From NCBI GenBank assembly GCA_020725605.1, contig DYER01000105.1, forward strand, positions 1 to 56,434: a stretch of 56,434 nt of DNA, in the 5' to 3' direction. The position numbers and the translations under genes were made by a program. Source of the stretch: Ammonifex sp. (GTDB lineage: Bacteria > Bacillota > Desulfotomaculia > Desulfotomaculales > DYER01). Under the pieces are notes generated by a model, which did not search any database, was not told the origin of the DNA, and saw only the letters and a program-made list of their open reading frames with translations. Of the stretch, positions 1-56,434 are shown piece after piece. The stretch's first letter is position 1, and each line of letters opens with the position of its first letter.

Positions 1-1
1 C

Positions 2-301
2 CTGGCCCGCCAGTGGTTCGTGTACGCTTTCGCCGCCATGATAGAGGCGGACTTCGACGGGAGCAGCTTTATTCCGCGGGGCGAGTCCATATGGCCCGGC
101 CCGATCAGGTTGACCGGCTTCCGGTACGCCCCGCCGGGGACCCCGGTGCCCGGGTCCGGGGGGTACGCCGCGACCGCGCGGCCGGGGTACGAGGCCGACC
201 TGGAGGTGCCGGTTTTGGGTGCGAGATTGCCCTTCATAGGGGAGCAGTACGTAGTGGTGCCTATGCGGTGTCTGGGGGTGGTGGCGCCGGTGGCGGAGTA
301 G
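2..301 (+). CDS. Unknown protein, C-terminal part only
   Basis: The reading frame is open from the first base of the window and stops at TAG 299-301, giving 99 visible residues; the true start lies upstream. I do not recognise it. The visible part has alternating hydrophobic and glycine/proline-rich stretches and no clear transmembrane helix. High GC and the codon usage resemble the pilus operon genes that resume at 3374. It may therefore be the last gene of an upstream block that was separated from the ATPase gene by the IS607 and protease insertion. Confidence 0.45.
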   Translation: MARQWFVYAFAAMIEADFDGSSFIPRGESIWPGPIRLTGFRYAPPGTPVPGSGGYAATARPGYEADLEVPVLGARLPFIGEQYVVVPMRCLGVVAPVAE

Positions 302-693
302 CCTTCGGGAAGTAGCTGGCGAAGCGGAGTCGGGCTTGCAGAGAAATGCGGGTCCGGCCCGCTTTTTTCGGGAGCGTGATCTCGATGTCGGGCCGGATTT
401 TGGCGCTCCGGGATATTGTCGGAAACCTGTGGTACTGTTACGTCTCCCGCAAGATGTGGGAGATGGATTGCACGGATTGTTTTGGTCAACGGGTGGGTTA
501 CAGCTTTTTCGAGTGCCCGGAATTCCGGTTTCGGCTTATGCCAATGGTGCTGTCTTTTTGGGCCGCGTTTGGTGTCTTATGGTGTAGGTGTTCCGGTTTT
601 GGTAAATATTTGCTTGCCGGTGCGATCATGGCGGTACCGTACCTGATGTGTCACGTTGTTGATTACCTGATCCAGAAGAGCAAACCCACGGCG
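302..693. other. Gap with a possible decayed reading frame
   Basis: About 390 bases, less GC-rich than the flanks. A plus-strand frame is open from about 346 (ATG at 385) and reads like a small cysteine-containing membrane protein with two hydrophobic stretches until about 760. It then runs on antisense through the protease gene to 1515, where it looks like a shadow. It may be a gene fragment that lost its stop codon. I see no RNA gene or promoter that I can defend here. Confidence 0.25.
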
Positions 694-1302
694 CTATATT
701 ACGCCAAGATGAAACTTGGCAAGGTACAGCCAGGACAAGGCGAAGAGCCCGAGGTAGAAAAAAATACTAAAGAAAGTTGTTGTTCTTTCGCTAAAAGGGT
801 AGGAAACAAAAAAGTCCACAGCGTCCGGCCCTGCTCTCTTGAAGACGGACTGGATGACGGAGAGGATTTTTTTGCCGTCGGTTCTGTTGCTGGCAGGAAG
901 CGCGTCCTGAAGGGCGCGGGTGAGGCTGGCGAAGGAAAAGGCGTACAGAAAAGTGTTGTTGCTCTGGCAGAAAAGAGCGGCGCAGGCGAGGTTTGCGAGG
1001 ATGCCGGCGGAGAAGACAGCGGCCTTTTTCAAGCGGTCGGGCGTGCGGAAGCCTCCGCACTGAAGGGTGCATTCGCCGCCGAAGAAGAAAAGCTGAGTGA
1101 TGATCACTGCCGTGCCTGCAATCTTGAAAACGGCGATTGCCGGCTTCTCTTTCTTGCCAAGCGTCACCTTTCGGGGCGGCCTGTCGAGGACGGCGAGGGC
1201 GACGGCGTGCGCGAACTCGTGCACGGCGGCGCTCGGAGGAACGGAAAGGAACGCGCACAGGAAAAAATATGCGATTGCCTGGGCGTGCTCCAGGACGATC
1301 AC
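694..1302 (-). CDS. Site-2 protease-like (M50) membrane metallopeptidase
   Basis: A 202-residue polytopic membrane protein. An HEFAH motif (HExxH zinc site) lies near residue 26 in the first helix. A helix reading SAGILANLA follows, as in the central M50 segment, and a LPAS..TDG motif near residue 140 supplies the third zinc ligand region. Such proteases cut transmembrane substrates inside the membrane. The start is uncertain: the frame is open to 1722, but the upstream part reads as antisense of the resolvase fragment, so I chose GTG at 1302 just before the first helix. It sits against a truncated IS607 resolvase, so it may have arrived by the event that cut that gene. Confidence 0.65.
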   Translation of the reverse strand: MIVLEHAQAIAYFFLCAFLSVPPSAAVHEFAHAVALAVLDRPPRKVTLGKKEKPAIAVFKIAGTAVIITQLFFFGGECTLQCGGFRTPDRLKKAAVFSAGILANLACAALFCQSNNTFLYAFSFASLTRALQDALPASNRTDGKKILSVIQSVFKRAGPDAVDFFVSYPFSERTTTFFSIFFYLGLFALSWLYLAKFHLGVI

Positions 1303-1540
1303 CTCTGGACCGAGTTCGGCCGTCTTGGGAGGGTCCTGCTGCTCTTGACGGCCCCGCTGTGGGTCCCGATGGCGTTGATCAGCGGCGGTTTCCGGGCCGC
1401 CGCCCCCTTCGGGAGCGAGGGGTGTCTGAGGAGCTTTTTCGAGGAAACCTACTTTTTCTCCTTCGTCTCCGGGGTGTGCTTCCTGGTTGCGAGGCTCTTT
1501 GCGGCCTGTTGCTGACGGCACCCCCGGCTTTTTGTCTTTC

Positions 1541-1786
1541 AGGGGGTTCGGCTTCGAGTACCTGGAGGAGTACTTCAACAGCTTCGGCGTCGAGGTGCTG
1601 GTGCTCAACCGGGAGGAGGACAGAAGCCCCCAGCAGGAGCTGGTGGAGGATTTGCTGGCCATAGTCGCTTCCTTCGCCGGCAAGCTGTACGGCCACAGGT
1701 CGCACAAGGCAAAAAAGCTCAAGGAAGAAGTGAAGGAGGCGCTCGAACGCCTTGATACTGACGACGGGCATAAGGCTTCCGAATGA
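1541..1786 (+). pseudogene. tnpA: IS607 resolvase TnpA, C-terminal remnant
   Basis: From AGG at 1541 the frame reads FGFEYLEEYF, then EEDRSPQQELVEDLLAIV, then LYGHRSHK. This is the conserved end of the IS607-family serine recombinase catalytic domain. The MerR-like DNA-binding domain, the catalytic serine and the first half of the resolvase fold are absent; unrelated sequence with the protease gene lies in their place. The frame runs to TGA 1784-1786 and overlaps the start of the tnpB gene by about 35 bases, the usual IS607 arrangement. The fragment cannot catalyse transposition, so the element needs a resolvase in trans. Confidence 0.85.
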
Positions 1787-3350
1787 GTTCGTCGGGCCGG
1801 CGAGAAACCTCGCCGCGCTGGGCCTGAAGCTGCAGGAGCAGGTCCTGGAACGCTGCTGGTCCCCGGAGGGGCTGGAGAAGGCCGCGGCGCATTCCGGCCG
1901 AATCTGGAAGCTCCTTGACGGGGAGCTCTCCCGCCCCCAGGACCTTTACGTGCCCAGCCGCCCCTGGCGGTGCGTCCTGGAGTCGACGGGCCGCATCCTG
2001 CGGTCCCAGGCCGAGCGGAGGCGGATATTCGAGCGCCTGCTCCCGCTGTTTTCCGGCGGGGCCAACGGCGCGGCGAGAAAGCTGTGCGAAGAGCTCAAGG
2101 CCGAGGGCGGCCCGGAGAAGTTCGGCTACCTTCTGAACGTGGCCGAGCAGATGGCGGAGTTCTATGCCGAGCACGGAAGGCTTCCGAGAGATTTCTTCGA
2201 GTTTCAGAGGAAGCCGGAGCCGAAGCGGTTCACGTACACCCTGGCTCCGGACGACGGGCCGGAGAAGGGGCAGGCGGCGCGCTGGCGCCTGGAGGGGGAC
2301 CGGCTTGCGGGCGAGATAAAGCTGCCGGCCGTCCCGGAGCCGCGTTCCGAGAGGGACTGGCGGTGGCTGCCGTTTTCGGTGAAGCTGCCGGCCGAGCTTC
2401 AGGGGAAGCTGGCCGCGGGCGGGGTTCTTTGCGCCCCGGACCTGCGGCTCAAGGTCAAGCCGGACGGGGAGCTCATAGCTTTGCTGGACGTGAAGGCGGA
2501 GGTGCCGGAGAAGGAGCCTTCGGGCGATTTCGGCCGCGCCCTGGCCTGCGACTGGGGCCTGCGGAAGATGGCGACCTGCACGGTGGTTTCCCGGAAGGGC
2601 CAGCTCACGCCGCCGTTCTTCGTGTTCTGGTCCGGGCTGAAGGCCAAGCTCTTCCGCATCCGGGAGGACATCAAGAAGCTCCAGGAACTGCGGGACCGGT
2701 GCGAGAAGGGAAGCCCTGCTTGGAAGGACCTGAACCGGAAGATGGCGGCGGCCTGGCAGAAGTACCACCGGATACAGCACGCCCTGGCGCATGCGGCCAG
2801 TATGTTCTTGGCCCTGCTGGCCAGAATCTTCGGGTGCCGGCACATCTACGTCGAGTGGCTGGCCACGTTGCGGGGCAGGAAGGGCCGGAGCAGGGACCTG
2901 AACTGGTGGATTTCGACAGCGGTGCGCGGCCTTCTCTTCCGGCTTCTGAGGTACAAGGCCAGGCTTTTCGGCATCCGGGTGTTCATGGTGCCTCCGGGGG
3001 GCACGAGCCGGGTGTGCCCGCGGTGCCTGGGCGCCGGGAAGCATGTGGTTTCTCCGAGGGACAGGACGGAGAAAGAATCGGGCTCCTGGTTCGTCTGCCC
3101 TTCGTGCGGGTGGCAGGCGGACCGGGACTATGCGGGGAGCCTGAACGTCGGCCGGGTCGGCTTGAGGCTTGCAAGGCCGCTGTCCTACATGGTCGGCGGC
3201 GCGGCGCAGCCGTTCCCGTCGCGGGCCGCTTTTGCGGAAGTTCTCCGGGAAGCGAAGGCCTTCACCACGACTTTCGGCTACGTAAGCAGCGTAGTAGTGG
3301 CAAATATCGGTTGCCTGCTTAAACTACTGAACATGCATAGTTGTACCTAG
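1752..3350 (+). CDS. tnpB: IS607-type TnpB, RNA-guided nuclease
   Basis: A 532-residue TnpB/Cas12-like protein, longer than the usual 350-450. The RuvC triad looks complete: D in ALACDWGL near residue 266, E in YVEWL near 366 and D in ADRDYAGS near 457. A four-cysteine zinc ribbon (CPRC..CPSC) precedes the last motif. TnpB proteins use an RNA made from the element's 3' end to cut DNA at the donor site and keep the element. The start TTG 1752 overlaps tnpA. The last 70 or so residues follow the RuvC-III motif and are not family-like; they may overlap the guide RNA. The Tad ATPase gene starts 24 bases after the stop, so the element lies directly against the pilus operon. Confidence 0.85.
   Translation: MILTTGIRLPNEFVGPARNLAALGLKLQEQVLERCWSPEGLEKAAAHSGRIWKLLDGELSRPQDLYVPSRPWRCVLESTGRILRSQAERRRIFERLLPLFSGGANGAARKLCEELKAEGGPEKFGYLLNVAEQMAEFYAEHGRLPRDFFEFQRKPEPKRFTYTLAPDDGPEKGQAARWRLEGDRLAGEIKLPAVPEPRSERDWRWLPFSVKLPAELQGKLAAGGVLCAPDLRLKVKPDGELIALLDVKAEVPEKEPSGDFGRALACDWGLRKMATCTVVSRKGQLTPPFFVFWSGLKAKLFRIREDIKKLQELRDRCEKGSPAWKDLNRKMAAAWQKYHRIQHALAHAASMFLALLARIFGCRHIYVEWLATLRGRKGRSRDLNWWISTAVRGLLFRLLRYKARLFGIRVFMVPPGGTSRVCPRCLGAGKHVVSPRDRTEKESGSWFVCPSCGWQADRDYAGSLNVGRVGLRLARPLSYMVGGAAQPFPSRAAFAEVLREAKAFTTTFGYVSSVVVANIGCLLKLLNMHSCT
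3160..3350 (+). ncRNA. Probable omega/reRNA and right end of IS607
   Basis: In TnpB elements the guide RNA is transcribed from the 3' end of tnpB through the element's right end. After the RuvC-III motif the frame loses family character and becomes less GC-rich towards 3300-3350, as expected where coding and RNA overlap. No terminal repeats are expected for IS607, so the exact boundary cannot be read from this sequence. Confidence 0.35.
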
Positions 3351-3373
3351 CCAAATCTAGCGTGGGAGGAACG

Positions 3374-4711
3374 GTGTTTCCTTTGTCTCTGGAATACGAA
3401 ACCACCGACTGGCTCGAGTGGGAGCGCAGGGAGAAGGAGCGGGTGATCGAGCAAATCGCCCGCGAGCTGCCACGGGACCTCTTCGACTCCCGGCGCGGGT
3501 ACCGGGAGATCGAGGAGATCGTCCGCCGGGCCGTGCTGGCCCGGAGCGACCTGGTGGCCCCGCACGAGGTCGACGACGTGGTGGCGGCCATCGCGGGCCA
3601 GGCCTCGGGCTACGGTGTCCTCCAGGAGTTCTTCGTCGGCCCGGGCGCCGAGGAGGTCACCGAGGTCTTCGTCAACCCCTCGCCGGACGGAATCCCGCGG
3701 GTCTTCTACGGGAAGCACGGCAGGTGCCACCCCGCCGGGAAAGGGTACTTCCGGAGCAGCGAGGAGGCCCTGCGCTACTTCCAGAAGATCTGCGAGGACG
3801 CGGGCCGGCCCTTCGTGGAGGACGCGCCCGTGGTGGACGCCTGGCTGAAGGACGGCAGCCGCCTCTCGGTCTTCGGCTTCAAGGTCTCGCCCCTGGGCCC
3901 GGGCGGGGCCATCAGGAAGTCCCCGCTGACCAGGCCGCCCATGCCCCTGGAGCGCCTGGTGGAGTCCGGCATGCTCCCCCGGTTCGCGGCCGACCTGATG
4001 AAGGACCTCTTCGTGAAGGGCCACGCCAACCTGGGCATCTTCGGCCGCACCGACTCGGGCAAGACCACCCTCCTGCGGGCCCTGGCCCTGTTCATCGAGC
4101 CCCTGGAGCGCACCTTCGTCGCGGAGACCAGCTTCGAGGTCTTCCTGCCCAACCTCCGGAACGTCATCAACCTGGTGGAGGTGACGGCGGGGGACCGGAC
4201 CGTGGTGGACATGGCGCAGCTCTGCCGGACCATGAACCGGAACAACCCGGACCGGAGCATCGTGGGCGAGATCCGCGGGAAGGAGATCGCGGCCGCCGCG
4301 CGCATCGCGGCCAGCACCAGCGGGGGCTTCTGGACCACCGGCCACGCGGGGGACGTGGTCTCCCTCAGGACGGCTCTCAAGGGCATGTACCGCGAGGCGG
4401 GCATCGAGCTGCCGCGGCGGGACCTGGACGAGGAGATCGCGTCCATGTTCCACTTCCTGATCTTCCTGGACAAGGAGACCCTCACCGGCGAGGCCCGCAG
4501 GACCCTGATGAGCGTCGTGGAGGTCGTGCCGGGCGAGGGCTACCGCACCATCCTGCGGTTCGACACCGAGGAGTTCGCGGCCAGCGGCGGCAAGACGCGG
4601 CGGTGGATATACGAGAACCCGGTCTCGCAGGAGCGGCTGGCCCGGCTGGCCTTCCGGGGGGCGGCGGTGAAGCCGGAGTACGAAAAGGTGGTGGAGCGGT
4701 ACCTGTGCTGA
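3374..4711 (+). CDS. tadA: CpaF/TadA-type secretion ATPase, copy 1
   Basis: A 445-residue type II/IV secretion ATPase that would power pilus assembly at the inner face of the membrane. Visible are a Walker A GRTDSGKTT near residue 223, a Walker B/Asp-box region RSIVGEIRGKE near 293 and a His-box TTGHAGD near 321. Start GTG 3374 follows GGGAGGA by only 3 bases; the frame is open upstream, so a nearby start is possible. The next gene overlaps its stop by 7 bases, which suggests coupled translation. It is divergent from the second copy at 18881, so the two probably serve different assemblies or different steps. Confidence 0.88.
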   Translation: MFPLSLEYETTDWLEWERREKERVIEQIARELPRDLFDSRRGYREIEEIVRRAVLARSDLVAPHEVDDVVAAIAGQASGYGVLQEFFVGPGAEEVTEVFVNPSPDGIPRVFYGKHGRCHPAGKGYFRSSEEALRYFQKICEDAGRPFVEDAPVVDAWLKDGSRLSVFGFKVSPLGPGGAIRKSPLTRPPMPLERLVESGMLPRFAADLMKDLFVKGHANLGIFGRTDSGKTTLLRALALFIEPLERTFVAETSFEVFLPNLRNVINLVEVTAGDRTVVDMAQLCRTMNRNNPDRSIVGEIRGKEIAAAARIAASTSGGFWTTGHAGDVVSLRTALKGMYREAGIELPRRDLDEEIASMFHFLIFLDKETLTGEARRTLMSVVEVVPGEGYRTILRFDTEEFAASGGKTRRWIYENPVSQERLARLAFRGAAVKPEYEKVVERYLC

Positions 4712-5646
4712 GGGAACTGGTTGACATGCTCGGGCCCGACGGCCTCAGGCTGGCGGCGCTTGATTTCTTTCTTTGGGCGGTCGTGGCCGCGTTTGGGCCC
4801 GTGCGCTTCTGCAGCACCGACCTGGCTTTGTACTTCGGCTGGGACCCGCCGCCCGGGCCGCTGGTCCCCGCGCTGCTGAAGCTCAGGCGGCTGTTACTGG
4901 GCCACGGTTCGGGGGCGGCCCTCGCGGGCAGCCCCACCGCGATTTTCCGGGCGGACCTCCACGGGCCCGCCGCGCTCTGGCTGAGCGCGTTCCTGTGGCT
5001 CGGGGCCGCCGCGCTCCTCGCGGCGCTTCGCGTGCCGTTTCCCCTTCCCCTGTTCGGCGAAGGCCGGAGTCCCTTTTTCCACCTCGGGCTGGTCGCGGCG
5101 CTGGTCTTCCTCCCCGTAGTCCTCTTCCTCCCGGGGCGCGCCGTGGTCAGGGGACTGCTTTGCGCGGAGTGCCTCTCAGGCATAGGAGAGCCATACGACG
5201 GCGGCGGCCAGGAAAACCCCTGCGGCCAGCGGGAAGGGGCAGAGCGTTGCACTGGGGAGATTTTCCGGGAGCGGGAGGGTGCCCGTGGAGGCGGATGCAG
5301 CGAGAAGGAACCTTGCCAAGTTTCCGTCCGGGCTTCTCGCGGCCTGCAATGCCGCGGCGGAGAGGAAGGCTGCGGCTGTGACGCCGCCGGCAGGGGTGCG
5401 GAAAAGACCGGTTGGCGGTTTGACTGGTGGTGCGTTCTCGTTCCGCTGATGGTCCTGCCGGCGGCGCTGCCGCTGGTGATGGTCCGCGCGGAGTCCGGAA
5501 TGCGTGCGGCGCTCGGCGCGCCCGCTTCACGGTTGAGGCCGGCGCTTCTTCCCGTTTTTGCGCTCGCGTGGGCTGTGCTGCTCCTGGCGGAGACGGCCTT
5601 GCTGATGGCGGCTTCCCTGGGAGTGGTAAACCTGGTGGTCTTTTAG
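4705..5646 (+). CDS. Multi-pass membrane protein of the pilus operon
   Basis: A 313-residue protein with hydrophobic stretches at both ends. The start GTG 4705 overlaps the ATPase stop; an ATG at 4726 is an alternative. It stands where a platform protein would be expected but shows no GspF/TadB signature. Codons for residues about 152-240 (5160-5420) give an unusual cysteine-, glycine- and charge-rich segment with less GC at third positions, unlike the rest. The same segment read on the minus strand gives a hydrophobic protein sequence, which raises the possibility of a local inversion. Function unknown. Confidence 0.55.
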   Translation: MLRELVDMLGPDGLRLAALDFFLWAVVAAFGPVRFCSTDLALYFGWDPPPGPLVPALLKLRRLLLGHGSGAALAGSPTAIFRADLHGPAALWLSAFLWLGAAALLAALRVPFPLPLFGEGRSPFFHLGLVAALVFLPVVLFLPGRAVVRGLLCAECLSGIGEPYDGGGQENPCGQREGAERCTGEIFREREGARGGGCSEKEPCQVSVRASRGLQCRGGEEGCGCDAAGRGAEKTGWRFDWWCVLVPLMVLPAALPLVMVRAESGMRAALGAPASRLRPALLPVFALAWAVLLLAETALLMAASLGVVNLVVF

Positions 5647-5699
5647 CTTGGTTTGCGATTTCGTGCTGAATAGGACAGTTTCTCTCAAGTAGGAGCGGG

Positions 5700-5891
5700 T
5701 TGAGAGGGAACTCTGTGAGTAATCAAGTGACTTCCTCCCTACCCCTGAAGGGGCAGGGCTTCCCGTCGGGGCTGATGGAACCCTTGTCACGGTTACAGGC
5801 GGGTGCGGGCGTGTGCCCGCGGCCCTTTCTTCCGTCGCCGGAGGGCGTCCCGCCAGGCGGCCGTCACTCCGCCGCAACTACGCCCGGCCGC
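5700..5891 (-). ncRNA. Probable omega/reRNA region of the IS605 TnpB
   Basis: The 190 bases after the tnpB stop (in its reading direction) are GC-rich, carry no good reading frame and contain the right-end hairpin at 5737-5758. By family rule the guide RNA scaffold comes from here and the guide from the flank just past the right end. The boundary is inferred only. Confidence 0.4.
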
Positions 5892-7214
5892 TCACGCGGC
5901 CCGCGGCGATACTTTCACAAACTTGTTCAGCCGCTTGTCCCACCGGTAGACTTCCGGCCCTTTCAGCCTGACGGGCCCTTTCAGCCCGATGCAGTGCCCG
6001 AAGAGGTAGTTCTTAAGGTTGTTGCCCGATCCGTTCAAGTCGGCGTGCATGACGGTCTTGCATTTTCTGCACGCCCAAAGGCCCCGGCGGACCCTGAACG
6101 ACCTGTTTTTGGTTCCGCATTCGTAGCAGGTGGTGGAGCTGTGGAGTTCCCTTGTTTCGTCCGGGCAGACCTGCCTCATCAGGCTCTTGTACTCGTGCTG
6201 GCGCCTTATCTGGTCGTAGGGAAGCTGGTTGATTTTCTGGCTGGCCTTCTTGTTCTTGTCTCCCGTCCGGGCCTTTCTCCTGATCCCGGTCAGGTCTCCC
6301 AGGACGGAGAAGGCGACGTCTTCGGCCCGGTCGAGCTCGGCCATGAACTTCGTCAGGGCGTGGGTCATCTGCTTGATGCGGCGGTCCAGCTTCTTGAGAG
6401 CCTCCCGCTTTGCGTTCAGGAGCGCCTTCCATCTGCGGGAGCCCTCCTTGCACCGGGACATTTTCTGTTGGAACTCGGCGATGGTCTTGTTCCGGTACTG
6501 GACCAAGGAAAGCAGCTCCCGGCAGACTACGAGCTGCTGGCCTCCCTCGCTGGTGGTCCGGGCGATTATGCCCGCGTTAATGTCGTACGCGGAGACCTTG
6601 TCCGCGGGTATTACGGGCACCGTGCCGAAGTCCCAGGTGACGTGGAGCTCCAGCCCGGCGAGCCGCTTCCCGCGGTGGACCGCCTTAACCTTGACCTCCA
6701 CTGGGACGCCCTTGAGGACGGTGCCGTCGGGGAGCGTCAGGGTGTCGGAGCCTTCCGGGAGGGGGACTTCGACCGCGCCCAGCTTGCGGGAAAGCTTCAG
6801 GAGCAGGCGGCCGTCCCGGTACTCGAAGCCCTGCTTCTTCCAGGTGATGGTGCGCAGGGTGTCCTTCGGCTTGAACCCGGGCGGGCGCATCTCCTCGTGG
6901 CCGTTTTTCCGGTGCCTTGCGCAGGAGCGCACGGCCTCGAAGTACTCCTCGACGACGGCCTGGGCGCTCTGGGAGTGGAGCTGCTTCCAGGAGGCGTAGC
7001 TCCTGAACTTTTTCTTCAGCCCGGCCTCGGTCGGGTACTTCTCGCCCCTCGTGCGGGCTTCGCGGCTCTCCCAGACGCAGGAGTTCCAGATTTTCGTTCC
7101 GGCCAGCATGGGCGCCTCGAAGACGGGGAGCCAGACGTCCAGGGGCAGGAAGGTCCTCCTGGTCAGGTAGAGCCGGTTTTTCCGCTTCTTGCCTTTCCTT
7201 TCGGCCCAGGCCAT
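5892..7214 (-). CDS. tnpB: IS605-family TnpB with unusual RuvC-II motif
   Basis: A 440-residue TnpB. RuvC-I aspartate is in AYDINAG near residue 210 and RuvC-III aspartate in HADLNGSGNN near 390, with a CYECG..CRKC zinc ribbon between. At RuvC-II, where most TnpBs have a glutamate (V-x-E-D-L), this protein has VLGDLTGIR near 306, so glycine sits at the expected catalytic position. Related TnpBs with GD at this place exist, and shifted active-site acids have been reported, so this alone does not show inactivity. The gene follows tnpA after 13 bases with its own AGGAG site. Confidence 0.88.
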   Translation of the reverse strand: MAWAERKGKKRKNRLYLTRRTFLPLDVWLPVFEAPMLAGTKIWNSCVWESREARTRGEKYPTEAGLKKKFRSYASWKQLHSQSAQAVVEEYFEAVRSCARHRKNGHEEMRPPGFKPKDTLRTITWKKQGFEYRDGRLLLKLSRKLGAVEVPLPEGSDTLTLPDGTVLKGVPVEVKVKAVHRGKRLAGLELHVTWDFGTVPVIPADKVSAYDINAGIIARTTSEGGQQLVVCRELLSLVQYRNKTIAEFQQKMSRCKEGSRRWKALLNAKREALKKLDRRIKQMTHALTKFMAELDRAEDVAFSVLGDLTGIRRKARTGDKNKKASQKINQLPYDQIRRQHEYKSLMRQVCPDETRELHSSTTCYECGTKNRSFRVRRGLWACRKCKTVMHADLNGSGNNLKNYLFGHCIGLKGPVRLKGPEVYRWDKRLNKFVKVSPRAA

Positions 7215-7227
7215 CGGCTTTCAGCTC

Positions 7228-7623
7228 CTATTTGTCCTGGCACTCCTCGATGTAGCGCCGGACGGTTTCGGAGGAGACCGTTCCGGCGGTGCCCACGTAG
7301 TAGGTGCGGGTCCAGAGCCGGGGGCCGGTCTGCCTGCCGAGCTCCGGGAACTTCCGCTGCAGGTAGCGGGAGGTGTAGCCCTTGATGGTGTTGATGAGCA
7401 CGGACGGCGCGTGCCTTGGCGGGGCCGAGACGAAGAGGTGGACGTGGTCGGGCTGGACGGAAAGGCTCAGCACCTCGACTTCCCTTTCCGCGCAGACCTT
7501 CCGCACCAGCCGTTCCAGCTCCTCGGCCACCGGGCCGGTCAGCACCTTGCGGCGGTACTTCGGTATCCATACGAAGTGGTAGTTTATGTTGTAGTGGGCG
7601 TACCTGGTTTTCCTGGTTTTCAT
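7228..7623 (-). CDS. tnpA: Y1 HUH transposase of IS200/IS605
   Basis: A 131-residue transposase that cuts and joins single-stranded DNA. The HUH metal-binding motif is HVHLF in the middle. The catalytic tyrosine lies in the C-terminal helix region with TYYVGTAG and VRRYIEEC. Length and the N-terminal YHFVWIPKYR motif match the family. It looks intact and could mobilise both this element and other elements with matching end hairpins. Confidence 0.93.
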   Translation of the reverse strand: MKTRKTRYAHYNINYHFVWIPKYRRKVLTGPVAEELERLVRKVCAEREVEVLSLSVQPDHVHLFVSAPPRHAPSVLINTIKGYTSRYLQRKFPELGRQTGPRLWTRTYYVGTAGTVSSETVRRYIEECQDK

Positions 7624-7916
7624 GGCAAGCTCAGCATGCCAGGTCTGGCAAGAAAAAACAAGCTTTCGGTTTTGGTCGGGCCGCCGCTTTCATCCCGCCC
7701 CCTAAAGGAGGGCGGGTCTTCCCGCGGCGGGTTTATAAAGAAGCGAGGCTATTTACAATGAGGATAAGGAGAAGCGGTATTTGTCCCGGCACGTATAAGG
7801 TTACACAGCAAAGTATTCCTTCGGAGATAAAACAATTGTTGCTAGATTATTTCTTGGGAACCAAGAACCTTAGTTTCGATAATAGCTGCTGTTTAGCAGG
7901 TAGTGTCAAGCTGCCT
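7624..7916. other. IS605 left end and AT-rich flank
   Basis: Contains the left-end hairpin at 7694-7716 and then about 200 bases of AT-richer DNA. A plus-strand frame (ATG 7758 to 7976) overlaps the 3' end of the SEC-C gene, lacks recognisable features and is probably not coding. GC drops sharply relative to the pilus genes, marking the edge of the inserted island. Confidence 0.4.
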
Positions 7917-8738
7917 TTAGTCTTTGGAGTTCTTGGGAGGTATGACGATTCCTTTTTGGATAAGGTGATTGATTAACGCTTGATGATTTAATCTCGGAGT
8001 GTATATAGGTCTTTCCATTGTTTCGGCGAAAAGCACCTCCATATCAAGAGCGTTCGTACTATTAAGGATTAGCCATATGATTAGAGGTAGCGGTCTAGTT
8101 CTTATACCTGTTCTAAACTCTATGTTAACCCATGGTAAGGGCAACGGTACTCCAAACGATTCAGGGTTTTGCAGCTTGCTACACGTGGACGTCCAAAGTA
8201 GTCTGCCGGAATCAGGGTCAAAGAGGTGGATTATACCGTACATTCTACAAACCAACGGGCGGTATTCGTATATCATACACTTGTTGTCTAGTAGAAAAGG
8301 GCATTCGGTTCTAATTTTTTCCAGCTCGGAGGTCACGGTATGGACGTATTTCACAATGTCTCGTTCTTTCACCAGTTCGGCTAAACTCGGTACTCGGTCG
8401 AGGATGTCTTGGTAGCAATTAACTGTCTTTTCTGTAATTGTAGCCAATAAATCATCCGAAAGGTGGTTAATTCCCAGTTGTACGAAAGCGAATTCCTCTG
8501 GGTATACCACTACGATATTATAACAACACTCTGCGCATCCGATTCTGCAAGGATGATCAGGGTGCTCTTGCCGGTAAAGGTTTGTTATAAGTTCTATTTC
8601 TCTGTATATTTCGAGCACTCTACTACATCTAGTATCAGAATCGGTTGGAAGACTAGCCTTCGACTCAATCTGATGCCAACAACATCTTTTATACTTCTTG
8701 CCGCTACCGCAAGGGCAGGGATCGTTTCTACCAACCAT
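7917..8738 (-). CDS. SEC-C plus YkgJ-type cysteine cluster protein
   Basis: A 273-residue protein. The N-terminus is a SEC-C zinc motif (DPCPCGSGKKYKRCC). Next comes a YkgJ-like cluster, CRIGCAECC, followed by CPFLLDNKCMIYEYRPLVCR, the CxxCxxxC type thought to bind zinc or iron. Function is unknown; SEC-C domains are found in proteins that interact with SecA or ribosomes. Its base composition is far lower in GC than the neighbouring pilus genes, so it looks horizontally acquired. It lies between the IS605 left end and tadB and opposes the operon. Confidence 0.75.
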   Translation of the reverse strand: MVGRNDPCPCGSGKKYKRCCWHQIESKASLPTDSDTRCSRVLEIYREIELITNLYRQEHPDHPCRIGCAECCYNIVVVYPEEFAFVQLGINHLSDDLLATITEKTVNCYQDILDRVPSLAELVKERDIVKYVHTVTSELEKIRTECPFLLDNKCMIYEYRPLVCRMYGIIHLFDPDSGRLLWTSTCSKLQNPESFGVPLPLPWVNIEFRTGIRTRPLPLIIWLILNSTNALDMEVLFAETMERPIYTPRLNHQALINHLIQKGIVIPPKNSKD

Positions 8739-8865
8739 TTCGGAAACCCCTTTTTGCTAGAAAGGTGACCCATTCCGTTTTTATTTCGCCTTTCGTTTGT
8801 TTTTTCCTTTCTTGTTACCTTACTCGTGGCAAAGAAATCCTTTACTACAAAGGGGGCGAAACCAA

Positions 8866-9669
8866 TTGGTCTTGCCGGTTCTTCTCCTGGCCCTGACGCT
8901 GTTCCTGCTCTTCTACACCCTCGCGGGCGGCCCGCTGCCGGCGGGCGAGGAGGTCCGCGGCCTCGCGGCGCGCCTCGGCCCTCCGGCGGCCTCCGCCGGG
9001 TGCGCCTTCCTCGCGGCCGCGGCCCTCTTCGGCACGCCCCTGGCCGCACTTTCCTGGGCCGTGGTGGGCTGGCTTCTGCCCGGCTGGGCGAACGACTTCC
9101 TGGCCGCCAGGAGCCGCGCCCGGCTACGGGCCCTGGCCCGGGACTTCGCTGCCGCGGCGGCGGGCATGTACGCGGCCGGCCAGACCACTCCCGAGGTGGT
9201 GCGCGCCGCGGCCGGCGAGTTCCCCGAGCCCTTGCGGACCGACTTCGCGGAGATGGTGGCCGAGCGGGAGCGCAACAGGAACTTCAGCTTTCCGCGGGCC
9301 TTCAGGGGACTGGCGGAAAGGTACGGACTGCCCGAGTTCCGGGCCGTGGCGGAGATAGTCGAGGCCAGCGAGAGGGCGGGCGGCCCCCGGGCCGCGGCCA
9401 GGGGGCTGGAGCGGCTGGGGCGGGCCCTCAGGCAGAGGGACCGCCTGCTGGCCGAGCGCGCCAGGGCCCTGGCCGAGGTGAAGATGGCCGGGTACGTGGT
9501 GGTGGGCCTGCTCCTGGCGGGCCTGGCCGCGGACGCCACGGCGCTCCGGCATTACTTCTCCGGGGGGTCCGGTAAGCTGGCGGCGGGGGCGGCCTCGGCC
9601 GTCGTGGCGGGCCTGATATTGATGCTCAGGAAGTTTTCCGCAAATCCCGATCTGGAAGGGGGTGCCTGA
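8866..9669 (+). CDS. tadB: TadB-like pilus platform protein, copy 1
   Basis: A 267-residue integral membrane protein of the type II secretion F superfamily, with two N-terminal helices, a cytoplasmic helical region and two C-terminal helices. The cytoplasmic part has the family pattern: an AAGMYAAGQTTPEVVRAA segment and EVKMAGYVVVG entering the third helix. It should dock on the TadA ATPase and drive pilin extraction. TTG 8866 is chosen because AAAGGGGG lies 9 bases upstream and the frame enters the first helix at once. The start lies just past the AT-rich insert. The gene overlaps tadC by 8 bases. Confidence 0.75.
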   Translation: MVLPVLLLALTLFLLFYTLAGGPLPAGEEVRGLAARLGPPAASAGCAFLAAAALFGTPLAALSWAVVGWLLPGWANDFLAARSRARLRALARDFAAAAAGMYAAGQTTPEVVRAAAGEFPEPLRTDFAEMVAERERNRNFSFPRAFRGLAERYGLPEFRAVAEIVEASERAGGPRAAARGLERLGRALRQRDRLLAERARALAEVKMAGYVVVGLLLAGLAADATALRHYFSGGSGKLAAGAASAVVAGLILMLRKFSANPDLEGGA

Positions 9670-10474
9670 CGTGCTGGCGGCTCTGGGCGTCTTCGCTTGC
9701 GCGGCGGCCCTGCTCCTGGCCCTGGCCCTGCCGGGCGAGTGGTCCCCATCCCCCGCGGCCCTGGCGGCCGGCTCCCTGCGGCGCAAGATCTACGGGTGGC
9801 TCCTGCGGGGCGACCGGGTGCTGGCCTACGAGCTGGCCGGCAGGAGCCCGGAGGAGGTGCTGAAGAGGGCCGCGCTCCTGGGCCCCGCCATGGGCGCGCT
9901 GGCGCTCATCCTCTGCTGGCGGGCCCTCGGCGCGCTGGCCCTGCTCCCGACCCTGGCCCTGGCGGCGGCGGTCCTGGTGGCCCTGGACGCGGCGGTGGCC
10001 AACGAGTGCCGGCGCTGGCGGGAGCGGCTGGCGGACGGCGTGCCCGCGCTGGTGGCCTTCGTCCCGGCCTTCCTGGAGACCGGGGTGATCACCCCGCGCC
10101 GGGCCCTGGAGGCGGCCCTGCCGTTCCTGCCGGAGCCCCTGCGCTCCGAGCTGGGCCGCGCCCTGGGGCCGCTGGCCCGCAAAGGGAGCCTGGAGGCCCT
10201 GGACGACCTGCGGCGGCGGGCCGCCGACCCCCTGGTGGACGCCGTGTGCTTCAGGCTGAAGGCGGGGTGGGACGCCGGGATCGGGCCCGACATCTTCGAG
10301 GACCTGGCGGAGCAGGTCCGGAACGCGCGGGAGGTCGCGGCGGCGCGGGCCACCGCGGCCCGGGGCGGGCTGCTGGCCCTGGTGTGCGTGGTCGGCCTGC
10401 TGGGGGCGGCGCTGGTCTTCGGGTACCCGGCGTGGAGGCACATCACCGGAGCGATGGGAGGGATGTTCAGATAG
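9662..10474 (+). CDS. tadC: TadC-like pilus platform protein, copy 1
   Basis: A 270-residue membrane protein with the same architecture as the preceding gene: N-terminal helices, a cytoplasmic domain beginning RWRERLADGVPALVAF with a FLETGVITPRRALEAA segment, and a C-terminal helix pair. Such pairs form the inner-membrane platform of Tad pili. Start GTG 9662 overlaps the tadB stop; GTG 9671 is possible. The carboxy end MFR-TAG contains the ribosome binding site region for the next small reading frame. Confidence 0.72.
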   Translation: MPDVLAALGVFACAAALLLALALPGEWSPSPAALAAGSLRRKIYGWLLRGDRVLAYELAGRSPEEVLKRAALLGPAMGALALILCWRALGALALLPTLALAAAVLVALDAAVANECRRWRERLADGVPALVAFVPAFLETGVITPRRALEAALPFLPEPLRSELGRALGPLARKGSLEALDDLRRRAADPLVDAVCFRLKAGWDAGIGPDIFEDLAEQVRNAREVAAARATAARGGLLALVCVVGLLGAALVFGYPAWRHITGAMGGMFR

Positions 10475-10596
10475 TATCCGGCAAGAAGAAAGTCGCCTGG
10501 ATTGCAATGGCGGTCGTCTGCGCGGTGCTGGCGGCCGTCCTTATTTTCTGGATGCGGTGGCTCTTTGTCGTCGTCTGGACCTGGTTCTTCCGCTGA
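10471..10596 (+). CDS. Small single-helix membrane protein
   Basis: A 41-residue frame: a basic start (SGKKK) followed by one long hydrophobic helix ending WTWFFR. No ATG, GTG or TTG gives the whole frame. An ATA at 10471 lies 8 bases after GGGAGGG, ideal spacing; the first ATG (10507) would leave only 29 residues and has no good site. It fits tightly between tadC and the pilin gene. Unknown function; it may assist pilin assembly. Confidence 0.4.
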   Translation: MVSGKKKVAWIAMAVVCAVLAAVLIFWMRWLFVVVWTWFFR

Positions 10597-10622
10597 CCAA
10601 AACTTTTAGGGAGGGTGGTAGC

Positions 10623-10832
10623 GTGTTGAAGAAAGCGGCGCTTCGCCTGTATGCCGGGGCGGTGCGGCTTATGAAGGACCAGACCGGCTCGCTCCCCCAG
10701 CTCACCTGGGTCCTGGGGGCCGCGGTCGTTACGGTGCTGATCGTGGGGGTCCTGATGCGGACCATGCCGGACACCGTGGGCAGCTTCTTCTCCGCCGCCG
10801 CGCAGTGGATACGCTCCCAGTTCGGGTTCTGA
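10623..10832 (+). CDS. Flp-like small pilin candidate
   Basis: A 69-residue protein with a short basic leader, then QTGSLPQLTWVLGAAVV into a single hydrophobic helix and a short amphipathic tail. This is the layout of Flp-type pilins that prepilin peptidases process before the hydrophobic segment. Start GTG 10623 follows GGGAGGGTGG. The position after TadB/TadC supports a pilin role. It differs from the pilins at 22023 and 22356, which carry the ERGG..TTE leader. Confidence 0.6.
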   Translation: MLKKAALRLYAGAVRLMKDQTGSLPQLTWVLGAAVVTVLIVGVLMRTMPDTVGSFFSAAAQWIRSQFGF

Positions 10833-10848
10833 AGGGAGTCGGTGCGCG

Positions 10849-11262
10849 GTGCTGGACAAGGTGGTCGCGACCTTCGGGGGCCTGCTGGTGCTCGTCGTCT
10901 TCGCCCTGGGTTGCGCGTTCCTGGTGGGCCTGGTGGGCGAGTGGTACGCCCTGCAGAACGAGGCGGCCTACCTGGCCGCCTCCCAGGCCAGGTACGGCGG
11001 TTACACGACCGAGGCCAACGCCGAGCTGTCGCGCTTCATTGCGGAGCGCGGGCTGGAGCGGTCCAGGCTCTCCGTCGAGGTGTCGGCCCCCGGCGGCCCG
11101 GTCTTCTGGGGCACCCCGGTCCGGGCCAGGATCACCTACCGGTTTCCCTACCGCCTGGGCCGGTGGGCCTCCTTCGACGTGCCGGTGACCGGGGCGGGCC
11201 GCGCGGTGAGCGCCTACGTGCCGGGGGCCTACGGGGTGGACTACACCTGGCCGAGCTACTGA
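10849..11262 (+). CDS. TadE/DUF4320-like pseudopilin
   Basis: A 137-residue protein with one N-terminal hydrophobic helix (FGGLLVLVVFALGCAFLVGL) and a small extracytoplasmic domain. This is the TadE/DUF4320 plan of minor pseudopilins that prime or cap a Tad pilus. A tyrosine-rich C-terminus (YGVDYTWPSY) is present. Start GTG 10849; the upstream gene ends 16 bases before. Confidence 0.6.
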   Translation: MLDKVVATFGGLLVLVVFALGCAFLVGLVGEWYALQNEAAYLAASQARYGGYTTEANAELSRFIAERGLERSRLSVEVSAPGGPVFWGTPVRARITYRFPYRLGRWASFDVPVTGAGRAVSAYVPGAYGVDYTWPSY

Positions 11263-11272
11263 GGTGGTCACC

Positions 11273-11827
11273 ATGGGAACCAAGGAAAGGGACCTGGCCT
11301 TCTGGCTCTTCGCGGCGGCCGCGGCCGGGTCCCTCGCTTTCAGGAGCGTTGCTTTTCTGGCCGCGGCCTTCTTCTTCGCGGGCCTGCTCCTCTGGCACTT
11401 CGCGGCGGAGCGGCCCCGGGCGATACGCAGGAGCCGCGAGGCGGACTTCGTGGCCGCGGTCTTCGTCCCCCTGTGGCCTTGCGCCGCCCGCCTGCGGCTG
11501 CTCCTGGCGCGGCGCAGGATTTCCGGCCGGTGGAAGCGGGCCTGGGAGGTGCACGTGCTGGGGGCGGGCAGGGAACTGATGCCGGTGCTGGAGGAGGATC
11601 TGCTCCGCGCGGCCCGGGAAATGCCGGGCCTTTATTTCTGGGAAACTTCCTTCCCGGTGCCCGCGGCCGTGAGGAAGCTAATCAGGGAGAAGGAGAGGCA
11701 GGGTAAGGCGTTCTGGACGAAAGGAAGGCTCCCGGTGCCGCGGGCGCCCTTCCTGGAGGAGAGGATGGACCCGAGGCGCGCCCGGCACGGGGCGGTACTG
11801 ATTGATTTTAGGGGGTGTTCCGGCTGA
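11273..11827 (+). CDS. Unknown membrane-anchored protein
   Basis: A 184-residue protein with two adjacent N-terminal helices and a basic cytoplasmic part rich in arginine. I find no known domain. ATG 11273 is preferred over GTG 11264 because GAGGTGG lies at suitable distance. Its end overlaps the cpaB gene by 13 bases, so it is probably translated together with it and belongs to the pilus operon. Confidence 0.5.
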   Translation: MGTKERDLAFWLFAAAAAGSLAFRSVAFLAAAFFFAGLLLWHFAAERPRAIRRSREADFVAAVFVPLWPCAARLRLLLARRRISGRWKRAWEVHVLGAGRELMPVLEEDLLRAAREMPGLYFWETSFPVPAAVRKLIREKERQGKAFWTKGRLPVPRAPFLEERMDPRRARHGAVLIDFRGCSG

Positions 11828-12471
11828 GCAGAAAGGCCATCATCGTCGTTTCCCTGATACTGGCCGCGCTCTTCACCCTGCTCCTGGTGCGGGGCACGAA
11901 CGCGAAGTACGCGGAACTGAAGAGGACCGTGGACGTGGTGAAGACCACCACGTTCGTACCGGCCGGCTCCGAAATCCGGCCGGACCAGGTGACCACGGTG
12001 AAATTGCCTGAGGCCGTGGGCCGGGACCTGGTGCGCGACGTCGGAGAGGTGGTCGGGAAGGCGCCGAAGGTCTCCCTGGTCGAGGGCCAGTTCGTCTTCC
12101 CCGGCACCCTGGAGCCCGCGGCCAGGAGGCCCGGCACGGTGGAGGTTCACGTTCCCGTTGACCTCTCGTCTTCGGCGGCCGTGGTGGCCGGCGACGTCGT
12201 GGACGTGTACGCGGTCTCGAAGGGCGCCCAGGGCGAGGCGGGAAGCGCCGTCGAGATCTGTCGCGGCGCCAGGGTCCTGCACTCGCTGGACCAGACGGGT
12301 TCCGAGGTCTCGCCGGTTGAGAAGAAGGGCCCGGTCCAGGCCGCGGCCCCTCCGGGGTCGAAGAGCCCGGTGAGCGTGGGCCTGGAGGTGCCGAAGGAGG
12401 TCGCTCCGGCCCTGGTGCAGGCGGCCAGCCAGAAGAGAGTCTACCTGGTGAAGAGCGGCCCCGCGAGCTGA
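11815..12471 (+). CDS. cpaB: CpaB/RcpC-like SAF-domain protein, copy 1
   Basis: A 218-residue protein with one N-terminal helix and a SAF domain. The segment TTFVPAGSEIRPDQVTTVKL is the typical SAF opening. Then comes a CpaB-type region with VHVPVDLSSSAAVVAGD and VVDVYAV. CpaB proteins sit on the outer face of the membrane and guide or stabilise Flp pili. Start GTG 11815. Confidence 0.75.
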   Translation: MFRLSRKAIIVVSLILAALFTLLLVRGTNAKYAELKRTVDVVKTTTFVPAGSEIRPDQVTTVKLPEAVGRDLVRDVGEVVGKAPKVSLVEGQFVFPGTLEPAARRPGTVEVHVPVDLSSSAAVVAGDVVDVYAVSKGAQGEAGSAVEICRGARVLHSLDQTGSEVSPVEKKGPVQAAAPPGSKSPVSVGLEVPKEVAPALVQAASQKRVYLVKSGPAS

Positions 12472-12502
12472 GCGGGGCTTATTTTTTGGGGTGGCACAGG
12501 GG

Positions 12503-13957
12503 ATGTACTGCGTGATTGCTGTCGAGCCGGGCATCGCCCCGGTGGTGCGCGACAACCTGGCGCGGAGGTTCCCGGACTGGCGGTTCGAGACGGTCACGGA
12601 CGCCCGGGAGCTCTTCGCCCTGGCCCGGACCGAACCCGACGCGGTCGTGGTGTCGCGGTTCCTCCCGGGCGAGGAGCCCGCCGAGGTCCTGCGGCGGCTG
12701 CCGGTCGAGTTCCCTTCCAGCCACATCGTGCTCCTGGTGGGGGCCCTGGACGAGCGGGCCAGGGCCTACCTGCGGCAGGCCGCCGGGTACGGCCTGCGCA
12801 ACGCGGTCACGGGGAAGCTTCCCGGCGACCGGCCCTACACCGTCTTCGCGGCCCTGGAGCAGGCGCGGGAGGAGATGCCCGCGGTCGAGGGGCTGGAGTG
12901 GGAGGAAGAGCCGGAGGGAGCGAACGCCGGAGAGCCGGACGTCCGCGCCCGCGCGGCAGAGGACGCCGAGCCGCTTGAGCAGGAAGAACGGTCGGAGCCG
13001 GATCTCAGGGGCCGCGCTTTTCGTCCCGAACGCGGCGGGGACGGCCTGGAGCCCCGCTGGAGCCGCGCCGAATCCAATAGGGTCGCCCGGCACGGCCTTT
13101 CCGAACGCGGGCTTCCGGCCCGCGGGCGCGGCGCGTGGGGCTTCGTCCTGGTGGCCGCCAACAAGGGCGGCGTGGGCAAGACGACGGTGGCCGCGGCCCT
13201 CTCCCTGGCCCTGGCGCGGGGAGGGGTTCCGGTGTGCCTGGCGGACTTCGACTTCGGCGGCCCCAGCGTGGCGGAGTTCTTCGACATCAGGAACCGGTCC
13301 GGAATGGAGCGGCTGGCGGGGGCGCGGCGTCCGGGAAGGCTGGCCCGCGAGTTGCTGGTGGAGGTCGAAAAGAATTTGGCCGTCCTGCCGGGGCCCATGG
13401 ACAAGACTATCCCGGCCCTGGGACCGGAAGAGACGGTGGAGATCGTGGACGAGCTGCTCCGGGACTACCTGGTGGTCGGCGACACGCCCCCGGAGTTCTG
13501 GGCCGGCAAGCCCTGGCTGGAGGGGCTCTTCGAGCGGGCCGACCTGATCCTGGCCGTGGTGGACCAGTCGAAGCTCAGCGAGGCCGAGACCCGCGACTAC
13601 GCCCCCAAGATGATCATGATGGGGGCCGAGCCGGGCCGCATCCGTATCGTGCTCAACAGGTTCAACTCCAGGCTCCACAGCGCGAGGAAGGTGGAGGCGG
13701 CCTTCAACGCGGGCTTCAGGATCAAAAAGAATCTGCCCCGCGTGGCCGTCTCCGTCCCGGAGGACTGGGAGAACTTCGTGCTCCAGGGCTACCGGGGCCT
13801 GGTGCCCGGCCTCGAGGACCGGGACTCCCCGTGGGTGAGGCTGGCCGAAGTCGTGGCGCGGGACCTCGGACTCTCCTACCGGCCCCCGGCCGGAGGCCGG
13901 CCCGCCGGGGGCGGGAAGGGCGTCCTGCCGGGACTCCTCGGCCGGTTCGCCCGCTAG
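12503..13957 (+). CDS. cpaE: CpaE/TadZ-like MinD/ParA ATPase
   Basis: A 484-residue protein. The N-terminal 120 residues look like an atypical receiver domain, and an acidic/arginine-rich linker follows. From residue about 215 there is a MinD/ParA ATPase with deviant Walker A NKGGVGKTTVAAAL near 221, the switch LADFDFGGPS and a VLNRFNSR segment. CpaE/TadZ proteins place the Tad machine in the cell. ATG 12503 follows GGGGTGG by 9 bases. Unlike the second ParA-like protein at 15681, its Walker lysines are intact. Confidence 0.83.
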   Translation: MYCVIAVEPGIAPVVRDNLARRFPDWRFETVTDARELFALARTEPDAVVVSRFLPGEEPAEVLRRLPVEFPSSHIVLLVGALDERARAYLRQAAGYGLRNAVTGKLPGDRPYTVFAALEQAREEMPAVEGLEWEEEPEGANAGEPDVRARAAEDAEPLEQEERSEPDLRGRAFRPERGGDGLEPRWSRAESNRVARHGLSERGLPARGRGAWGFVLVAANKGGVGKTTVAAALSLALARGGVPVCLADFDFGGPSVAEFFDIRNRSGMERLAGARRPGRLARELLVEVEKNLAVLPGPMDKTIPALGPEETVEIVDELLRDYLVVGDTPPEFWAGKPWLEGLFERADLILAVVDQSKLSEAETRDYAPKMIMMGAEPGRIRIVLNRFNSRLHSARKVEAAFNAGFRIKKNLPRVAVSVPEDWENFVLQGYRGLVPGLEDRDSPWVRLAEVVARDLGLSYRPPAGGRPAGGGKGVLPGLLGRFAR

Positions 13958-13971
13958 AGGGGCGTGGAATC

Positions 13972-15243
13972 GTGCGCGTGCTGCTTGTGGCCCCCGACGC
14001 CGGGGACCTGGCGGAATACCTGCGCGGCCGGGGACACGAGGTCAAGGAGGTCTACGTGAACGACCTGGCCCTGAGGGCGGCGGAGGCCTTCGCGCCGGAC
14101 GCGGTGCTGTATCTGGAGCATCCGCAATCGGCCGCGCCCCACGAGGACGTGCTGAAGGACCTGGTGCTGGCGGGCTTGCGCGTGGTGCTGGCGGCCCGGC
14201 GTGAAAGTCGCCTGGTCCCCTTCGCGGGCGCCCTGGGCGTGCGGGACTTCGTTTTCCTGCCCGCCGGACCCGAGGAGGTCCTGCGCCGCCTGGAGAATCC
14301 GGCCGCCCCCGGGGAGGCCGCAGAGGCGGTGCGCGGGCTGGCGGCGCGCGGGGCCGTTCTGGTAGTCTCCGGAACCGCCCCGACGCCCGCTGCCGATGCT
14401 GCCGCCGCGCCCGCGGACGGGGCGGAAGGGAGGGGCGTGCTGGCCGCGCTGGCGCGGCGGCTCCGACGCCCGCGGAAGCCGGGCGGACAGGACGCGCCGG
14501 AGTTCCCGGAAGCCCCGGCCGGGTCCGCGGCGGAAGCGCCGCCGGACCCGTACCGGGACGCCCTGACCGGATGTTTCGTCAGGCGCTACCTGCTGGAGCG
14601 GTTCTCCCCGGACGGCCCCTACGCGGTGGTCTTTCTGGACCTGGACAGCTTCAAGCCGGTCAACGACCTCCTGGGCCACGAGGCGGGGGACCGGGTGCTG
14701 GCCGCCTTCGGGAAGATGCTGCGCGACAACCTGAAGGGCCGCGACCTGGCCGTGCGGTGGGGCGGGGACGAGTTCGTGCTGGTTCTGCCGGGCACCTCCC
14801 GGAGGGACGCCGAGAGGGTGGTCGGAAACCTGAGGGCCGCCTGGGAAGAGTGCGCGCCGGACACCGGCAACCTGAGGGTGGGCTTCTCGGCGGGCGTGGC
14901 CCTCGGGAGGACCGCGGAGGACCTGGCGCGCGCGGTCAGGGCCGCGGACCGGGAGATGTACGCGAACAAGGGCGCGGCCCGGGCCGGGGCACCCGGCGTC
15001 CCCCATACCTCCGGCGTCCCCGAGGCCCGGGAGGCCGGACGGGAGGACTTCTGGGAGACGGCCCGGCAGGTCGCGGCGGGGCTGTTCTGGGCGCTCAGTT
15101 TGACGGTTCTGGTTTCGGCCGCGGTCTGGAGCGCGGACTTCGTGGCGTCCTTTTTCGGGGTGGAATACCCGGCGCTGCGCGCGGCGGCCCGGTTAGTGGA
15201 GGAAGCATGGAAGACGGCGTGGCTCGCGGTGGCGAGGCGTTAG
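13972..15243 (+). CDS. GGDEF diguanylate cyclase with C-terminal membrane helix
   Basis: A 423-residue protein. The N-terminus (RVLLVAPDAGDLAEYL) resembles a receiver or nucleotide-binding fold, followed by an alanine/proline-rich linker. The GGDEF domain starts at DPYRDALTGC. The signature RWGGDEF near residue 263 is intact, so it should make c-di-GMP from GTP. The inhibitory I-site position holds KGRD instead of RxxD, so product feedback may be lost. A hydrophobic helix near the C-terminus may anchor it. Start GTG 13972 has AGAGGGG upstream. It links the pilus operon to the c-di-GMP riboswitch and HD-GYP gene further downstream. Confidence 0.82.
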   Translation: MRVLLVAPDAGDLAEYLRGRGHEVKEVYVNDLALRAAEAFAPDAVLYLEHPQSAAPHEDVLKDLVLAGLRVVLAARRESRLVPFAGALGVRDFVFLPAGPEEVLRRLENPAAPGEAAEAVRGLAARGAVLVVSGTAPTPAADAAAAPADGAEGRGVLAALARRLRRPRKPGGQDAPEFPEAPAGSAAEAPPDPYRDALTGCFVRRYLLERFSPDGPYAVVFLDLDSFKPVNDLLGHEAGDRVLAAFGKMLRDNLKGRDLAVRWGGDEFVLVLPGTSRRDAERVVGNLRAAWEECAPDTGNLRVGFSAGVALGRTAEDLARAVRAADREMYANKGAARAGAPGVPHTSGVPEAREAGREDFWETARQVAAGLFWALSLTVLVSAAVWSADFVASFFGVEYPALRAAARLVEEAWKTAWLAVARR

Positions 15244-15267
15244 GCCGGCGGGAAGGAGACAAATGCG

Positions 15268-15801
15268 GTGATTGCCGCACATTACGCGGCGGCGGTAGTG
15301 CTCTGCGGGCTGTGCACCGCGGAAGACCTCAGAAGCCTGCAGATACCGGACCGCGTCGTTCTGCCCGCGCTGGCCCTGGGCCTGGCCCATCACGCGCTAC
15401 TGGGCCTCGGGTGGAAGTTCGCCCTGGCCGGGGCGGCGTTCGGGCTGGGCCTGGGGTTCCTGATGGCGCTGTGCGGGGGCGGGGGCGGCGACGCGAAGCT
15501 GCTGGCCGCGCTGGGGGCCTGGCTCGGGTGGGCTGGGCTGACGGCGGCGGCTCTTCTGGCGCACCTTGTTGGGCTGGTCTGGCTCGCGGCCCGCCGCCTG
15601 TGCGGGAAAAGGGAAGCGCGTCTGCCCTATGCTCCCCTTCTGTGGGCGGGGCTGGGTATTCTTGGAGGGGGTGACGTTGGTTGGACCTTGAGGCCAGGAT
15701 CAGGCGCATGGTGGAGTATCTTGACGAGGAGGCTGTTGCGTCGGCCCTCCAGGTTCCGGTCGAGGTCGTGCGGGGCGTGCTGCGCGGGGAGGCGGTGCTA
15801 A
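15268..15801 (+). CDS. Prepilin peptidase (A24) 1
   Basis: A 177-residue polytopic membrane aspartyl protease of the CpaA/TadV type, which trims pilin leaders. The two catalytic aspartates are in TAEDLRSLQIPD near residue 20 and in GGGGGDAKLL (GxGD) near 74. GTG 15268 lies 8 bases after GGAAGGAGA. The last 40 codons overlap the next gene by 121 bases and read as arginine/cysteine-rich sequence. The original stop was therefore probably earlier and the present tail may be the result of a frameshift. Confidence 0.8.
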   Translation: MIAAHYAAAVVLCGLCTAEDLRSLQIPDRVVLPALALGLAHHALLGLGWKFALAGAAFGLGLGFLMALCGGGGGDAKLLAALGAWLGWAGLTAAALLAHLVGLVWLAARRLCGKREARLPYAPLLWAGLGILGGGDVGWTLRPGSGAWWSILTRRLLRRPSRFRSRSCGACCAGRRC

Positions 15802-16577
15802 AGGAGGCGGGGGCTTCCGGGGAGGTGGTCCGGATTCAGACCGTGGCCCACCGCCAGCGGGTCGTCGCCGTGTGGCGGGCCAAGGGTGGGGTTGGGGCCA
15901 CGGCCCTGGCCGCGCACCTGGCCCGGGACCTGGGCGAGCGCATGAGGACGCTCCTGGCGGACTGCGACTTCGACCCCATGGGAAGCGACCTGCCGCATTA
16001 TCTGGGCGTCGAAGCCGATTTCCCCGGCCCCTGGGACCCGGAGGCGCTCGGCGAACTGGCTCTTGACTCCGGATGGGGCTTCGACGTGCTCCTGCCGCCA
16101 TTCGGGGCGGGGCCGGAGGCCCTGGTTCCCGACCTGGTGCGCGGCGTCATGGCGGCGGCCCGCCGGGACTACGACGCGGTGGTTCTGGACCTGCCCTCCC
16201 GGGTTTCCCCCGGCGTTTGGGAGGCGGCGAGGAGCGCGACCACGGTGGTGGTGGTTCTGGGCGCGGTGCGCCGGGAGGCCATGCGGGCGCGGTGGCGCCT
16301 GGAGCGGTGCGGGGGCAAGGAGCTCTACGCCGTGGTGAGCGGCTGCGCCACCGACGCGGAGGCGCTGCGGGAGATGGTGGGAGTGCGGGCCGTGGTGGCC
16401 ATCCCCTACGACCCGGAGCTGGACAGGGCCCTGGAGGAGGGCAGGCTGCTCCCGGGGGACAGCGTGTTCGGCCGGGGCGTGGGGGAACTGCGGCGCCTGG
16501 TCTACGGGGAACCCGTCCCGAAGGCGGCGGGAAGGGCGGTGTTCGGCTGGTGGGCCAGGAAAAGGTCGCGCTCCTGA
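15681..16577 (+). CDS. ParA/MinD-like protein with broken Walker A
   Basis: A 298-residue protein. An N-terminal helical segment (EEAVASALQVPVEVVRGVL) resembles a DNA-binding or docking helix pair. The ParA-like fold follows: AKGGVGATALAAHLA near residue 68 and LADCDFDPMGSD. The P-loop lysine that contacts phosphate is alanine here (GVGAT rather than GVGKT), while the signature lysine remains. ATP hydrolysis is therefore doubtful; a role as a pseudo-ATPase partner of the CpaE protein at 12503 is plausible. TTG 15681 lies 9 bases after GGAGGGGG. Confidence 0.72.
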   Translation: MDLEARIRRMVEYLDEEAVASALQVPVEVVRGVLRGEAVLKEAGASGEVVRIQTVAHRQRVVAVWRAKGGVGATALAAHLARDLGERMRTLLADCDFDPMGSDLPHYLGVEADFPGPWDPEALGELALDSGWGFDVLLPPFGAGPEALVPDLVRGVMAAARRDYDAVVLDLPSRVSPGVWEAARSATTVVVVLGAVRREAMRARWRLERCGGKELYAVVSGCATDAEALREMVGVRAVVAIPYDPELDRALEEGRLLPGDSVFGRGVGELRRLVYGEPVPKAAGRAVFGWWARKRSRS

Positions 16578-17077
16578 CCGCCGCCCTGCCGTGGGCGGGG
16601 ACCGCGGCCCTCTTCTGGATCGCCGTCGAGGACGCCCGCCGCATGGCGGTGCCGTGGGTTCCCGTCGGTCTTTTGGCCACCGCGGGGCTGGCCCGGCTGG
16701 CCCTTTCCGGCGGCTGGAAGGACGCGGCCTGGTCGTGCCTCCTGGCGGCGGTCTTCCTGCTCTTCTGGCTCCTGAAAGGCGTGGGCGAGGGCGACGTGGC
16801 GCTGGCCTTCGCGCTTGTGCCCTGGTTCGAACTGCGCGAGTACGCACTGGTGGTGACCGCGGGGGCCGGGTTGGGAGTCTTGTGGGGGGTCCTCAGGCTG
16901 GTCAGGACGGGGAATCTGCGCGCCTGGGCGCGCACGGTGCGGGCCGGAGCGCGGGGAAGGATACCGGACACGTCGGAGGAGGGCTTGATGCGGCCGGACT
17001 GCGTGCCCTTCGCGGCGGCCCTGGCGGTTGCGGCGGCGGTTTTTATGTTGAGGGAGTGGTCTTGTTGTTCTGGGTGA
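16550..17077 (+). CDS. Prepilin peptidase-like (A24) protein 2
   Basis: A 175-residue polytopic membrane protein with the same catalytic layout as the gene at 15268: EDARRMAVPWVP near residue 27 and GVGEGDVALAF (GxGD) near 80. Start GTG 16550 overlaps the preceding gene by 28 bases. Having a second peptidase within 1 kb suggests different pilin substrates for the two assemblies, or that one copy is specialised or inactive. Confidence 0.68.
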   Translation: MGQEKVALLTAALPWAGTAALFWIAVEDARRMAVPWVPVGLLATAGLARLALSGGWKDAAWSCLLAAVFLLFWLLKGVGEGDVALAFALVPWFELREYALVVTAGAGLGVLWGVLRLVRTGNLRAWARTVRAGARGRIPDTSEEGLMRPDCVPFAAALAVAAAVFMLREWSCCSG

Positions 17078-18039
17078 GTCTGCTGTACGCTTTCCTGGCG
17101 GTTCTGTCCCTGGCCTTCTGGGGAATCGGCCCGGAGGCCTGCCCGGGCGGCACCTGCGGCCGAGCCGACATGCTGCTGGGCCGCAGCGTGTGGCTTTGGG
17201 GCGCCGCGTTCTATTCCCTGGCCTCGGTCGGGTGCCTCGTTCTCGGGCGCAGGGACTGGTTCCCGCACGCACTGCTGGCTGCGGCTCTTTTGCACTGGGT
17301 CCTTCTGGGCAGGGAGTGGGCTGCGGGCGGGGAGTTCTGCGTCCTCTGCGTGGGGTTCGCGGCCCAGGAGACCCTGGGCGCGGGCCTGGCTTTCCTTGCG
17401 GCGCGGGTTTCCGGCACCTCGAAGGACAGGCCCTTCTGGGCGGCGGGCCCGCTCCGGGTGCTGGCGCTGCTGGCCCTCGCGCTGCTGGCGGCCAATCCCT
17501 CGCCCGGAAGGGTCCCTCCGCCGACGGGGACGCCAGGAGTTTTAATCGGCGGGCATCCGGAGGCCGCCGCCGGGAGGGCGGGCGTTCCAGGCGGCGCGGC
17601 CGAGGCCCGCGCGGCCGAGTGCCTGCTTCCGGTGCGGGCTCCGGACGGCGCCGCGCTGTGCCTGGACCTGAAGGAGAGGCCGGCCCTGCTGTTCGCCGTA
17701 TGGTGCCCGCACTGCCAGGACGCGCTGAAGGAGGCGGCGGAACTCCCGCCCGAGCGGCGGCCCTGGCTGGTGGCGGTCTGGCTCCGGGAGGGCGACGCGG
17801 GGAGGATCGGTGGGAAGCTGGCGGAGTGCGGCCTGGCCGGTGAGCCGTGGTACCTGGCCGAGGCACCTCCGGAGGGCGTCCGGGGCGTGCCCTGCCTGGT
17901 GTGGTGGGAGGGCGGCCTCGAATACGCGCAGGGCGCCGGGGCGGTGGCGGAAAAGCTCGGCGTTCCGCAACTGCCTTCGGGCTCCGGCCTTGCAGAGCTC
18001 GATTCGGAAAGGGGAGATAGGGTTGCGCCTGTTCGGTAG
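17062..18039 (+). CDS. VKOR-like and thioredoxin-like disulfide protein
   Basis: A 325-residue fusion. The N-terminal half has four to five hydrophobic helices with CPGGTC in the first loop and FCVLC near residue 92, the CxxC of vitamin K epoxide reductase homologues. After a proline-rich linker comes a thioredoxin-like domain with WCPHC near 214 and a cis-proline-like GVPCLVWW segment. VKOR-Trx fusions oxidise cysteines of exported proteins using membrane quinone. Placement in the pilus operon suggests that exported pilus components here need disulfides. Start TTG 17062 or 17065 after GAGGGAG. Confidence 0.75.
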   Translation: MLFWVSLLYAFLAVLSLAFWGIGPEACPGGTCGRADMLLGRSVWLWGAAFYSLASVGCLVLGRRDWFPHALLAAALLHWVLLGREWAAGGEFCVLCVGFAAQETLGAGLAFLAARVSGTSKDRPFWAAGPLRVLALLALALLAANPSPGRVPPPTGTPGVLIGGHPEAAAGRAGVPGGAAEARAAECLLPVRAPDGAALCLDLKERPALLFAVWCPHCQDALKEAAELPPERRPWLVAVWLREGDAGRIGGKLAECGLAGEPWYLAEAPPEGVRGVPCLVWWEGGLEYAQGAGAVAEKLGVPQLPSGSGLAELDSERGDRVAPVR

Positions 18040-18853
18040 GAGGAAGCGCGGCGCGGAAACCCGGGAGCGCGTGAGCGCCGCGCCTGCGGAGGGCGGGAAG
18101 AAGGGGCTCTCCCTGCGCGCCCTGCTGCCGGCTGTTCTCGGCCTGGCGGTGGCCGCGGCCTCCTGGCTCTACCTCCAGCAGTACCTGGCCACGCACCAGA
18201 AGACCGAGGAGATCACGGTGCCGGCCCGGGACATCCCGCCCTACACCGTCATCACTGATTCCGACCTGATGCGTCGGACCATCCTTGCGGGGGCGCGGGA
18301 GCCCGGCGCGGCCATCACGCCCGGGGAGCTGGCGGGCCGGATGGCCCTGGTCCCGCTCTACAGGGGCGAGCAGGTGCGGCGGGAGCGCCTGGCGGACCCG
18401 GCCGAGGCCGACCGCTTCCTGGTCACGGTGGCCGTGGACCCCGTGCGCGCCAACGGCGTCGAGCCCGGGGACCTGGTGGACGTCTACCTGGTCAAGAGCG
18501 AGGACGTCCCGGGGGCGCTTTTGGCCTCCGACGCGCGGGTCGTCGCGCTCAGGGACGGGAACGGCAACCCGCTCGTCCGGCAGCCGCCCGCGGGGCTGGC
18601 GGGCGCCGTGCAGCAGGCCGCCCAGCCGGGGGCGGGCGTCCCGGCCATGGCCACCCTGGCGGTGCGGCCCGGGGACGCGCCCCAGGTGATACGGGGCGCG
18701 GCGAACGGGAGCAAGGGGATCGCGCTGGTGAGGAAGTTCAGGCCGGGCGGTTTCCCCGCGGCGCCTCCCGTTGGCCCGGAAGGGGCGGGCAGCTACCCCG
18801 CGGCCGCGGAGGTCCCCGGGGGCCAGGGCGCCGCGGCCGCTCCGGCCGGGTAA
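18023..18853 (+). CDS. cpaB: CpaB/RcpC-like SAF-domain protein, copy 2
   Basis: A 276-residue protein: a basic N-terminus, one membrane helix, a SAF domain (VPARDIPPYTVITDSDL) and an RcpC-like part (VTVAVDPVRANGVEPGDLVDVYLV). The C-terminus is proline, glycine and alanine rich. TTG 18023 has GGGGAGA upstream and overlaps the VKOR gene by 17 bases. It heads the second ATPase/TadB/TadC set, as the first CpaB belongs to the first set. Confidence 0.8.
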   Translation: MRLFGRRKRGAETRERVSAAPAEGGKKGLSLRALLPAVLGLAVAAASWLYLQQYLATHQKTEEITVPARDIPPYTVITDSDLMRRTILAGAREPGAAITPGELAGRMALVPLYRGEQVRRERLADPAEADRFLVTVAVDPVRANGVEPGDLVDVYLVKSEDVPGALLASDARVVALRDGNGNPLVRQPPAGLAGAVQQAAQPGAGVPAMATLAVRPGDAPQVIRGAANGSKGIALVRKFRPGGFPAAPPVGPEGAGSYPAAAEVPGGQGAAAAPAG

Positions 18854-18880
18854 TCTTTGCGAAGGGAGCGTGCGAAGAGG

Positions 18881-20227
18881 ATGTTTTTCGGCCGCAACAG
18901 GGAGGCGGCCCCAGAGGAAGTCCGCCTCGGCCGCACGACCCTGAAGGAGGCCACCAAATTCGTCCAGGACGTTATTACGGACCGGGAGGCGTGGGGCGAG
19001 GAGGAGGCCGCCCGCCGGAAGCGGGTGCTGGAGGAGGCCCAGGCCGGGGACCCGGCCTGCGTGCGCGAGGCGGAAGTTATCGTCCGCGAGACGCTGGAGC
19101 GCTTCGGGGTCGAGGTGGAGGGCATCACCCTCAAGCAGGCGGCCTACGAGATATACAGCTACGCCTGGGGCCTGGACGTGGTGGAGCACCTTTACCGCGA
19201 CCCGACGGTGGACGAGATCCGGGTGAACTCCCCCTGGTTCGTCTCGATACAGCGCCGCGGCCGGAACGAGAGGACGGACGTCCGGTTCAAGGACGAGGAG
19301 CACGTACGCAAGATCATCACGCGCATGATCATGCACGACCGCGGCGTGGCCCTGACCTCGTCCACGCCGGAGGTGGAGTCCGTCAGGAAGGACGGCTCCC
19401 GGCTCACGGCCACCTGCCCGCCGGTCACGCGGCACTGGACCTTCGTGCTCCGGAAGCACGGCACCTTCGAGCTGACCCCCGAGAACCTGATCCGGGCCGG
19501 GACCCTGGACGAGCGCATCCTGGCCCTGCTGGAGCTCCTGGTCAAGGGCCGGGCCAACATCCTGATTTCCGGGGGCACCGGCTCCGGCAAGACCAGCCTC
19601 CTGAGGTTTCTGATACGCTACCTGGACCCGGCCCTGCGGCTCATAACCCTGGAGACCGACATCGAGCTGCGCCTTTCGGACTACTACCCGGACCGGGACA
19701 TCGTGGAGTTCGAGGAGCACGCGGACATCGGCCTGACCATGAGCCGGCTCTTCCGGACCATCCTGCGCTACTCGCCCGACGTGATCCTCACGGGCGAGAT
19801 CCGCGGGAAGGGCGAGGCCGTGGAGGCCGTCAAGTCCTGCACCCGCGGCCACGACGGCTCGGGCAGCACGATCCACTTCAGCAGCGTCCAGGAGGCCATC
19901 GAGGGCACCGCCAAGATGATGCTGGAGGAGGGCCTGAACCTGCCCCTGGGCATCGCCATGACCTGGGTGGCGGGGGCCTTCAACGTGGTGGTGCAGATGT
20001 TCGCCGATAGCCGGCGGGGCATCAAGAAGATCATCCACGTCGCCGAGGTGTGGCCGGAGGGGGAGCGGGTGCAGTACCGCGACCTGGTGGTCTGGCAGCC
20101 CGACCCGGACGACTTCTTCAGGGGCCAGTGGGTCTGGCTGAACGGGCCGAGCGAGCGCCTGATCAAGAAGCTCCGGAAGCACGGGGTCACCACGGCGGAC
20201 CTGCGGGAGGCGGGGGTGGTCATGTGA
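18881..20227 (+). CDS. tadA: CpaF/TadA-type secretion ATPase, copy 2
   Basis: A 448-residue ATPase. Walker A GGTGSGKTS lies near residue 230, Walker B region DVILTGEIRGKGE near 300 and a histidine segment RGHDGSGSTIHFSS near 325. The N-terminal domain has DPTVDEIRVNSPW, the CpaF-type N-domain motif. It should power pilin movement through the TadB/TadC platform that follows. ATG 18881 is chosen; TTG 18857 is an in-frame alternative. The stop overlaps the tadB start (GTGA). Confidence 0.9.
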   Translation: MFFGRNREAAPEEVRLGRTTLKEATKFVQDVITDREAWGEEEAARRKRVLEEAQAGDPACVREAEVIVRETLERFGVEVEGITLKQAAYEIYSYAWGLDVVEHLYRDPTVDEIRVNSPWFVSIQRRGRNERTDVRFKDEEHVRKIITRMIMHDRGVALTSSTPEVESVRKDGSRLTATCPPVTRHWTFVLRKHGTFELTPENLIRAGTLDERILALLELLVKGRANILISGGTGSGKTSLLRFLIRYLDPALRLITLETDIELRLSDYYPDRDIVEFEEHADIGLTMSRLFRTILRYSPDVILTGEIRGKGEAVEAVKSCTRGHDGSGSTIHFSSVQEAIEGTAKMMLEEGLNLPLGIAMTWVAGAFNVVVQMFADSRRGIKKIIHVAEVWPEGERVQYRDLVVWQPDPDDFFRGQWVWLNGPSERLIKKLRKHGVTTADLREAGVVM

Positions 20228-21177
20228 CGGTTCAGGATCTGGTACCGCCGTTCCTGTCGGCTCTCGCCGCGGCCGGGCTGGGCGCGGCCGCCGGGTCGGC
20301 GGTCCTGCCCCTTGTGAGACGCATGGGGCGGCTGCGCGCGCCGAAGCGCGGGAAGGCGGAAAAGGCACCACCGGCATTGCGGCGTCTCTTCCAGGGCGGG
20401 AAGGGCGAGGAGCTGCCCGCCTGGGCGCGGCGCTGGCTGGAGCGCAGCTACCGCGACCTCAGGCGCGCGGGCCTGGGGCTCTCCTTCGCGCGGTACGCGG
20501 CGCTGGTCGCCTTCGGCGCCCTCGTCGGGTTCGCGGTCGGCGTGGTCTGGCTGCACAACCTGCCCGCGGCGGTCCTGATCGCGGCCTCGGCCTACCTGGT
20601 GCCGGACATGTTGCTCCGCGGGCGGCTCCAGGCGGCGAAGGCCAGGAAGATAGGGCAGCTCGGCGCGGCGGTGCGGGTCTTCGCGGCCGAGTTCCGGGAC
20701 ACCCCGCAGGCGCCGCGGGCCCTGGATGCCGCGGCCCGCCGCATCCCGCCGCCCCTGGGGGACGCCCTGCGCGAGGCGGCCGACATGGCGGTGGGCAAAG
20801 GCAAGTCCCCGGACGAGGTGTGCTCCTACCTCATGAGGGAGCTGGACTTCGAGTACGGCCGCATGTTCGCCCTGCTCCTGCGCGCGGCCTGGGACGACGC
20901 GGCGGCCGGGCCCCTGTTCACGCGCCTGGCGGCCCGCGTCGCGGGGCTGCAGGGCCTCATGCAGAAGAACCGGGCCAACCTGGCCTACTCCCGCCTCATC
21001 GCCCTGGCGGTGAACGCCCTGGTGCTGCCCGCGGCCCTGGGCATGCGCTTCCTGGTGCCGGAGACCGGGTGGTTCCTGGTCCACCACCCGGCGGGCAGGC
21101 TGCTGGTGTGCCTGGCCTTCCTGAGCGTCCTGGTGGGACTGGCCCTGGACCGGCTCATGGGGGAGGTGGAGGTGTGA
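20224..21177 (+). CDS. tadB: TadB-like pilus platform protein, copy 2
   Basis: A 317-residue membrane protein with an N-terminal helix, a basic cytoplasmic segment, a helix pair, a type II secretion F-like cytoplasmic domain (FAAEFRDTPQAPRALDAAA) and two C-terminal helices. GTG 20224 overlaps the ATPase stop and its own stop overlaps the next start. This chain indicates translational coupling through tadA-tadB-tadC. Confidence 0.8.
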   Translation: MTVQDLVPPFLSALAAAGLGAAAGSAVLPLVRRMGRLRAPKRGKAEKAPPALRRLFQGGKGEELPAWARRWLERSYRDLRRAGLGLSFARYAALVAFGALVGFAVGVVWLHNLPAAVLIAASAYLVPDMLLRGRLQAAKARKIGQLGAAVRVFAAEFRDTPQAPRALDAAARRIPPPLGDALREAADMAVGKGKSPDEVCSYLMRELDFEYGRMFALLLRAAWDDAAAGPLFTRLAARVAGLQGLMQKNRANLAYSRLIALAVNALVLPAALGMRFLVPETGWFLVHHPAGRLLVCLAFLSVLVGLALDRLMGEVEV

Positions 21178-21992
21178 GCGAGGGTGTCGGTTTGGCCCTG
21201 ACCCTCGCCGCGGCCCTGGGGCTGGGCGCGGCCGCGGCCTGCCTGGCGGCCTTCCTGGTGCGGGCCCTGCCCTCGGCGCGCCTGGCCGCGCGGCTGCGCT
21301 CCCTGAGACCCGGGCCGAAGCCGGCGCCTCAGGCGCCTCAAAAGAAGAAGGAAAAGCCCTGGTCGCCCTTCCGGGACCTCAAAGCCACGGGCGCGTGCCT
21401 GGGTGGGGCCGCGGGCCTCGGGGCGCTGGCCTGGGGCACGCCCTGGCTGCCCTTCGCCGCGGCCTTGGGGAGCCTGGCCGGGTTCGCCGCGGCCCTGGCC
21501 GCGCGGCGCCTGCGGGAGGGCGGGGACCGCTTCCTCAGGCTCAGGGAGGCGGCGGTCCTGTACGAGAGCGTGGACCTCTTCGGCCGGGCGGGCTTCACGG
21601 TGCGCCAGGCCATGCAGATGAGTCTGCCGCTCGTGGGCCGTCTGCGCCCCGCCCTGGAGAGGTGCGTCGAGCGCTGGGGCCAGGGGTCCCTGCGGGCCAT
21701 AGAGGAGTTCGGGCGGGAGATCGGCGTGCCCGAGGCCGAGGTGCTGACCGCGGTCCTGATGCACGCGGAGGAGGTGGGAACGGCCAGGCTGGCGGGAGTC
21801 ATGGAGGAGGAGGCCTCCAGGATCGAGGAGCTGCGGCGCGCCCTGGCCGAGGTGCGCGTGGCCAGCCGGCCGGTGTACGCCACGGTGTACGTCTTCCTGC
21901 CCGTGGCCACCCTGCTGGGCATGATCCTGGGGCCGCTGGCCTACCGGGCCGTGCAGATGATCCAGAGCATGCGCGCGCCCGGCGGCCCGTAG
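21174..21992 (+). CDS. tadC: TadC-like pilus platform protein, copy 2
   Basis: A 272-residue membrane protein. The GspF-like cytoplasmic domain carries ESVDLFGRAGFTVRQAM and EVGTARLAGVMEEEA, close to standard TadC motifs, and ends in a helix YATVYVFLPVATLLGMI. GTG 21174 overlaps the tadB stop. It is more canonical than the copy at 9662. Confidence 0.83.
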   Translation: MSEGVGLALTLAAALGLGAAAACLAAFLVRALPSARLAARLRSLRPGPKPAPQAPQKKKEKPWSPFRDLKATGACLGGAAGLGALAWGTPWLPFAAALGSLAGFAAALAARRLREGGDRFLRLREAAVLYESVDLFGRAGFTVRQAMQMSLPLVGRLRPALERCVERWGQGSLRAIEEFGREIGVPEAEVLTAVLMHAEEVGTARLAGVMEEEASRIEELRRALAEVRVASRPVYATVYVFLPVATLLGMILGPLAYRAVQMIQSMRAPGGP

Positions 21993-22022
21993 CGAAACCC
22001 GACGAAGGGGGGTGCTTCGGCC

Positions 22023-22292
22023 GTGCTGCGGACTTTGAAGGAGTTCTGGCGCGACGAGCGCGGGGGCATTCTGACCACGGAAAACATCGGCTACGTTCTC
22101 CTGGTCGCCGGCGCCGTGGCCCTGGTGGGCTTCGGCTTCACGGCGCTGGCCCGCGGCAAGATGGGGAACGTCTTCGGGGCCCTCAAGGGCATGAAGGCCA
22201 TGAGCGGCAACGTCACCGAGTCGTCCGGCTACACCTACACGGCGACCACGGACCCGAACACGGGCATCCAGACCGGCGCGACCGGCGGCTAA
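22023..22292 (+). CDS. Flp-like pilin A
   Basis: An 89-residue protein beginning with a basic/acidic leader (LKEFWRDERGG), then ILTTENIGYVLLVAGAVALV. This is the leader-plus-hydrophobic-helix plan of Flp pilins, with a glutamate five residues into the mature helix. The tail is threonine/glycine rich. GTG 22023 follows GGGGGGTGC. The first 20 residues are nearly identical to the next pilin, so the two are duplicates that diverged at the C-terminus. Confidence 0.78.
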   Translation: MLRTLKEFWRDERGGILTTENIGYVLLVAGAVALVGFGFTALARGKMGNVFGALKGMKAMSGNVTESSGYTYTATTDPNTGIQTGATGG

Positions 22293-22355
22293 GGTCTCTC
22301 GGGGAAGGGCGCGGGGGGAGCCTGCGCCCCTTTTCCTTTTTCGGGGGTGGTTTCC

Positions 22356-22571
22356 GTGCTGCGGACTTTAAGGGAATTCTGGCGCGACGAGCGGGGCGGC
22401 ATCATCACGACCGAGACCGTCGGCTACGTCCTCATCATCGGAGGCGCGGCCGCCATGATCGGGTACGGCCTGGCGGCGGCCATGCGCGGCCTGGCGGGCA
22501 AGAACGTCAAGACCATCAAGTGCGCGGACCCGTCCTACGCGGCCGCGCACCCGGAGTGTTCCACTCCGTGA
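22356..22571 (+). CDS. Flp-like pilin B
   Basis: A 71-residue paralogue of the pilin at 22023, with leader LREFWRDERGG and helix IITTETVGYVLIIGGAAAMIG. The short tail contains two cysteines (KCADP and HPECS) that could form a disulfide, which fits the VKOR-thioredoxin gene in the same operon. GTG 22356 has GGGGGTGG upstream. Confidence 0.78.
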   Translation: MLRTLREFWRDERGGIITTETVGYVLIIGGAAAMIGYGLAAAMRGLAGKNVKTIKCADPSYAAAHPECSTP

Positions 22572-23116
22572 CCTGGCGGGACGCGGTCCTCCTCGCGGGC
22601 GTCGGCCTGGCGGCAGCCATGGACCTGAGGACGGGTTTCGTCAGGAACTGGCTCACCGCGCCGCTGCTCCTGGCCGGCTGCGCGGAGGCCTTTCTCCGGG
22701 GCGGGCCGGCCGCCCTCGGGGGGAGTCTGGCCGCCGCGTGCGGCGCGGCCTTCCTGACCTTCGCCTTCGCCTGCGGCCCCGGGGGCGGCGACGTCAAGCT
22801 GGCCCTGGCCGCGGGGGCGTGGCTCGGCACGGAGCGGCTGGCGCCCTACCTGCTGGGGGCCTGGAGTACGCGGGTTCTGCTCAACCTGCTGGTGCGGCTC
22901 AGGGTGCGCGGGTGGAGCCCGGCGCTTGCCTTCCGGGACGCCCTTGCGGAGCTGCGCACCTGGCGGGTCGCGCTGCCCGGGGAAAGGAGCTTCCGGCTGT
23001 TCCAGCGGGCGCGCGAGAGGTGCGGCGGCGACCCGGACGCGCCCGGGGTCCCGGGGGCGCTCTGGGTGGCGGGCGGCGTCCTGGCGGCAGTCTTGTTAAA
23101 GGGGGTGACCGGTTAA
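22568..23116 (+). CDS. Prepilin peptidase (A24) 3
   Basis: A 182-residue membrane protease. Catalytic aspartates are in AAMDLRTGFVRNW near residue 18 and GPGGGDVKLALAAG near 73. GTG 22568 overlaps the pilin B stop. The segment after the last family helix carries an unusual 50-residue cytoplasmic loop rich in arginine before a final helix. Directly following pilins A and B, it is the most likely processing enzyme for them. Confidence 0.82.
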   Translation: MTWRDAVLLAGVGLAAAMDLRTGFVRNWLTAPLLLAGCAEAFLRGGPAALGGSLAAACGAAFLTFAFACGPGGGDVKLALAAGAWLGTERLAPYLLGAWSTRVLLNLLVRLRVRGWSPALAFRDALAELRTWRVALPGERSFRLFQRARERCGGDPDAPGVPGALWVAGGVLAAVLLKGVTG

Positions 23117-23293
23117 ATGCGGCGGGCTTTTTTCTCCGGGGCCAGGGGCTTCGCCCTGCCGGGCTACCTGGTGCTCCTGCTCATCATCGGCGGCATCGCC
23201 CTGCTCATCTCCGGGGCACTCATAGAGGCGCTCAAAGGGACCCACGGCAACGCATTGAACCTCGTACAGGACCTCACCAGCGGCGGCTTCTGA
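23117..23293 (+). CDS. Very small pilin-like protein C
   Basis: A 58-residue frame beginning MRRAFFSGARGF, then ALPGYLVLLLIIGGIALLISG, and a short polar tail. A basic leader, a GF-A junction and a single helix make it pilin-like. ATG 23117 immediately follows the preceding TAA. It is short enough to be missed by usual gene length limits. Confidence 0.65.
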   Translation: MRRAFFSGARGFALPGYLVLLLIIGGIALLISGALIEALKGTHGNALNLVQDLTSGGF

Positions 23294-23298
23294 GGGGC

Positions 23299-23724
23299 GT
23301 GGTCCTGGTTGAGTTTCTGATGGTGGTGCTGGTGCTGGCCTTCCTGACCTTCGGGGCCGTGGACTACTGGGTGGTGCTGGCCAAGCACCAGTACGCGGAG
23401 CACTTGATGCACCACTACCTCCAGAGGATGCAGGTGGAGGGGCGCCTCTCCTCGGCGGACGAGGCCGCGCTGCTCAACGACTTCCAGCGCTTCTCCTGCC
23501 CGGTGAGCGACCTGACGGGCACATACCCGCGGGAATCCCAGGGCCAGCCCCGGGCCCTGAGGAACCCACAGGACCTGGAAGGCAGCGCGGTGCGCCTCAG
23601 GATAGCCTGCCGGCCGGTCCCCCAGCCGCTCCTCTCCGGGAGGCTGCTCCGGGGCGCCGCAGCCGGAAGCGACTTTCGCATCGTGGTCGGGGGGTCGATG
23701 CTAAGTGAAAGGGTCACGCCTTAG
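23299..23724 (+). CDS. TadE-like pseudopilin
   Basis: A 141-residue protein with the TadE opening (VEFLMVVLVLAFLTFGAVDYW, glutamate near position 5), then a helical stalk and a small globular part with two cysteines. TadE/TadF proteins are minor pseudopilins of Tad pili. Start GTG 23299, six bases after the pilin C stop; the 3' end overlaps the next gene by 20 bases. Confidence 0.7.
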   Translation: MVLVEFLMVVLVLAFLTFGAVDYWVVLAKHQYAEHLMHHYLQRMQVEGRLSSADEAALLNDFQRFSCPVSDLTGTYPRESQGQPRALRNPQDLEGSAVRLRIACRPVPQPLLSGRLLRGAAAGSDFRIVVGGSMLSERVTP

Positions 23725-24355
23725 GCGGCCGTTCGGAGGCCGCGGCGCAGCGCTGTTGTGGGCGCTGATGTTCCTGCCCGTCCTTCTCCTGGCGCTCGCC
23801 TTCGGGGTAGAGCGCGTCCAGTCGGTCACGGAGGGCGACGTGGACGTGCAGCGGGCCCTGGAGCAGGCGGTGAAGGCCGCGGCCATGCAGGTCACGCCCG
23901 AGAGCCAGGCCGCGGGCCGGCCCAGGATCCACGCGGCCCGCGCGCTGGCGGCCTTCGAACGCATGCTGGCGGCCAACCTGGGCCTGGACCCGGCCACCCT
24001 GTCGCCTCTGGCGGGCTCGGCGCTCAAAGAGCGGCCGGACTTCGTCCTGGTGGTCTACAACGGGGACGCCTCCTTCGCGGCGGGCGGCGCGCAGGCCGCG
24101 TGGAAGTACCGGTTCAGCGGGGGCGTCCTCACGGGCGGCCCCCTCACCGCCGCGGGCTTCCCCTGCAGGTTCGGCGTGACCTCCTCGGACGTGCTTCCCG
24201 GCGGCGGGGGGACGATCAACGTCACCCTGGACATGCCGGGCTGCGTGGGGGTGGTGAGCGCGAAGGGCAGGAACGTCCTGGGGAGGACGCCGCTGGCCCC
24301 GGTCCGGTACGCGGCGGCCAAGATCGTGTGCCCGTCGGGGGCGTGCGGAGCGTGA
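23705..24355 (+). CDS. TadE/TadG-like pseudopilin
   Basis: A 216-residue protein with a short basic leader, GRGAALLWALMFLPVLLLALAFG as its single helix and an extracytoplasmic domain of about 180 residues. Three cysteines near the C-terminal half (PCRFG, PGCVG, VCPSGAC) could be disulfide-bonded. The plan is that of TadG-like tip or minor proteins. GTG 23705. Confidence 0.6.
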   Translation: MKGSRLRRPFGGRGAALLWALMFLPVLLLALAFGVERVQSVTEGDVDVQRALEQAVKAAAMQVTPESQAAGRPRIHAARALAAFERMLAANLGLDPATLSPLAGSALKERPDFVLVVYNGDASFAAGGAQAAWKYRFSGGVLTGGPLTAAGFPCRFGVTSSDVLPGGGGTINVTLDMPGCVGVVSAKGRNVLGRTPLAPVRYAAAKIVCPSGACGA

Positions 24356-24434
24356 CGAACGTTGGCACCGCTCTTCGTCGGCCACCGACCGGGCCGACCT
24401 TTACGCCTGGGGACGCGACGTCCTCCGGGACGCC

Positions 24435-24623
24435 ATGGAGATGCCCGGAAGGCTGGAGTTCGAGGAACTGGCGGCGAAGTACGGCGCCGGCGCGGTCCCG
24501 TGCAGGGAGGGGTCGCACGCGGACCGCTGGCTGGCGCGGTCCCCCGGCTGGACGGAGGCGGCGAGGAGGGGCGGGGCGGTGGTGTACAGGTGGGCCGGCA
24601 GAGGGTCAACTACCCCCCACTGA
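24435..24623 (+). CDS. Small unknown protein, probably cut by IscB element
   Basis: A 62-residue soluble-looking frame (MPGRLEFEELAAKYG, then WLARSPGWTEAARRGGAVV). The same frame continues open upstream to about 24354 without a start codon. Its last residues run into the left end of the IscB element at about 24603, so the gene appears truncated by the insertion. Confidence 0.4.
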   Translation: MEMPGRLEFEELAAKYGAGAVPCREGSHADRWLARSPGWTEAARRGGAVVYRWAGRGSTTPH

Positions 24624-24639
24624 AGTGGGAGGCATGACG

Positions 24640-24899
24640 CCTCGGAGTTGACCAGCCTGAGGGTCCGACCCTAAGGACAAGGGGATGAGGGCGCTACGTT
24701 ATCCGGGTCACGGCACCCTGGGGTGCTCCTCCAGCTCCAGGCCCTGCCGCCGGCGGTTAAACAGCGAGCTCGGGGTGCAGCGAGCGGTGCCGCCGGCGCG
24801 ACAAGCCCGGGTAACACTGGCGAGGAGGGCGCTGGGGAGAGTCCGCCCCGGCGCGACACCGGCCCCGTAAGGGGCCTCCCAAGAGGAGGGGAAGCGCGC
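24640..24899 (+). ncRNA. Omega RNA (HEARO-type) for IscB
   Basis: About 260 bases of highly structured GC-rich DNA directly upstream of iscB without a coding frame. Local stems include GGGTCC..GGACCC-like pairing at 24660-24675 and GGCCCC.GTAA.GGGGCC at 24862-24875, and a larger complementary pair GCCGCCGGCG/GCCGCCGGCG at 24747-24818. In IscB elements the guide RNA scaffold is encoded just 5' of iscB, and its guide is the flank outside the left end. The ribosome binding site AGAGGAGGGG at 24881-24890 closes the region. Confidence 0.8.
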
Positions 24900-26252
24900 G
24901 TGGTTTTCGTTCTGGACGCGAGGAAGAGGCCGCTCATGCCCTGCTCCGAAAAGCGGGCGAGGAAGCTGCTGGCGCAGGGCAGGGCCGTGGTGCATCGCGT
25001 GGTGCCCTTCGTCATCCGGCTGAAGGACAGGCGGGCGGAAAACTCTGACCTCCAGGCGGTCAAGCTCAAAATCGACCCCGGCTACGAGGCCACCGGGATC
25101 TCCGTGGTGCGAGTGGCGGAGGGAAAAGAGGTGGCCGTCTTTTTCGCCGAACTCCACCACCGGATGGACATCCGGGAAAGGCTTGAGGCCAGGAGGGCCC
25201 GTCGCAGGAGCAGGAGGAGCCGCAAGACGAGGTACCGCGCCCCCAGGCTTGACAACCGCCGGAGGCCGGAGGGCTGGCTTCCGCCGAGCGCGAAAGCCCG
25301 CATCCAGCAGCTTCTGAGCATGGTGGAGAAGCTCCGCCGCTGGCTGCCCGTCGCGGAAATCGTGGTGGAGTCGGTCAAGTTCGACACCCAGAAGCTCCAG
25401 AACCCCGAAATATCCGGCATCGAGTACCAGCGGGGAGAACTCTTCGGCTACCGCAGGGTGCGCGAGTACCTGCTGGAAAAGTGGGGCCGGAGGTGCGCCT
25501 GGTGCGGCAGGGAAGGGGTGCCGCTGGAGGTGAACCGCGTGGTGCCCAGGTCCAGGGGCGGCACGGACCGGGCGTCGAACCTGGTGCTTTCCTGCCGGGA
25601 GTGCGCCGAAGCCAGGGGGAACAGGCTGCCGCAGGAGTGGCTGGAAGAGCTGAAGGGGTCCGGGCGTGATACGGACAAAAGGCGCGCGGAGAACATCCCG
25701 AAAATCCTGGCCCGGTTAAAAGAACCCCTCAAAGGCGCGGCCTTCATGAACGCCTCCCGCTATTTCCTGGTGAGGAAACTCGAAGAGTTAGGGTTGCCCG
25801 TTTTCACTGCCCCGGCCGCCCTGACCGACCGCAACCGCGCCAGATTTGGCCTGCCCAAGACCCACTACTTCGACGCCTGCTGCGCGGGGGAGGTGCGGGG
25901 GGAACTGGAGATTGCCGCGGAATACGTCCTGCACTTCCGGGCCACGGGCCGGGGGACCAGGCAGATGTGCATACCGGACCGGCACGGCTTCCCTAGGGGC
26001 CACCGTTCGAGGCACAAACTCCACTGCGGCTTCATGACCGGCGACCTGGTGGCGGCGGAGGTGCCGCGGGGGAAGTATGCGGGGAGGCACGTTGGTTTCG
26101 TGGCCGTGCGGGCCAGCGGCTACTTCGACATCAAGGATTTTCGCGGCAAGCGGGTAGCACAGGGGATAAGCCACAAGCACTGCAGGCTGGTCCAGAGGTA
26201 CGACGGCTACTCTTACGGAAAGGAGGTAGCGGCGCATTCCTCCTCCCAATGA
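24900..26252 (+). CDS. iscB: IscB RNA-guided nuclease, HNH site degenerate
   Basis: A 450-residue IscB, the ancestor-type relative of Cas9. Domains in order: PLMP domain (RPLMPCSEKRARKLL) at the N-terminus; RuvC-I LKIDPGYEATG near residue 56; arginine-rich bridge helix; RuvC-II VVESVKFD near 155; HNH from CAWCG near 199 to CRECAEARGN; RuvC-III KTHYFDAC near 321. RuvC residues are present. In the HNH domain the expected E/D-H of the EHIVP motif reads NRVVP, so the catalytic histidine and its acidic neighbour are replaced. The zinc-binding cysteine pairs remain. GTG 24900 is 9 bases after a strong site. It should cut at most one strand. Confidence 0.92.
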   Translation: MVFVLDARKRPLMPCSEKRARKLLAQGRAVVHRVVPFVIRLKDRRAENSDLQAVKLKIDPGYEATGISVVRVAEGKEVAVFFAELHHRMDIRERLEARRARRRSRRSRKTRYRAPRLDNRRRPEGWLPPSAKARIQQLLSMVEKLRRWLPVAEIVVESVKFDTQKLQNPEISGIEYQRGELFGYRRVREYLLEKWGRRCAWCGREGVPLEVNRVVPRSRGGTDRASNLVLSCRECAEARGNRLPQEWLEELKGSGRDTDKRRAENIPKILARLKEPLKGAAFMNASRYFLVRKLEELGLPVFTAPAALTDRNRARFGLPKTHYFDACCAGEVRGELEIAAEYVLHFRATGRGTRQMCIPDRHGFPRGHRSRHKLHCGFMTGDLVAAEVPRGKYAGRHVGFVAVRASGYFDIKDFRGKRVAQGISHKHCRLVQRYDGYSYGKEVAAHSSSQ

Positions 26253-26265
26253 ATTGGGAGGCATC

Positions 26266-26534
26266 TTGCGCAGAACGATTGTGAGGTGTGCAAGGAGTCA
26301 CGTTGCGGACCATGTGGGAGTCCGGGCCGGCGGCCCGCGCGGAGCCCAGGTTTTTCGGCCCGCCCTGCCCGAAGGGTTACTGGTGCCCAGCCCCGGGGGA
26401 GGAGCCTCGCGGCCTGGCCCTCCGGGGTGGGGGTCAGGGCGTGGGGGTGGACCGTAGGCGAGGCGAATGTGACGGGGTAGGGATATGCTAGGCGTCTGAT
26501 TAACTTACATCTCTGACCTCAGGGGGGACCGTAT
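26266..26534 (+). other. Gap with possible 3' remnant of the interrupted gene
   Basis: A plus-strand frame ending at 26491 reads PRFFGPPCPKGYWCPAPGEE, cysteine- and glycine-rich, and could be the far side of the gene interrupted by the IscB element. Alternative frames are also open because of the GC content, so support is weak. From about 26460 the DNA becomes AT-richer and probably holds the promoter of the adhesin gene; I cannot assign boxes with confidence. Confidence 0.3.
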
Positions 26535-29500
26535 ATGTTGCCGTTTCTCCTTCGACGTGTGTCTAAGCTCTGCCTGACACACGAGGCCGTTATGGCTCTC
26601 TTGTTCTGCGGGCTTCTCGCGTACTTAACTTTTCTTGTTACCCCTCAGCCAGCCTATGCCGGGCGAACCCTGTACGGATGTTCCCTGGTGGCTTCGGGTA
26701 CCGGTCCCGGAACGTTTTATTCGGGAACCGCTACTGTCCCTTCCGGACCGACATGGGTTCTGGCCCATATTGTGGGCACCCTCGTGGGAGTCGATTTGGG
26801 CGACAGTGGCCAGTGTAGCTGGGGATTCGTCGAGTACAGTACAGACGGCGGCGGTTCTTGGACCAGCCTTGGCATAGACTACTCAGGTTGGTCGTCTAAA
26901 TCCGTCAACGAATGGCTCGAAGTTCCGGCGGGTAGCCTAGTTCGACTCAAGATAATAAGCGAAGCGCAGGGCCGTTACTCCGAAATCCGCCTGACCCAAT
27001 TTCTCGTTCCCGATGATACCGTTGCCGATGGAGTTTCTTTATCACCCACAACATATAGCGCCGGTTGGTACTATTCTTCGGAATACGTCGTTCCGTCCGG
27101 CTATGAGCTTGTTGCGGTGCAGGTTCAGGGTTTTTCCTACCTGACCTGGTATATGAAAGCGTACCTTGAGGGCTGGAACGGTTCCTCTTGGGTTGCGCTA
27201 GGCTATTTGGAGTATGGGTCCGGCTACTTGTATTACTATACCACGAGCACGATGGGTTCCATAGTCCCGTTGAGCACTTACGCCTCTAGAGGCGAACTGG
27301 CACACAACCCTTTCTACGCATACGTCCCTCCGGGCATCAGCAAGATCAGAATGCGCAGTTCCCATTCCGGACAGGGCGTCGTCTCAAAGGTGGTGTTGTA
27401 CCCTTCCTCCGCTCCCACCATTACTGGAGTCTTCTCGGGAGGTTTAGGGTGGTCAAATCAGGCTGGCCGCGGATGGGTCCGAGTGGAGTGGGCACCTAAG
27501 CCCCGCGTCGCGGGGTACCGCGTCTGCGTAGTTGACGGCAGGGACTGGCGGCAATTCGACGTCGGCAACAGGACGTACTTCGACACGAGGGAGGAGAAGA
27601 TCTACCCCAGCGAGTCCTGGCTGGACTCCCTGGCTGACAACAGCTACACCGGCGATCCGTTCAACCACACGCGAGGTGGCCTGGATCTCCGTGACGATAA
27701 CAATAAGCTCTTCCGGAAAATGCAGACCGACCCCTCCTGGAAGGACAAGCACCATTACGAGTTCATTGTGCTGGCCTACAACGCGTCAGGGGTGAGTCCG
27801 TGGCCGTGGGAATCCGGCGTATGGGGATGGAACGGCGGTCACTCGAGCTGGGTCACCCTCCCCAACCGCACCGACACCCAGGCACCGCAGGTGACGTCCC
27901 TAAGCATCAACGATGGTGCGGCGAACGCCGGTAGCAGGAACGTGACCTTGACCATAGCGGGGTCCGACCCCACCCAAGCCAGCTATGAAGATACCTGGGT
28001 CCGCTCCAAGCTGGCATGGCTGGAGGTTTCCAACGACAACTTCGCTACCAAGCAGTCCTACCGCGTGGGAGGCTATCTGCCAGACCGGGACGAGGACCGG
28101 ATCGGTGACAGCGGAAACCTGCGCGTGTGGACCAGGCGGGTGTGGTGGGCGGACGTTCCAAACGTGTGGTTCCACGTCGGCACCTGGGGCGGCTCCGGTG
28201 CAGACCACTACCACGGGGTAACGGTGGCCGAGAACCTCAACCTTCCCGTCACCGCGGACATGTACCTCAGCTACGGGTTGTACTTGAACCAGCAGAGCAA
28301 CCTGCGGGTGACCGTGCAGTTCCAGATGACCGACGGGAAGTGGACTTGGGAGCTGCCGGAGTGCGTGGACCAGAACGGAATTCCGGCGCTTGGCCCGAAC
28401 GGGTGGGGCTATGACCTCAACAGCCGGGCCTACAATCAGGTGTACTACCGGCAGATAAGCCTCGCCCCCCTCGCGGGCAGGTCCATCTCGAAAATCGTCA
28501 TCTGGATAAACGACAATCCCGGTGTTCCGGACGGAGACTACTACGGGCACATCAAGAACATCCGCATAGGTCCGGCCTGGCTGACGGACATCAGCCAAGA
28601 GAACGTCTGGCGTATCCCGTGGACCCTCACGGCGGGCGAGGGGACGAAGACCGTAAGCGTTAGGTTCGTCGACTACGCGGGCAACGTGTCGCCCGTGCAG
28701 TCCGCGTCCATCTACCTGATTAACGACACCCAGCCGCCCTCGGTGAGCGTGACCGTCAACGGCGGCGCGGCCGTAACCACTTCGCAGTACGTGGACCTGG
28801 CGGTGGAGGCCCAGGACAACCTCTCCACTCCGGACATGCTTCAGATGCGCCTCAGCGCCGACGGGGGCCAGACGTGGGGTGGCTGGGGAACCTACGCCGT
28901 CCAGGTGAAGGGGTTCGACCTCGGCTCGACCGGCGGCCCCAAGACGGTCTGCGCGCAGGTGAAGGATGCGAACGGGAATGTGGGCACCGGAGTGGCGACG
29001 ATCTACTACGCCAAGCCGGGGGAGGCTACCAGCACTCCGTCCGACAGCACGCCGCCTCCCACTGGGGGTTCCCAGGTGGGTGAAAACCTGAACGGTGTTG
29101 CCATCATGCTGAACGGCCAGCCCACCGTGGTAGTGCAGGGCGACTCCATTACTCTGAGCCTGAGCAACATCAACACCCAGGCAGGGCCGGTGCAACTGTA
29201 TGTCAGCTTCGACGGAGTGAACTGGAGCCCGCCGGACCAGATTCCCACGGGGCAGACCACCTTCAGCAAGGTCCTGACCTTCCCGCGCGAGGGCACCATC
29301 GCGGTCAGCTACAAGCTCAAGAACTCGTACGGGGCGGAAAGCCCGGTCTACACCAGGTATTACCTGGTGGACTACACTGCTCCGGTGATAGAGAAGGCCG
29401 AGGTGCTGGGCGGCCTGACCGCGGTCACTTCGAGCACCGCCCCGCTGCTGCTCCGGGCCAGGGACAACCTGAAGGCCGGGATGTACTACAGCCTGAGCCT

Positions 29501-29654
29501 GGACGGCTCCACGTGGACGTCCTGGGCGGCCCTGCCTTCGGACGGCGTGGTCAACTCGCCCACGCTGGCGTCGGGTTACAACCGGGTTCGCGTCAAGGTG
29601 ATAGACCGGGCAGGAAACGCAGCGTCGGCGACGGTGGGCGTGTTCAAGCTCTGA
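26535..29654 (+). CDS. Large secreted adhesin-like protein with Ig-like domains
   Basis: A 1039-residue protein with a signal peptide ending PAYAG near residue 43. The first 300 residues are rich in glycine, serine, tyrosine and tryptophan. Next is a fibronectin-like segment (GYRVCVVDGRDW). At least three bacterial Ig-like repeats follow, opening DTQAPQVTSLSIN, DTQPPSVSVTVN and YTAPVIEKAEV, each with an aromatic strand like LSADGGQTWGGW or LSLDGSTWTSW. ATG 26535 follows AGGGGGGACC. The first kilobase is less GC-rich than the rest. No membrane or cell-wall anchor is seen at the C-terminus. It probably acts at the cell surface. Confidence 0.7.
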   Translation: MLPFLLRRVSKLCLTHEAVMALLFCGLLAYLTFLVTPQPAYAGRTLYGCSLVASGTGPGTFYSGTATVPSGPTWVLAHIVGTLVGVDLGDSGQCSWGFVEYSTDGGGSWTSLGIDYSGWSSKSVNEWLEVPAGSLVRLKIISEAQGRYSEIRLTQFLVPDDTVADGVSLSPTTYSAGWYYSSEYVVPSGYELVAVQVQGFSYLTWYMKAYLEGWNGSSWVALGYLEYGSGYLYYYTTSTMGSIVPLSTYASRGELAHNPFYAYVPPGISKIRMRSSHSGQGVVSKVVLYPSSAPTITGVFSGGLGWSNQAGRGWVRVEWAPKPRVAGYRVCVVDGRDWRQFDVGNRTYFDTREEKIYPSESWLDSLADNSYTGDPFNHTRGGLDLRDDNNKLFRKMQTDPSWKDKHHYEFIVLAYNASGVSPWPWESGVWGWNGGHSSWVTLPNRTDTQAPQVTSLSINDGAANAGSRNVTLTIAGSDPTQASYEDTWVRSKLAWLEVSNDNFATKQSYRVGGYLPDRDEDRIGDSGNLRVWTRRVWWADVPNVWFHVGTWGGSGADHYHGVTVAENLNLPVTADMYLSYGLYLNQQSNLRVTVQFQMTDGKWTWELPECVDQNGIPALGPNGWGYDLNSRAYNQVYYRQISLAPLAGRSISKIVIWINDNPGVPDGDYYGHIKNIRIGPAWLTDISQENVWRIPWTLTAGEGTKTVSVRFVDYAGNVSPVQSASIYLINDTQPPSVSVTVNGGAAVTTSQYVDLAVEAQDNLSTPDMLQMRLSADGGQTWGGWGTYAVQVKGFDLGSTGGPKTVCAQVKDANGNVGTGVATIYYAKPGEATSTPSDSTPPPTGGSQVGENLNGVAIMLNGQPTVVVQGDSITLSLSNINTQAGPVQLYVSFDGVNWSPPDQIPTGQTTFSKVLTFPREGTIAVSYKLKNSYGAESPVYTRYYLVDYTAPVIEKAEVLGGLTAVTSSTAPLLLRARDNLKAGMYYSLSLDGSTWTSWAALPSDGVVNSPTLASGYNRVRVKVIDRAGNAASATVGVFKL

Positions 29655-29717
29655 CAGCCGGAAGGGGCGGTCCGGAGCGCATTCCGGGCCGCCCTATGCT
29701 TCTCAGGGGGATTCCGT

Positions 29718-30464
29718 TTGCGCAAGCTCACTTCCTTTGGACGGCGTACCATGTGGCCGCTACTGCTGGTGGTGCTGGCCGCAATGTGTCCTTTCGCCTG
29801 GGGCCTGTGGCATTCCGTCGCAACACGCGGCCCGGAGGTCGCAACCCGCGCCTACGTTGAAGCGCTGTGTTTGGGCTCGGACGCCGCGGCCGTCTCCGCG
29901 GGCGAGGCCCGCTTCCGGGCCGCGGCCCTTGGGGAGGTTTCGAGGGCAGACCCGGTCCGCGTGGAGGCGCGGGCGGTTGCGGTGGGAGAGGACTGGGCCG
30001 AGGTACGGATTTACGTGGAGGTCAAGCTGGCCGACGGCTCTGATGACGCCGGGTGGTACCGGATGGCCGTCGTCCGGGAGGACGGGGTCTGGAAGGTCGT
30101 CTCCTTCGCGAAGGCAGACCCCTGGCCCTCGGGTTCCTGGCCCTTCGCCTCGGCGCGGGACGTTTCCGCCGCCCGGGAGGCTTTCGCCGGGTACCTTGAG
30201 GCCCTGGCCGGAAACCGCTACGCCGGGGCCGCGAGGTTCCTGTGCGGCCCGGCGCGGCGCGCCCACGAGGCCGGGGCGGCGGTACTGGGGAAGGCCCCGC
30301 TGTTCCGGGAAGCCGAGGTGTCGAGCCTGGTTCCGGTGTGGCGGCGGGGGAACCTGATGGCCTGCCGGGCGGAATACGCGGTCGATGGGCGGCAGGCGAA
30401 GGCGGTGGTGCGCTATGCGAAGCTTACGGATGGGTGGCGCATTCTGGGCGTGGACCAGATTTAG
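29718..30464 (+). CDS. Membrane-anchored protein with NTF2-like repeats
   Basis: A 248-residue protein with an N-terminal membrane helix (WPLLLVVLAAMCPFAWGLW). Two similar domains of about 100 residues follow, each starting with an ATRAYVEAL or AAREAFAGYLEAL helix and ending in a strand pattern (VVREDGVWKVVSF; VVRYAKLTDGWRILGV). This resembles the NTF2-like fold seen in TcpC/VirB8-type conjugation proteins, though the match is only structural in style. TTG 29718 follows CTCAGGGGG. It overlaps the next gene by 35 bases. Confidence 0.5.
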   Translation: MRKLTSFGRRTMWPLLLVVLAAMCPFAWGLWHSVATRGPEVATRAYVEALCLGSDAAAVSAGEARFRAAALGEVSRADPVRVEARAVAVGEDWAEVRIYVEVKLADGSDDAGWYRMAVVREDGVWKVVSFAKADPWPSGSWPFASARDVSAAREAFAGYLEALAGNRYAGAARFLCGPARRAHEAGAAVLGKAPLFREAEVSSLVPVWRRGNLMACRAEYAVDGRQAKAVVRYAKLTDGWRILGVDQI

Positions 30465-32700
30465 AGCCTGTCTGCCGCTGGCGGCGGCCCTGACGCTGGT
30501 CTTGTGCCTGGCCTTTCCGGCCGCGGTCTTGGCCTGGGACTACACCATATCCGGCACGGACACACCCTCTACCATCGACCCGGCCGCGACGACCGCCGTG
30601 GTGGATACCACCAACCGGGAAATCCGCCTCCCGCAGCGGCCGGTGCCGGACCTGGTCGGCTTCTGGGAATCCGGGGAGTACGACTATGTGGTGCTGACCG
30701 CATCCGGCTTCCGCCACTACGCCTTCGACGGGACCCAGATGCGGGAGGTCGGCGTCCTGGGCCGCCAGGATACCAGCAATCCGCTGGCGGTTGCCGCCCG
30801 GGGAAATTACCCCGACGTGCTGGTCTACGATCCGGGCCAGCAGAAGCTGAGGCACTACTCCTTCACCGGCTCCGGCATGGCCTACAACCCGGCCCTTTCG
30901 GTGGCGGGCCTGACCGGGGTCCTGGCCGTCGGGACCGCGAGCCAGTCCGAGGTCGCCGCGCTGGTCGGGACCCAGGTCCAGCACTACAGCTTCACCGGCT
31001 CGGGCATGGCCCGCAATACCATACTCGAGCCTTCGGCTCCCCTCACCAACCCGGTGGACGTGGCCCTGGCCTCCGGCGGGTACGACACCGTGGTGCTGGA
31101 GCCCGACAGGGTCAGGTGGTTCAGCTTCACCGGCTCCGGGACCGCGGAAAACCCTTCGCTGAAGCTGCTGAACCTGACGAATCCCGTGGCGGTCGCGGTG
31201 GCGGACCCACAGTCGGGTTACGACATCGCGGTCATAGACGGGACGCAGGTCAAGCACTACTCCTTCGACGGCAACCAGTTGCGGTACAACGCGGTCCTGT
31301 CGGTCACCTCCGGGCTGACGAACCCCAGGGCGGTGGCGATACGTCCCGGTTCCTACGACCGCATCATCGTCGACGGGAACGAGGTGAAGTACTACTCCTG
31401 GACAGGGTCCGGCCTTCAGTACAACCCGAACCTGTCGAAGACGGTGGCCGACATCGCGCAGGGCGGCGGCTACAGGAGTCCGGCGGCGGCCCTCTCCCAA
31501 GGCAGGGACCCGGGCTACCCGGTCTCCTGGGTCCGGGTGCGGGCCGCCCACGAGCTGCCGCCGAACACCACGGTGACGTGGTCGGTGACCGCCGACGGGA
31601 CCAACTGGAAGAAGCGCTGGCGGGCGCGGGGCCTGCCGGGCGGCTCCACGGTCCTGGAGCTGACCGACGACGACGGCGCCACCTGGTATGCCGCGGGCAC
31701 GGCGGCGGACGCCCTGCCGTCGGCCGACAACGGGGCCCTGTGGGTCCGGGTTCCGGCGGGCAGGAGCGTCAGGTGGCGGGCCGACATGGAAACCTCCGAC
31801 CCGAACGGCACGCCGAAGATAGCCACCAATCCCAGGGGCGGCGTCGCGGTCAGGTGGGAGGCCGACGCGCCGCCGAACCCGCCGGTGCCGAAGACGTACG
31901 GAACGTGCTTTGCGACCACCACGCCCACGCTGGAGTGGACCTTCTCCGACCCGGACCCCGGGGACTGCCAGACGGCCTACCAGGTGCAGATAGCCCGGGC
32001 CGCGGACCTGAGCGTGTTCCTGGACACCGGCAAGGTGCTGAGCGGCCAGACGCAGTACACGGTGCCGACCAGCAGCTCCCCGGACGCCGCCGGGCCGCTG
32101 TGGAACTCCGGGACCTACCGGTTCAGGTACCGGGTCAGGGTCTGGGACTCCAGGGACATCCCCTCGGACTGGTCGGCCTGGGCCGACTTCTGCGTCGCGG
32201 CCTTCGAGCGGCCCAGGATCGCCCGGATAGTGAGCCCCCCGCCGGGGCAGGTCTCGCCGGACCCGGCCAACCCGGCGACGCACATAATGATTCTTCCGGG
32301 CATGACGGCTGCGCAGCTGCCGAAGGCCAAGGCCGGGGCCAAGGTCGTCCTGCTCCTCGACAGCGTGGGGCCGCTGAACTCGGTCTCCTGGGCGTTTTCG
32401 TACACGGGCCCGCAGGGAACCAAGTACGCTGCGGTGAATATTCCAGTAAGCCTTCCCGGCGGCGGCTCCAATCCGATGCGCCCGGCGGGCAGCGAGACCA
32501 ACCGCTGGGCCGTGGAGTTCTGGACCGACCCGAGCCTGGCGGTGTGCCCGAGCGGGACGGTGGTCGGAATGCAGGCTTCGGGGAGCGGCGGGGTCTCGGC
32601 GGGCCTGAGGGCGCCGCCTTACGCGGAAGGGGTGGTAGTGACCGAAGGTAGCGTGTACGCGGACTGGTTCGTGGTGCTCCAGGGAAGGGACGCGAATTAA
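30430..32700 (+). CDS. Secreted beta-propeller-like protein
   Basis: A 756-residue protein with a signal peptide (LVLCLAFPAAVLAWD). Residues about 60-350 contain six repeats of roughly 45 residues ending in a signature such as HYSFTGSGMAYNPAL, HYSFTGSGMARNTIL, WFSFTGSGTAENPSL, HYSFDGNQLRYNAVL and YYSWTGSGLQYNP. They are likely blades of a six-bladed propeller. The second half has fibronectin-like strands and a cysteine pair. ATG 30430 lies inside the end of the preceding gene; the two are probably one operon with the adhesin at 26535. It is probably a surface or sheath component; no enzyme motif seen. Confidence 0.6.
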   Translation: MGGAFWAWTRFRACLPLAAALTLVLCLAFPAAVLAWDYTISGTDTPSTIDPAATTAVVDTTNREIRLPQRPVPDLVGFWESGEYDYVVLTASGFRHYAFDGTQMREVGVLGRQDTSNPLAVAARGNYPDVLVYDPGQQKLRHYSFTGSGMAYNPALSVAGLTGVLAVGTASQSEVAALVGTQVQHYSFTGSGMARNTILEPSAPLTNPVDVALASGGYDTVVLEPDRVRWFSFTGSGTAENPSLKLLNLTNPVAVAVADPQSGYDIAVIDGTQVKHYSFDGNQLRYNAVLSVTSGLTNPRAVAIRPGSYDRIIVDGNEVKYYSWTGSGLQYNPNLSKTVADIAQGGGYRSPAAALSQGRDPGYPVSWVRVRAAHELPPNTTVTWSVTADGTNWKKRWRARGLPGGSTVLELTDDDGATWYAAGTAADALPSADNGALWVRVPAGRSVRWRADMETSDPNGTPKIATNPRGGVAVRWEADAPPNPPVPKTYGTCFATTTPTLEWTFSDPDPGDCQTAYQVQIARAADLSVFLDTGKVLSGQTQYTVPTSSSPDAAGPLWNSGTYRFRYRVRVWDSRDIPSDWSAWADFCVAAFERPRIARIVSPPPGQVSPDPANPATHIMILPGMTAAQLPKAKAGAKVVLLLDSVGPLNSVSWAFSYTGPQGTKYAAVNIPVSLPGGGSNPMRPAGSETNRWAVEFWTDPSLAVCPSGTVVGMQASGSGGVSAGLRAPPYAEGVVVTEGSVYADWFVVLQGRDAN

Positions 32701-32703
32701 GGA

Positions 32704-32733
32704 GAAGCCCCCCAAAAGGAGAAACGGGCTTCG
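32704..32733 (+). terminator. Weak hairpin after the propeller gene
   Basis: GAAGCCC at 32704-32710 pairs with GGGCTTC at 32726-32732. No T-run follows, so it may be a weak or Rho-assisted terminator, or only mRNA end protection, before the riboswitch. Confidence 0.35.
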
Positions 32734-32751
32734 TATTCATCGTATAGAAAG

Positions 32752-32852
32752 ACCCCCCATCAAGGGCAAACCCGGCGAAAGCCGGGGGCGCAAAGCCATG
32801 GGGCCTAAAGCGGATCATCCGCCAGGGCAGCCCGGCTGCTGGGGGAACCGCA
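32752..32852 (+). promoter_or_regulatory. c-di-GMP-I (GEMM) riboswitch
   Basis: The sequence has the conserved core AAGGGCAAACC at 32762, a short stem closed by a GAAA tetraloop (CGGCGAAAGCCG), then GGCGCAAAGCC at 32788 and a GGCCTAAAG / CAGGGCAGCCCGGCTGC receptor-side stem. The middle G of AGGGCAAA (32765), which contacts one guanine of the ligand, is G and not A, so c-di-GMP rather than cGAMP is the expected ligand. It lies about 130 bases upstream of the stalk-domain gene. The expression platform is not obvious; a hairpin GGCCGCC..GGTGGTCGGCC around 32877-32906 contains a Shine-Dalgarno-like GGAGGTGG. Confidence 0.92.
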
Positions 32853-32984
32853 AGGCAACAAATCCCCCCTCGGCAGCCGGCCGCCGATTGGAAGGAGGTG
32901 GTCGGCCCGGTTCGTTTCTGAAGGGTTCCAAAGCGCGACTTTGGAGTTTGTAAAACAGGCCATGTGCAGAGGGGGTTGGTTTTT

Positions 32985-34184
32985 GTGCGGAACCTTAAAA
33001 GAGCCGTGAGTGTGGTTCTGGCGCTGTGCCTCGTGTTCGCGTTTGCGGTGCCCGCGCTGGCGGACAAAGGCCAGGTTCAGGTGCGGACTCAGTCCCAGGT
33101 GCAGGAGGAGGTCCAGACCCAAGTTCAGGCCCGGTCCCAAGTGCAGGAGCGGGTTCAGACCAAAGTGCAGGCTCAACCCCAGGTACAGGAGCAAGTTCAG
33201 ACTCAAGTGCAGGCTCAACCCCAGATGCAGGAACAGGTGGAGACCCGCACGCGTAACGAGGGCGACGAACTGCGGATAAGGGTGGAACAGAGGCTCGAGC
33301 AGGAGATCACCGAAGGTATTGAGGACGAGGAATTTGAAAACGGGGAATTTGAGAATGGAGAATTTGAGAATGGGGAATTTCAAAACGGGGAATTTACTGA
33401 ACCGGGAGCGAAGGGCCTCGAAAAGCACATCGCCAAACTGGAAAAGAAGCTTGCGGAGAACCCCGGCGACCCGAAGCTCCTCTGGAAGCTGGCGGTAGCC
33501 TACCGCAACGTCGGAGAATACGATAAGGCCATCGAGGTGCTCAAGGAGCTGGAGGGGCGGCTGCCGCACCCCACGGCCAAAGTCGCGGTGCTGCTGGCCC
33601 AGTGCCTGAAGGCCAAGGGCGATGCGGAGGCGGCGGTGGCCGAACTGGAGAAGCTGCTCGAGTCGCCCGCGACCGTGCCGGGTGCCGTATACGCCTACAA
33701 GGCCATCCTGAAGGAGGAACTCGGCAACGTGAACGAGGCGGCGGAGGATATGGAGGAGGCCATTACCGCCGAGCCGAACGACGAGAGTCTGTACAAGAAA
33801 ATCGGGGAACTCTACAGCAAGGCGGGCAAGGAAGGCGTCAAGGTGTTCGTGAAGGGCAAGAAGCTCACCTTTGATGCCGAGCCCTTCATCGAGAACGGCC
33901 GCACCATGGTACCGGTCCGGGCGATAGCGGAAGCACTGGGGTTGAACGTAGACTACAGGGAAGGCGTGGTCACCATCACGAATCCCACCAACGGGAAGAC
34001 GGTGATCCTCTACTTGGGCCGCGCCGAGGCCGAGGTTGACGGGAAGAAGGTGACCCTCGACGCGCCCGCCAGGATCGTTCCGCCGGGCCGGACGGTCGTC
34101 CCGCTCCGCTTCGTGGGCGAGAGCATGGGCGCGGACGTTAACTGGTTCGAAACAGGCCAGGTGGTGGTGGTCAACGAGCGGTAG
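32985..34184 (+). CDS. Secreted VQ-repeat, TPR and stalk-domain protein
   Basis: A 399-residue exported protein. Signal peptide ends VPALADK. Residues about 30-85 are tandem VQ.QVQ repeats (a glutamine/valine stalk or coiled coil). Five copies of a five-residue EFENG unit, encoded by 15-base DNA repeats at 33331-33397, follow. Then comes a TPR-like helical region (LLWKLAVAYRNVGEYDKAIEVL), and finally a copper-amine-oxidase N-terminal-like stalk domain (IENGRTMVPVRAIAEALG; PPGRTVVPLRFVGESMG). Such proteins attach to the cell surface. GTG 32985 is 9 bases after AGAGGGGG. Control by the c-di-GMP riboswitch suggests a lifestyle or attachment role. Confidence 0.75.
   Translation: MRNLKRAVSVVLALCLVFAFAVPALADKGQVQVRTQSQVQEEVQTQVQARSQVQERVQTKVQAQPQVQEQVQTQVQAQPQMQEQVETRTRNEGDELRIRVEQRLEQEITEGIEDEEFENGEFENGEFENGEFQNGEFTEPGAKGLEKHIAKLEKKLAENPGDPKLLWKLAVAYRNVGEYDKAIEVLKELEGRLPHPTAKVAVLLAQCLKAKGDAEAAVAELEKLLESPATVPGAVYAYKAILKEELGNVNEAAEDMEEAITAEPNDESLYKKIGELYSKAGKEGVKVFVKGKKLTFDAEPFIENGRTMVPVRAIAEALGLNVDYREGVVTITNPTNGKTVILYLGRAEAEVDGKKVTLDAPARIVPPGRTVVPLRFVGESMGADVNWFETGQVVVVNER
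33331..33397 (+). repeat. Five 15-bp tandem repeats coding EFENG
   Basis: Units of the type GAATTTGAGAATGGG are repeated about five times, AT-richer than the surrounding gene, keeping the reading frame. Copy number change by slippage would lengthen or shorten the linker without a frameshift. Confidence 0.8.
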
Positions 34185-34197
34185 TGGTGGGAACAGG

Positions 34198-34236
34198 GCC
34201 GGGTTCCCTCGAAGGGGGAACCCGGCATTTTGTGTT
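34198..34236 (+). terminator. Intrinsic terminator after stalk gene
   Basis: GCCGGGTTCCC at 34198-34208 pairs with GGGAACCCGGC around 34216-34227, followed by ATTTTGTG. A strong stem with a short T-rich tail, 15 bases after the stop codon. Confidence 0.8.
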
Positions 34237-34429
34237 CTTCAGAAAAGATTTCCACGCCGTATTCCTCCGACTGATGGTGAGGTTTCTCTGGGTTTCATCG
34301 CGCTGAGGAAGCGCTGGAAAAGGAGCGCCGGGCCGGGACGGGGCCCAGATACGCTCCGGTTTCCGGAAGGAAATTGCGTATTGGTGCCGAAATTTCGGAA
34401 CATTCGGGAAGGCGCGGGGAGGTGGCGGC

Positions 34430-35725
34430 GTGAGAGGGGGCGGTGCGGCAGGGAGACGTCCTGCCGGGCTGGTGTTCCAGGGTGAAGCCTGTCGCGCGGC
34501 GGACCCGTGGCTGGAGGAAATCACCGGCCTCTCGCCGGCGCAGTTGCGCTCCGGGTGGGACCGGGCCGTGCATCCGGAGGACCTGGCGCGGCTACGGGAG
34601 GCCCTGGCCGACTGCCTTGAGGGCCGCCGGGGAACGGCGACCCTGTCCCTGCGGTTAGTGGATCGGGAGGGGCGCGCCGTTCTGGCCGAGGCCCGGCTCT
34701 CCCCCACGCTTCTTGACGGGGAGCCGGCGGCGCTGGTGGTGCTGGAAGTGCCCCCGGGACCAGGTGCAGGTGCGGCGGACTACGCGCGCCTGTTCGCCGG
34801 GGTGAGCGACCTCGTGGTCACCCACGACATGGAGGGCCGCATACTGGCGGCCAACCCGGCCGTGGGGCGGGTGACGGGCCGGCCGGCCTCCGCCTGGCTT
34901 GGCCGCCCCCTCGCCGACATGCTGGCGCCCGACGTCAAGCACCTCTTCGCGGACTACCGGAGGACCCTGGAGTGCGAGGGGCGGGCGCGGGGCGTGATGA
35001 AGGTCCTGGGCCGGGAGGGAGGAGAGGCCTACCTGGAGTACGACTCGGTGCTTTTAGGCCCCGGGCCCGTGGCCCACCTCATCGCCCGCGACGTCACGGA
35101 CCGCATCCTGAACGCTCGGTACAAAAAGGCCCTGCGGCACGGCATCGCGGCGGTGGCGGGCCACCTGGTGGAGTGCCGGGACCCCCACACCGTTGGCCAC
35201 CAGCGGCGGGTGGCGGCCCTTGCCGCGGCCCTGGCCGAGGAACTGGGCCTGGGTCGGGAGGAGGTGGAGGACGTGCGCCTGGCCGCGCTCCTCCACGACA
35301 TCGGCAAGGCGGCGGTCCCGGCCGAGATCCTCCTCAGGCCGGGCCCCCTGAGCGAACTGGAAAGGCGGCTGGTGCAGCAACACCCCCGCATTGCGGTGGA
35401 AATCCTGCGGGAGACGCTGCTGCCGCCCCGCGTCCTGGCCGCCGTGTCCCAGCACCACGAGCGGCTCGACGGTTCCGGGTATCCCTTGGGCCTCAAAGGC
35501 CCGGACATCGAGCTTGCCGCCCGCATCATCGCGGTGGCCGACGTGGTGGAGGCCATGACGGCCCACCGGCCCTATCGTCCGGCGCTGCCCCTGGAGGCGG
35601 CCTTCGAGGAACTCGGGCGCGGGGTGCGCTACGACCCCGAGGTGGTGCGGGCGGCGGAGTCCCTTGGCGGGAAGTCCCTGGAGATAATGCGGCGCGCGCT
35701 GGAGGGGAGGGGCGGTTCCGTATAA
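34430..35725 (+). CDS. PAS/HD-GYP c-di-GMP phosphodiesterase
   Basis: A 431-residue cytoplasmic protein. Two PAS-like sensor domains cover residues about 15-110 and 120-225 (the second with VVTHDMEGRILAANPAVGRV). An HD-GYP domain covers about 230-420: HTVGHQRRVAALA, LLHDIGKAAVP near 289 and HHERLDGSGYPLGL near 342. All signature residues are present, so it should hydrolyse c-di-GMP. GTG 34430 follows GGGGAGGTGG. Standing next to the riboswitch-controlled gene and in the same window as the GGDEF gene, it completes a local make-sense-degrade set. Confidence 0.88.
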   Translation: MRGGGAAGRRPAGLVFQGEACRAADPWLEEITGLSPAQLRSGWDRAVHPEDLARLREALADCLEGRRGTATLSLRLVDREGRAVLAEARLSPTLLDGEPAALVVLEVPPGPGAGAADYARLFAGVSDLVVTHDMEGRILAANPAVGRVTGRPASAWLGRPLADMLAPDVKHLFADYRRTLECEGRARGVMKVLGREGGEAYLEYDSVLLGPGPVAHLIARDVTDRILNARYKKALRHGIAAVAGHLVECRDPHTVGHQRRVAALAAALAEELGLGREEVEDVRLAALLHDIGKAAVPAEILLRPGPLSELERRLVQQHPRIAVEILRETLLPPRVLAAVSQHHERLDGSGYPLGLKGPDIELAARIIAVADVVEAMTAHRPYRPALPLEAAFEELGRGVRYDPEVVRAAESLGGKSLEIMRRALEGRGGSV

Positions 35726-35814
35726 GGGTGCGCGTAGGGCCCGTCGTCAGGGGCGTCAGGCTTGGCATCCGATGGGTGCCGGGTGGTAACATAAAAAAGT
35801 AGGTGCTTGCACCT

Positions 35815-35860
35815 GCGGGCCGGTGTTCTCGTTCTGGGAGACCGGCCCGCGCTTTTTTGA
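35815..35860 (+). terminator. Intrinsic terminator just upstream of virD4
   Basis: GCGGGCCGGT at 35815-35824 pairs with ACCGGCCCGC at 35841-35850, followed by GC and six T. The Shine-Dalgarno sequence GAGGTGGG of the coupling protein gene begins at the end of the T-run, so the hairpin may regulate read-through into virD4. Confidence 0.85.
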
Positions 35861-35869
35861 GGTGGGAAC

Positions 35870-37897
35870 ATGCGTAGAATCCGGACGGCCTTCGACTCCC
35901 TCGGCCCCTGGCGCGCCCCGGCGCTGTTCCTGGCCGGGGCCGCCCTCCTGCTGGCCCTCGCCCCGCTGCTAAGGGCGCTTCCGGGCCTGCCCCTGCTGGC
36001 CGGGACCTGCGGCCTGGCGTGGCTCTGCGGCCGGGGGCTGAGGCCCGACAGGCGCGTGGCCCTCGCGGCCCTGCCGGTCCTGTGCGGGTTCCTGCTGGCG
36101 TGGCTGGCGGCCTCGACCGTTCACAGCTTCCAGGCCGCCGCGCACAACTGGAAGCCGCATAAAAGCCCCGAGCCACCGCCGGTGGTCTGGTCCTCGTGGC
36201 TCTCGGCGCGGCCCCTTTCCAACCCGGTCAACAGGGCCGGGCGGGGCGGCCTGTGGGCCGGAGCCTTTGCGGGCCTGCTCGCCGCGGCCTGGGCGGGGAA
36301 AAGGCTCGGCGCGGCCAGGCACGGCCCGGGGGTGGTGCGCGGCATGGAGGTCGTGGAGGGCGGCTGGGCCTCGGACGCCGACGTGGCGTCCCACTGCGAG
36401 TTCGGCCCGCCGGTGCGGGGCAGGGGCCTGATCCCGCTCGGCAAGATGCCGGACGGCCGGATCGTGCGGCTGGACCCCGAGAAGGGCACGATCAAGATCG
36501 CCGGGCACATGCTGGCCGTGGGCGCGACCGGCACGGGCAAGTCATACACCCTGGTGCGGGTGGACATCATCGCCGGGGCCATGGACGGGCACTCGCTGGT
36601 GGTCACGGACCCCAAGGGCGAGCTGCTGCGCGACATGGGGGCGTGGCTGGCGCAAGGCGAGGGCTACCGGGTGCTGGTGTTCAACCTGATCGACCCCTCC
36701 CGCAGCCACTGGTGGAACCCGCTGCTGGAGTGCCGGGGCTGGGACGAGATCGTGGACCTGACCGACTGGCTGATCACAGCGGCGGGCGACGACCACGCCT
36801 TCTTCTCCGGCGGCGAGAAGAACGTCTTCCTGGCCGCGGCGGCCTACGTGCGGTGGGCCCTGGAGGAGAAACACCGCCACCTGCGGGCGGCCCTTTCGTT
36901 CCTCTCCTGGCCCCAGGAGGCGGCGGACGCGGCCTACCGGGAGGCCTTTCGGAGCGGGAAGGTTCCGCGGGACGCCATCGAGACGTGGAACGGGGCGCAG
37001 GGCCACTACGACAACTACGTCGAGGGCGTGCGCAACAAGGTGCGCAACCTGGTGAAGGGGCCGCTGGCGGCCCTGACCAGCAGGAGCGACTTCGACCTGC
37101 GCACCCTGGGCGAGACCAGGACCGCCCTGTTCCTCCTCCTGCCGGAGGAGGGCGACTACCGGTCCATCCTGGTGCCCTTCTACACCTTCATGTTCCGGCG
37201 CCTGCGGGAGAAGGCCGAGGCCGACGGCGGCAGGCTCAAGGTGCCGGTGCGCTTCATCATGGACGAGTTCGCGAACATCGGCAAAATTCCGGACATCGAC
37301 AAGCTGTTCTCCCTGGGCCGCGGGCGGGGCTACTACGGCCACATCATCCTGCAGAACATCGGCCAGCTCAAGGGCCTCTACTCCCGCGACCGCATGTGGA
37401 ACGCCGTGGCGGGCAACTGCCCCATCAAGCTCTGCCTCTCCACGGACGACCTGGACACGGCCCGCTGGTTCACGGCCTTCCTGGGCGGGGCCAGGGTGCG
37501 GAAGATCTCCGAGCGGAGGGACGTGACCCATCCCTGGGACCGGCTGCTGGAGGTCCCGAGGAAGACCGAGTCCACGGCCGACGTGGAGGTCATGCACGAC
37601 TGGGAACTCCTGCAGCTCCCGGAGATGGACTGTGTGTGCGTCCTCCGGGGCAAGAAGCCCCTGTACCTGGAGAAGCTCTCCTGGACCGAGCTGCCGCAGC
37701 ACCGGGAGATAGAGAGGCATCCCAAGGCGAAGCCGGAGGACTTTACCGGCGTGCGGGAGTGCCGGGTCGAGCTGCCGCCCTGGCCGGAGGAGCCGGGCGC
37801 GCCACAGGAGCCGAAGCGGAAGCGGAGCAAGAAGGCCGCCCAGCCAGAGCCTGAGGATGACCTGGGCGAGCTGGCGGCCGAAGAATTGGGAATCTGA
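35870..37897 (+). CDS. virD4: VirD4/TraG-family coupling ATPase
   Basis: A 675-residue coupling protein that in conjugation brings the DNA-relaxase complex to the membrane channel. Four to five N-terminal hydrophobic helices, then GATGTGKSY (Walker A) near residue 218, VTDPKGELLRDMG (TraG-type motif) and RFIMDEFANIGKIPD (Walker B) near 464, with LQNIGQLKGLY after it. The C-terminal 60 residues are lysine- and glutamate-rich. ATG 35870. No VirB4 ATPase or relaxase is visible in the window; the only transport ATPases nearby are the two TadA copies. Confidence 0.9.
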   Translation: MRRIRTAFDSLGPWRAPALFLAGAALLLALAPLLRALPGLPLLAGTCGLAWLCGRGLRPDRRVALAALPVLCGFLLAWLAASTVHSFQAAAHNWKPHKSPEPPPVVWSSWLSARPLSNPVNRAGRGGLWAGAFAGLLAAAWAGKRLGAARHGPGVVRGMEVVEGGWASDADVASHCEFGPPVRGRGLIPLGKMPDGRIVRLDPEKGTIKIAGHMLAVGATGTGKSYTLVRVDIIAGAMDGHSLVVTDPKGELLRDMGAWLAQGEGYRVLVFNLIDPSRSHWWNPLLECRGWDEIVDLTDWLITAAGDDHAFFSGGEKNVFLAAAAYVRWALEEKHRHLRAALSFLSWPQEAADAAYREAFRSGKVPRDAIETWNGAQGHYDNYVEGVRNKVRNLVKGPLAALTSRSDFDLRTLGETRTALFLLLPEEGDYRSILVPFYTFMFRRLREKAEADGGRLKVPVRFIMDEFANIGKIPDIDKLFSLGRGRGYYGHIILQNIGQLKGLYSRDRMWNAVAGNCPIKLCLSTDDLDTARWFTAFLGGARVRKISERRDVTHPWDRLLEVPRKTESTADVEVMHDWELLQLPEMDCVCVLRGKKPLYLEKLSWTELPQHREIERHPKAKPEDFTGVRECRVELPPWPEEPGAPQEPKRKRSKKAAQPEPEDDLGELAAEELGI

Positions 37898-37900
37898 ATC

Positions 37901-37938
37901 CGGGGCCCGGAAAGACGCCGGGCCCCGCGCATTTTTTT
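37901..37938 (+). terminator. Intrinsic terminator between virD4 and zinc-ribbon gene
   Basis: GGGGCCCGG pairs with CCGGGCCCC across AAAGACG at 37902-37926, followed by GCGCA and seven T. As at 35815, the next gene's ribosome binding site (GGAGGTGG) directly follows the T-run. Confidence 0.85.
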
Positions 37939-37951
37939 GGAGGTGGTCGGG

Positions 37952-38143
37952 ATGATTTTCAAACCCGGATACGAGCCGACAGAGAAGGCCTGCGCCCGGT
38001 GCGGGGAACCCTTCCCCGTCACCCGGTTTCACCGGGCCCGGATGTGCCCAGCGTGCGCCTGCGCCTCGTACCTTGAATCGGCGCGGGCCAGTTCCGAGGC
38101 CCGGAGGCGCCGGAAGGCAAAGGCGGCGGAAGCGTGGCGGTAG
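37952..38143 (+). CDS. Small zinc-ribbon protein
   Basis: A 63-residue protein with CARCGEPFP and MCPACACASY, two CxxC pairs 20 residues apart, then a basic helix (SEARRRRKAKAAEAWR). Probably binds zinc and nucleic acid. ATG 37952 lies 6 bases after GGAGGTGG. Its stop overlaps the start of the next frame. Confidence 0.65.
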   Translation: MIFKPGYEPTEKACARCGEPFPVTRFHRARMCPACACASYLESARASSEARRRRKAKAAEAWR

Positions 38144-38469
38144 CGAAGGAACCGGCCCTGCCGGCGGCTCTGCGGGCCGAAGAAAACCCTTTTGCGGAGC
38201 TGAGGCCGGGCAGGTGGCACCGGATAAGCTGGGCCGGCCAGAACCGGGGTGGGGACGGGAGTAGCTACGGCACCTCAGGAAGGCTGGAGTGGGTGCATCC
38301 ACTGGGGCATTACGCGGTCTTTCGGACCCGCGCCGGGTACTGTTTCTGCGTGGGCCGGAGCCACCTGGCGACCGGGGCGCAGGTGTTACCCGCAACGCTG
38401 GAGGGCGGACGGTCGTCCGCAGTGCAGACGGTTGCGCCGCAACTCGTAAGGAAGGGGTGTCAATGTTGA
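38134..38469 (+). CDS. Unknown small protein
   Basis: A 111-residue frame starting GTG 38134 inside the end of the zinc-ribbon gene. The central part (SYGTSGRLEWVHPLGHYAVF) looks like a small beta-rich domain; the end has RKGCQC. No family recognised. It overlaps the next gene by 7 bases, so it is part of a short operon. Confidence 0.5.
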   Translation: MAVAKEPALPAALRAEENPFAELRPGRWHRISWAGQNRGGDGSSYGTSGRLEWVHPLGHYAVFRTRAGYCFCVGRSHLATGAQVLPATLEGGRSSAVQTVAPQLVRKGCQC

Positions 38470-38972
38470 CGGGCAGGACCCACGCTGCCGCCGGTGCCTT
38501 CTTCGGGGCGCTCGCCGGGCACGCAATCGGGAGCCCGGAGACGGGCTTGGCGGTGGGGGCCCTGGCGGCCCTCACGCCGGACATAGACGCGCCGGGATCG
38601 ATCATCGGCCGCCGGGTGAGACTTGTTTCGGTGCTACTGGAGGCCCTGGCCGGCCACAGGACGGTGTGCCACACGGTCTGGTTCTGCCTGCTGGTAGCCG
38701 CGGCGTTCGCGGCCCTGGGCTCCTGGGCCGCCGGGTTCGTGCCCGGCGCGTCGGCTCTGTGGGGCCTTCCGGCCCTGGCGGGGGCGCTGAGCCATCTGGC
38801 CTTGGACGCCTGCACGGTCACTGGGGTGAAGCCCTTCGACCCGCTGCCCCTGCCCGGAAGGCTTGCCTTCCTGGGGCACCCCCACGGCCCGATAAGGACC
38901 GGGACGTGGTGGCAGGAAATCCCGGCCATGCTGGCGTTCCTGGCCCTGGCCCTGGCGGCGCTGAGGGTGTAG
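38463..38972 (+). CDS. YdjM-like (DUF457) membrane metal-binding protein
   Basis: A 169-residue membrane protein. MTGRTHAAAG-type opening (here MLTGRTHAAAGAFF), ALTPDIDAPGS, GHRTVCHTVWF and LSHLALDACTVTGVKPF are the conserved histidine/aspartate motifs of the YdjM/DUF457 metal-dependent hydrolase-like family. Substrate unknown. Such genes are frequent on phages and mobile elements. ATG 38463. Confidence 0.8.
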   Translation: MLTGRTHAAAGAFFGALAGHAIGSPETGLAVGALAALTPDIDAPGSIIGRRVRLVSVLLEALAGHRTVCHTVWFCLLVAAAFAALGSWAAGFVPGASALWGLPALAGALSHLALDACTVTGVKPFDPLPLPGRLAFLGHPHGPIRTGTWWQEIPAMLAFLALALAALRV

Positions 38973-38989
38973 GGGTGGCGGGTTATGAT

Positions 38990-39130
38990 TTTCAGCGGCC
39001 TTCGTGTTGCCTTGCGTGATTTTCGGGCGCCAAGCCGGGTCGGCGTCGCGCCGGAAGGCCGGAAAATCGGGCCTTCCCGGGAACGGCCCGCCGCGGGCCG
39101 GCGGGAAAAACGCAACACAAGGCACATTGC
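38990..39130. repeat. Nested inverted repeats in an intergenic region
   Basis: Between the YdjM-like gene and the next small gene lie nested palindromes: CCGGAAGGCC at 39049 pairs with GGGCCTTCCCGG at 39069; CCCGCCG with CGGCGGG at 39087-39105; and outer imperfect arms TTGCGTGATTTTCGGGC (39013) and GCGGGAAAAACGCAA (39099). The dense pairing, absence of coding frame and position near the coupling protein are what one would see at a transfer origin or a regulatory RNA. I cannot tell which. Confidence 0.45.
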
Positions 39131-39160
39131 CTGGCGTGGTTGCCTGGAGGAGGGGAGAGC

Positions 39161-39337
39161 GTGATAGAAAAATGCGACCGCTGCGGGCAGGAGGACGAGG
39201 TGGTGCGGGCCTACGGGCGGCTGTTCTGCCCGAACTGCGCGGAGCAGCTGAGCCGCACGGGCGCGGCCTGGTACCTGCGCCGCGCCGTGGAAAAGGAGAG
39301 GGAGAGGAGGAAGCGCGGGTGCCGAAGGGAGCGGTAG
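39161..39337 (+). CDS. Small zinc-ribbon protein
   Basis: A 58-residue protein: CDRCGQEDEV and FCPNCAEQ make a CxxC..CxxC zinc ribbon, followed by a strongly basic C-terminal helix. GTG 39161 has GGAGGAGGGGAG upstream. It overlaps the next frame by 19 bases. Confidence 0.65.
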   Translation: MIEKCDRCGQEDEVVRAYGRLFCPNCAEQLSRTGAAWYLRRAVEKERERRKRGCRRER

Positions 39338-39540
39338 TCGAGGACAGCCTGGCCGGCGGCCTGGCCTGGGGGTGCTTCGGCGACGTGCTGGCCGAGGCCA
39401 GGCGGGAGAACGGAGTCTGGAAGGCCGCGGCCTACAGCGTCCTGCGGGAGAAGCTGGCCGAGGCGGAGGCTGAAACCTGGTGGGAGGCCATGGAAAAGGC
39501 CGCGCAGGCGGCGAAGAAGGCAGGGGGCGGAACGGCGTGA
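39319..39540 (+). CDS. Small unknown helical protein
   Basis: A 73-residue protein, mostly alpha-helical by pattern (FGDVLAEARREN, then VLREKLAEAEAETWWEAMEKA). GTG 39319, inside the end of the zinc-ribbon gene. No family recognised. Confidence 0.5.
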   Translation: MPKGAVVEDSLAGGLAWGCFGDVLAEARRENGVWKAAAYSVLREKLAEAEAETWWEAMEKAAQAAKKAGGGTA

Positions 39541-39567
39541 CTTTGCCCGTCACTCAAACCCGAAACG

Positions 39568-39602
39568 TCGAAGGCCCGCCTGGGTTTTGCGGACCTTCGA
39601 AT
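39568..39602. repeat. Intergenic inverted repeat
   Basis: CGAAGGCCCGC pairs with GCGGACCTTCG (one mismatch) across CTGGGTTTT, 28 bases after the preceding stop. No clear T-run; could be a bidirectional terminator. Confidence 0.5.
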
Positions 39603-39669
39603 CGTTCCTGCCGGAGCCGCCACCTCCGGATCTCTTTTGACCCCTTCTCGGGGTGCGTGGGGGGCGGAC

Positions 39670-39697
39670 TTGCCCACCTCAGGAACGCCGGTATACT
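39670..39697 (+). promoter_or_regulatory. Likely sigma-A promoter of the S1-domain gene
   Basis: TTGCCC at 39670, 16-base spacer, TATACT at 39692. About 210 bases of leader follow before the ATG at 39910. The leader contains AAGGAGG at 39780 followed by a four-codon mini-frame (ATG GAA TGT TAG at 39794), which might act as a leader peptide. Confidence 0.5.
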
Positions 39698-39909
39698 GCT
39701 CTGTTTATATCTTTGCCCAATTCCTTCCTGATGCCCAGATGCGCGGCCAGGACGGCAGGCATGCGGCCCGCCACTACGTAAGGAGGATTCTTCATGGAAT
39801 GTTAGACTTCCCGCCCGAGTCCTGCAAACGGTTTCGGCGGCAACCTTTTGTTTTCCTTCGTCTGGTCGTCCGAGAAGTTGGGGGAAGGAGAAAGGAGGTG
39901 AAGGCGGCG

Positions 39910-40743
39910 ATGCAGGCGATCAAGCCTGAGGGGTACCAGTTGCCCGCGGACCCCAGGGATGTTTTGCACCAGGCCCGCGAGACCGGCCGGGTCCTGGAGG
40001 CCGTGGTGAGCCGGGTGACGTACCTGGAGGCCGGGCCGGTGTGGGAAGTCACGTTCACAGGGCTGGACGGGGCCAGGGGCCTGGTGCCGCGCTCGGAGAT
40101 GGACGTGCCGGACCCGCTGGTGAACCGGTTCGTGGGCCAGGTGGTGAGGGTCAAGGTCAAAGGCGTCGACCGGGACACCGGCCTGGCGGCCTGCTCCCGG
40201 CGGGAGGCCGTGGCGGACGCGGCGGAGCGGCTGCTGGCCTCCGTGAAGGAGGGGCAGGTCCTGGAGTGCCTGGTGCGCGCGGTGCTGCCCGCCTCGGAGG
40301 GGAAGCCTCCGCGCCTGGTGGTGGACGCGGGCGGCGGGTACCTGGTGGAGATACCTAGACGGGACGCCCAGGTTTCGGAGTCGGTGCCGCTTTCGGCGCA
40401 GTACCGGCCTGGGCAACCGGTCAGGGCCACGGTCAAGCGGGTCGACCCGCAGACCGGGACCCTGGAGCTTTCCGTGAAGGCCGCGAACCCGGACCCCTGG
40501 GCCGGGTGCCCTGAATACAAGCGCGGGGATATAGTGGCAGGCCGCGTAGCGGCGGTGGCCCGGAACAAGGCCGGCAGCCGGTTCGTATTCGTGGAGGCCG
40601 AGGGGAGTCCAGGTGTGATAGGGATTGCGCCGGTTCCCCTGCGCGGCACCCTGCGTCGGGGCGACCGGGTGTCCTGCGCGGTGGCGTCGTTCTCGCGGGA
40701 GAACCGGAAGCTGCATCTGCGGATACGGGGGGTACTGGCGTAG
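39910..40743 (+). CDS. S1/OB-fold RNA-binding protein
   Basis: A 277-residue protein made of three S1-like OB domains: residues about 20-95 (VLEAVVSRVTYLEAG, LVPRSEMDV), 110-190 (VLECLVRAVLP, KRVDPQTGTLELSVK) and 200-275 (GDIVAGRVAAVARNK, ENRKLHLRIRG). Likely binds RNA or single-stranded DNA. ATG 39910 is 9 bases after AAAGGAGGTG; other in-frame starts exist upstream (GTG 39898, ATG 39799). It is a typical companion gene of clostridial plasmids and conjugative elements, but its job is unknown. Confidence 0.78.
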   Translation: MQAIKPEGYQLPADPRDVLHQARETGRVLEAVVSRVTYLEAGPVWEVTFTGLDGARGLVPRSEMDVPDPLVNRFVGQVVRVKVKGVDRDTGLAACSRREAVADAAERLLASVKEGQVLECLVRAVLPASEGKPPRLVVDAGGGYLVEIPRRDAQVSESVPLSAQYRPGQPVRATVKRVDPQTGTLELSVKAANPDPWAGCPEYKRGDIVAGRVAAVARNKAGSRFVFVEAEGSPGVIGIAPVPLRGTLRRGDRVSCAVASFSRENRKLHLRIRGVLA

Positions 40744-40756
40744 GCAAGGCCGGAAG

Positions 40757-40808
40757 GGGCCCGCGCTCCACAGGAGATTTCTTCTCGGGCACGGGCCTCT
40801 TGATTTTT
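40757..40808 (+). terminator. Terminator-like hairpin after S1 gene
   Basis: GGGGCCCGCGC at 40757 pairs with GCACGGGCCTC around 40789-40800 across a long loop, followed by TTGATTTTT. Confidence 0.55.
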
Positions 40809-40943
40809 CGGAGTGGGGCCGTATCGGGAACAAGTTAGCTTACAAATAATTCGCCGGGGAGAGATCCGAGGGGTGCGTTCACACTCCGAATCCCGTCCCC
40901 GGCGCACCTACGTCATGCCGGCCTTCACGGTAAATTGTTCTGA

Positions 40944-41105
40944 TTACCGCACCGCGCACCGCGGCTGCGAAGCGGTGGGCAGGCGCCCTCTTACCGTGCA
41001 GTTGGTCCGAGCATCGCAGGAAGCCGGATTGGCTTCGTTAATCTTCCGTAGCAAGGTAAAGAGGCCCGCGAAGTAGACGGCAAAGGCTTCACGCTTCCCG
41101 ACCAT
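40944..41105 (-). CDS. Small protein behind a perfect Shine-Dalgarno
   Basis: A 53-residue frame on the minus strand with ATG at 41105, preceded by AAGGAGGTGATACC, a textbook ribosome binding site. It starts MVGKREAFAVYFAGLFTLL and ends with a basic, cysteine-containing tail (NCTVRGRLPTASQPRCAVR). No family recognised. A promoter at 41421-41449 and a 300-base leader precede it, so it is probably expressed. It could also be the broken first part of a longer gene. Confidence 0.5.
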   Translation of the reverse strand: MVGKREAFAVYFAGLFTLLRKINEANPASCDARTNCTVRGRLPTASQPRCAVR

Positions 41106-41414
41106 GGTATCACCTCCTTACCGAGTACCGTTGATCGAGAATCTGTCCGGTGGTCCGTTCAGGCTCCCGTCCGGAAGGCTCCCACCCTCCTGTCGCCTCC
41201 AGTGCCCGCGACGGCGCGCCTTGCACCTCACAGGTCCGGAGGCGGGGCTGACTTCTCTCGCCAAGCTCAAGGGACGGTTGACTCCACGTGCGAACCCCGG
41301 CAGAAAGGTGAAGACCCGTACGCCTAAGCGTTGCGGGCCTTCCTTCCGCGAAAGCCGTGCCCACCGAGGGACTTAACCCGCTCCCGGGGCACATCCGGTT
41401 TCCACCGACAGACG
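41106..41414 (-). ncRNA. Long structured leader RNA, unidentified
   Basis: About 310 bases between a good minus-strand promoter and the small gene at 40944-41105, without a coding frame in that direction that looks real. GC-rich with several possible stems, including GTGCCCCGG..CGGTGGGCAC (RNA 5' part, around 41340-41390). A stretch GAGCTTGGCGAGAGAAGTC around 41257 recalls group II intron domain sequences, but I cannot confirm that. It could be a riboswitch, an intron remnant or a standalone RNA. Confidence 0.4.
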
Positions 41415-41420
41415 CCTCCT

Positions 41421-41449
41421 AACCTAGCACACCGGTGGCGGGGTGTCAA
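41421..41449 (-). promoter_or_regulatory. Sigma-A-type promoter, minus strand
   Basis: TTGACA (minus strand, 41449-41444), 17-base spacer, TAGGTT (41426-41421). A consensus -35 with ideal spacing; expected start near 41414, reading into the leader and the small gene. Confidence 0.65.
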
Positions 41450-41624
41450 GGGTTGATAGTCTTCGGTTTATGATGGCCATCGTCCACCTTCAACCGTTTG
41501 GAATGACTATATTTTCCTATCGTACCCTTTCGAAGCATAGGCCGCCCGGAGGCCTCTAATCAGATTTCGCGCCCCGCACCGTTTGCGGGACCGTCCGCGC
41601 CGCCCACCCGGCTGAAGTTGCTAC

Positions 41625-41795
41625 GTGAAAGCCGGGGCCGCCCGCGTGGAAACGAAGGCCGCAGAGCACGGTACGGGTCTGCTGGAGGAGCTGGGCCGGC
41701 TCCGGGAGCGGGTGCTGGCGGCCCGGGACCCGGAGGAGAGGCGGGCGGTCCGGCAGGCGTGGGAGGAACTGGCGGGCCGATGCGGGGCCGTTTGA
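41625..41795 (+). CDS. Small helical protein
   Basis: A 56-residue frame from GTG 41625: LLEELGRLRERVLAARDPEE followed by a second helix, a likely helical hairpin with regular heptad character. No clear ribosome binding site. The 200 bases before it (41450-41624) show no gene. Confidence 0.4.
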   Translation: MKAGAARVETKAAEHGTGLLEELGRLRERVLAARDPEERRAVRQAWEELAGRCGAV

Positions 41796-41837
41796 CGGTC
41801 CAGCCGGGGCGCGCAGAATCGGGGTGAGGTGGGAAGT

Positions 41838-42083
41838 ATGGCAGAGGTTTGCGACCACGACTGGCTCCGACACGTCTTCGGCGTTTGGTTCCCGGTGCCA
41901 GGTCACCTTGAGGGTCTGGTCCCGGCCGGCGAGATCCGGGCCATAAAGGGCGGCCTGGCGTACCGGCTGTCGGAGGCATCGCTGGCCGTGGTGTGGGAGC
42001 GGTACGGGAAGCCCAGGCCGCGTGCGGCCGGGTGGGAGCGGCGGGGCGCTGAACGAAGTACGTTGATGGTCCCGGCTGGATAA
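41838..42083 (+). CDS. Unknown small protein
   Basis: An 81-residue frame. CDHDWLRHVFGVWF opens it, then HLEGLVPAGEIRAIKGGLAY. ATG 41838 has GAGGTGGGA upstream. No family recognised. It is part of the run of small unknown genes typical of accessory regions. Confidence 0.45.
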   Translation: MAEVCDHDWLRHVFGVWFPVPGHLEGLVPAGEIRAIKGGLAYRLSEASLAVVWERYGKPRPRAAGWERRGAERSTLMVPAG

Positions 42084-42170
42084 GGGACGGCCGGGGTTTT
42101 CTGTTTTTGGGGGCCGGTTTGGCCGCGGGGCGGGCCGGCCCCACAATCGACGGGAAGGGAGGCGGAAGGC

Positions 42171-42422
42171 GTGAGAACTGAATGCTGGCCCTGGAACGAC
42201 GGCGACTACGCGCTTTACACCGAGAATCCGCAGGCGGCCAGGGCCGCCGAGCAGGCCGGCCTGCGGTCGGTCGGGGAGTATTTCAGCGCCTGGCGGCCCG
42301 AGGCGGGGCCGGTCGCCTGGCAGTTCGCGGGGCCGAAGGGGACGGTGCTGGCGGTCGCGCGGAGGTTCGCGGGCGGCGGGACGAAGACCGGGACCAGGAA
42401 GGCCGCAGGCAAGGTCGGGTAG
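42171..42422 (+). CDS. Small protein of the duplicated WND domain type
   Basis: An 83-residue protein beginning CWPWNDGDYALYTENPQAA, followed by AEQAGLRSVGEYF. The same pattern (W-N-x-x-D/E, Y-T-x-x-P/S, A-x-x-x-G-L) appears twice in the protein at 42688, so they belong to one unnamed family. GTG 42171 follows GGGAGGCGGAAGGC. Confidence 0.55.
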   Translation: MRTECWPWNDGDYALYTENPQAARAAEQAGLRSVGEYFSAWRPEAGPVAWQFAGPKGTVLAVARRFAGGGTKTGTRKAAGKVG

Positions 42423-42687
42423 ATACCAGGGGAAGGCCGAAACCGAAAAAAAGGCTCCCCTGCGTCGTCGGATTACGGGGCTTTTTCGAGAAGGGCCTGA
42501 TCCGAGAACGCCGGAAAACCAGGATTTACGCGGCTTTGCGGCGGTTGACCCAAACCCAAATTTCATGCGGGTTTGCGGCCCTTCCAGAGAGGGATATATC
42601 TATGTATTACCCCCATGGATCACCGTCGGCGTCGTCGGATTGTGGGGCTTTTTTGTAAGTAGATGAACCAGAGGGGAGGGTACAGCG

Positions 42688-43269
42688 ATGCGCCTGGCGG
42701 CCGAGGAGATGGAAACCCTGATCCGCTGGAACGAGCAAGAGAACTTCGCGGTGATCTGGACCTCCTCGCCCAGGGCCCAGGCCCGGTTGGCCCGCATGGG
42801 CCTGGAGCCCGCGCGGCGGGAGGGGGACGGGACACGCTACACGGTACCCAAGGGAGCCGTCCAGCTCAAGCCGGGCCGCAGCGCGGTGCTGATAGCCGGG
42901 GGGAGGGACGACCTCAAGGCGTTCCTGCGCGGCGAGTGGCGGCCCGAACCGGCTCAAGGGGTTCTCAAAGGCCGGGAAGGCGGCCTTACCCCATACGAGC
43001 AGGAGACGTTCATCAACTGGGACGAGAGGGATCCGGACGCGGAGATCTACACCGCATCGTCGAAGGTGCAGGCCAGGCTCCAAAGGGTGGGGCTCAGGCC
43101 CGTGCGAAAGGACGCCTGGGCCCTGGTTTACACGGTACCCCGGGAGGCGGTGCGGCTGAAGCTGAAAGCCACGGTCAGGGTTGCCGGGTCCGGGGGAAAG
43201 AAGGGCAGATACCAGGGTGCGGGTCGCTTTTCGGAAGAGGCCGCGAGCCCAGGATTTATGCGGGTTTGA
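42688..43269 (+). CDS. Protein with two tandem WND domains
   Basis: A 193-residue protein made of two copies of one domain: residues about 8-60 (IRWNEQENFAVIWTSSPRAQ, then YTVPKGAVQLKPG) and 108-160 (INWDERDPDAEIYTASSKVQ, then YTVPREAVRLKLK). Function unknown; a third copy is the protein at 42171. ATG 42688 has GGGGAGGG upstream. The C-terminal 12 residues are encoded by a palindromic repeat. Confidence 0.6.
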   Translation: MRLAAEEMETLIRWNEQENFAVIWTSSPRAQARLARMGLEPARREGDGTRYTVPKGAVQLKPGRSAVLIAGGRDDLKAFLRGEWRPEPAQGVLKGREGGLTPYEQETFINWDERDPDAEIYTASSKVQARLQRVGLRPVRKDAWALVYTVPREAVRLKLKATVRVAGSGGKKGRYQGAGRFSEEAASPGFMRV

Positions 43270-43311
43270 AGGCTTTCGGGTCAAGGGGCCGCAAACCCGC
43301 ATGAATCCTGG
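43249..43311. repeat. 20-bp stem palindrome at the WND gene end
   Basis: CCAGGATTTATGCGGGTTTG at 43249-43268 faces CAAACCCGCATGAATCCTGG at 43292-43311, with one non-Watson-Crick position (G-T). The loop is 23 bases. The left arm includes the stop codon region of the WND gene. Confidence 0.85.
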
Positions 43312-43388
43312 TGTTGCGGGGTTTACCAGAAATTAGGGTGTAAAAAGGTAGCCGTAATCCGACGGCGAAAGGGGGTCTGAAGAAAAAC

Positions 43389-44213
43389 ATGGATTGGAAT
43401 ATGGGGGCGGACTCCAACGGTTCGGGAAGCCTACCTGGAGAGAGCGAGGGAGGCAATCCGTTGTGTGTTTGGTGCGGAAAACCGCCCAGGCCGTACCCTT
43501 GCCCGTTTGTCCTGGCCGAATGCCGGAAAAGAGGTTTTGGAAGCATGGAGGAGGCCGAGACCACGGTCCGGGATTTCATGGCATCCGGCGGAGCGTTAAA
43601 ACGCCTCTTCGAGAGGCTGCCGTCCTTCAGGTGCGCCGTGGAACCGTTGCTCCGGTTCTACCGGACCAATCCCGCCTTGAGAGGCTGCAACGCCGCGCAA
43701 ATCGGGGCCGTGGGGGAGGTTTTGGCTTGGGCGTTCCTCACGCAGAACGGCTATCGCGTCCGCTACCACGCTATGGAGACCCCAAATCATCTGGTGGACC
43801 TCATGGTCAGGACCGACAGGGGACTCTTGGGTGTGGAAGTCAGGACGCACGTCGCTCGAAAGAAAACGAAAAGATGGTCTTTCAGTCTGTCGCCAGGACG
43901 CAAGGACCTGATGCAGTACTTCAGGGCTGTGGACGCCTACGTGCTGGCGGGCTTGGGCCTGCCGGAACCCAAGTTTTGGGTGATTCCAGTGGGTTTTTTC
44001 CGCAAGGTACCCTCAGGCATGACGTTCTCGTTCCCCGAAGGGGAAGGGAAATACGCGATTTTCGCAAACGCCTGGTCTTTCCTGCGGGAGGTCCGGGCGG
44101 GTGACCGATATGTGAGCCTCGACATGCCTGTGGCCGTACGGAAAAAGCCGCGCAGAAAGCCCAAGGAGTGGTGGAACTGGTTGGACTATCAGGAATACCC
44201 CATCATCAGTTGA
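43389..44213 (+). CDS. Possible PD-(D/E)XK nuclease-like protein
   Basis: A 274-residue protein. The N-terminus has a CVWCGKPPRPYPC cysteine motif. The middle reads GEVLAWAFLTQNGYRVRYHA, then HLVDLMVRTDRGLLGVEVRTH. The order of an early glutamate, an aspartate and an ExR (in place of ExK) on two strands is that of restriction-endonuclease-like folds. The C-terminus is basic and tryptophan-rich. ATG 43389. Substrate unknown; the lysine is replaced by arginine, so activity is open. Confidence 0.45.
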   Translation: MDWNMGADSNGSGSLPGESEGGNPLCVWCGKPPRPYPCPFVLAECRKRGFGSMEEAETTVRDFMASGGALKRLFERLPSFRCAVEPLLRFYRTNPALRGCNAAQIGAVGEVLAWAFLTQNGYRVRYHAMETPNHLVDLMVRTDRGLLGVEVRTHVARKKTKRWSFSLSPGRKDLMQYFRAVDAYVLAGLGLPEPKFWVIPVGFFRKVPSGMTFSFPEGEGKYAIFANAWSFLREVRAGDRYVSLDMPVAVRKKPRRKPKEWWNWLDYQEYPIIS

Positions 44214-44278
44214 CCCCACCCGCGCCTTCCGGCACAATGGAACCACCAGCCAATGCATAGGGCACGCCTTCGCGCCCG

Positions 44279-44322
44279 GGCCGCCGGTCCCACGAAAGGG
44301 ATTGGCGGCCCGCGGCGTTTTA
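44279..44322 (+). terminator. Intrinsic terminator after 43389 gene
   Basis: GGGCCGCC at 44279 pairs with GGCGGCCC at 44305, followed by GCGGCGTTTTAGG. Confidence 0.65.
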
Positions 44323-44404
44323 GGCTTCGTTCGGAAAACCATGGTCGTGACCGTGTTATACTTGCTACACAACAATGAATTCCTATTCAAAGGGGGGTCA
44401 AAAA

Positions 44405-44764
44405 ATGCACGGAGGCTCCGGCGATAGGTTTTGTCGGAAGGTCAGGAGGTATACAATCCTAGATGCTCTATGTGATGCTGGAACTTTTTTAAAGTTAGCC
44501 GCAGAATTCGAACGTCTATTCATGGATCCCGGTTTCTGTTCGCGTTGGCCCCTTGGGGTACCCCGATGGGCAGTTTATCTCGGGGGAGTAGCCTTTGCGG
44601 TAGCATATGGCTACTGCCGCGCACCGAAGGATCTGGTATATGTATTTAACCGCCTAAGCTTTCCTCGGGGAAGCTCCGCATCCGGGTCGCCGGTCCGGTT
44701 CGGGAGCACATCCCCTTTTTGTTCCGGGACGGTCCACGCGGGTTGCTCCCAAACCAGACAATGA
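44405..44764 (+). CDS. Unknown small membrane protein
   Basis: A 119-residue frame. A soluble N-terminal part (RRYTILDALCDAGTFLKLAA) is followed by a hydrophobic stretch VYLGGVAFAVAYGYC and a serine/cysteine-rich end. ATG 44405 has AAAGGGGGGTC upstream. It converges with the nuclease gene at 44795. No family recognised. Confidence 0.45.
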   Translation: MHGGSGDRFCRKVRRYTILDALCDAGTFLKLAAEFERLFMDPGFCSRWPLGVPRWAVYLGGVAFAVAYGYCRAPKDLVYVFNRLSFPRGSSASGSPVRFGSTSPFCSGTVHAGCSQTRQ

Positions 44765-44794
44765 GGACCACAGAAGAAGCGGTTCTCTTCGCCC

Positions 44795-45604
44795 TCACAA
44801 ATTGCACACCTTGCACGGTTCGTACCCCTGCCGGATCGCCTCCTCCCGGCTACGGAACTCCACCCGGTTTGCCGGGCTTATCTCCTCCGCCCACCGGCAG
44901 TCGGGCCGGTGGAACTTTTTGGTCCGGGCGTTCCCGACGTAGAGCGCCTCGCCGCCCGGAGATGGAGCCGGGGCCGCGCCCCACAGGCCCCTGCCCGCCT
45001 CCCTGGCCTCCCGCTGGAACTTCACGAACAGGTCCGCGTACTTCACGTTGGGCGCCACGGTCATGACCTGGGCGTACCCGTCCAAGAGAAGCCGGGCGTT
45101 GAACATGTGGGCCCGGACTTCGTCCTCCGAAGCCGAAGCGGGCGGTTCCATCCACACGTAGGCCAGGAGCCTGCCGTACTTGTCCCGCTCTTGGGCGTCG
45201 AGTTCAAGCCAGACCTTTCGCCCGGAAAGGCACCTTTCAGTGTAGGCTTTCGCTTCCCGGCCGTAGGGCTGCTCTTGGATGCCCAGGTCGGAATGGCTTA
45301 TCTCGGGGCAGTTGACCCCGATGAGCCGCACTCTTTCGTCGCGGCCGTCGAGTCTCACGTGGACGGTGTCGCCGTCCGCAACCGAGGTGACGGTGCCCTG
45401 GACCGTGCGCACGGCGGGCTGGGCCGTTGCGGGCGGTGAGGGTGCCTGGGCAGGGGCGTGGGCGGCGGGTTTCTCCTGAGCCGTTTGAGCTTTCTGGGGT
45501 GCGGCTTGGGGCAGCTCGTCACCCGAACAACCCGCGAGCAAAGCCAGGGCAAAAGCCAAGAAGATAACCAAAGCGGCAAATCTCTGTTGAACCAGGTTAC
45601 CCAT
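44795..45604 (-). CDS. Thermonuclease-like lipoprotein
   Basis: A 269-residue secreted nuclease. Lipobox ALLAGCSG near residue 25 predicts a lipid anchor; an alanine/proline linker follows. A staphylococcal-nuclease domain: GDTVHVRLDG, RVRLIGVNCPE and ERDKYGRLLAYVW hold the calcium aspartate and catalytic arginines/glutamate. The C-terminus is a small YVGNARTKKFHRPDC..C.VC domain, probably zinc-binding. ATG 45604 has AAAGGAGA upstream. It closes the restriction island. Confidence 0.85.
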   Translation of the reverse strand: MGNLVQQRFAALVIFLAFALALLAGCSGDELPQAAPQKAQTAQEKPAAHAPAQAPSPPATAQPAVRTVQGTVTSVADGDTVHVRLDGRDERVRLIGVNCPEISHSDLGIQEQPYGREAKAYTERCLSGRKVWLELDAQERDKYGRLLAYVWMEPPASASEDEVRAHMFNARLLLDGYAQVMTVAPNVKYADLFVKFQREAREAGRGLWGAAPAPSPGGEALYVGNARTKKFHRPDCRWAEEISPANRVEFRSREEAIRQGYEPCKVCNL

Positions 45605-45609
45605 CGGGT

Positions 45610-45923
45610 TCAGTCTCCTTTCCGTTCTGCCAGGTAAGCCCGCAGCAACACCCGGAACAGCGGCCCGTGGTTCGGGACTTTGAGGTGCAGGAGCTCGTGG
45701 ACGATGGCTTCGGCCCGGAACTCCGCCGGCTGGCGCATGAGGTCGGTGCTGAAGGTGAGGCGCCCCGAAGAGGAGCAGCTCGCCCACTTTCGCTTCATGG
45801 GCCGGATGTGAATTTCTTTCGGCGTCACCCCAATTCGCCGCGCCCAGGCCAGCACTTCGGACTTGAGCACGTCTGCGGGTACCGTTTCCTCCAGGGGAGC
45901 CCGCTCGTGTGCGGTACTTTTGC

Positions 45924-45927
<4 letters not shown>
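45610..45927 (-). CDS. YgjP-like (M48/DUF45) metallopeptidase
   Basis: A 105-residue zinc peptidase-like protein with the motif IVHELLHLKVPNHGPLF (HExxH plus downstream histidine) and an MKRKWASCSSSG segment characteristic of the DUF45/YgjP family. It is shorter than the stand-alone family, resembling only the C-terminal part. It overlaps the hsdR stop by 4 bases. Members of this family are regularly found next to hsdR, possibly to remove or mature R-M components. Confidence 0.85.
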
Positions 45928-48808
<2,881 letters not shown>

Positions 48809-48812
<4 letters not shown>

Positions 48813-50176
48813 TTCACCTCCGTGGTTTCGGGCAGGAAAATGTTGTTGACACGGATCTTTCCGGTCATGAGATTGTGGAGGAGGGTTTTAAACAGAGTCT
48901 CCAGAGCCTGCTTCCTGGCCTCCTCGGCCTGGAGTTTTTTGTCCACCGCTTGCAATATGCGGGCAATTTCGCGTTGCTCGGAGAGTGGAGGAAGGGGAAT
49001 ATTGAAATCTTTTATCACAGTTTGGCTTATGTTAGGCTGTGCTCCACCATATCGTTCGCTAAGCAATTCAGTTCTTCGGTGAATAAATACGTAAAAGAGG
49101 TATCTAGAGATAAGCCCCTCATGCGGAAAGATTGCACAAACAGCTTGGTTGGTAGCAGCATCACATTCTAAAATACCAACCTTTCCCGCTGTTGCTCCAT
49201 ACATGGCAACTAATAAGGTACCTTTGGGGAAAACCTTTGCATTAGAATTCGATAGCCCAGCATCTGTTAGGGTCTCTTCTGTGTAGCTAATTAAATTATC
49301 GTTCAATTCGCCAGATTTTACCCAAGGAATTTTACCACCAAAGTATTCAGGGTGCTTTCGACTAGGCGTACCACCACTTGTGGTCTTCGCCACCTCCCCT
49401 AGTCTCATAACCTCCCAATGCTCTGGCACCGGGCCAATTTCCGTCTCCTTTAACGGCACCCTTTCGGCCTCTTCGACGGGTACGGGGCCGTAGGTGAAGA
49501 GGTGGCGCATAAGGCTCTTCTTTAGCTCCCGCGTGGCCTGGATGACCCGCTCCGTGGCCTCTTTCGCCTGCTGCACCGTGCGCAGGACGTGGGCGATGGC
49601 CCGCTGTTCGGGGAGTGGGGGAAGGGGAACCCAAAACCTAGCAAGTCGTGCCTTGGATAAGTTTGGAATGGTAGTCTTGTTTCCTTGACCGAGATACAAA
49701 CCAAAAAGAAGGATAGCTGCTTGCATCCAATACATGTAAAATTCGGATTCGATTTCCTCGCACTTCGCACGAAGCCTGTGAAGGTGGTTCTGGAAGCAGC
49801 AAAGCGGCAATTCGCCCCGCCAAATTGCTGTGCGTCCAATGTTTCCTCCCTCACACACAAGGAGATCGCCTGGTAACAATCTAAGACGTTGAATCTCGTT
49901 ATCGGTAAAATCCATTTCGTCAACTATTGACAGATCAATCCACCCCCAAAAAACGTTTGCTGTGCGAAGAAAAGGACAGGGAGACCTACCTGCTCGATGT
50001 TTTTGCGATAATGCTTTGCCTTGCTGGATTTCGAAAATATCCCCAATCTTTACTACTCTCCACTCCTCTGGCAGCGGTCCCAGTTCGGTCATCTTGAAGT
50101 CCTCAGGTTGGTCGGCCTCCAGTTGAGGAGACAAGTGGTTAGTGTTTGTATCCACGGAGTTCCCTCCAGAAGTCAT
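48809..50176 (-). CDS. hsdS: Type I specificity subunit S
   Basis: A 455-residue protein with two target-recognition domains and two conserved spacers. The first half begins GPLPEEWRVVKIGD and ends LPPLPEQRAIAHVL plus a long coiled coil; the second begins GPVPEHWEVMRLGEVA and ends LPPLSEQREIARIL plus a coiled coil. The AT-richer DNA of the domains, compared with GC-rich spacers, shows target-domain shuffling. ATG 50176; another in-frame start lies about 28 codons further in. Confidence 0.93.
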
Positions 50177-50332
50177 GTGCTGAAGACAGGCCTCCTTAGT
50201 ATTCCAATTGCTATTCGGATGCCTATATTTATATGAAATGGACCTGGGTCGCTGTATGTCCTTCCTCTGGGAGGCTTATATCTCCTTTCCTTCCTTCCAA
50301 ACATTTGATTACCCTCAGTTCTTGAATTGTAT

Positions 50333-51280
50333 TTATGTACGGCTGGTACCATGCTTAGGAGATTTTACGAAATCTACCAGGTCATTAACTGCAGCCCGGG
50401 CTACTTCCAAGCAGATTCGGCAAGTATCAACATCTGGCTGTTCTCCCCGGACGAGTTGCTCCCGAGGATGTATTAGGTTGCGGTATTCCCTAAGGGTATG
50501 AGCGAAGTCTTTGGCATCTCTCTGGATCCAACCACATTCACACGCTACGTCAATTAGGTTACTAAGTGACCATTCGTTAAATTTTTTGACTTTACCAGAT
50601 TCGTCCTTGGGAGCTGCTTTTGCTTGATTGGCCTGCTGAGGATACTTGTGTAAGAAAGCAAATAGCGCACCTTCAAGTACACTGCCCATCAGTATGATGG
50701 CGGCCAATGGGGCCCCTTTGTTCATGCAAATAATCGCTTCTTTCCACCGGTTTTCGAGAATCGCACCAAGTTTCTCATCCTCCGTGAGTTGCTTAAAATG
50801 AGGCACTGCAGTTTGCTCAGAGCTGACCGGAGCAAAAGTGGGGAGAGCAGGGGGTATTTCCCGTATTTTGGGTTTTACCCCCTCGAAATAAATTTCCAAA
50901 CCCTCCGGTAGCAAAATCCGATTCAGTTTGGCTACAACGGCTCGATGTAATTCTGGCTTTCCAGAATACTCACGGGGATCCGCTAACCGAGTTATTACCT
51001 TGCCTATCTCCGAAGGGGCCGAATTGTACTTCATAAGTCTTTCTGATGTCCATTGCTTACGTAGAGAGTGGAATTCCGGAGCCGATAACCCCCACGGAAT
51101 GCTCTCAGGATGAAGCCCCCAGGGTTCAGGACACTCCACACCGGCCCTCCGAAAGAAGCCCGCAATGTCCTCATCTCTTCTGGTAGGGAGGAATGAGTTC
51201 CCGCAAGGCACTCCTCCGCAAATTAATTTAGCAAGTGCTTCCAAGGTTTTCTCATCGAGTAGTCTCGCCGTCTCAGCCAC
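50333..51280 (-). CDS. HEPN-like protein inside the RM operon
   Basis: A 315-residue protein. The first 190 residues are unassigned. The last 120 residues form an all-helical domain with IILMGSVLEGALFAFL and then LREYRNLIHPREQL (near residue 268), which has the R-x4-6-H pattern of HEPN ribonuclease domains. HEPN proteins include RNA-cutting toxins such as PrrC and RloC that sit with type I RM systems. Start ATG 51280 overlaps the hsdM stop by 8 bases. Function inferred only. Confidence 0.6.
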   Translation of the reverse strand: MAETARLLDEKTLEALAKLICGGVPCGNSFLPTRRDEDIAGFFRRAGVECPEPWGLHPESIPWGLSAPEFHSLRKQWTSERLMKYNSAPSEIGKVITRLADPREYSGKPELHRAVVAKLNRILLPEGLEIYFEGVKPKIREIPPALPTFAPVSSEQTAVPHFKQLTEDEKLGAILENRWKEAIICMNKGAPLAAIILMGSVLEGALFAFLHKYPQQANQAKAAPKDESGKVKKFNEWSLSNLIDVACECGWIQRDAKDFAHTLREYRNLIHPREQLVRGEQPDVDTCRICLEVARAAVNDLVDFVKSPKHGTSRT

Positions 51281-52850
51281 GGGTAATCTCTCCCAGACCT
51301 AGGGCCTTCAAGATCTCATTCAATTCCTTGTCAATTGCTGCCCGCTCCTCCTCCGCCTCCTGCAGCCGCACCAGGGCCTCCTCCAGGGGAAGCACCTCTT
51401 CGCTACCGTTCTGGGCCACGTAGCGGCTGGGAGAAAGGTTGTAGTCGTTACGGGCCGCCTCCTCGTTGGAGATGACTGCTGAAAGCCCTTCTTCCGCCGC
51501 CCAGCCGTGGTAAACGACGGCGATGCGCTCCACGTGCTCGTCCGCGAGGTAGTTCTTCGGGCGACCCTTCACAAAGAACTTCGAGGCGTTTATGAGCAGG
51601 ATCTCACCCGGGTACCGCTTGGCCTTGTTGACCACCAAGATGATGCCAGGCGCAGTTGTGTTGTAGAAGAGGTTTTCGGGCAAGAGAATTACACACTCTA
51701 CCAGGTCGCGCTCCACAAAAGCACGCCGGATATCGCGCTCCCGGTTCGAACCCTGGTTGCCGCTACCCCGGGATGCCGCCCCCGTATCAATGACCACAGC
51801 CATCCTGCCGCGTTCATTCAGAGAGGCGTACATGTGCTGGATCCAGCCCCAGTCCGCGCTGGACCCGGGCGGCACTCCAAAGATAAACCGACCGTAGGAG
51901 TCATGCTCGTAGACTTTAGTGGGGAAGTCTTGGTTCCACATCGGATTGGCCGTGACTAGGTCAAACTGCATCAGGCTACCGTCGCTCTGAGTAAAAGCGG
52001 GCCGCCGCATGGTGTCCCCCACCGTGATCTCTGCCTCCATCTCGTGGATGAAGGCATTCATCCGGGCCATGGCGAAGGTGGCCGCATTGATCTCCTGGCC
52101 GTAGAGCCTGAGGGGCGCGACGTGATTCGGCAGCCGCAGTCGGCCGTTTTGCCTTACGCCGTGGGTCTCCAGGAGCCGCAGGTGGCACTTGATGAGCAGG
52201 CCCCCCGAGCCGCAGCAGGGATCGTAAACCGTCATGCCCGGCTCCGGTTCCAGGATGCGGGCCATAAGAATGGCAACCTCACGGGGGGTGTAAAACTCCC
52301 CGGCGCTCTGCCCCTGGCCCTCGGCGAACTTCCGCAGGAGGTACTCGTAGGCCCGGCCCAGGATGTCCGGCTCCACGTCCTCCAGCCCCAGGCGGTGCTT
52401 GCTCAGCACCTGGATCAGCTCGGCCAGCGGCGGGTCGTCGATTATGCGCTGCCCCGCTGCGGTGGCGTTGAAGTCAACCACGTCAATGACACCTTGCAAT
52501 TTAGGGTTCTCCCGCGCTACGGCCCGCACCACATCGGTAAGGTACTGTCCGAGGCTGGTTGTCTTTTGGCGTATTGCGTCCCACCGAGCCTCTGGGGGAA
52601 GGTAGAACCGCACCAGGGACTGCCCGTGTCGGTGGGCCTCCTCCACCAGCTTCCAGGCTATATCGACACCGCCAAACTCCTGGGCAAGGTGGCTTACTTC
52701 GTCCTCGAAGACGTCCGAGAGGCGCTTGAGGAAAATGAGCGGCAGGATGTAGTCCTTGAACTTGGGCGCATCCACTGGCCCGCGGATTTTGCAGGCCGCA
52801 TCCCAGAGCCAGTTTTCGAGGGTAGGTAGGTCTAGCGTGTGTGCGGTCAT
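51273..52850 (-). CDS. hsdM: Type I methyltransferase subunit M
   Basis: A 525-residue N6-adenine methylase. The N-terminal helical domain is typical (LENWLWDAACKIRG, LPLIFLKRLSDVFE). Motif I is VYDPCCGSGGLL near residue 210; motif IV is NPMW near 302 instead of NPPF, a variant seen in other HsdM proteins. ATG 52850 is preceded by GGAGGGGGG. The open frame extends further upstream but without coding character. It protects host DNA in the HsdM2S complex. Confidence 0.95.
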   Translation of the reverse strand: MTAHTLDLPTLENWLWDAACKIRGPVDAPKFKDYILPLIFLKRLSDVFEDEVSHLAQEFGGVDIAWKLVEEAHRHGQSLVRFYLPPEARWDAIRQKTTSLGQYLTDVVRAVARENPKLQGVIDVVDFNATAAGQRIIDDPPLAELIQVLSKHRLGLEDVEPDILGRAYEYLLRKFAEGQGQSAGEFYTPREVAILMARILEPEPGMTVYDPCCGSGGLLIKCHLRLLETHGVRQNGRLRLPNHVAPLRLYGQEINAATFAMARMNAFIHEMEAEITVGDTMRRPAFTQSDGSLMQFDLVTANPMWNQDFPTKVYEHDSYGRFIFGVPPGSSADWGWIQHMYASLNERGRMAVVIDTGAASRGSGNQGSNRERDIRRAFVERDLVECVILLPENLFYNTTAPGIILVVNKAKRYPGEILLINASKFFVKGRPKNYLADEHVERIAVVYHGWAAEEGLSAVISNEEAARNDYNLSPSRYVAQNGSEEVLPLEEALVRLQEAEEERAAIDKELNEILKALGLGEITRG

Positions 52851-52954
52851 CTGTCCCCCCTCCTTAGTTCGAACAACTGTCAGGATACGGGAAACTTTAC
52901 AGCTTATCTTTGCACTTTCAACAGAACCCCGCCCCCGGTTCAGCCAACCATCCC

Positions 52955-53779
52955 TTATCCCCGTTCTCCTTCCGTCCCCAGTTTGAAACAAACCGCTCGG
53001 TCGATCTGGCGGAAAAGGTAGCTGATTAAGGATAGAAGGTCTAGGGCATCCTCCCGGGTGATAACCCAATCTAGAGCAGGCTCGTGACTGGCGGGATTGC
53101 GAATGGCCCGCATCAGGCCGATGCACAGATGCATAACTCCTTCCTGCTGGTTGCGTTCGCTTTCAGTGCGTTGGGTATTTACCTTGAGCGGACCATGGGT
53201 AAGGTTCAGGGCCGCACCCATTAGATCCGCTCCATGCTTATCTATACCAGACTTCTCACGTACATACTTTTCTAAGGCTTTACAACACTCCAGAACGGCG
53301 TGAAAGTAATGTCCTTCGCAAAAAAGCTGGCGGGCATGTTTCCGGATTTCAGAATGAAATCCGCGCTCGTCGAAACGCCGACCCTCGGCTTGCCGCACCG
53401 TCAGCACAGTTTCGGCCCCGCTAGTCCTGCGGACCTTGCCATCCGCTCCAACGGACAGAGCGTAGAATCCCAGGATTTGATTCACCTTTTCCAGAAGTTG
53501 CTCTTGTATCTGAGGTGCACCGATGAACTCCTCCGGGTTACATAGTGCTTCGACTACCTTTAACACGTTATAAGGGCCGTAGGGTTGCTGGTGAATTTGC
53601 TCGAGGGCACGCTTGACAAACCACCGCTTCGTCGAGCCATCATGCCGGATCTCTGGAAATCCTGCCTTGCGAAAAAGTTCAGTAATTCCCGAACCGGTGT
53701 GGTGAGCGGCGATAATATCAGCGAGTTTCTCTAATGCTGAAAGCGAAAAGGGCGTGAGGAGTTTATTTTCTTGGCCCAT
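52955..53779 (-). CDS. TIGR02391-like (Hypoth_Ymh) HEPN protein
   Basis: A 274-residue protein. The N-terminal half (LEKLADIIAAHHTGSGITELF) resembles the AbiJ-type N-terminal domain. From residue about 145 it has the TIGR02391 core: FHSEIRKHARQLFCEGHYFHA, LECCKALEKYVREKSG, ESERNQQEGVMH and IRNPASHE, an Rx4H HEPN motif. ATG 53779. It is the second gene of the operon after the HTH regulator, and hsdM follows after a short gap. Members occur in defence islands; the mechanism is not established. Confidence 0.75.
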   Translation of the reverse strand: MGQENKLLTPFSLSALEKLADIIAAHHTGSGITELFRKAGFPEIRHDGSTKRWFVKRALEQIHQQPYGPYNVLKVVEALCNPEEFIGAPQIQEQLLEKVNQILGFYALSVGADGKVRRTSGAETVLTVRQAEGRRFDERGFHSEIRKHARQLFCEGHYFHAVLECCKALEKYVREKSGIDKHGADLMGAALNLTHGPLKVNTQRTESERNQQEGVMHLCIGLMRAIRNPASHEPALDWVITREDALDLLSLISYLFRQIDRAVCFKLGTEGERG

Positions 53780-53797
53780 TCCAATCTCAGTTCTCCT

Positions 53798-54010
53798 TTA
53801 GTTACCTAACCCGTTTCTGTCGTAGCTTCTTAGCTTCGACTTTTCAAACAACCCCTCCACATCTTCCCTCCTATACCGCTTCTGGCCTGTGGGGAGCCGG
53901 ATCGGGACAAGAATACCCCTACGCTCCCAGTTCCAGAGGGTACGCTTGGTGACCCGAAGAATCGCCGCCACTTCGCTGGGTAAGAGCAGTTTGTCGTAAA
54001 CTGCAGACAC
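53798..54010 (-). CDS. MerR-type helix-turn-helix regulator
   Basis: A 70-residue DNA-binding protein: LLLPSEVAAILRVTKRTLWNW, then RRGILVPIRLPTGQKRYRR, the winged-helix of MerR/excisionase-like proteins. GTG 54010 is preceded by GAGGAGG with 6-base spacing. As first gene of the restriction operon it may set the timing of RM expression, like C proteins of type II systems, or act as an excisionase for the neighbouring recombinase. Confidence 0.75.
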   Translation of the reverse strand: MSAVYDKLLLPSEVAAILRVTKRTLWNWERRGILVPIRLPTGQKRYRREDVEGLFEKSKLRSYDRNGLGN

Positions 54011-54223
54011 AGAAGACCTCCTCACCGGTTTCAGTTCTATTCTACATACTTCCACCTCTTTCCTCCTTGGTTCCAGCCATTTACCGGAAGGAAAAAAACC
54101 AAAGGCAACCCCGCAAGGCACCCCCCCTTGTATCGCAGGAAGGCCGGTTCCGGCAGGGACCGGCCTTTTTGACGCTCCGCGAATTTCCTGGTATCCTGGC
54201 CCCTGGAGGGAGGGTGACACCAG
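54011..54223. other. Divergent intergenic region with hairpin
   Basis: Separates the minus-strand restriction operon from the plus-strand recombinase gene and should hold both promoters; I cannot assign boxes. It contains a strong hairpin at 54140-54170 (own entry). Confidence 0.4.
54140..54170 (+). terminator. Strong hairpin with T-run ahead of the recombinase
   Basis: AAGGCCGGT at 54140-54148 pairs with GACCGGCCTT at 54158-54167, followed by TTT (five T in all including the pairing ones). It reads as a plus-strand intrinsic terminator although no annotated plus-strand gene ends before it, so it may insulate the recombinase or end an unseen transcript. Confidence 0.7.
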
Positions 54224-55129
54224 GTGAAAATGGCGCAAGGCAACACGGAAGGTGGCCAAAACTCCTTCGCCGGGTTCGTTGACCACCTGGCCGAAACGGA
54301 CGCCTCACCCAACACCATACGGGGCTACCGTCTGGACCTGACCCACTTCGCGCGCTGGTTCCGGGAGAGCACAGGCGAGGAGCCGGACCCGGTCAAGGTA
54401 ACGAGCGTGGACCTGCGGGAGTACCAGAGCCACATGCGGGTGCGCGGCCTGAAGCCCAACACCGTAAACCGGCGGCTCAAGGCCGTCAAGGCGTGGCTCA
54501 GGTGGGCCGTGGAGGAGGGGCTGGCCCCGCGCCTGCCCGACTTTCCGAAGGACGTGCCCCAGGCCCGGAAAGCCCCCCAGGCCCTTGAGCGGGCCGAGCA
54601 AAACCGGCTGCTGCGGGAGCTTGAGAAGGAGGGGGACGCGAGGGACCGGGCCCTGGTGCGGCTCATGCTCTCCTGCGGCCTCCGGCTCTCCGAGGCCTGC
54701 GGCCTGCGGACGGAGGACGTGTCCCTGGACGGCAGGCAGGCGGCCGTGACCGTGCGGCGCGGCAAGGGAGGCAAGTGGCGAGAGATTCCCCTGCCCTCGG
54801 AGGCCCGCAAGGCCCTGACCACGTGGCTGGAGGAGCGGGAGCGGAAGGGAATCCGGTCCGAGTGGCTGTTCCCCGGCAGGGTTCCTTCGGAGCACCTGAG
54901 CGCGAGCGCGGCGTGGCGTGCCGTGAAGAAGTACGCCTGGAAGGCCAGGCTCCCTCGCTTGTGGCCCCACATGCTGAGGCACACCTGCGCCACCAACATG
55001 TTGAGGGGCGGGGCGGACCTGGTCACCGTGGCCAAGACTTTGGGCCACGCGCGGCTCGACGCAACGCGCCTGTATACCCGCCCCAGCATGGCCGACATGG
55101 CCCGGGCCCTGGAAAGGGGCGAGGCCTGA
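54224..55129 (+). CDS. Tyrosine recombinase (XerC/D-like integrase)
   Basis: A 301-residue recombinase. N-terminal SAM-like domain (SPNTIRGYRLDLTHFARWF). Catalytic domain with GLRLSEACGL (Arg I) near residue 152, RRGKGGKWREIP (Lys), HMLRHTCAT (His/Arg II) near 248, LGHARLDAT and the nucleophile tyrosine in RLYTR near 283. All residues are present. GTG 54224 or ATG 54230. It could integrate the mobile region or resolve dimers; no att site was recognised. The next gene overlaps its stop (TGATG). Confidence 0.9.
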   Translation: MKMAQGNTEGGQNSFAGFVDHLAETDASPNTIRGYRLDLTHFARWFRESTGEEPDPVKVTSVDLREYQSHMRVRGLKPNTVNRRLKAVKAWLRWAVEEGLAPRLPDFPKDVPQARKAPQALERAEQNRLLRELEKEGDARDRALVRLMLSCGLRLSEACGLRTEDVSLDGRQAAVTVRRGKGGKWREIPLPSEARKALTTWLEERERKGIRSEWLFPGRVPSEHLSASAAWRAVKKYAWKARLPRLWPHMLRHTCATNMLRGGADLVTVAKTLGHARLDATRLYTRPSMADMARALERGEA

Positions 55130-55614
55130 TGGAGCCGAAGGCCGGTCTGCTCCTGCTGGCCCTCTACATGGCGTGGGAGCGGCGCCGACTCCTGAGACCC
55201 CCGGCCGGAAAGGAGGCGGAGGCCCGGGAGACCGAGGAGGTCCTGCGGGACGTGCGGGGGGGCTACGAGCTGGTCTCCGCCGCCTGCGGGAGGGCCTTCG
55301 CCGCGGGCCTCACGGCCTTCGCCAGCCTCGGGTGGCTGCTGCCGCCCCTGGGCTACTTCGCCCTGGCCGCGGCCCAGTTCCCGAACCCGGCTTGGCGGGC
55401 CTTCACGGCGGCCTGCCTGGCGGCGGACCTATGGAAGCGGCTGGAGGCCCTGCTGCTGGCCCCCGCGGTCCTGCGCGGGGAGGTCGGCCCCGAGGACCCG
55501 CGGCTGGCCCGGCCCGCGGGCCTCCGCGTCTGGGCCTGCGACGGCCTGCCGCTGGTTCACGCCTTGGCCGCGGCGATGCTGGCCTTGGGGAAGCTGGCCG
55601 GGTACGGACGCTAA
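55129..55614 (+). CDS. Unknown membrane protein
   Basis: A 161-residue protein with about three hydrophobic helices (LLLLALYMAW; LGYFALAAAQF region; LVHALAAAMLALG) and charged loops. ATG 55129 overlaps the recombinase stop as TGATG, so the two are co-translated. No family recognised. Confidence 0.5.
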   Translation: MEPKAGLLLLALYMAWERRRLLRPPAGKEAEARETEEVLRDVRGGYELVSAACGRAFAAGLTAFASLGWLLPPLGYFALAAAQFPNPAWRAFTAACLAADLWKRLEALLLAPAVLRGEVGPEDPRLARPAGLRVWACDGLPLVHALAAAMLALGKLAGYGR

Positions 55615-55897
55615 CGAGTTGACCGGAAGACGGGCGGATGGTAGCCTTGAGGCAAAGGAGACGGCAGCCTTTCAGCGCGGCGGTTAGGTGTGGCTTCCGC
55701 CACGGCGGCCAGCCGCCCCCCAGGGACGGCTCCTTTTCGGGATAGGTCGGCCCGGGTGTACCTCATGCACCCTTTACCTTCGGGGCGGCGGCCCGAATCG
55801 CACCTCAACTTTGCTCCACCCGCCCGAAAGGGATTCTGGGTTCAGCGTGGAATTACAACTAATGTAACCCGGCTTTCGGTTCCAGGAGGCGAGGGTA
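55615..55897. other. Gene-free, possibly structured region
   Basis: About 280 bases, GC-rich at first with several short palindromes (for example GGCTTCCGCCACGGCGGCCAGCC near 55694, stem GGC/GCC), becoming AT-richer near 55850. No convincing reading frame. It should contain the promoter of the methylase gene. The RNA-like pairing is unassigned. Confidence 0.35.
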
Positions 55898-56434
55898 GTG
55901 AGCGTCCTGAAGTGCACCTCTCGCGACCTTGCACTCCCCACCTGCAACCGCGTGCCCAGGCCGCCCGTCAAGTGGGCCGGGGGTAAAGGTCAGCTGCTAC
56001 CCCAATTTGAACCCCTGTTTCCCCGCCGCTTCACGGTCTACCACGAGCCCTTTTTCGGGGGTGGGGCGGTGTTCTTCCACCTGCTTCCCGAGAGGGCGGT
56101 TCTGATCGACAACAACCCCGAACTCATAAATTTCTACCGGGTGGTGCGCGACCGGGTGGAAGAACTGCTGGCCGACGCCCGCCGGCACAGGAATGAAGCC
56201 GGGTATTACTATCAGGTCCGGAGCATGGAACCCGGGCAAATGGACCCCGTGGCCCGGGCCTCGCGGTTCCTGTATCTGAACAAGACGGCCTACAACGGCC
56301 TGTGGCGGGTCAACCGGCAGGGCCGGCACAACGTCCCCTTCGGGCGCTACAAAAACCCCAGGATAGTGGACGAGAAAAACTTACGGGCGGTGAGCGCGGC
56401 TCTGAAAAGGGCCGAGATACTCCTGGACGACTTC
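55898..56434 (+). CDS. dam: Dam-type DNA adenine methylase, N-terminal part
   Basis: 179 residues of a D12-class N6-adenine methyltransferase; the gene runs off the window. The AdoMet site is PVKWAGGKGQLLP near residue 26. Motif I EPFFGGGAVFFHL follows, and further IDNNPELINFYR and LYLNKTAYNGLWRVN are typical of Dam/M.DpnII. The DPPY motif would lie beyond the end. GTG 55898 has GGAGGCGAGGG upstream. It could be an orphan methylase of the mobile region. Confidence 0.9.
   Translation, partial: MSVLKCTSRDLALPTCNRVPRPPVKWAGGKGQLLPQFEPLFPRRFTVYHEPFFGGGAVFFHLLPERAVLIDNNPELINFYRVVRDRVEELLADARRHRNEAGYYYQVRSMEPGQMDPVARASRFLYLNKTAYNGLWRVNRQGRHNVPFGRYKNPRIVDEKNLRAVSAALKRAEILLDDF

What the first reader, a model, noticed from the sequence alone, without database searches (positions are those of the whole stretch)
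24900..26252. IscB with a naturally degenerate HNH nuclease site
The RuvC residues (KIDPG, VVESV, HYFDA) and the PLMP domain are kept, but the HNH EHIVP motif reads NRVVP: the catalytic histidine is arginine and the acidic residue before it is asparagine. By analogy with Cas9 and IscB this should leave a RuvC-only nickase, or a protein used for binding. The rest of the HNH (cysteine pairs, RGGT..SNLVL) is conserved, so the change looks specific rather than decay.
Basis: partly seen in the sequence, partly recalled or inferred. Interest (0 to 1): 0.8.

Follow-up and report, generated by a model that had tools for sequence, protein, structure and literature searches.

The report
IscB with dismantled HNH nuclease centre

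Summary
Confirmed and sharpened. Window 24900-26249 encodes a full-length IscB (450 aa; NCBIfam guided_IscB E=2.5e-114) behind a complete guide RNA (Rfam HEARO, 123.8 bits) and between hairpin transposon ends. The zinc cysteines, the predicted HNH fold and all four RuvC residues are kept. None of 174 distinct homologues (44-73% identical) lacks any of the three. Damage is confined to HNH: 7 of 8 private changes at near-invariant columns lie there, and HNH protein change is about twice that between relatives, while the rest changes at nearly the usual rate. The matching SpCas9 triple mutant supports prime editing, which requires non-target-strand nicking. Best reading: a natural non-target-strand nickase, functionally like IsrB but by point mutation. 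It is a singleton from one fragmented assembly, so conservation in a clade is not shown and early decay is not excluded. In passing: RuvC-dead, HNH-intact IscBs also exist (8 of 174, about six origins), one form shared by six Acidithiobacillus genomes.

The parts
24586..24604 (+). guide portion of the omegaRNA (flanking DNA just outside the left end; length assumed)
   Evidence: sequence directly 5' of the HEARO match; in IscB elements the guide is encoded there (established knowledge). No second target in the own genome above the control.
24605..24835 (+). omegaRNA scaffold (HEARO, RF02033)
   Evidence: Rfam 123.8 bits, E 2.4e-26, full-length model 1-211; close relatives that pass the cut-off score 86.6-96.2 bits.
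24613..24632 (.). left-end hairpin
   Evidence: inverted repeat, same position as in relatives.
24900..26252 (+). IscB coding sequence, GTG start, 450 aa
   Evidence: NF040563 E 2.5e-114, 381.6 bits, cut-off 175; RRXRR and HNH Pfam domains; homologues start at the same residue.
25074..25076 (+). RuvC-I catalytic Asp D59 (kept)
25368..25370 (+). RuvC-II catalytic Glu E157 (kept)
25533..25538 (+). N212 R213 in place of D/E-H: HNH metal ligand and general base lost
   Evidence: 0 of 174 homologues share either change
25605..25607 (+). A236 in place of Asn: third HNH catalytic residue lost
   Evidence: Asn in 174 of 174 homologues
25863..25874 (+). RuvC-III H322 and D325 (kept)
26242..26261 (.). 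right-end hairpin, overlapping the stop codon; followed by TTGTGA resembling the GGTGA found after the right end of relatives
   Evidence: inverted repeat; comparison with relatives

Best explanation
A real, complete IscB transposon-type unit (ends, omegaRNA, protein) whose HNH nuclease has been switched off by loss of the whole catalytic triad while RuvC, PLMP, bridge helix and C-terminal domain stayed under constraint. With its omegaRNA it should bind guide-matched DNA next to a TGA-type motif and nick only the non-target strand through RuvC, as IsrB does. HNH probably stays as a folded zinc domain that still helps hold the guide-target duplex. Shown: the sequence changes, their uniqueness, their restriction to HNH, an intact RNA, a predicted intact HNH fold. 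Inferred: expression, RNA-guided binding, nicking, which strand.
For: Triad loss with RuvC kept, unique among 174 homologues. dN(HNH)/dN(rest) is 0.78-1.07 in pairs with the query against 0.32-0.84 in other pairs. omegaRNA intact, 123.8 bits. HNH predicted folded, block pLDDT 79-93 over 191-250, strand 209-213, strand 228-232, helix 233-239. Best solved folds are IscB and IsrB. In SpCas9, D839A+H840A+N863A still supports prime editing, which needs the non-target-strand nick, and H840A+N863A leaves only that nick whereas H840A alone leaks (PMC10063541). IsrB, lacking HNH, is an omegaRNA-guided non-target-strand nickase (PMC9581776).
Against: Single copy in one fragmented assembly (115 contigs, 85% complete). 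The seven close relatives in its clade have an intact HNH triad. The rest of the gene also looks slightly faster than in relatives, so early decay is possible. K310D lies close to RuvC-III, although TbaIscB is also non-basic at that place (alignment). No expression or activity data.
Confidence: 0.6

Rival explanations
1. Early pseudogene: HNH broke first by chance in a single IscB copy and the rest has not had time to decay; there is no selected function.
For: Singleton with no clade conservation; mild excess change in the rest of the gene; IscB copies with in-frame stops do exist in relatives.
Against: Open frame and omegaRNA intact; all four RuvC residues kept; only 1 of 8 private changes at conserved columns lies outside HNH although 37 of the 50 such columns do.
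Confidence: 0.27
2. RNA-guided DNA-binding protein that does not cut, serving as a regulator by analogy with TldR.
For: HNH dead; its HNH region is more basic than in seven close relatives (+4 against -4 to +2).
Against: RuvC catalytic residues all kept; the guide is the element's own flank and no second target stands out in the own genome (13 hits against 12 in the control); transposon ends kept, no sign of domestication.
Confidence: 0.08
3. Sequencing, assembly or strain-mixture artefact.
For: One fragmented assembly; reads not available.
Against: At least four base substitutions in three codons at two places, plus further private residues in the same domain, no frameshift, 92% GC at third positions in HNH.
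Confidence: 0.05

Closest known systems
IscB (HEARO ORF / OMEGA nuclease; NF040563)
   Same: whole architecture: PLMP, split RuvC, arginine-rich bridge helix, HNH with zinc finger, C-terminal domain, omegaRNA directly upstream
   Different: HNH catalytic triad replaced (N, R, A), so cutting of the guide-paired strand is not expected
IsrB (natural OMEGA nickase, e.g. DtIsrB, PDB 8dmb)
   Same: expected activity: RuvC-only nick in the non-target strand, omegaRNA-guided; 8dmb gives the highest target-normalised TM-score among the listed fold matches (0.76)
   Different: IsrB lacks the HNH domain altogether; here the domain is present, folded in the model and inactivated by point changes
Engineered SpCas9 HNH-dead nickases (H840A+N863A, D839A+H840A+N863A)
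   Same: the same active-site positions, with exact spacing
   Different: here they arose naturally, in IscB, as N/R/A instead of A/A/A
TldR (nuclease-dead TnpB)
   Same: natural inactivation of a nuclease in an IS200/IS605-type RNA-guided protein
   Different: TldRs lose the RuvC, are domesticated and repress; here RuvC is kept and transposon ends remain

Membership tests
IscB | PLMP, RRXRR/bridge helix and three RuvC motifs with catalytic D, E, H, D | tested here: met
   RRXRR E 2.1e-66; D59, E157, H322, D325 present
IscB | HNH domain inserted between RuvC-II and RuvC-III | tested here: met
   Pfam HNH 29.3 bits, cut-off 21.4; folded in the model
IscB | catalytically competent HNH triad | tested here: not met
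   N212, R213, A236; so it is a member by descent and architecture, not by full activity
IscB | upstream omegaRNA (HEARO) | tested here: met
   RF02033 123.8 bits, gathering 83
IscB | RNA-guided double-strand cleavage | not testable with these tools
   needs biochemistry; predicted not to hold
IsrB | absence of the HNH domain | tested here: not met
   HNH domain present
IsrB | omegaRNA-guided nick in the non-target strand | not testable with these tools
   predicted from intact RuvC and dead HNH
TldR-like repressor | dead RuvC | tested here: not met
   RuvC residues intact
TldR-like repressor | guide matching a host regulatory target | tested here: not met
   no off-locus target above the control with up to 3 mismatches; genome 85% complete, guide length assumed

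The most novel reading that the evidence does not exclude
An IscB has turned into an IsrB-like non-target-strand nickase by natural point mutation of its HNH centre, kept by selection; together with the RuvC-dead, HNH-intact IscBs found here (about six origins, one shared by six Acidithiobacillus genomes), natural IscBs repeatedly become single-strand nickases of either polarity.
Probability: 0.4. Interest if true: 0.72.

Novelty: new variant of a known kind. Interest (0 to 1): 0.52.

Why it matters
IscB is regarded as the ancestor of Cas9, and IsrB as the HNH-less relative that preceded it. A natural IscB with a dismantled HNH but a preserved RuvC and omegaRNA shows that the step can be undone by point mutation, and offers a ready-made small nickase candidate with lesions at the same three positions that are mutated in Cas9 to remove leaky target-strand cutting. 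It also makes testable whether a nick is enough for the element's life cycle. The comparison with RuvC-dead IscBs asks which of the two cuts these elements can do without.

Tried and rejected
Closer relatives sharing N-R-A: none among loci from genome contigs or viral contigs or from class and phylum genome searches; plasmid and phage records hold IscBs at 73% identity or less, whose HNH residues I did not read one by one. Second guide target in the own genome: 13 near-matches with up to 3 mismatches (one of them the locus itself) against 12 in the control, so rejected. Compensating histidine: none in 195-255. Literature: no report of a naturally HNH-dead IscB found in the held library, but key papers (Altae-Tran 2021, the 2023 transposon-guide paper, Wiegand 2024) are not held, so priority cannot be excluded. 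Linker change E186 to RR looks harmless: OgeuIscB-type and TbaIscB sequences have the same linker length there (alignments). The RNA folding z-score was weak (-1.67), so the covariance-model score carries the RNA claim. An unneeded look-up gave nothing.

Full report
WHAT IS THERE. Window 24900-26249 (+) encodes a 450-residue protein that matches NCBIfam guided_IscB over the whole model (381.6 bits, E 2.5e-114) and Pfam RRXRR and HNH. A complete HEARO/omegaRNA lies directly upstream at 24605-24835 (123.8 bits against a gathering score of 83); among the 71-73% relatives those that pass the cut-off score 86.6-96.2 bits. Hairpins at 24613-24632 and 26242-26261 sit where relatives have their transposon ends, and TTGTGA follows the right end where relatives have GGTGA. 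The only Y1 transposase found in the genome lies in the same window (7228-7623, minus) beside a TnpB, an IS605-type element that might act in trans.

THE LESION. The third HNH residue is also gone: A236, 25605-25607. Positions 212, 213, 227 and 236 have the same spacing as SpCas9 D839, H840, N854 and N863 (numbering as in PMC10063541), so three of these four are changed and the equivalent of N854 is kept. No histidine is left in residues 195-255, whereas every one of 174 homologues has one. RuvC D59, E157, H322 and D325 and the four zinc cysteines are intact. AlphaFold2 from 59 sequences gives mean pLDDT 83.9 with 79-93 across 191-250 and the usual strand-strand-helix order; the closest solved folds are IscB and IsrB complexes.

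IS IT SPECIFIC? In 174 distinct homologues (44-73% identity) D/E212, H213 and N236 are invariant, even in copies with stop codons and in copies with a dead RuvC. Counting changes found only in the query at columns conserved by residue class in 99% of 99 homologues gives eight, seven of them in residues 185-247 (13 of the 50 such columns): hypergeometric p 1.2e-4. Pairwise dN in HNH relative to the rest is 0.78-1.07 for pairs with the query and 0.32-0.84 for pairs among relatives. From three-way differences of those values (query, L003, L136; my arithmetic) the query's own branch has dN about 0.18 in HNH and 0.14 elsewhere; L003's has about 0.01 and 0.07. So HNH has been released, while the rest of the protein is at most mildly faster than usual. 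This is what a switch to RuvC-only function predicts; a recent chance loss that has not yet spread to the rest is not excluded.

HOW IT SHOULD WORK. In SpCas9, H840A alone still cuts some target strand, H840A+N863A gives only a non-target-strand nick, and D839A+H840A+N863A retains prime editing, which needs that nick (PMC10063541). IsrB, which has no HNH, nicks the non-target strand under omegaRNA guidance (PMC9581776). The protein here has the same three positions altered and an intact RuvC, so a non-target-strand nickase is the best prediction. Two other private changes do not obviously harm RuvC: E186 to RR gives the linker length of the solved IscBs, and K310D lies where TbaIscB has a non-basic residue (alignments). 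The guide is the element's own left flank and has no second target in the genome beyond the control, which argues against a TldR-like regulator.

CONTEXT. The query falls in a starred group of eight rows (query plus seven) of which only the query is HNH-dead. The query's genome also holds an IsrB-like gene without HNH (G000:C79) with an omegaRNA-like match below the cut-off (43.4 bits). No intact IscB was found in this 85%-complete genome.

THE MIRROR CASE. Eight of the 174 homologues have lost RuvC acids but keep HNH (L072, L079, L099, L100, L124, L138, L157, L162); the tree needs seven changes of state in all, hence about six for RuvC loss. In Acidithiobacillus the RuvC-II Glu is Met or Leu in eight loci from six genomes (L233, L234, L237, L240-L243, L248), and four of the five loci of that group scanned have HEARO above the cut-off (L079, L100, L241, L242). 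L124, L138, L157, L162 and L099 also carry it. In this sample HNH loss is therefore the rarer direction (1 of 175) and RuvC loss the commoner (8 of 175).

LIMITS. One fragmented assembly, no reads, no other genome of the same family held; survey weighted to sequences like the query and capped at the best 80 per scan; synonymous sites partly saturated; guide length assumed; key primary papers not held.

VERDICT. Observation confirmed and strengthened (third catalytic residue). HNH loss is close to certain from sequence; non-target-strand nicking is likely but untested; long-term selection for that state is open. A new variant of a known kind.

Noticed in passing
L233, L234, L237, L240-L243, L248 (Acidithiobacillus; L233 and L234 are the same genes as L079 and L100): A group of IscBs in which the RuvC-II catalytic Glu is Met or Leu (LSTMLHRFDT against LSQELVRFDM), some also with RuvC-I Asp replaced, HNH intact, open frames, several with HEARO RNA above the cut-off: a candidate natural target-strand nickase shared by six genomes.
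   Followed up: partly
L124, L138 (same phylum), L072/L099 (Actinomycetes assemblies), L157, L162 (viral contigs): Further IscBs with lost RuvC acids (D59K twice, D59A, E157A/G/K, and H322K with D325E) and an intact HNH triad; with the Acidithiobacillus group about six separate losses.
   Followed up: partly
L002 (own genome, contig C79), 1093-2229 minus: IsrB-like gene of 378 aa without HNH, with a sub-threshold HEARO-like RNA beside it (43.4 bits); the genome thus holds an IsrB and an HNH-dead IscB but no intact IscB was found.
   Followed up: partly
window 5892-7623 (-): IS605-type element: TnpA (Y1 transposase, the only one found in the genome) and TnpB with a TNB domain.
   Followed up: partly
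L010 and L127: Distant IscB relatives with KINRKLY / NVNRKLY where the HNH dyad would be and a shortened zinc region: possibly other degenerate HNH domains.
   Followed up: no
window 8797-10474 and 22023-24355 (+), 26535-29654 (+): The element sits downstream of genes that look like a Flp/Tad pilus cluster (T2SSF, Tad domain) and is followed by a 1039-aa protein with a weak Ig-like match.
   Followed up: no
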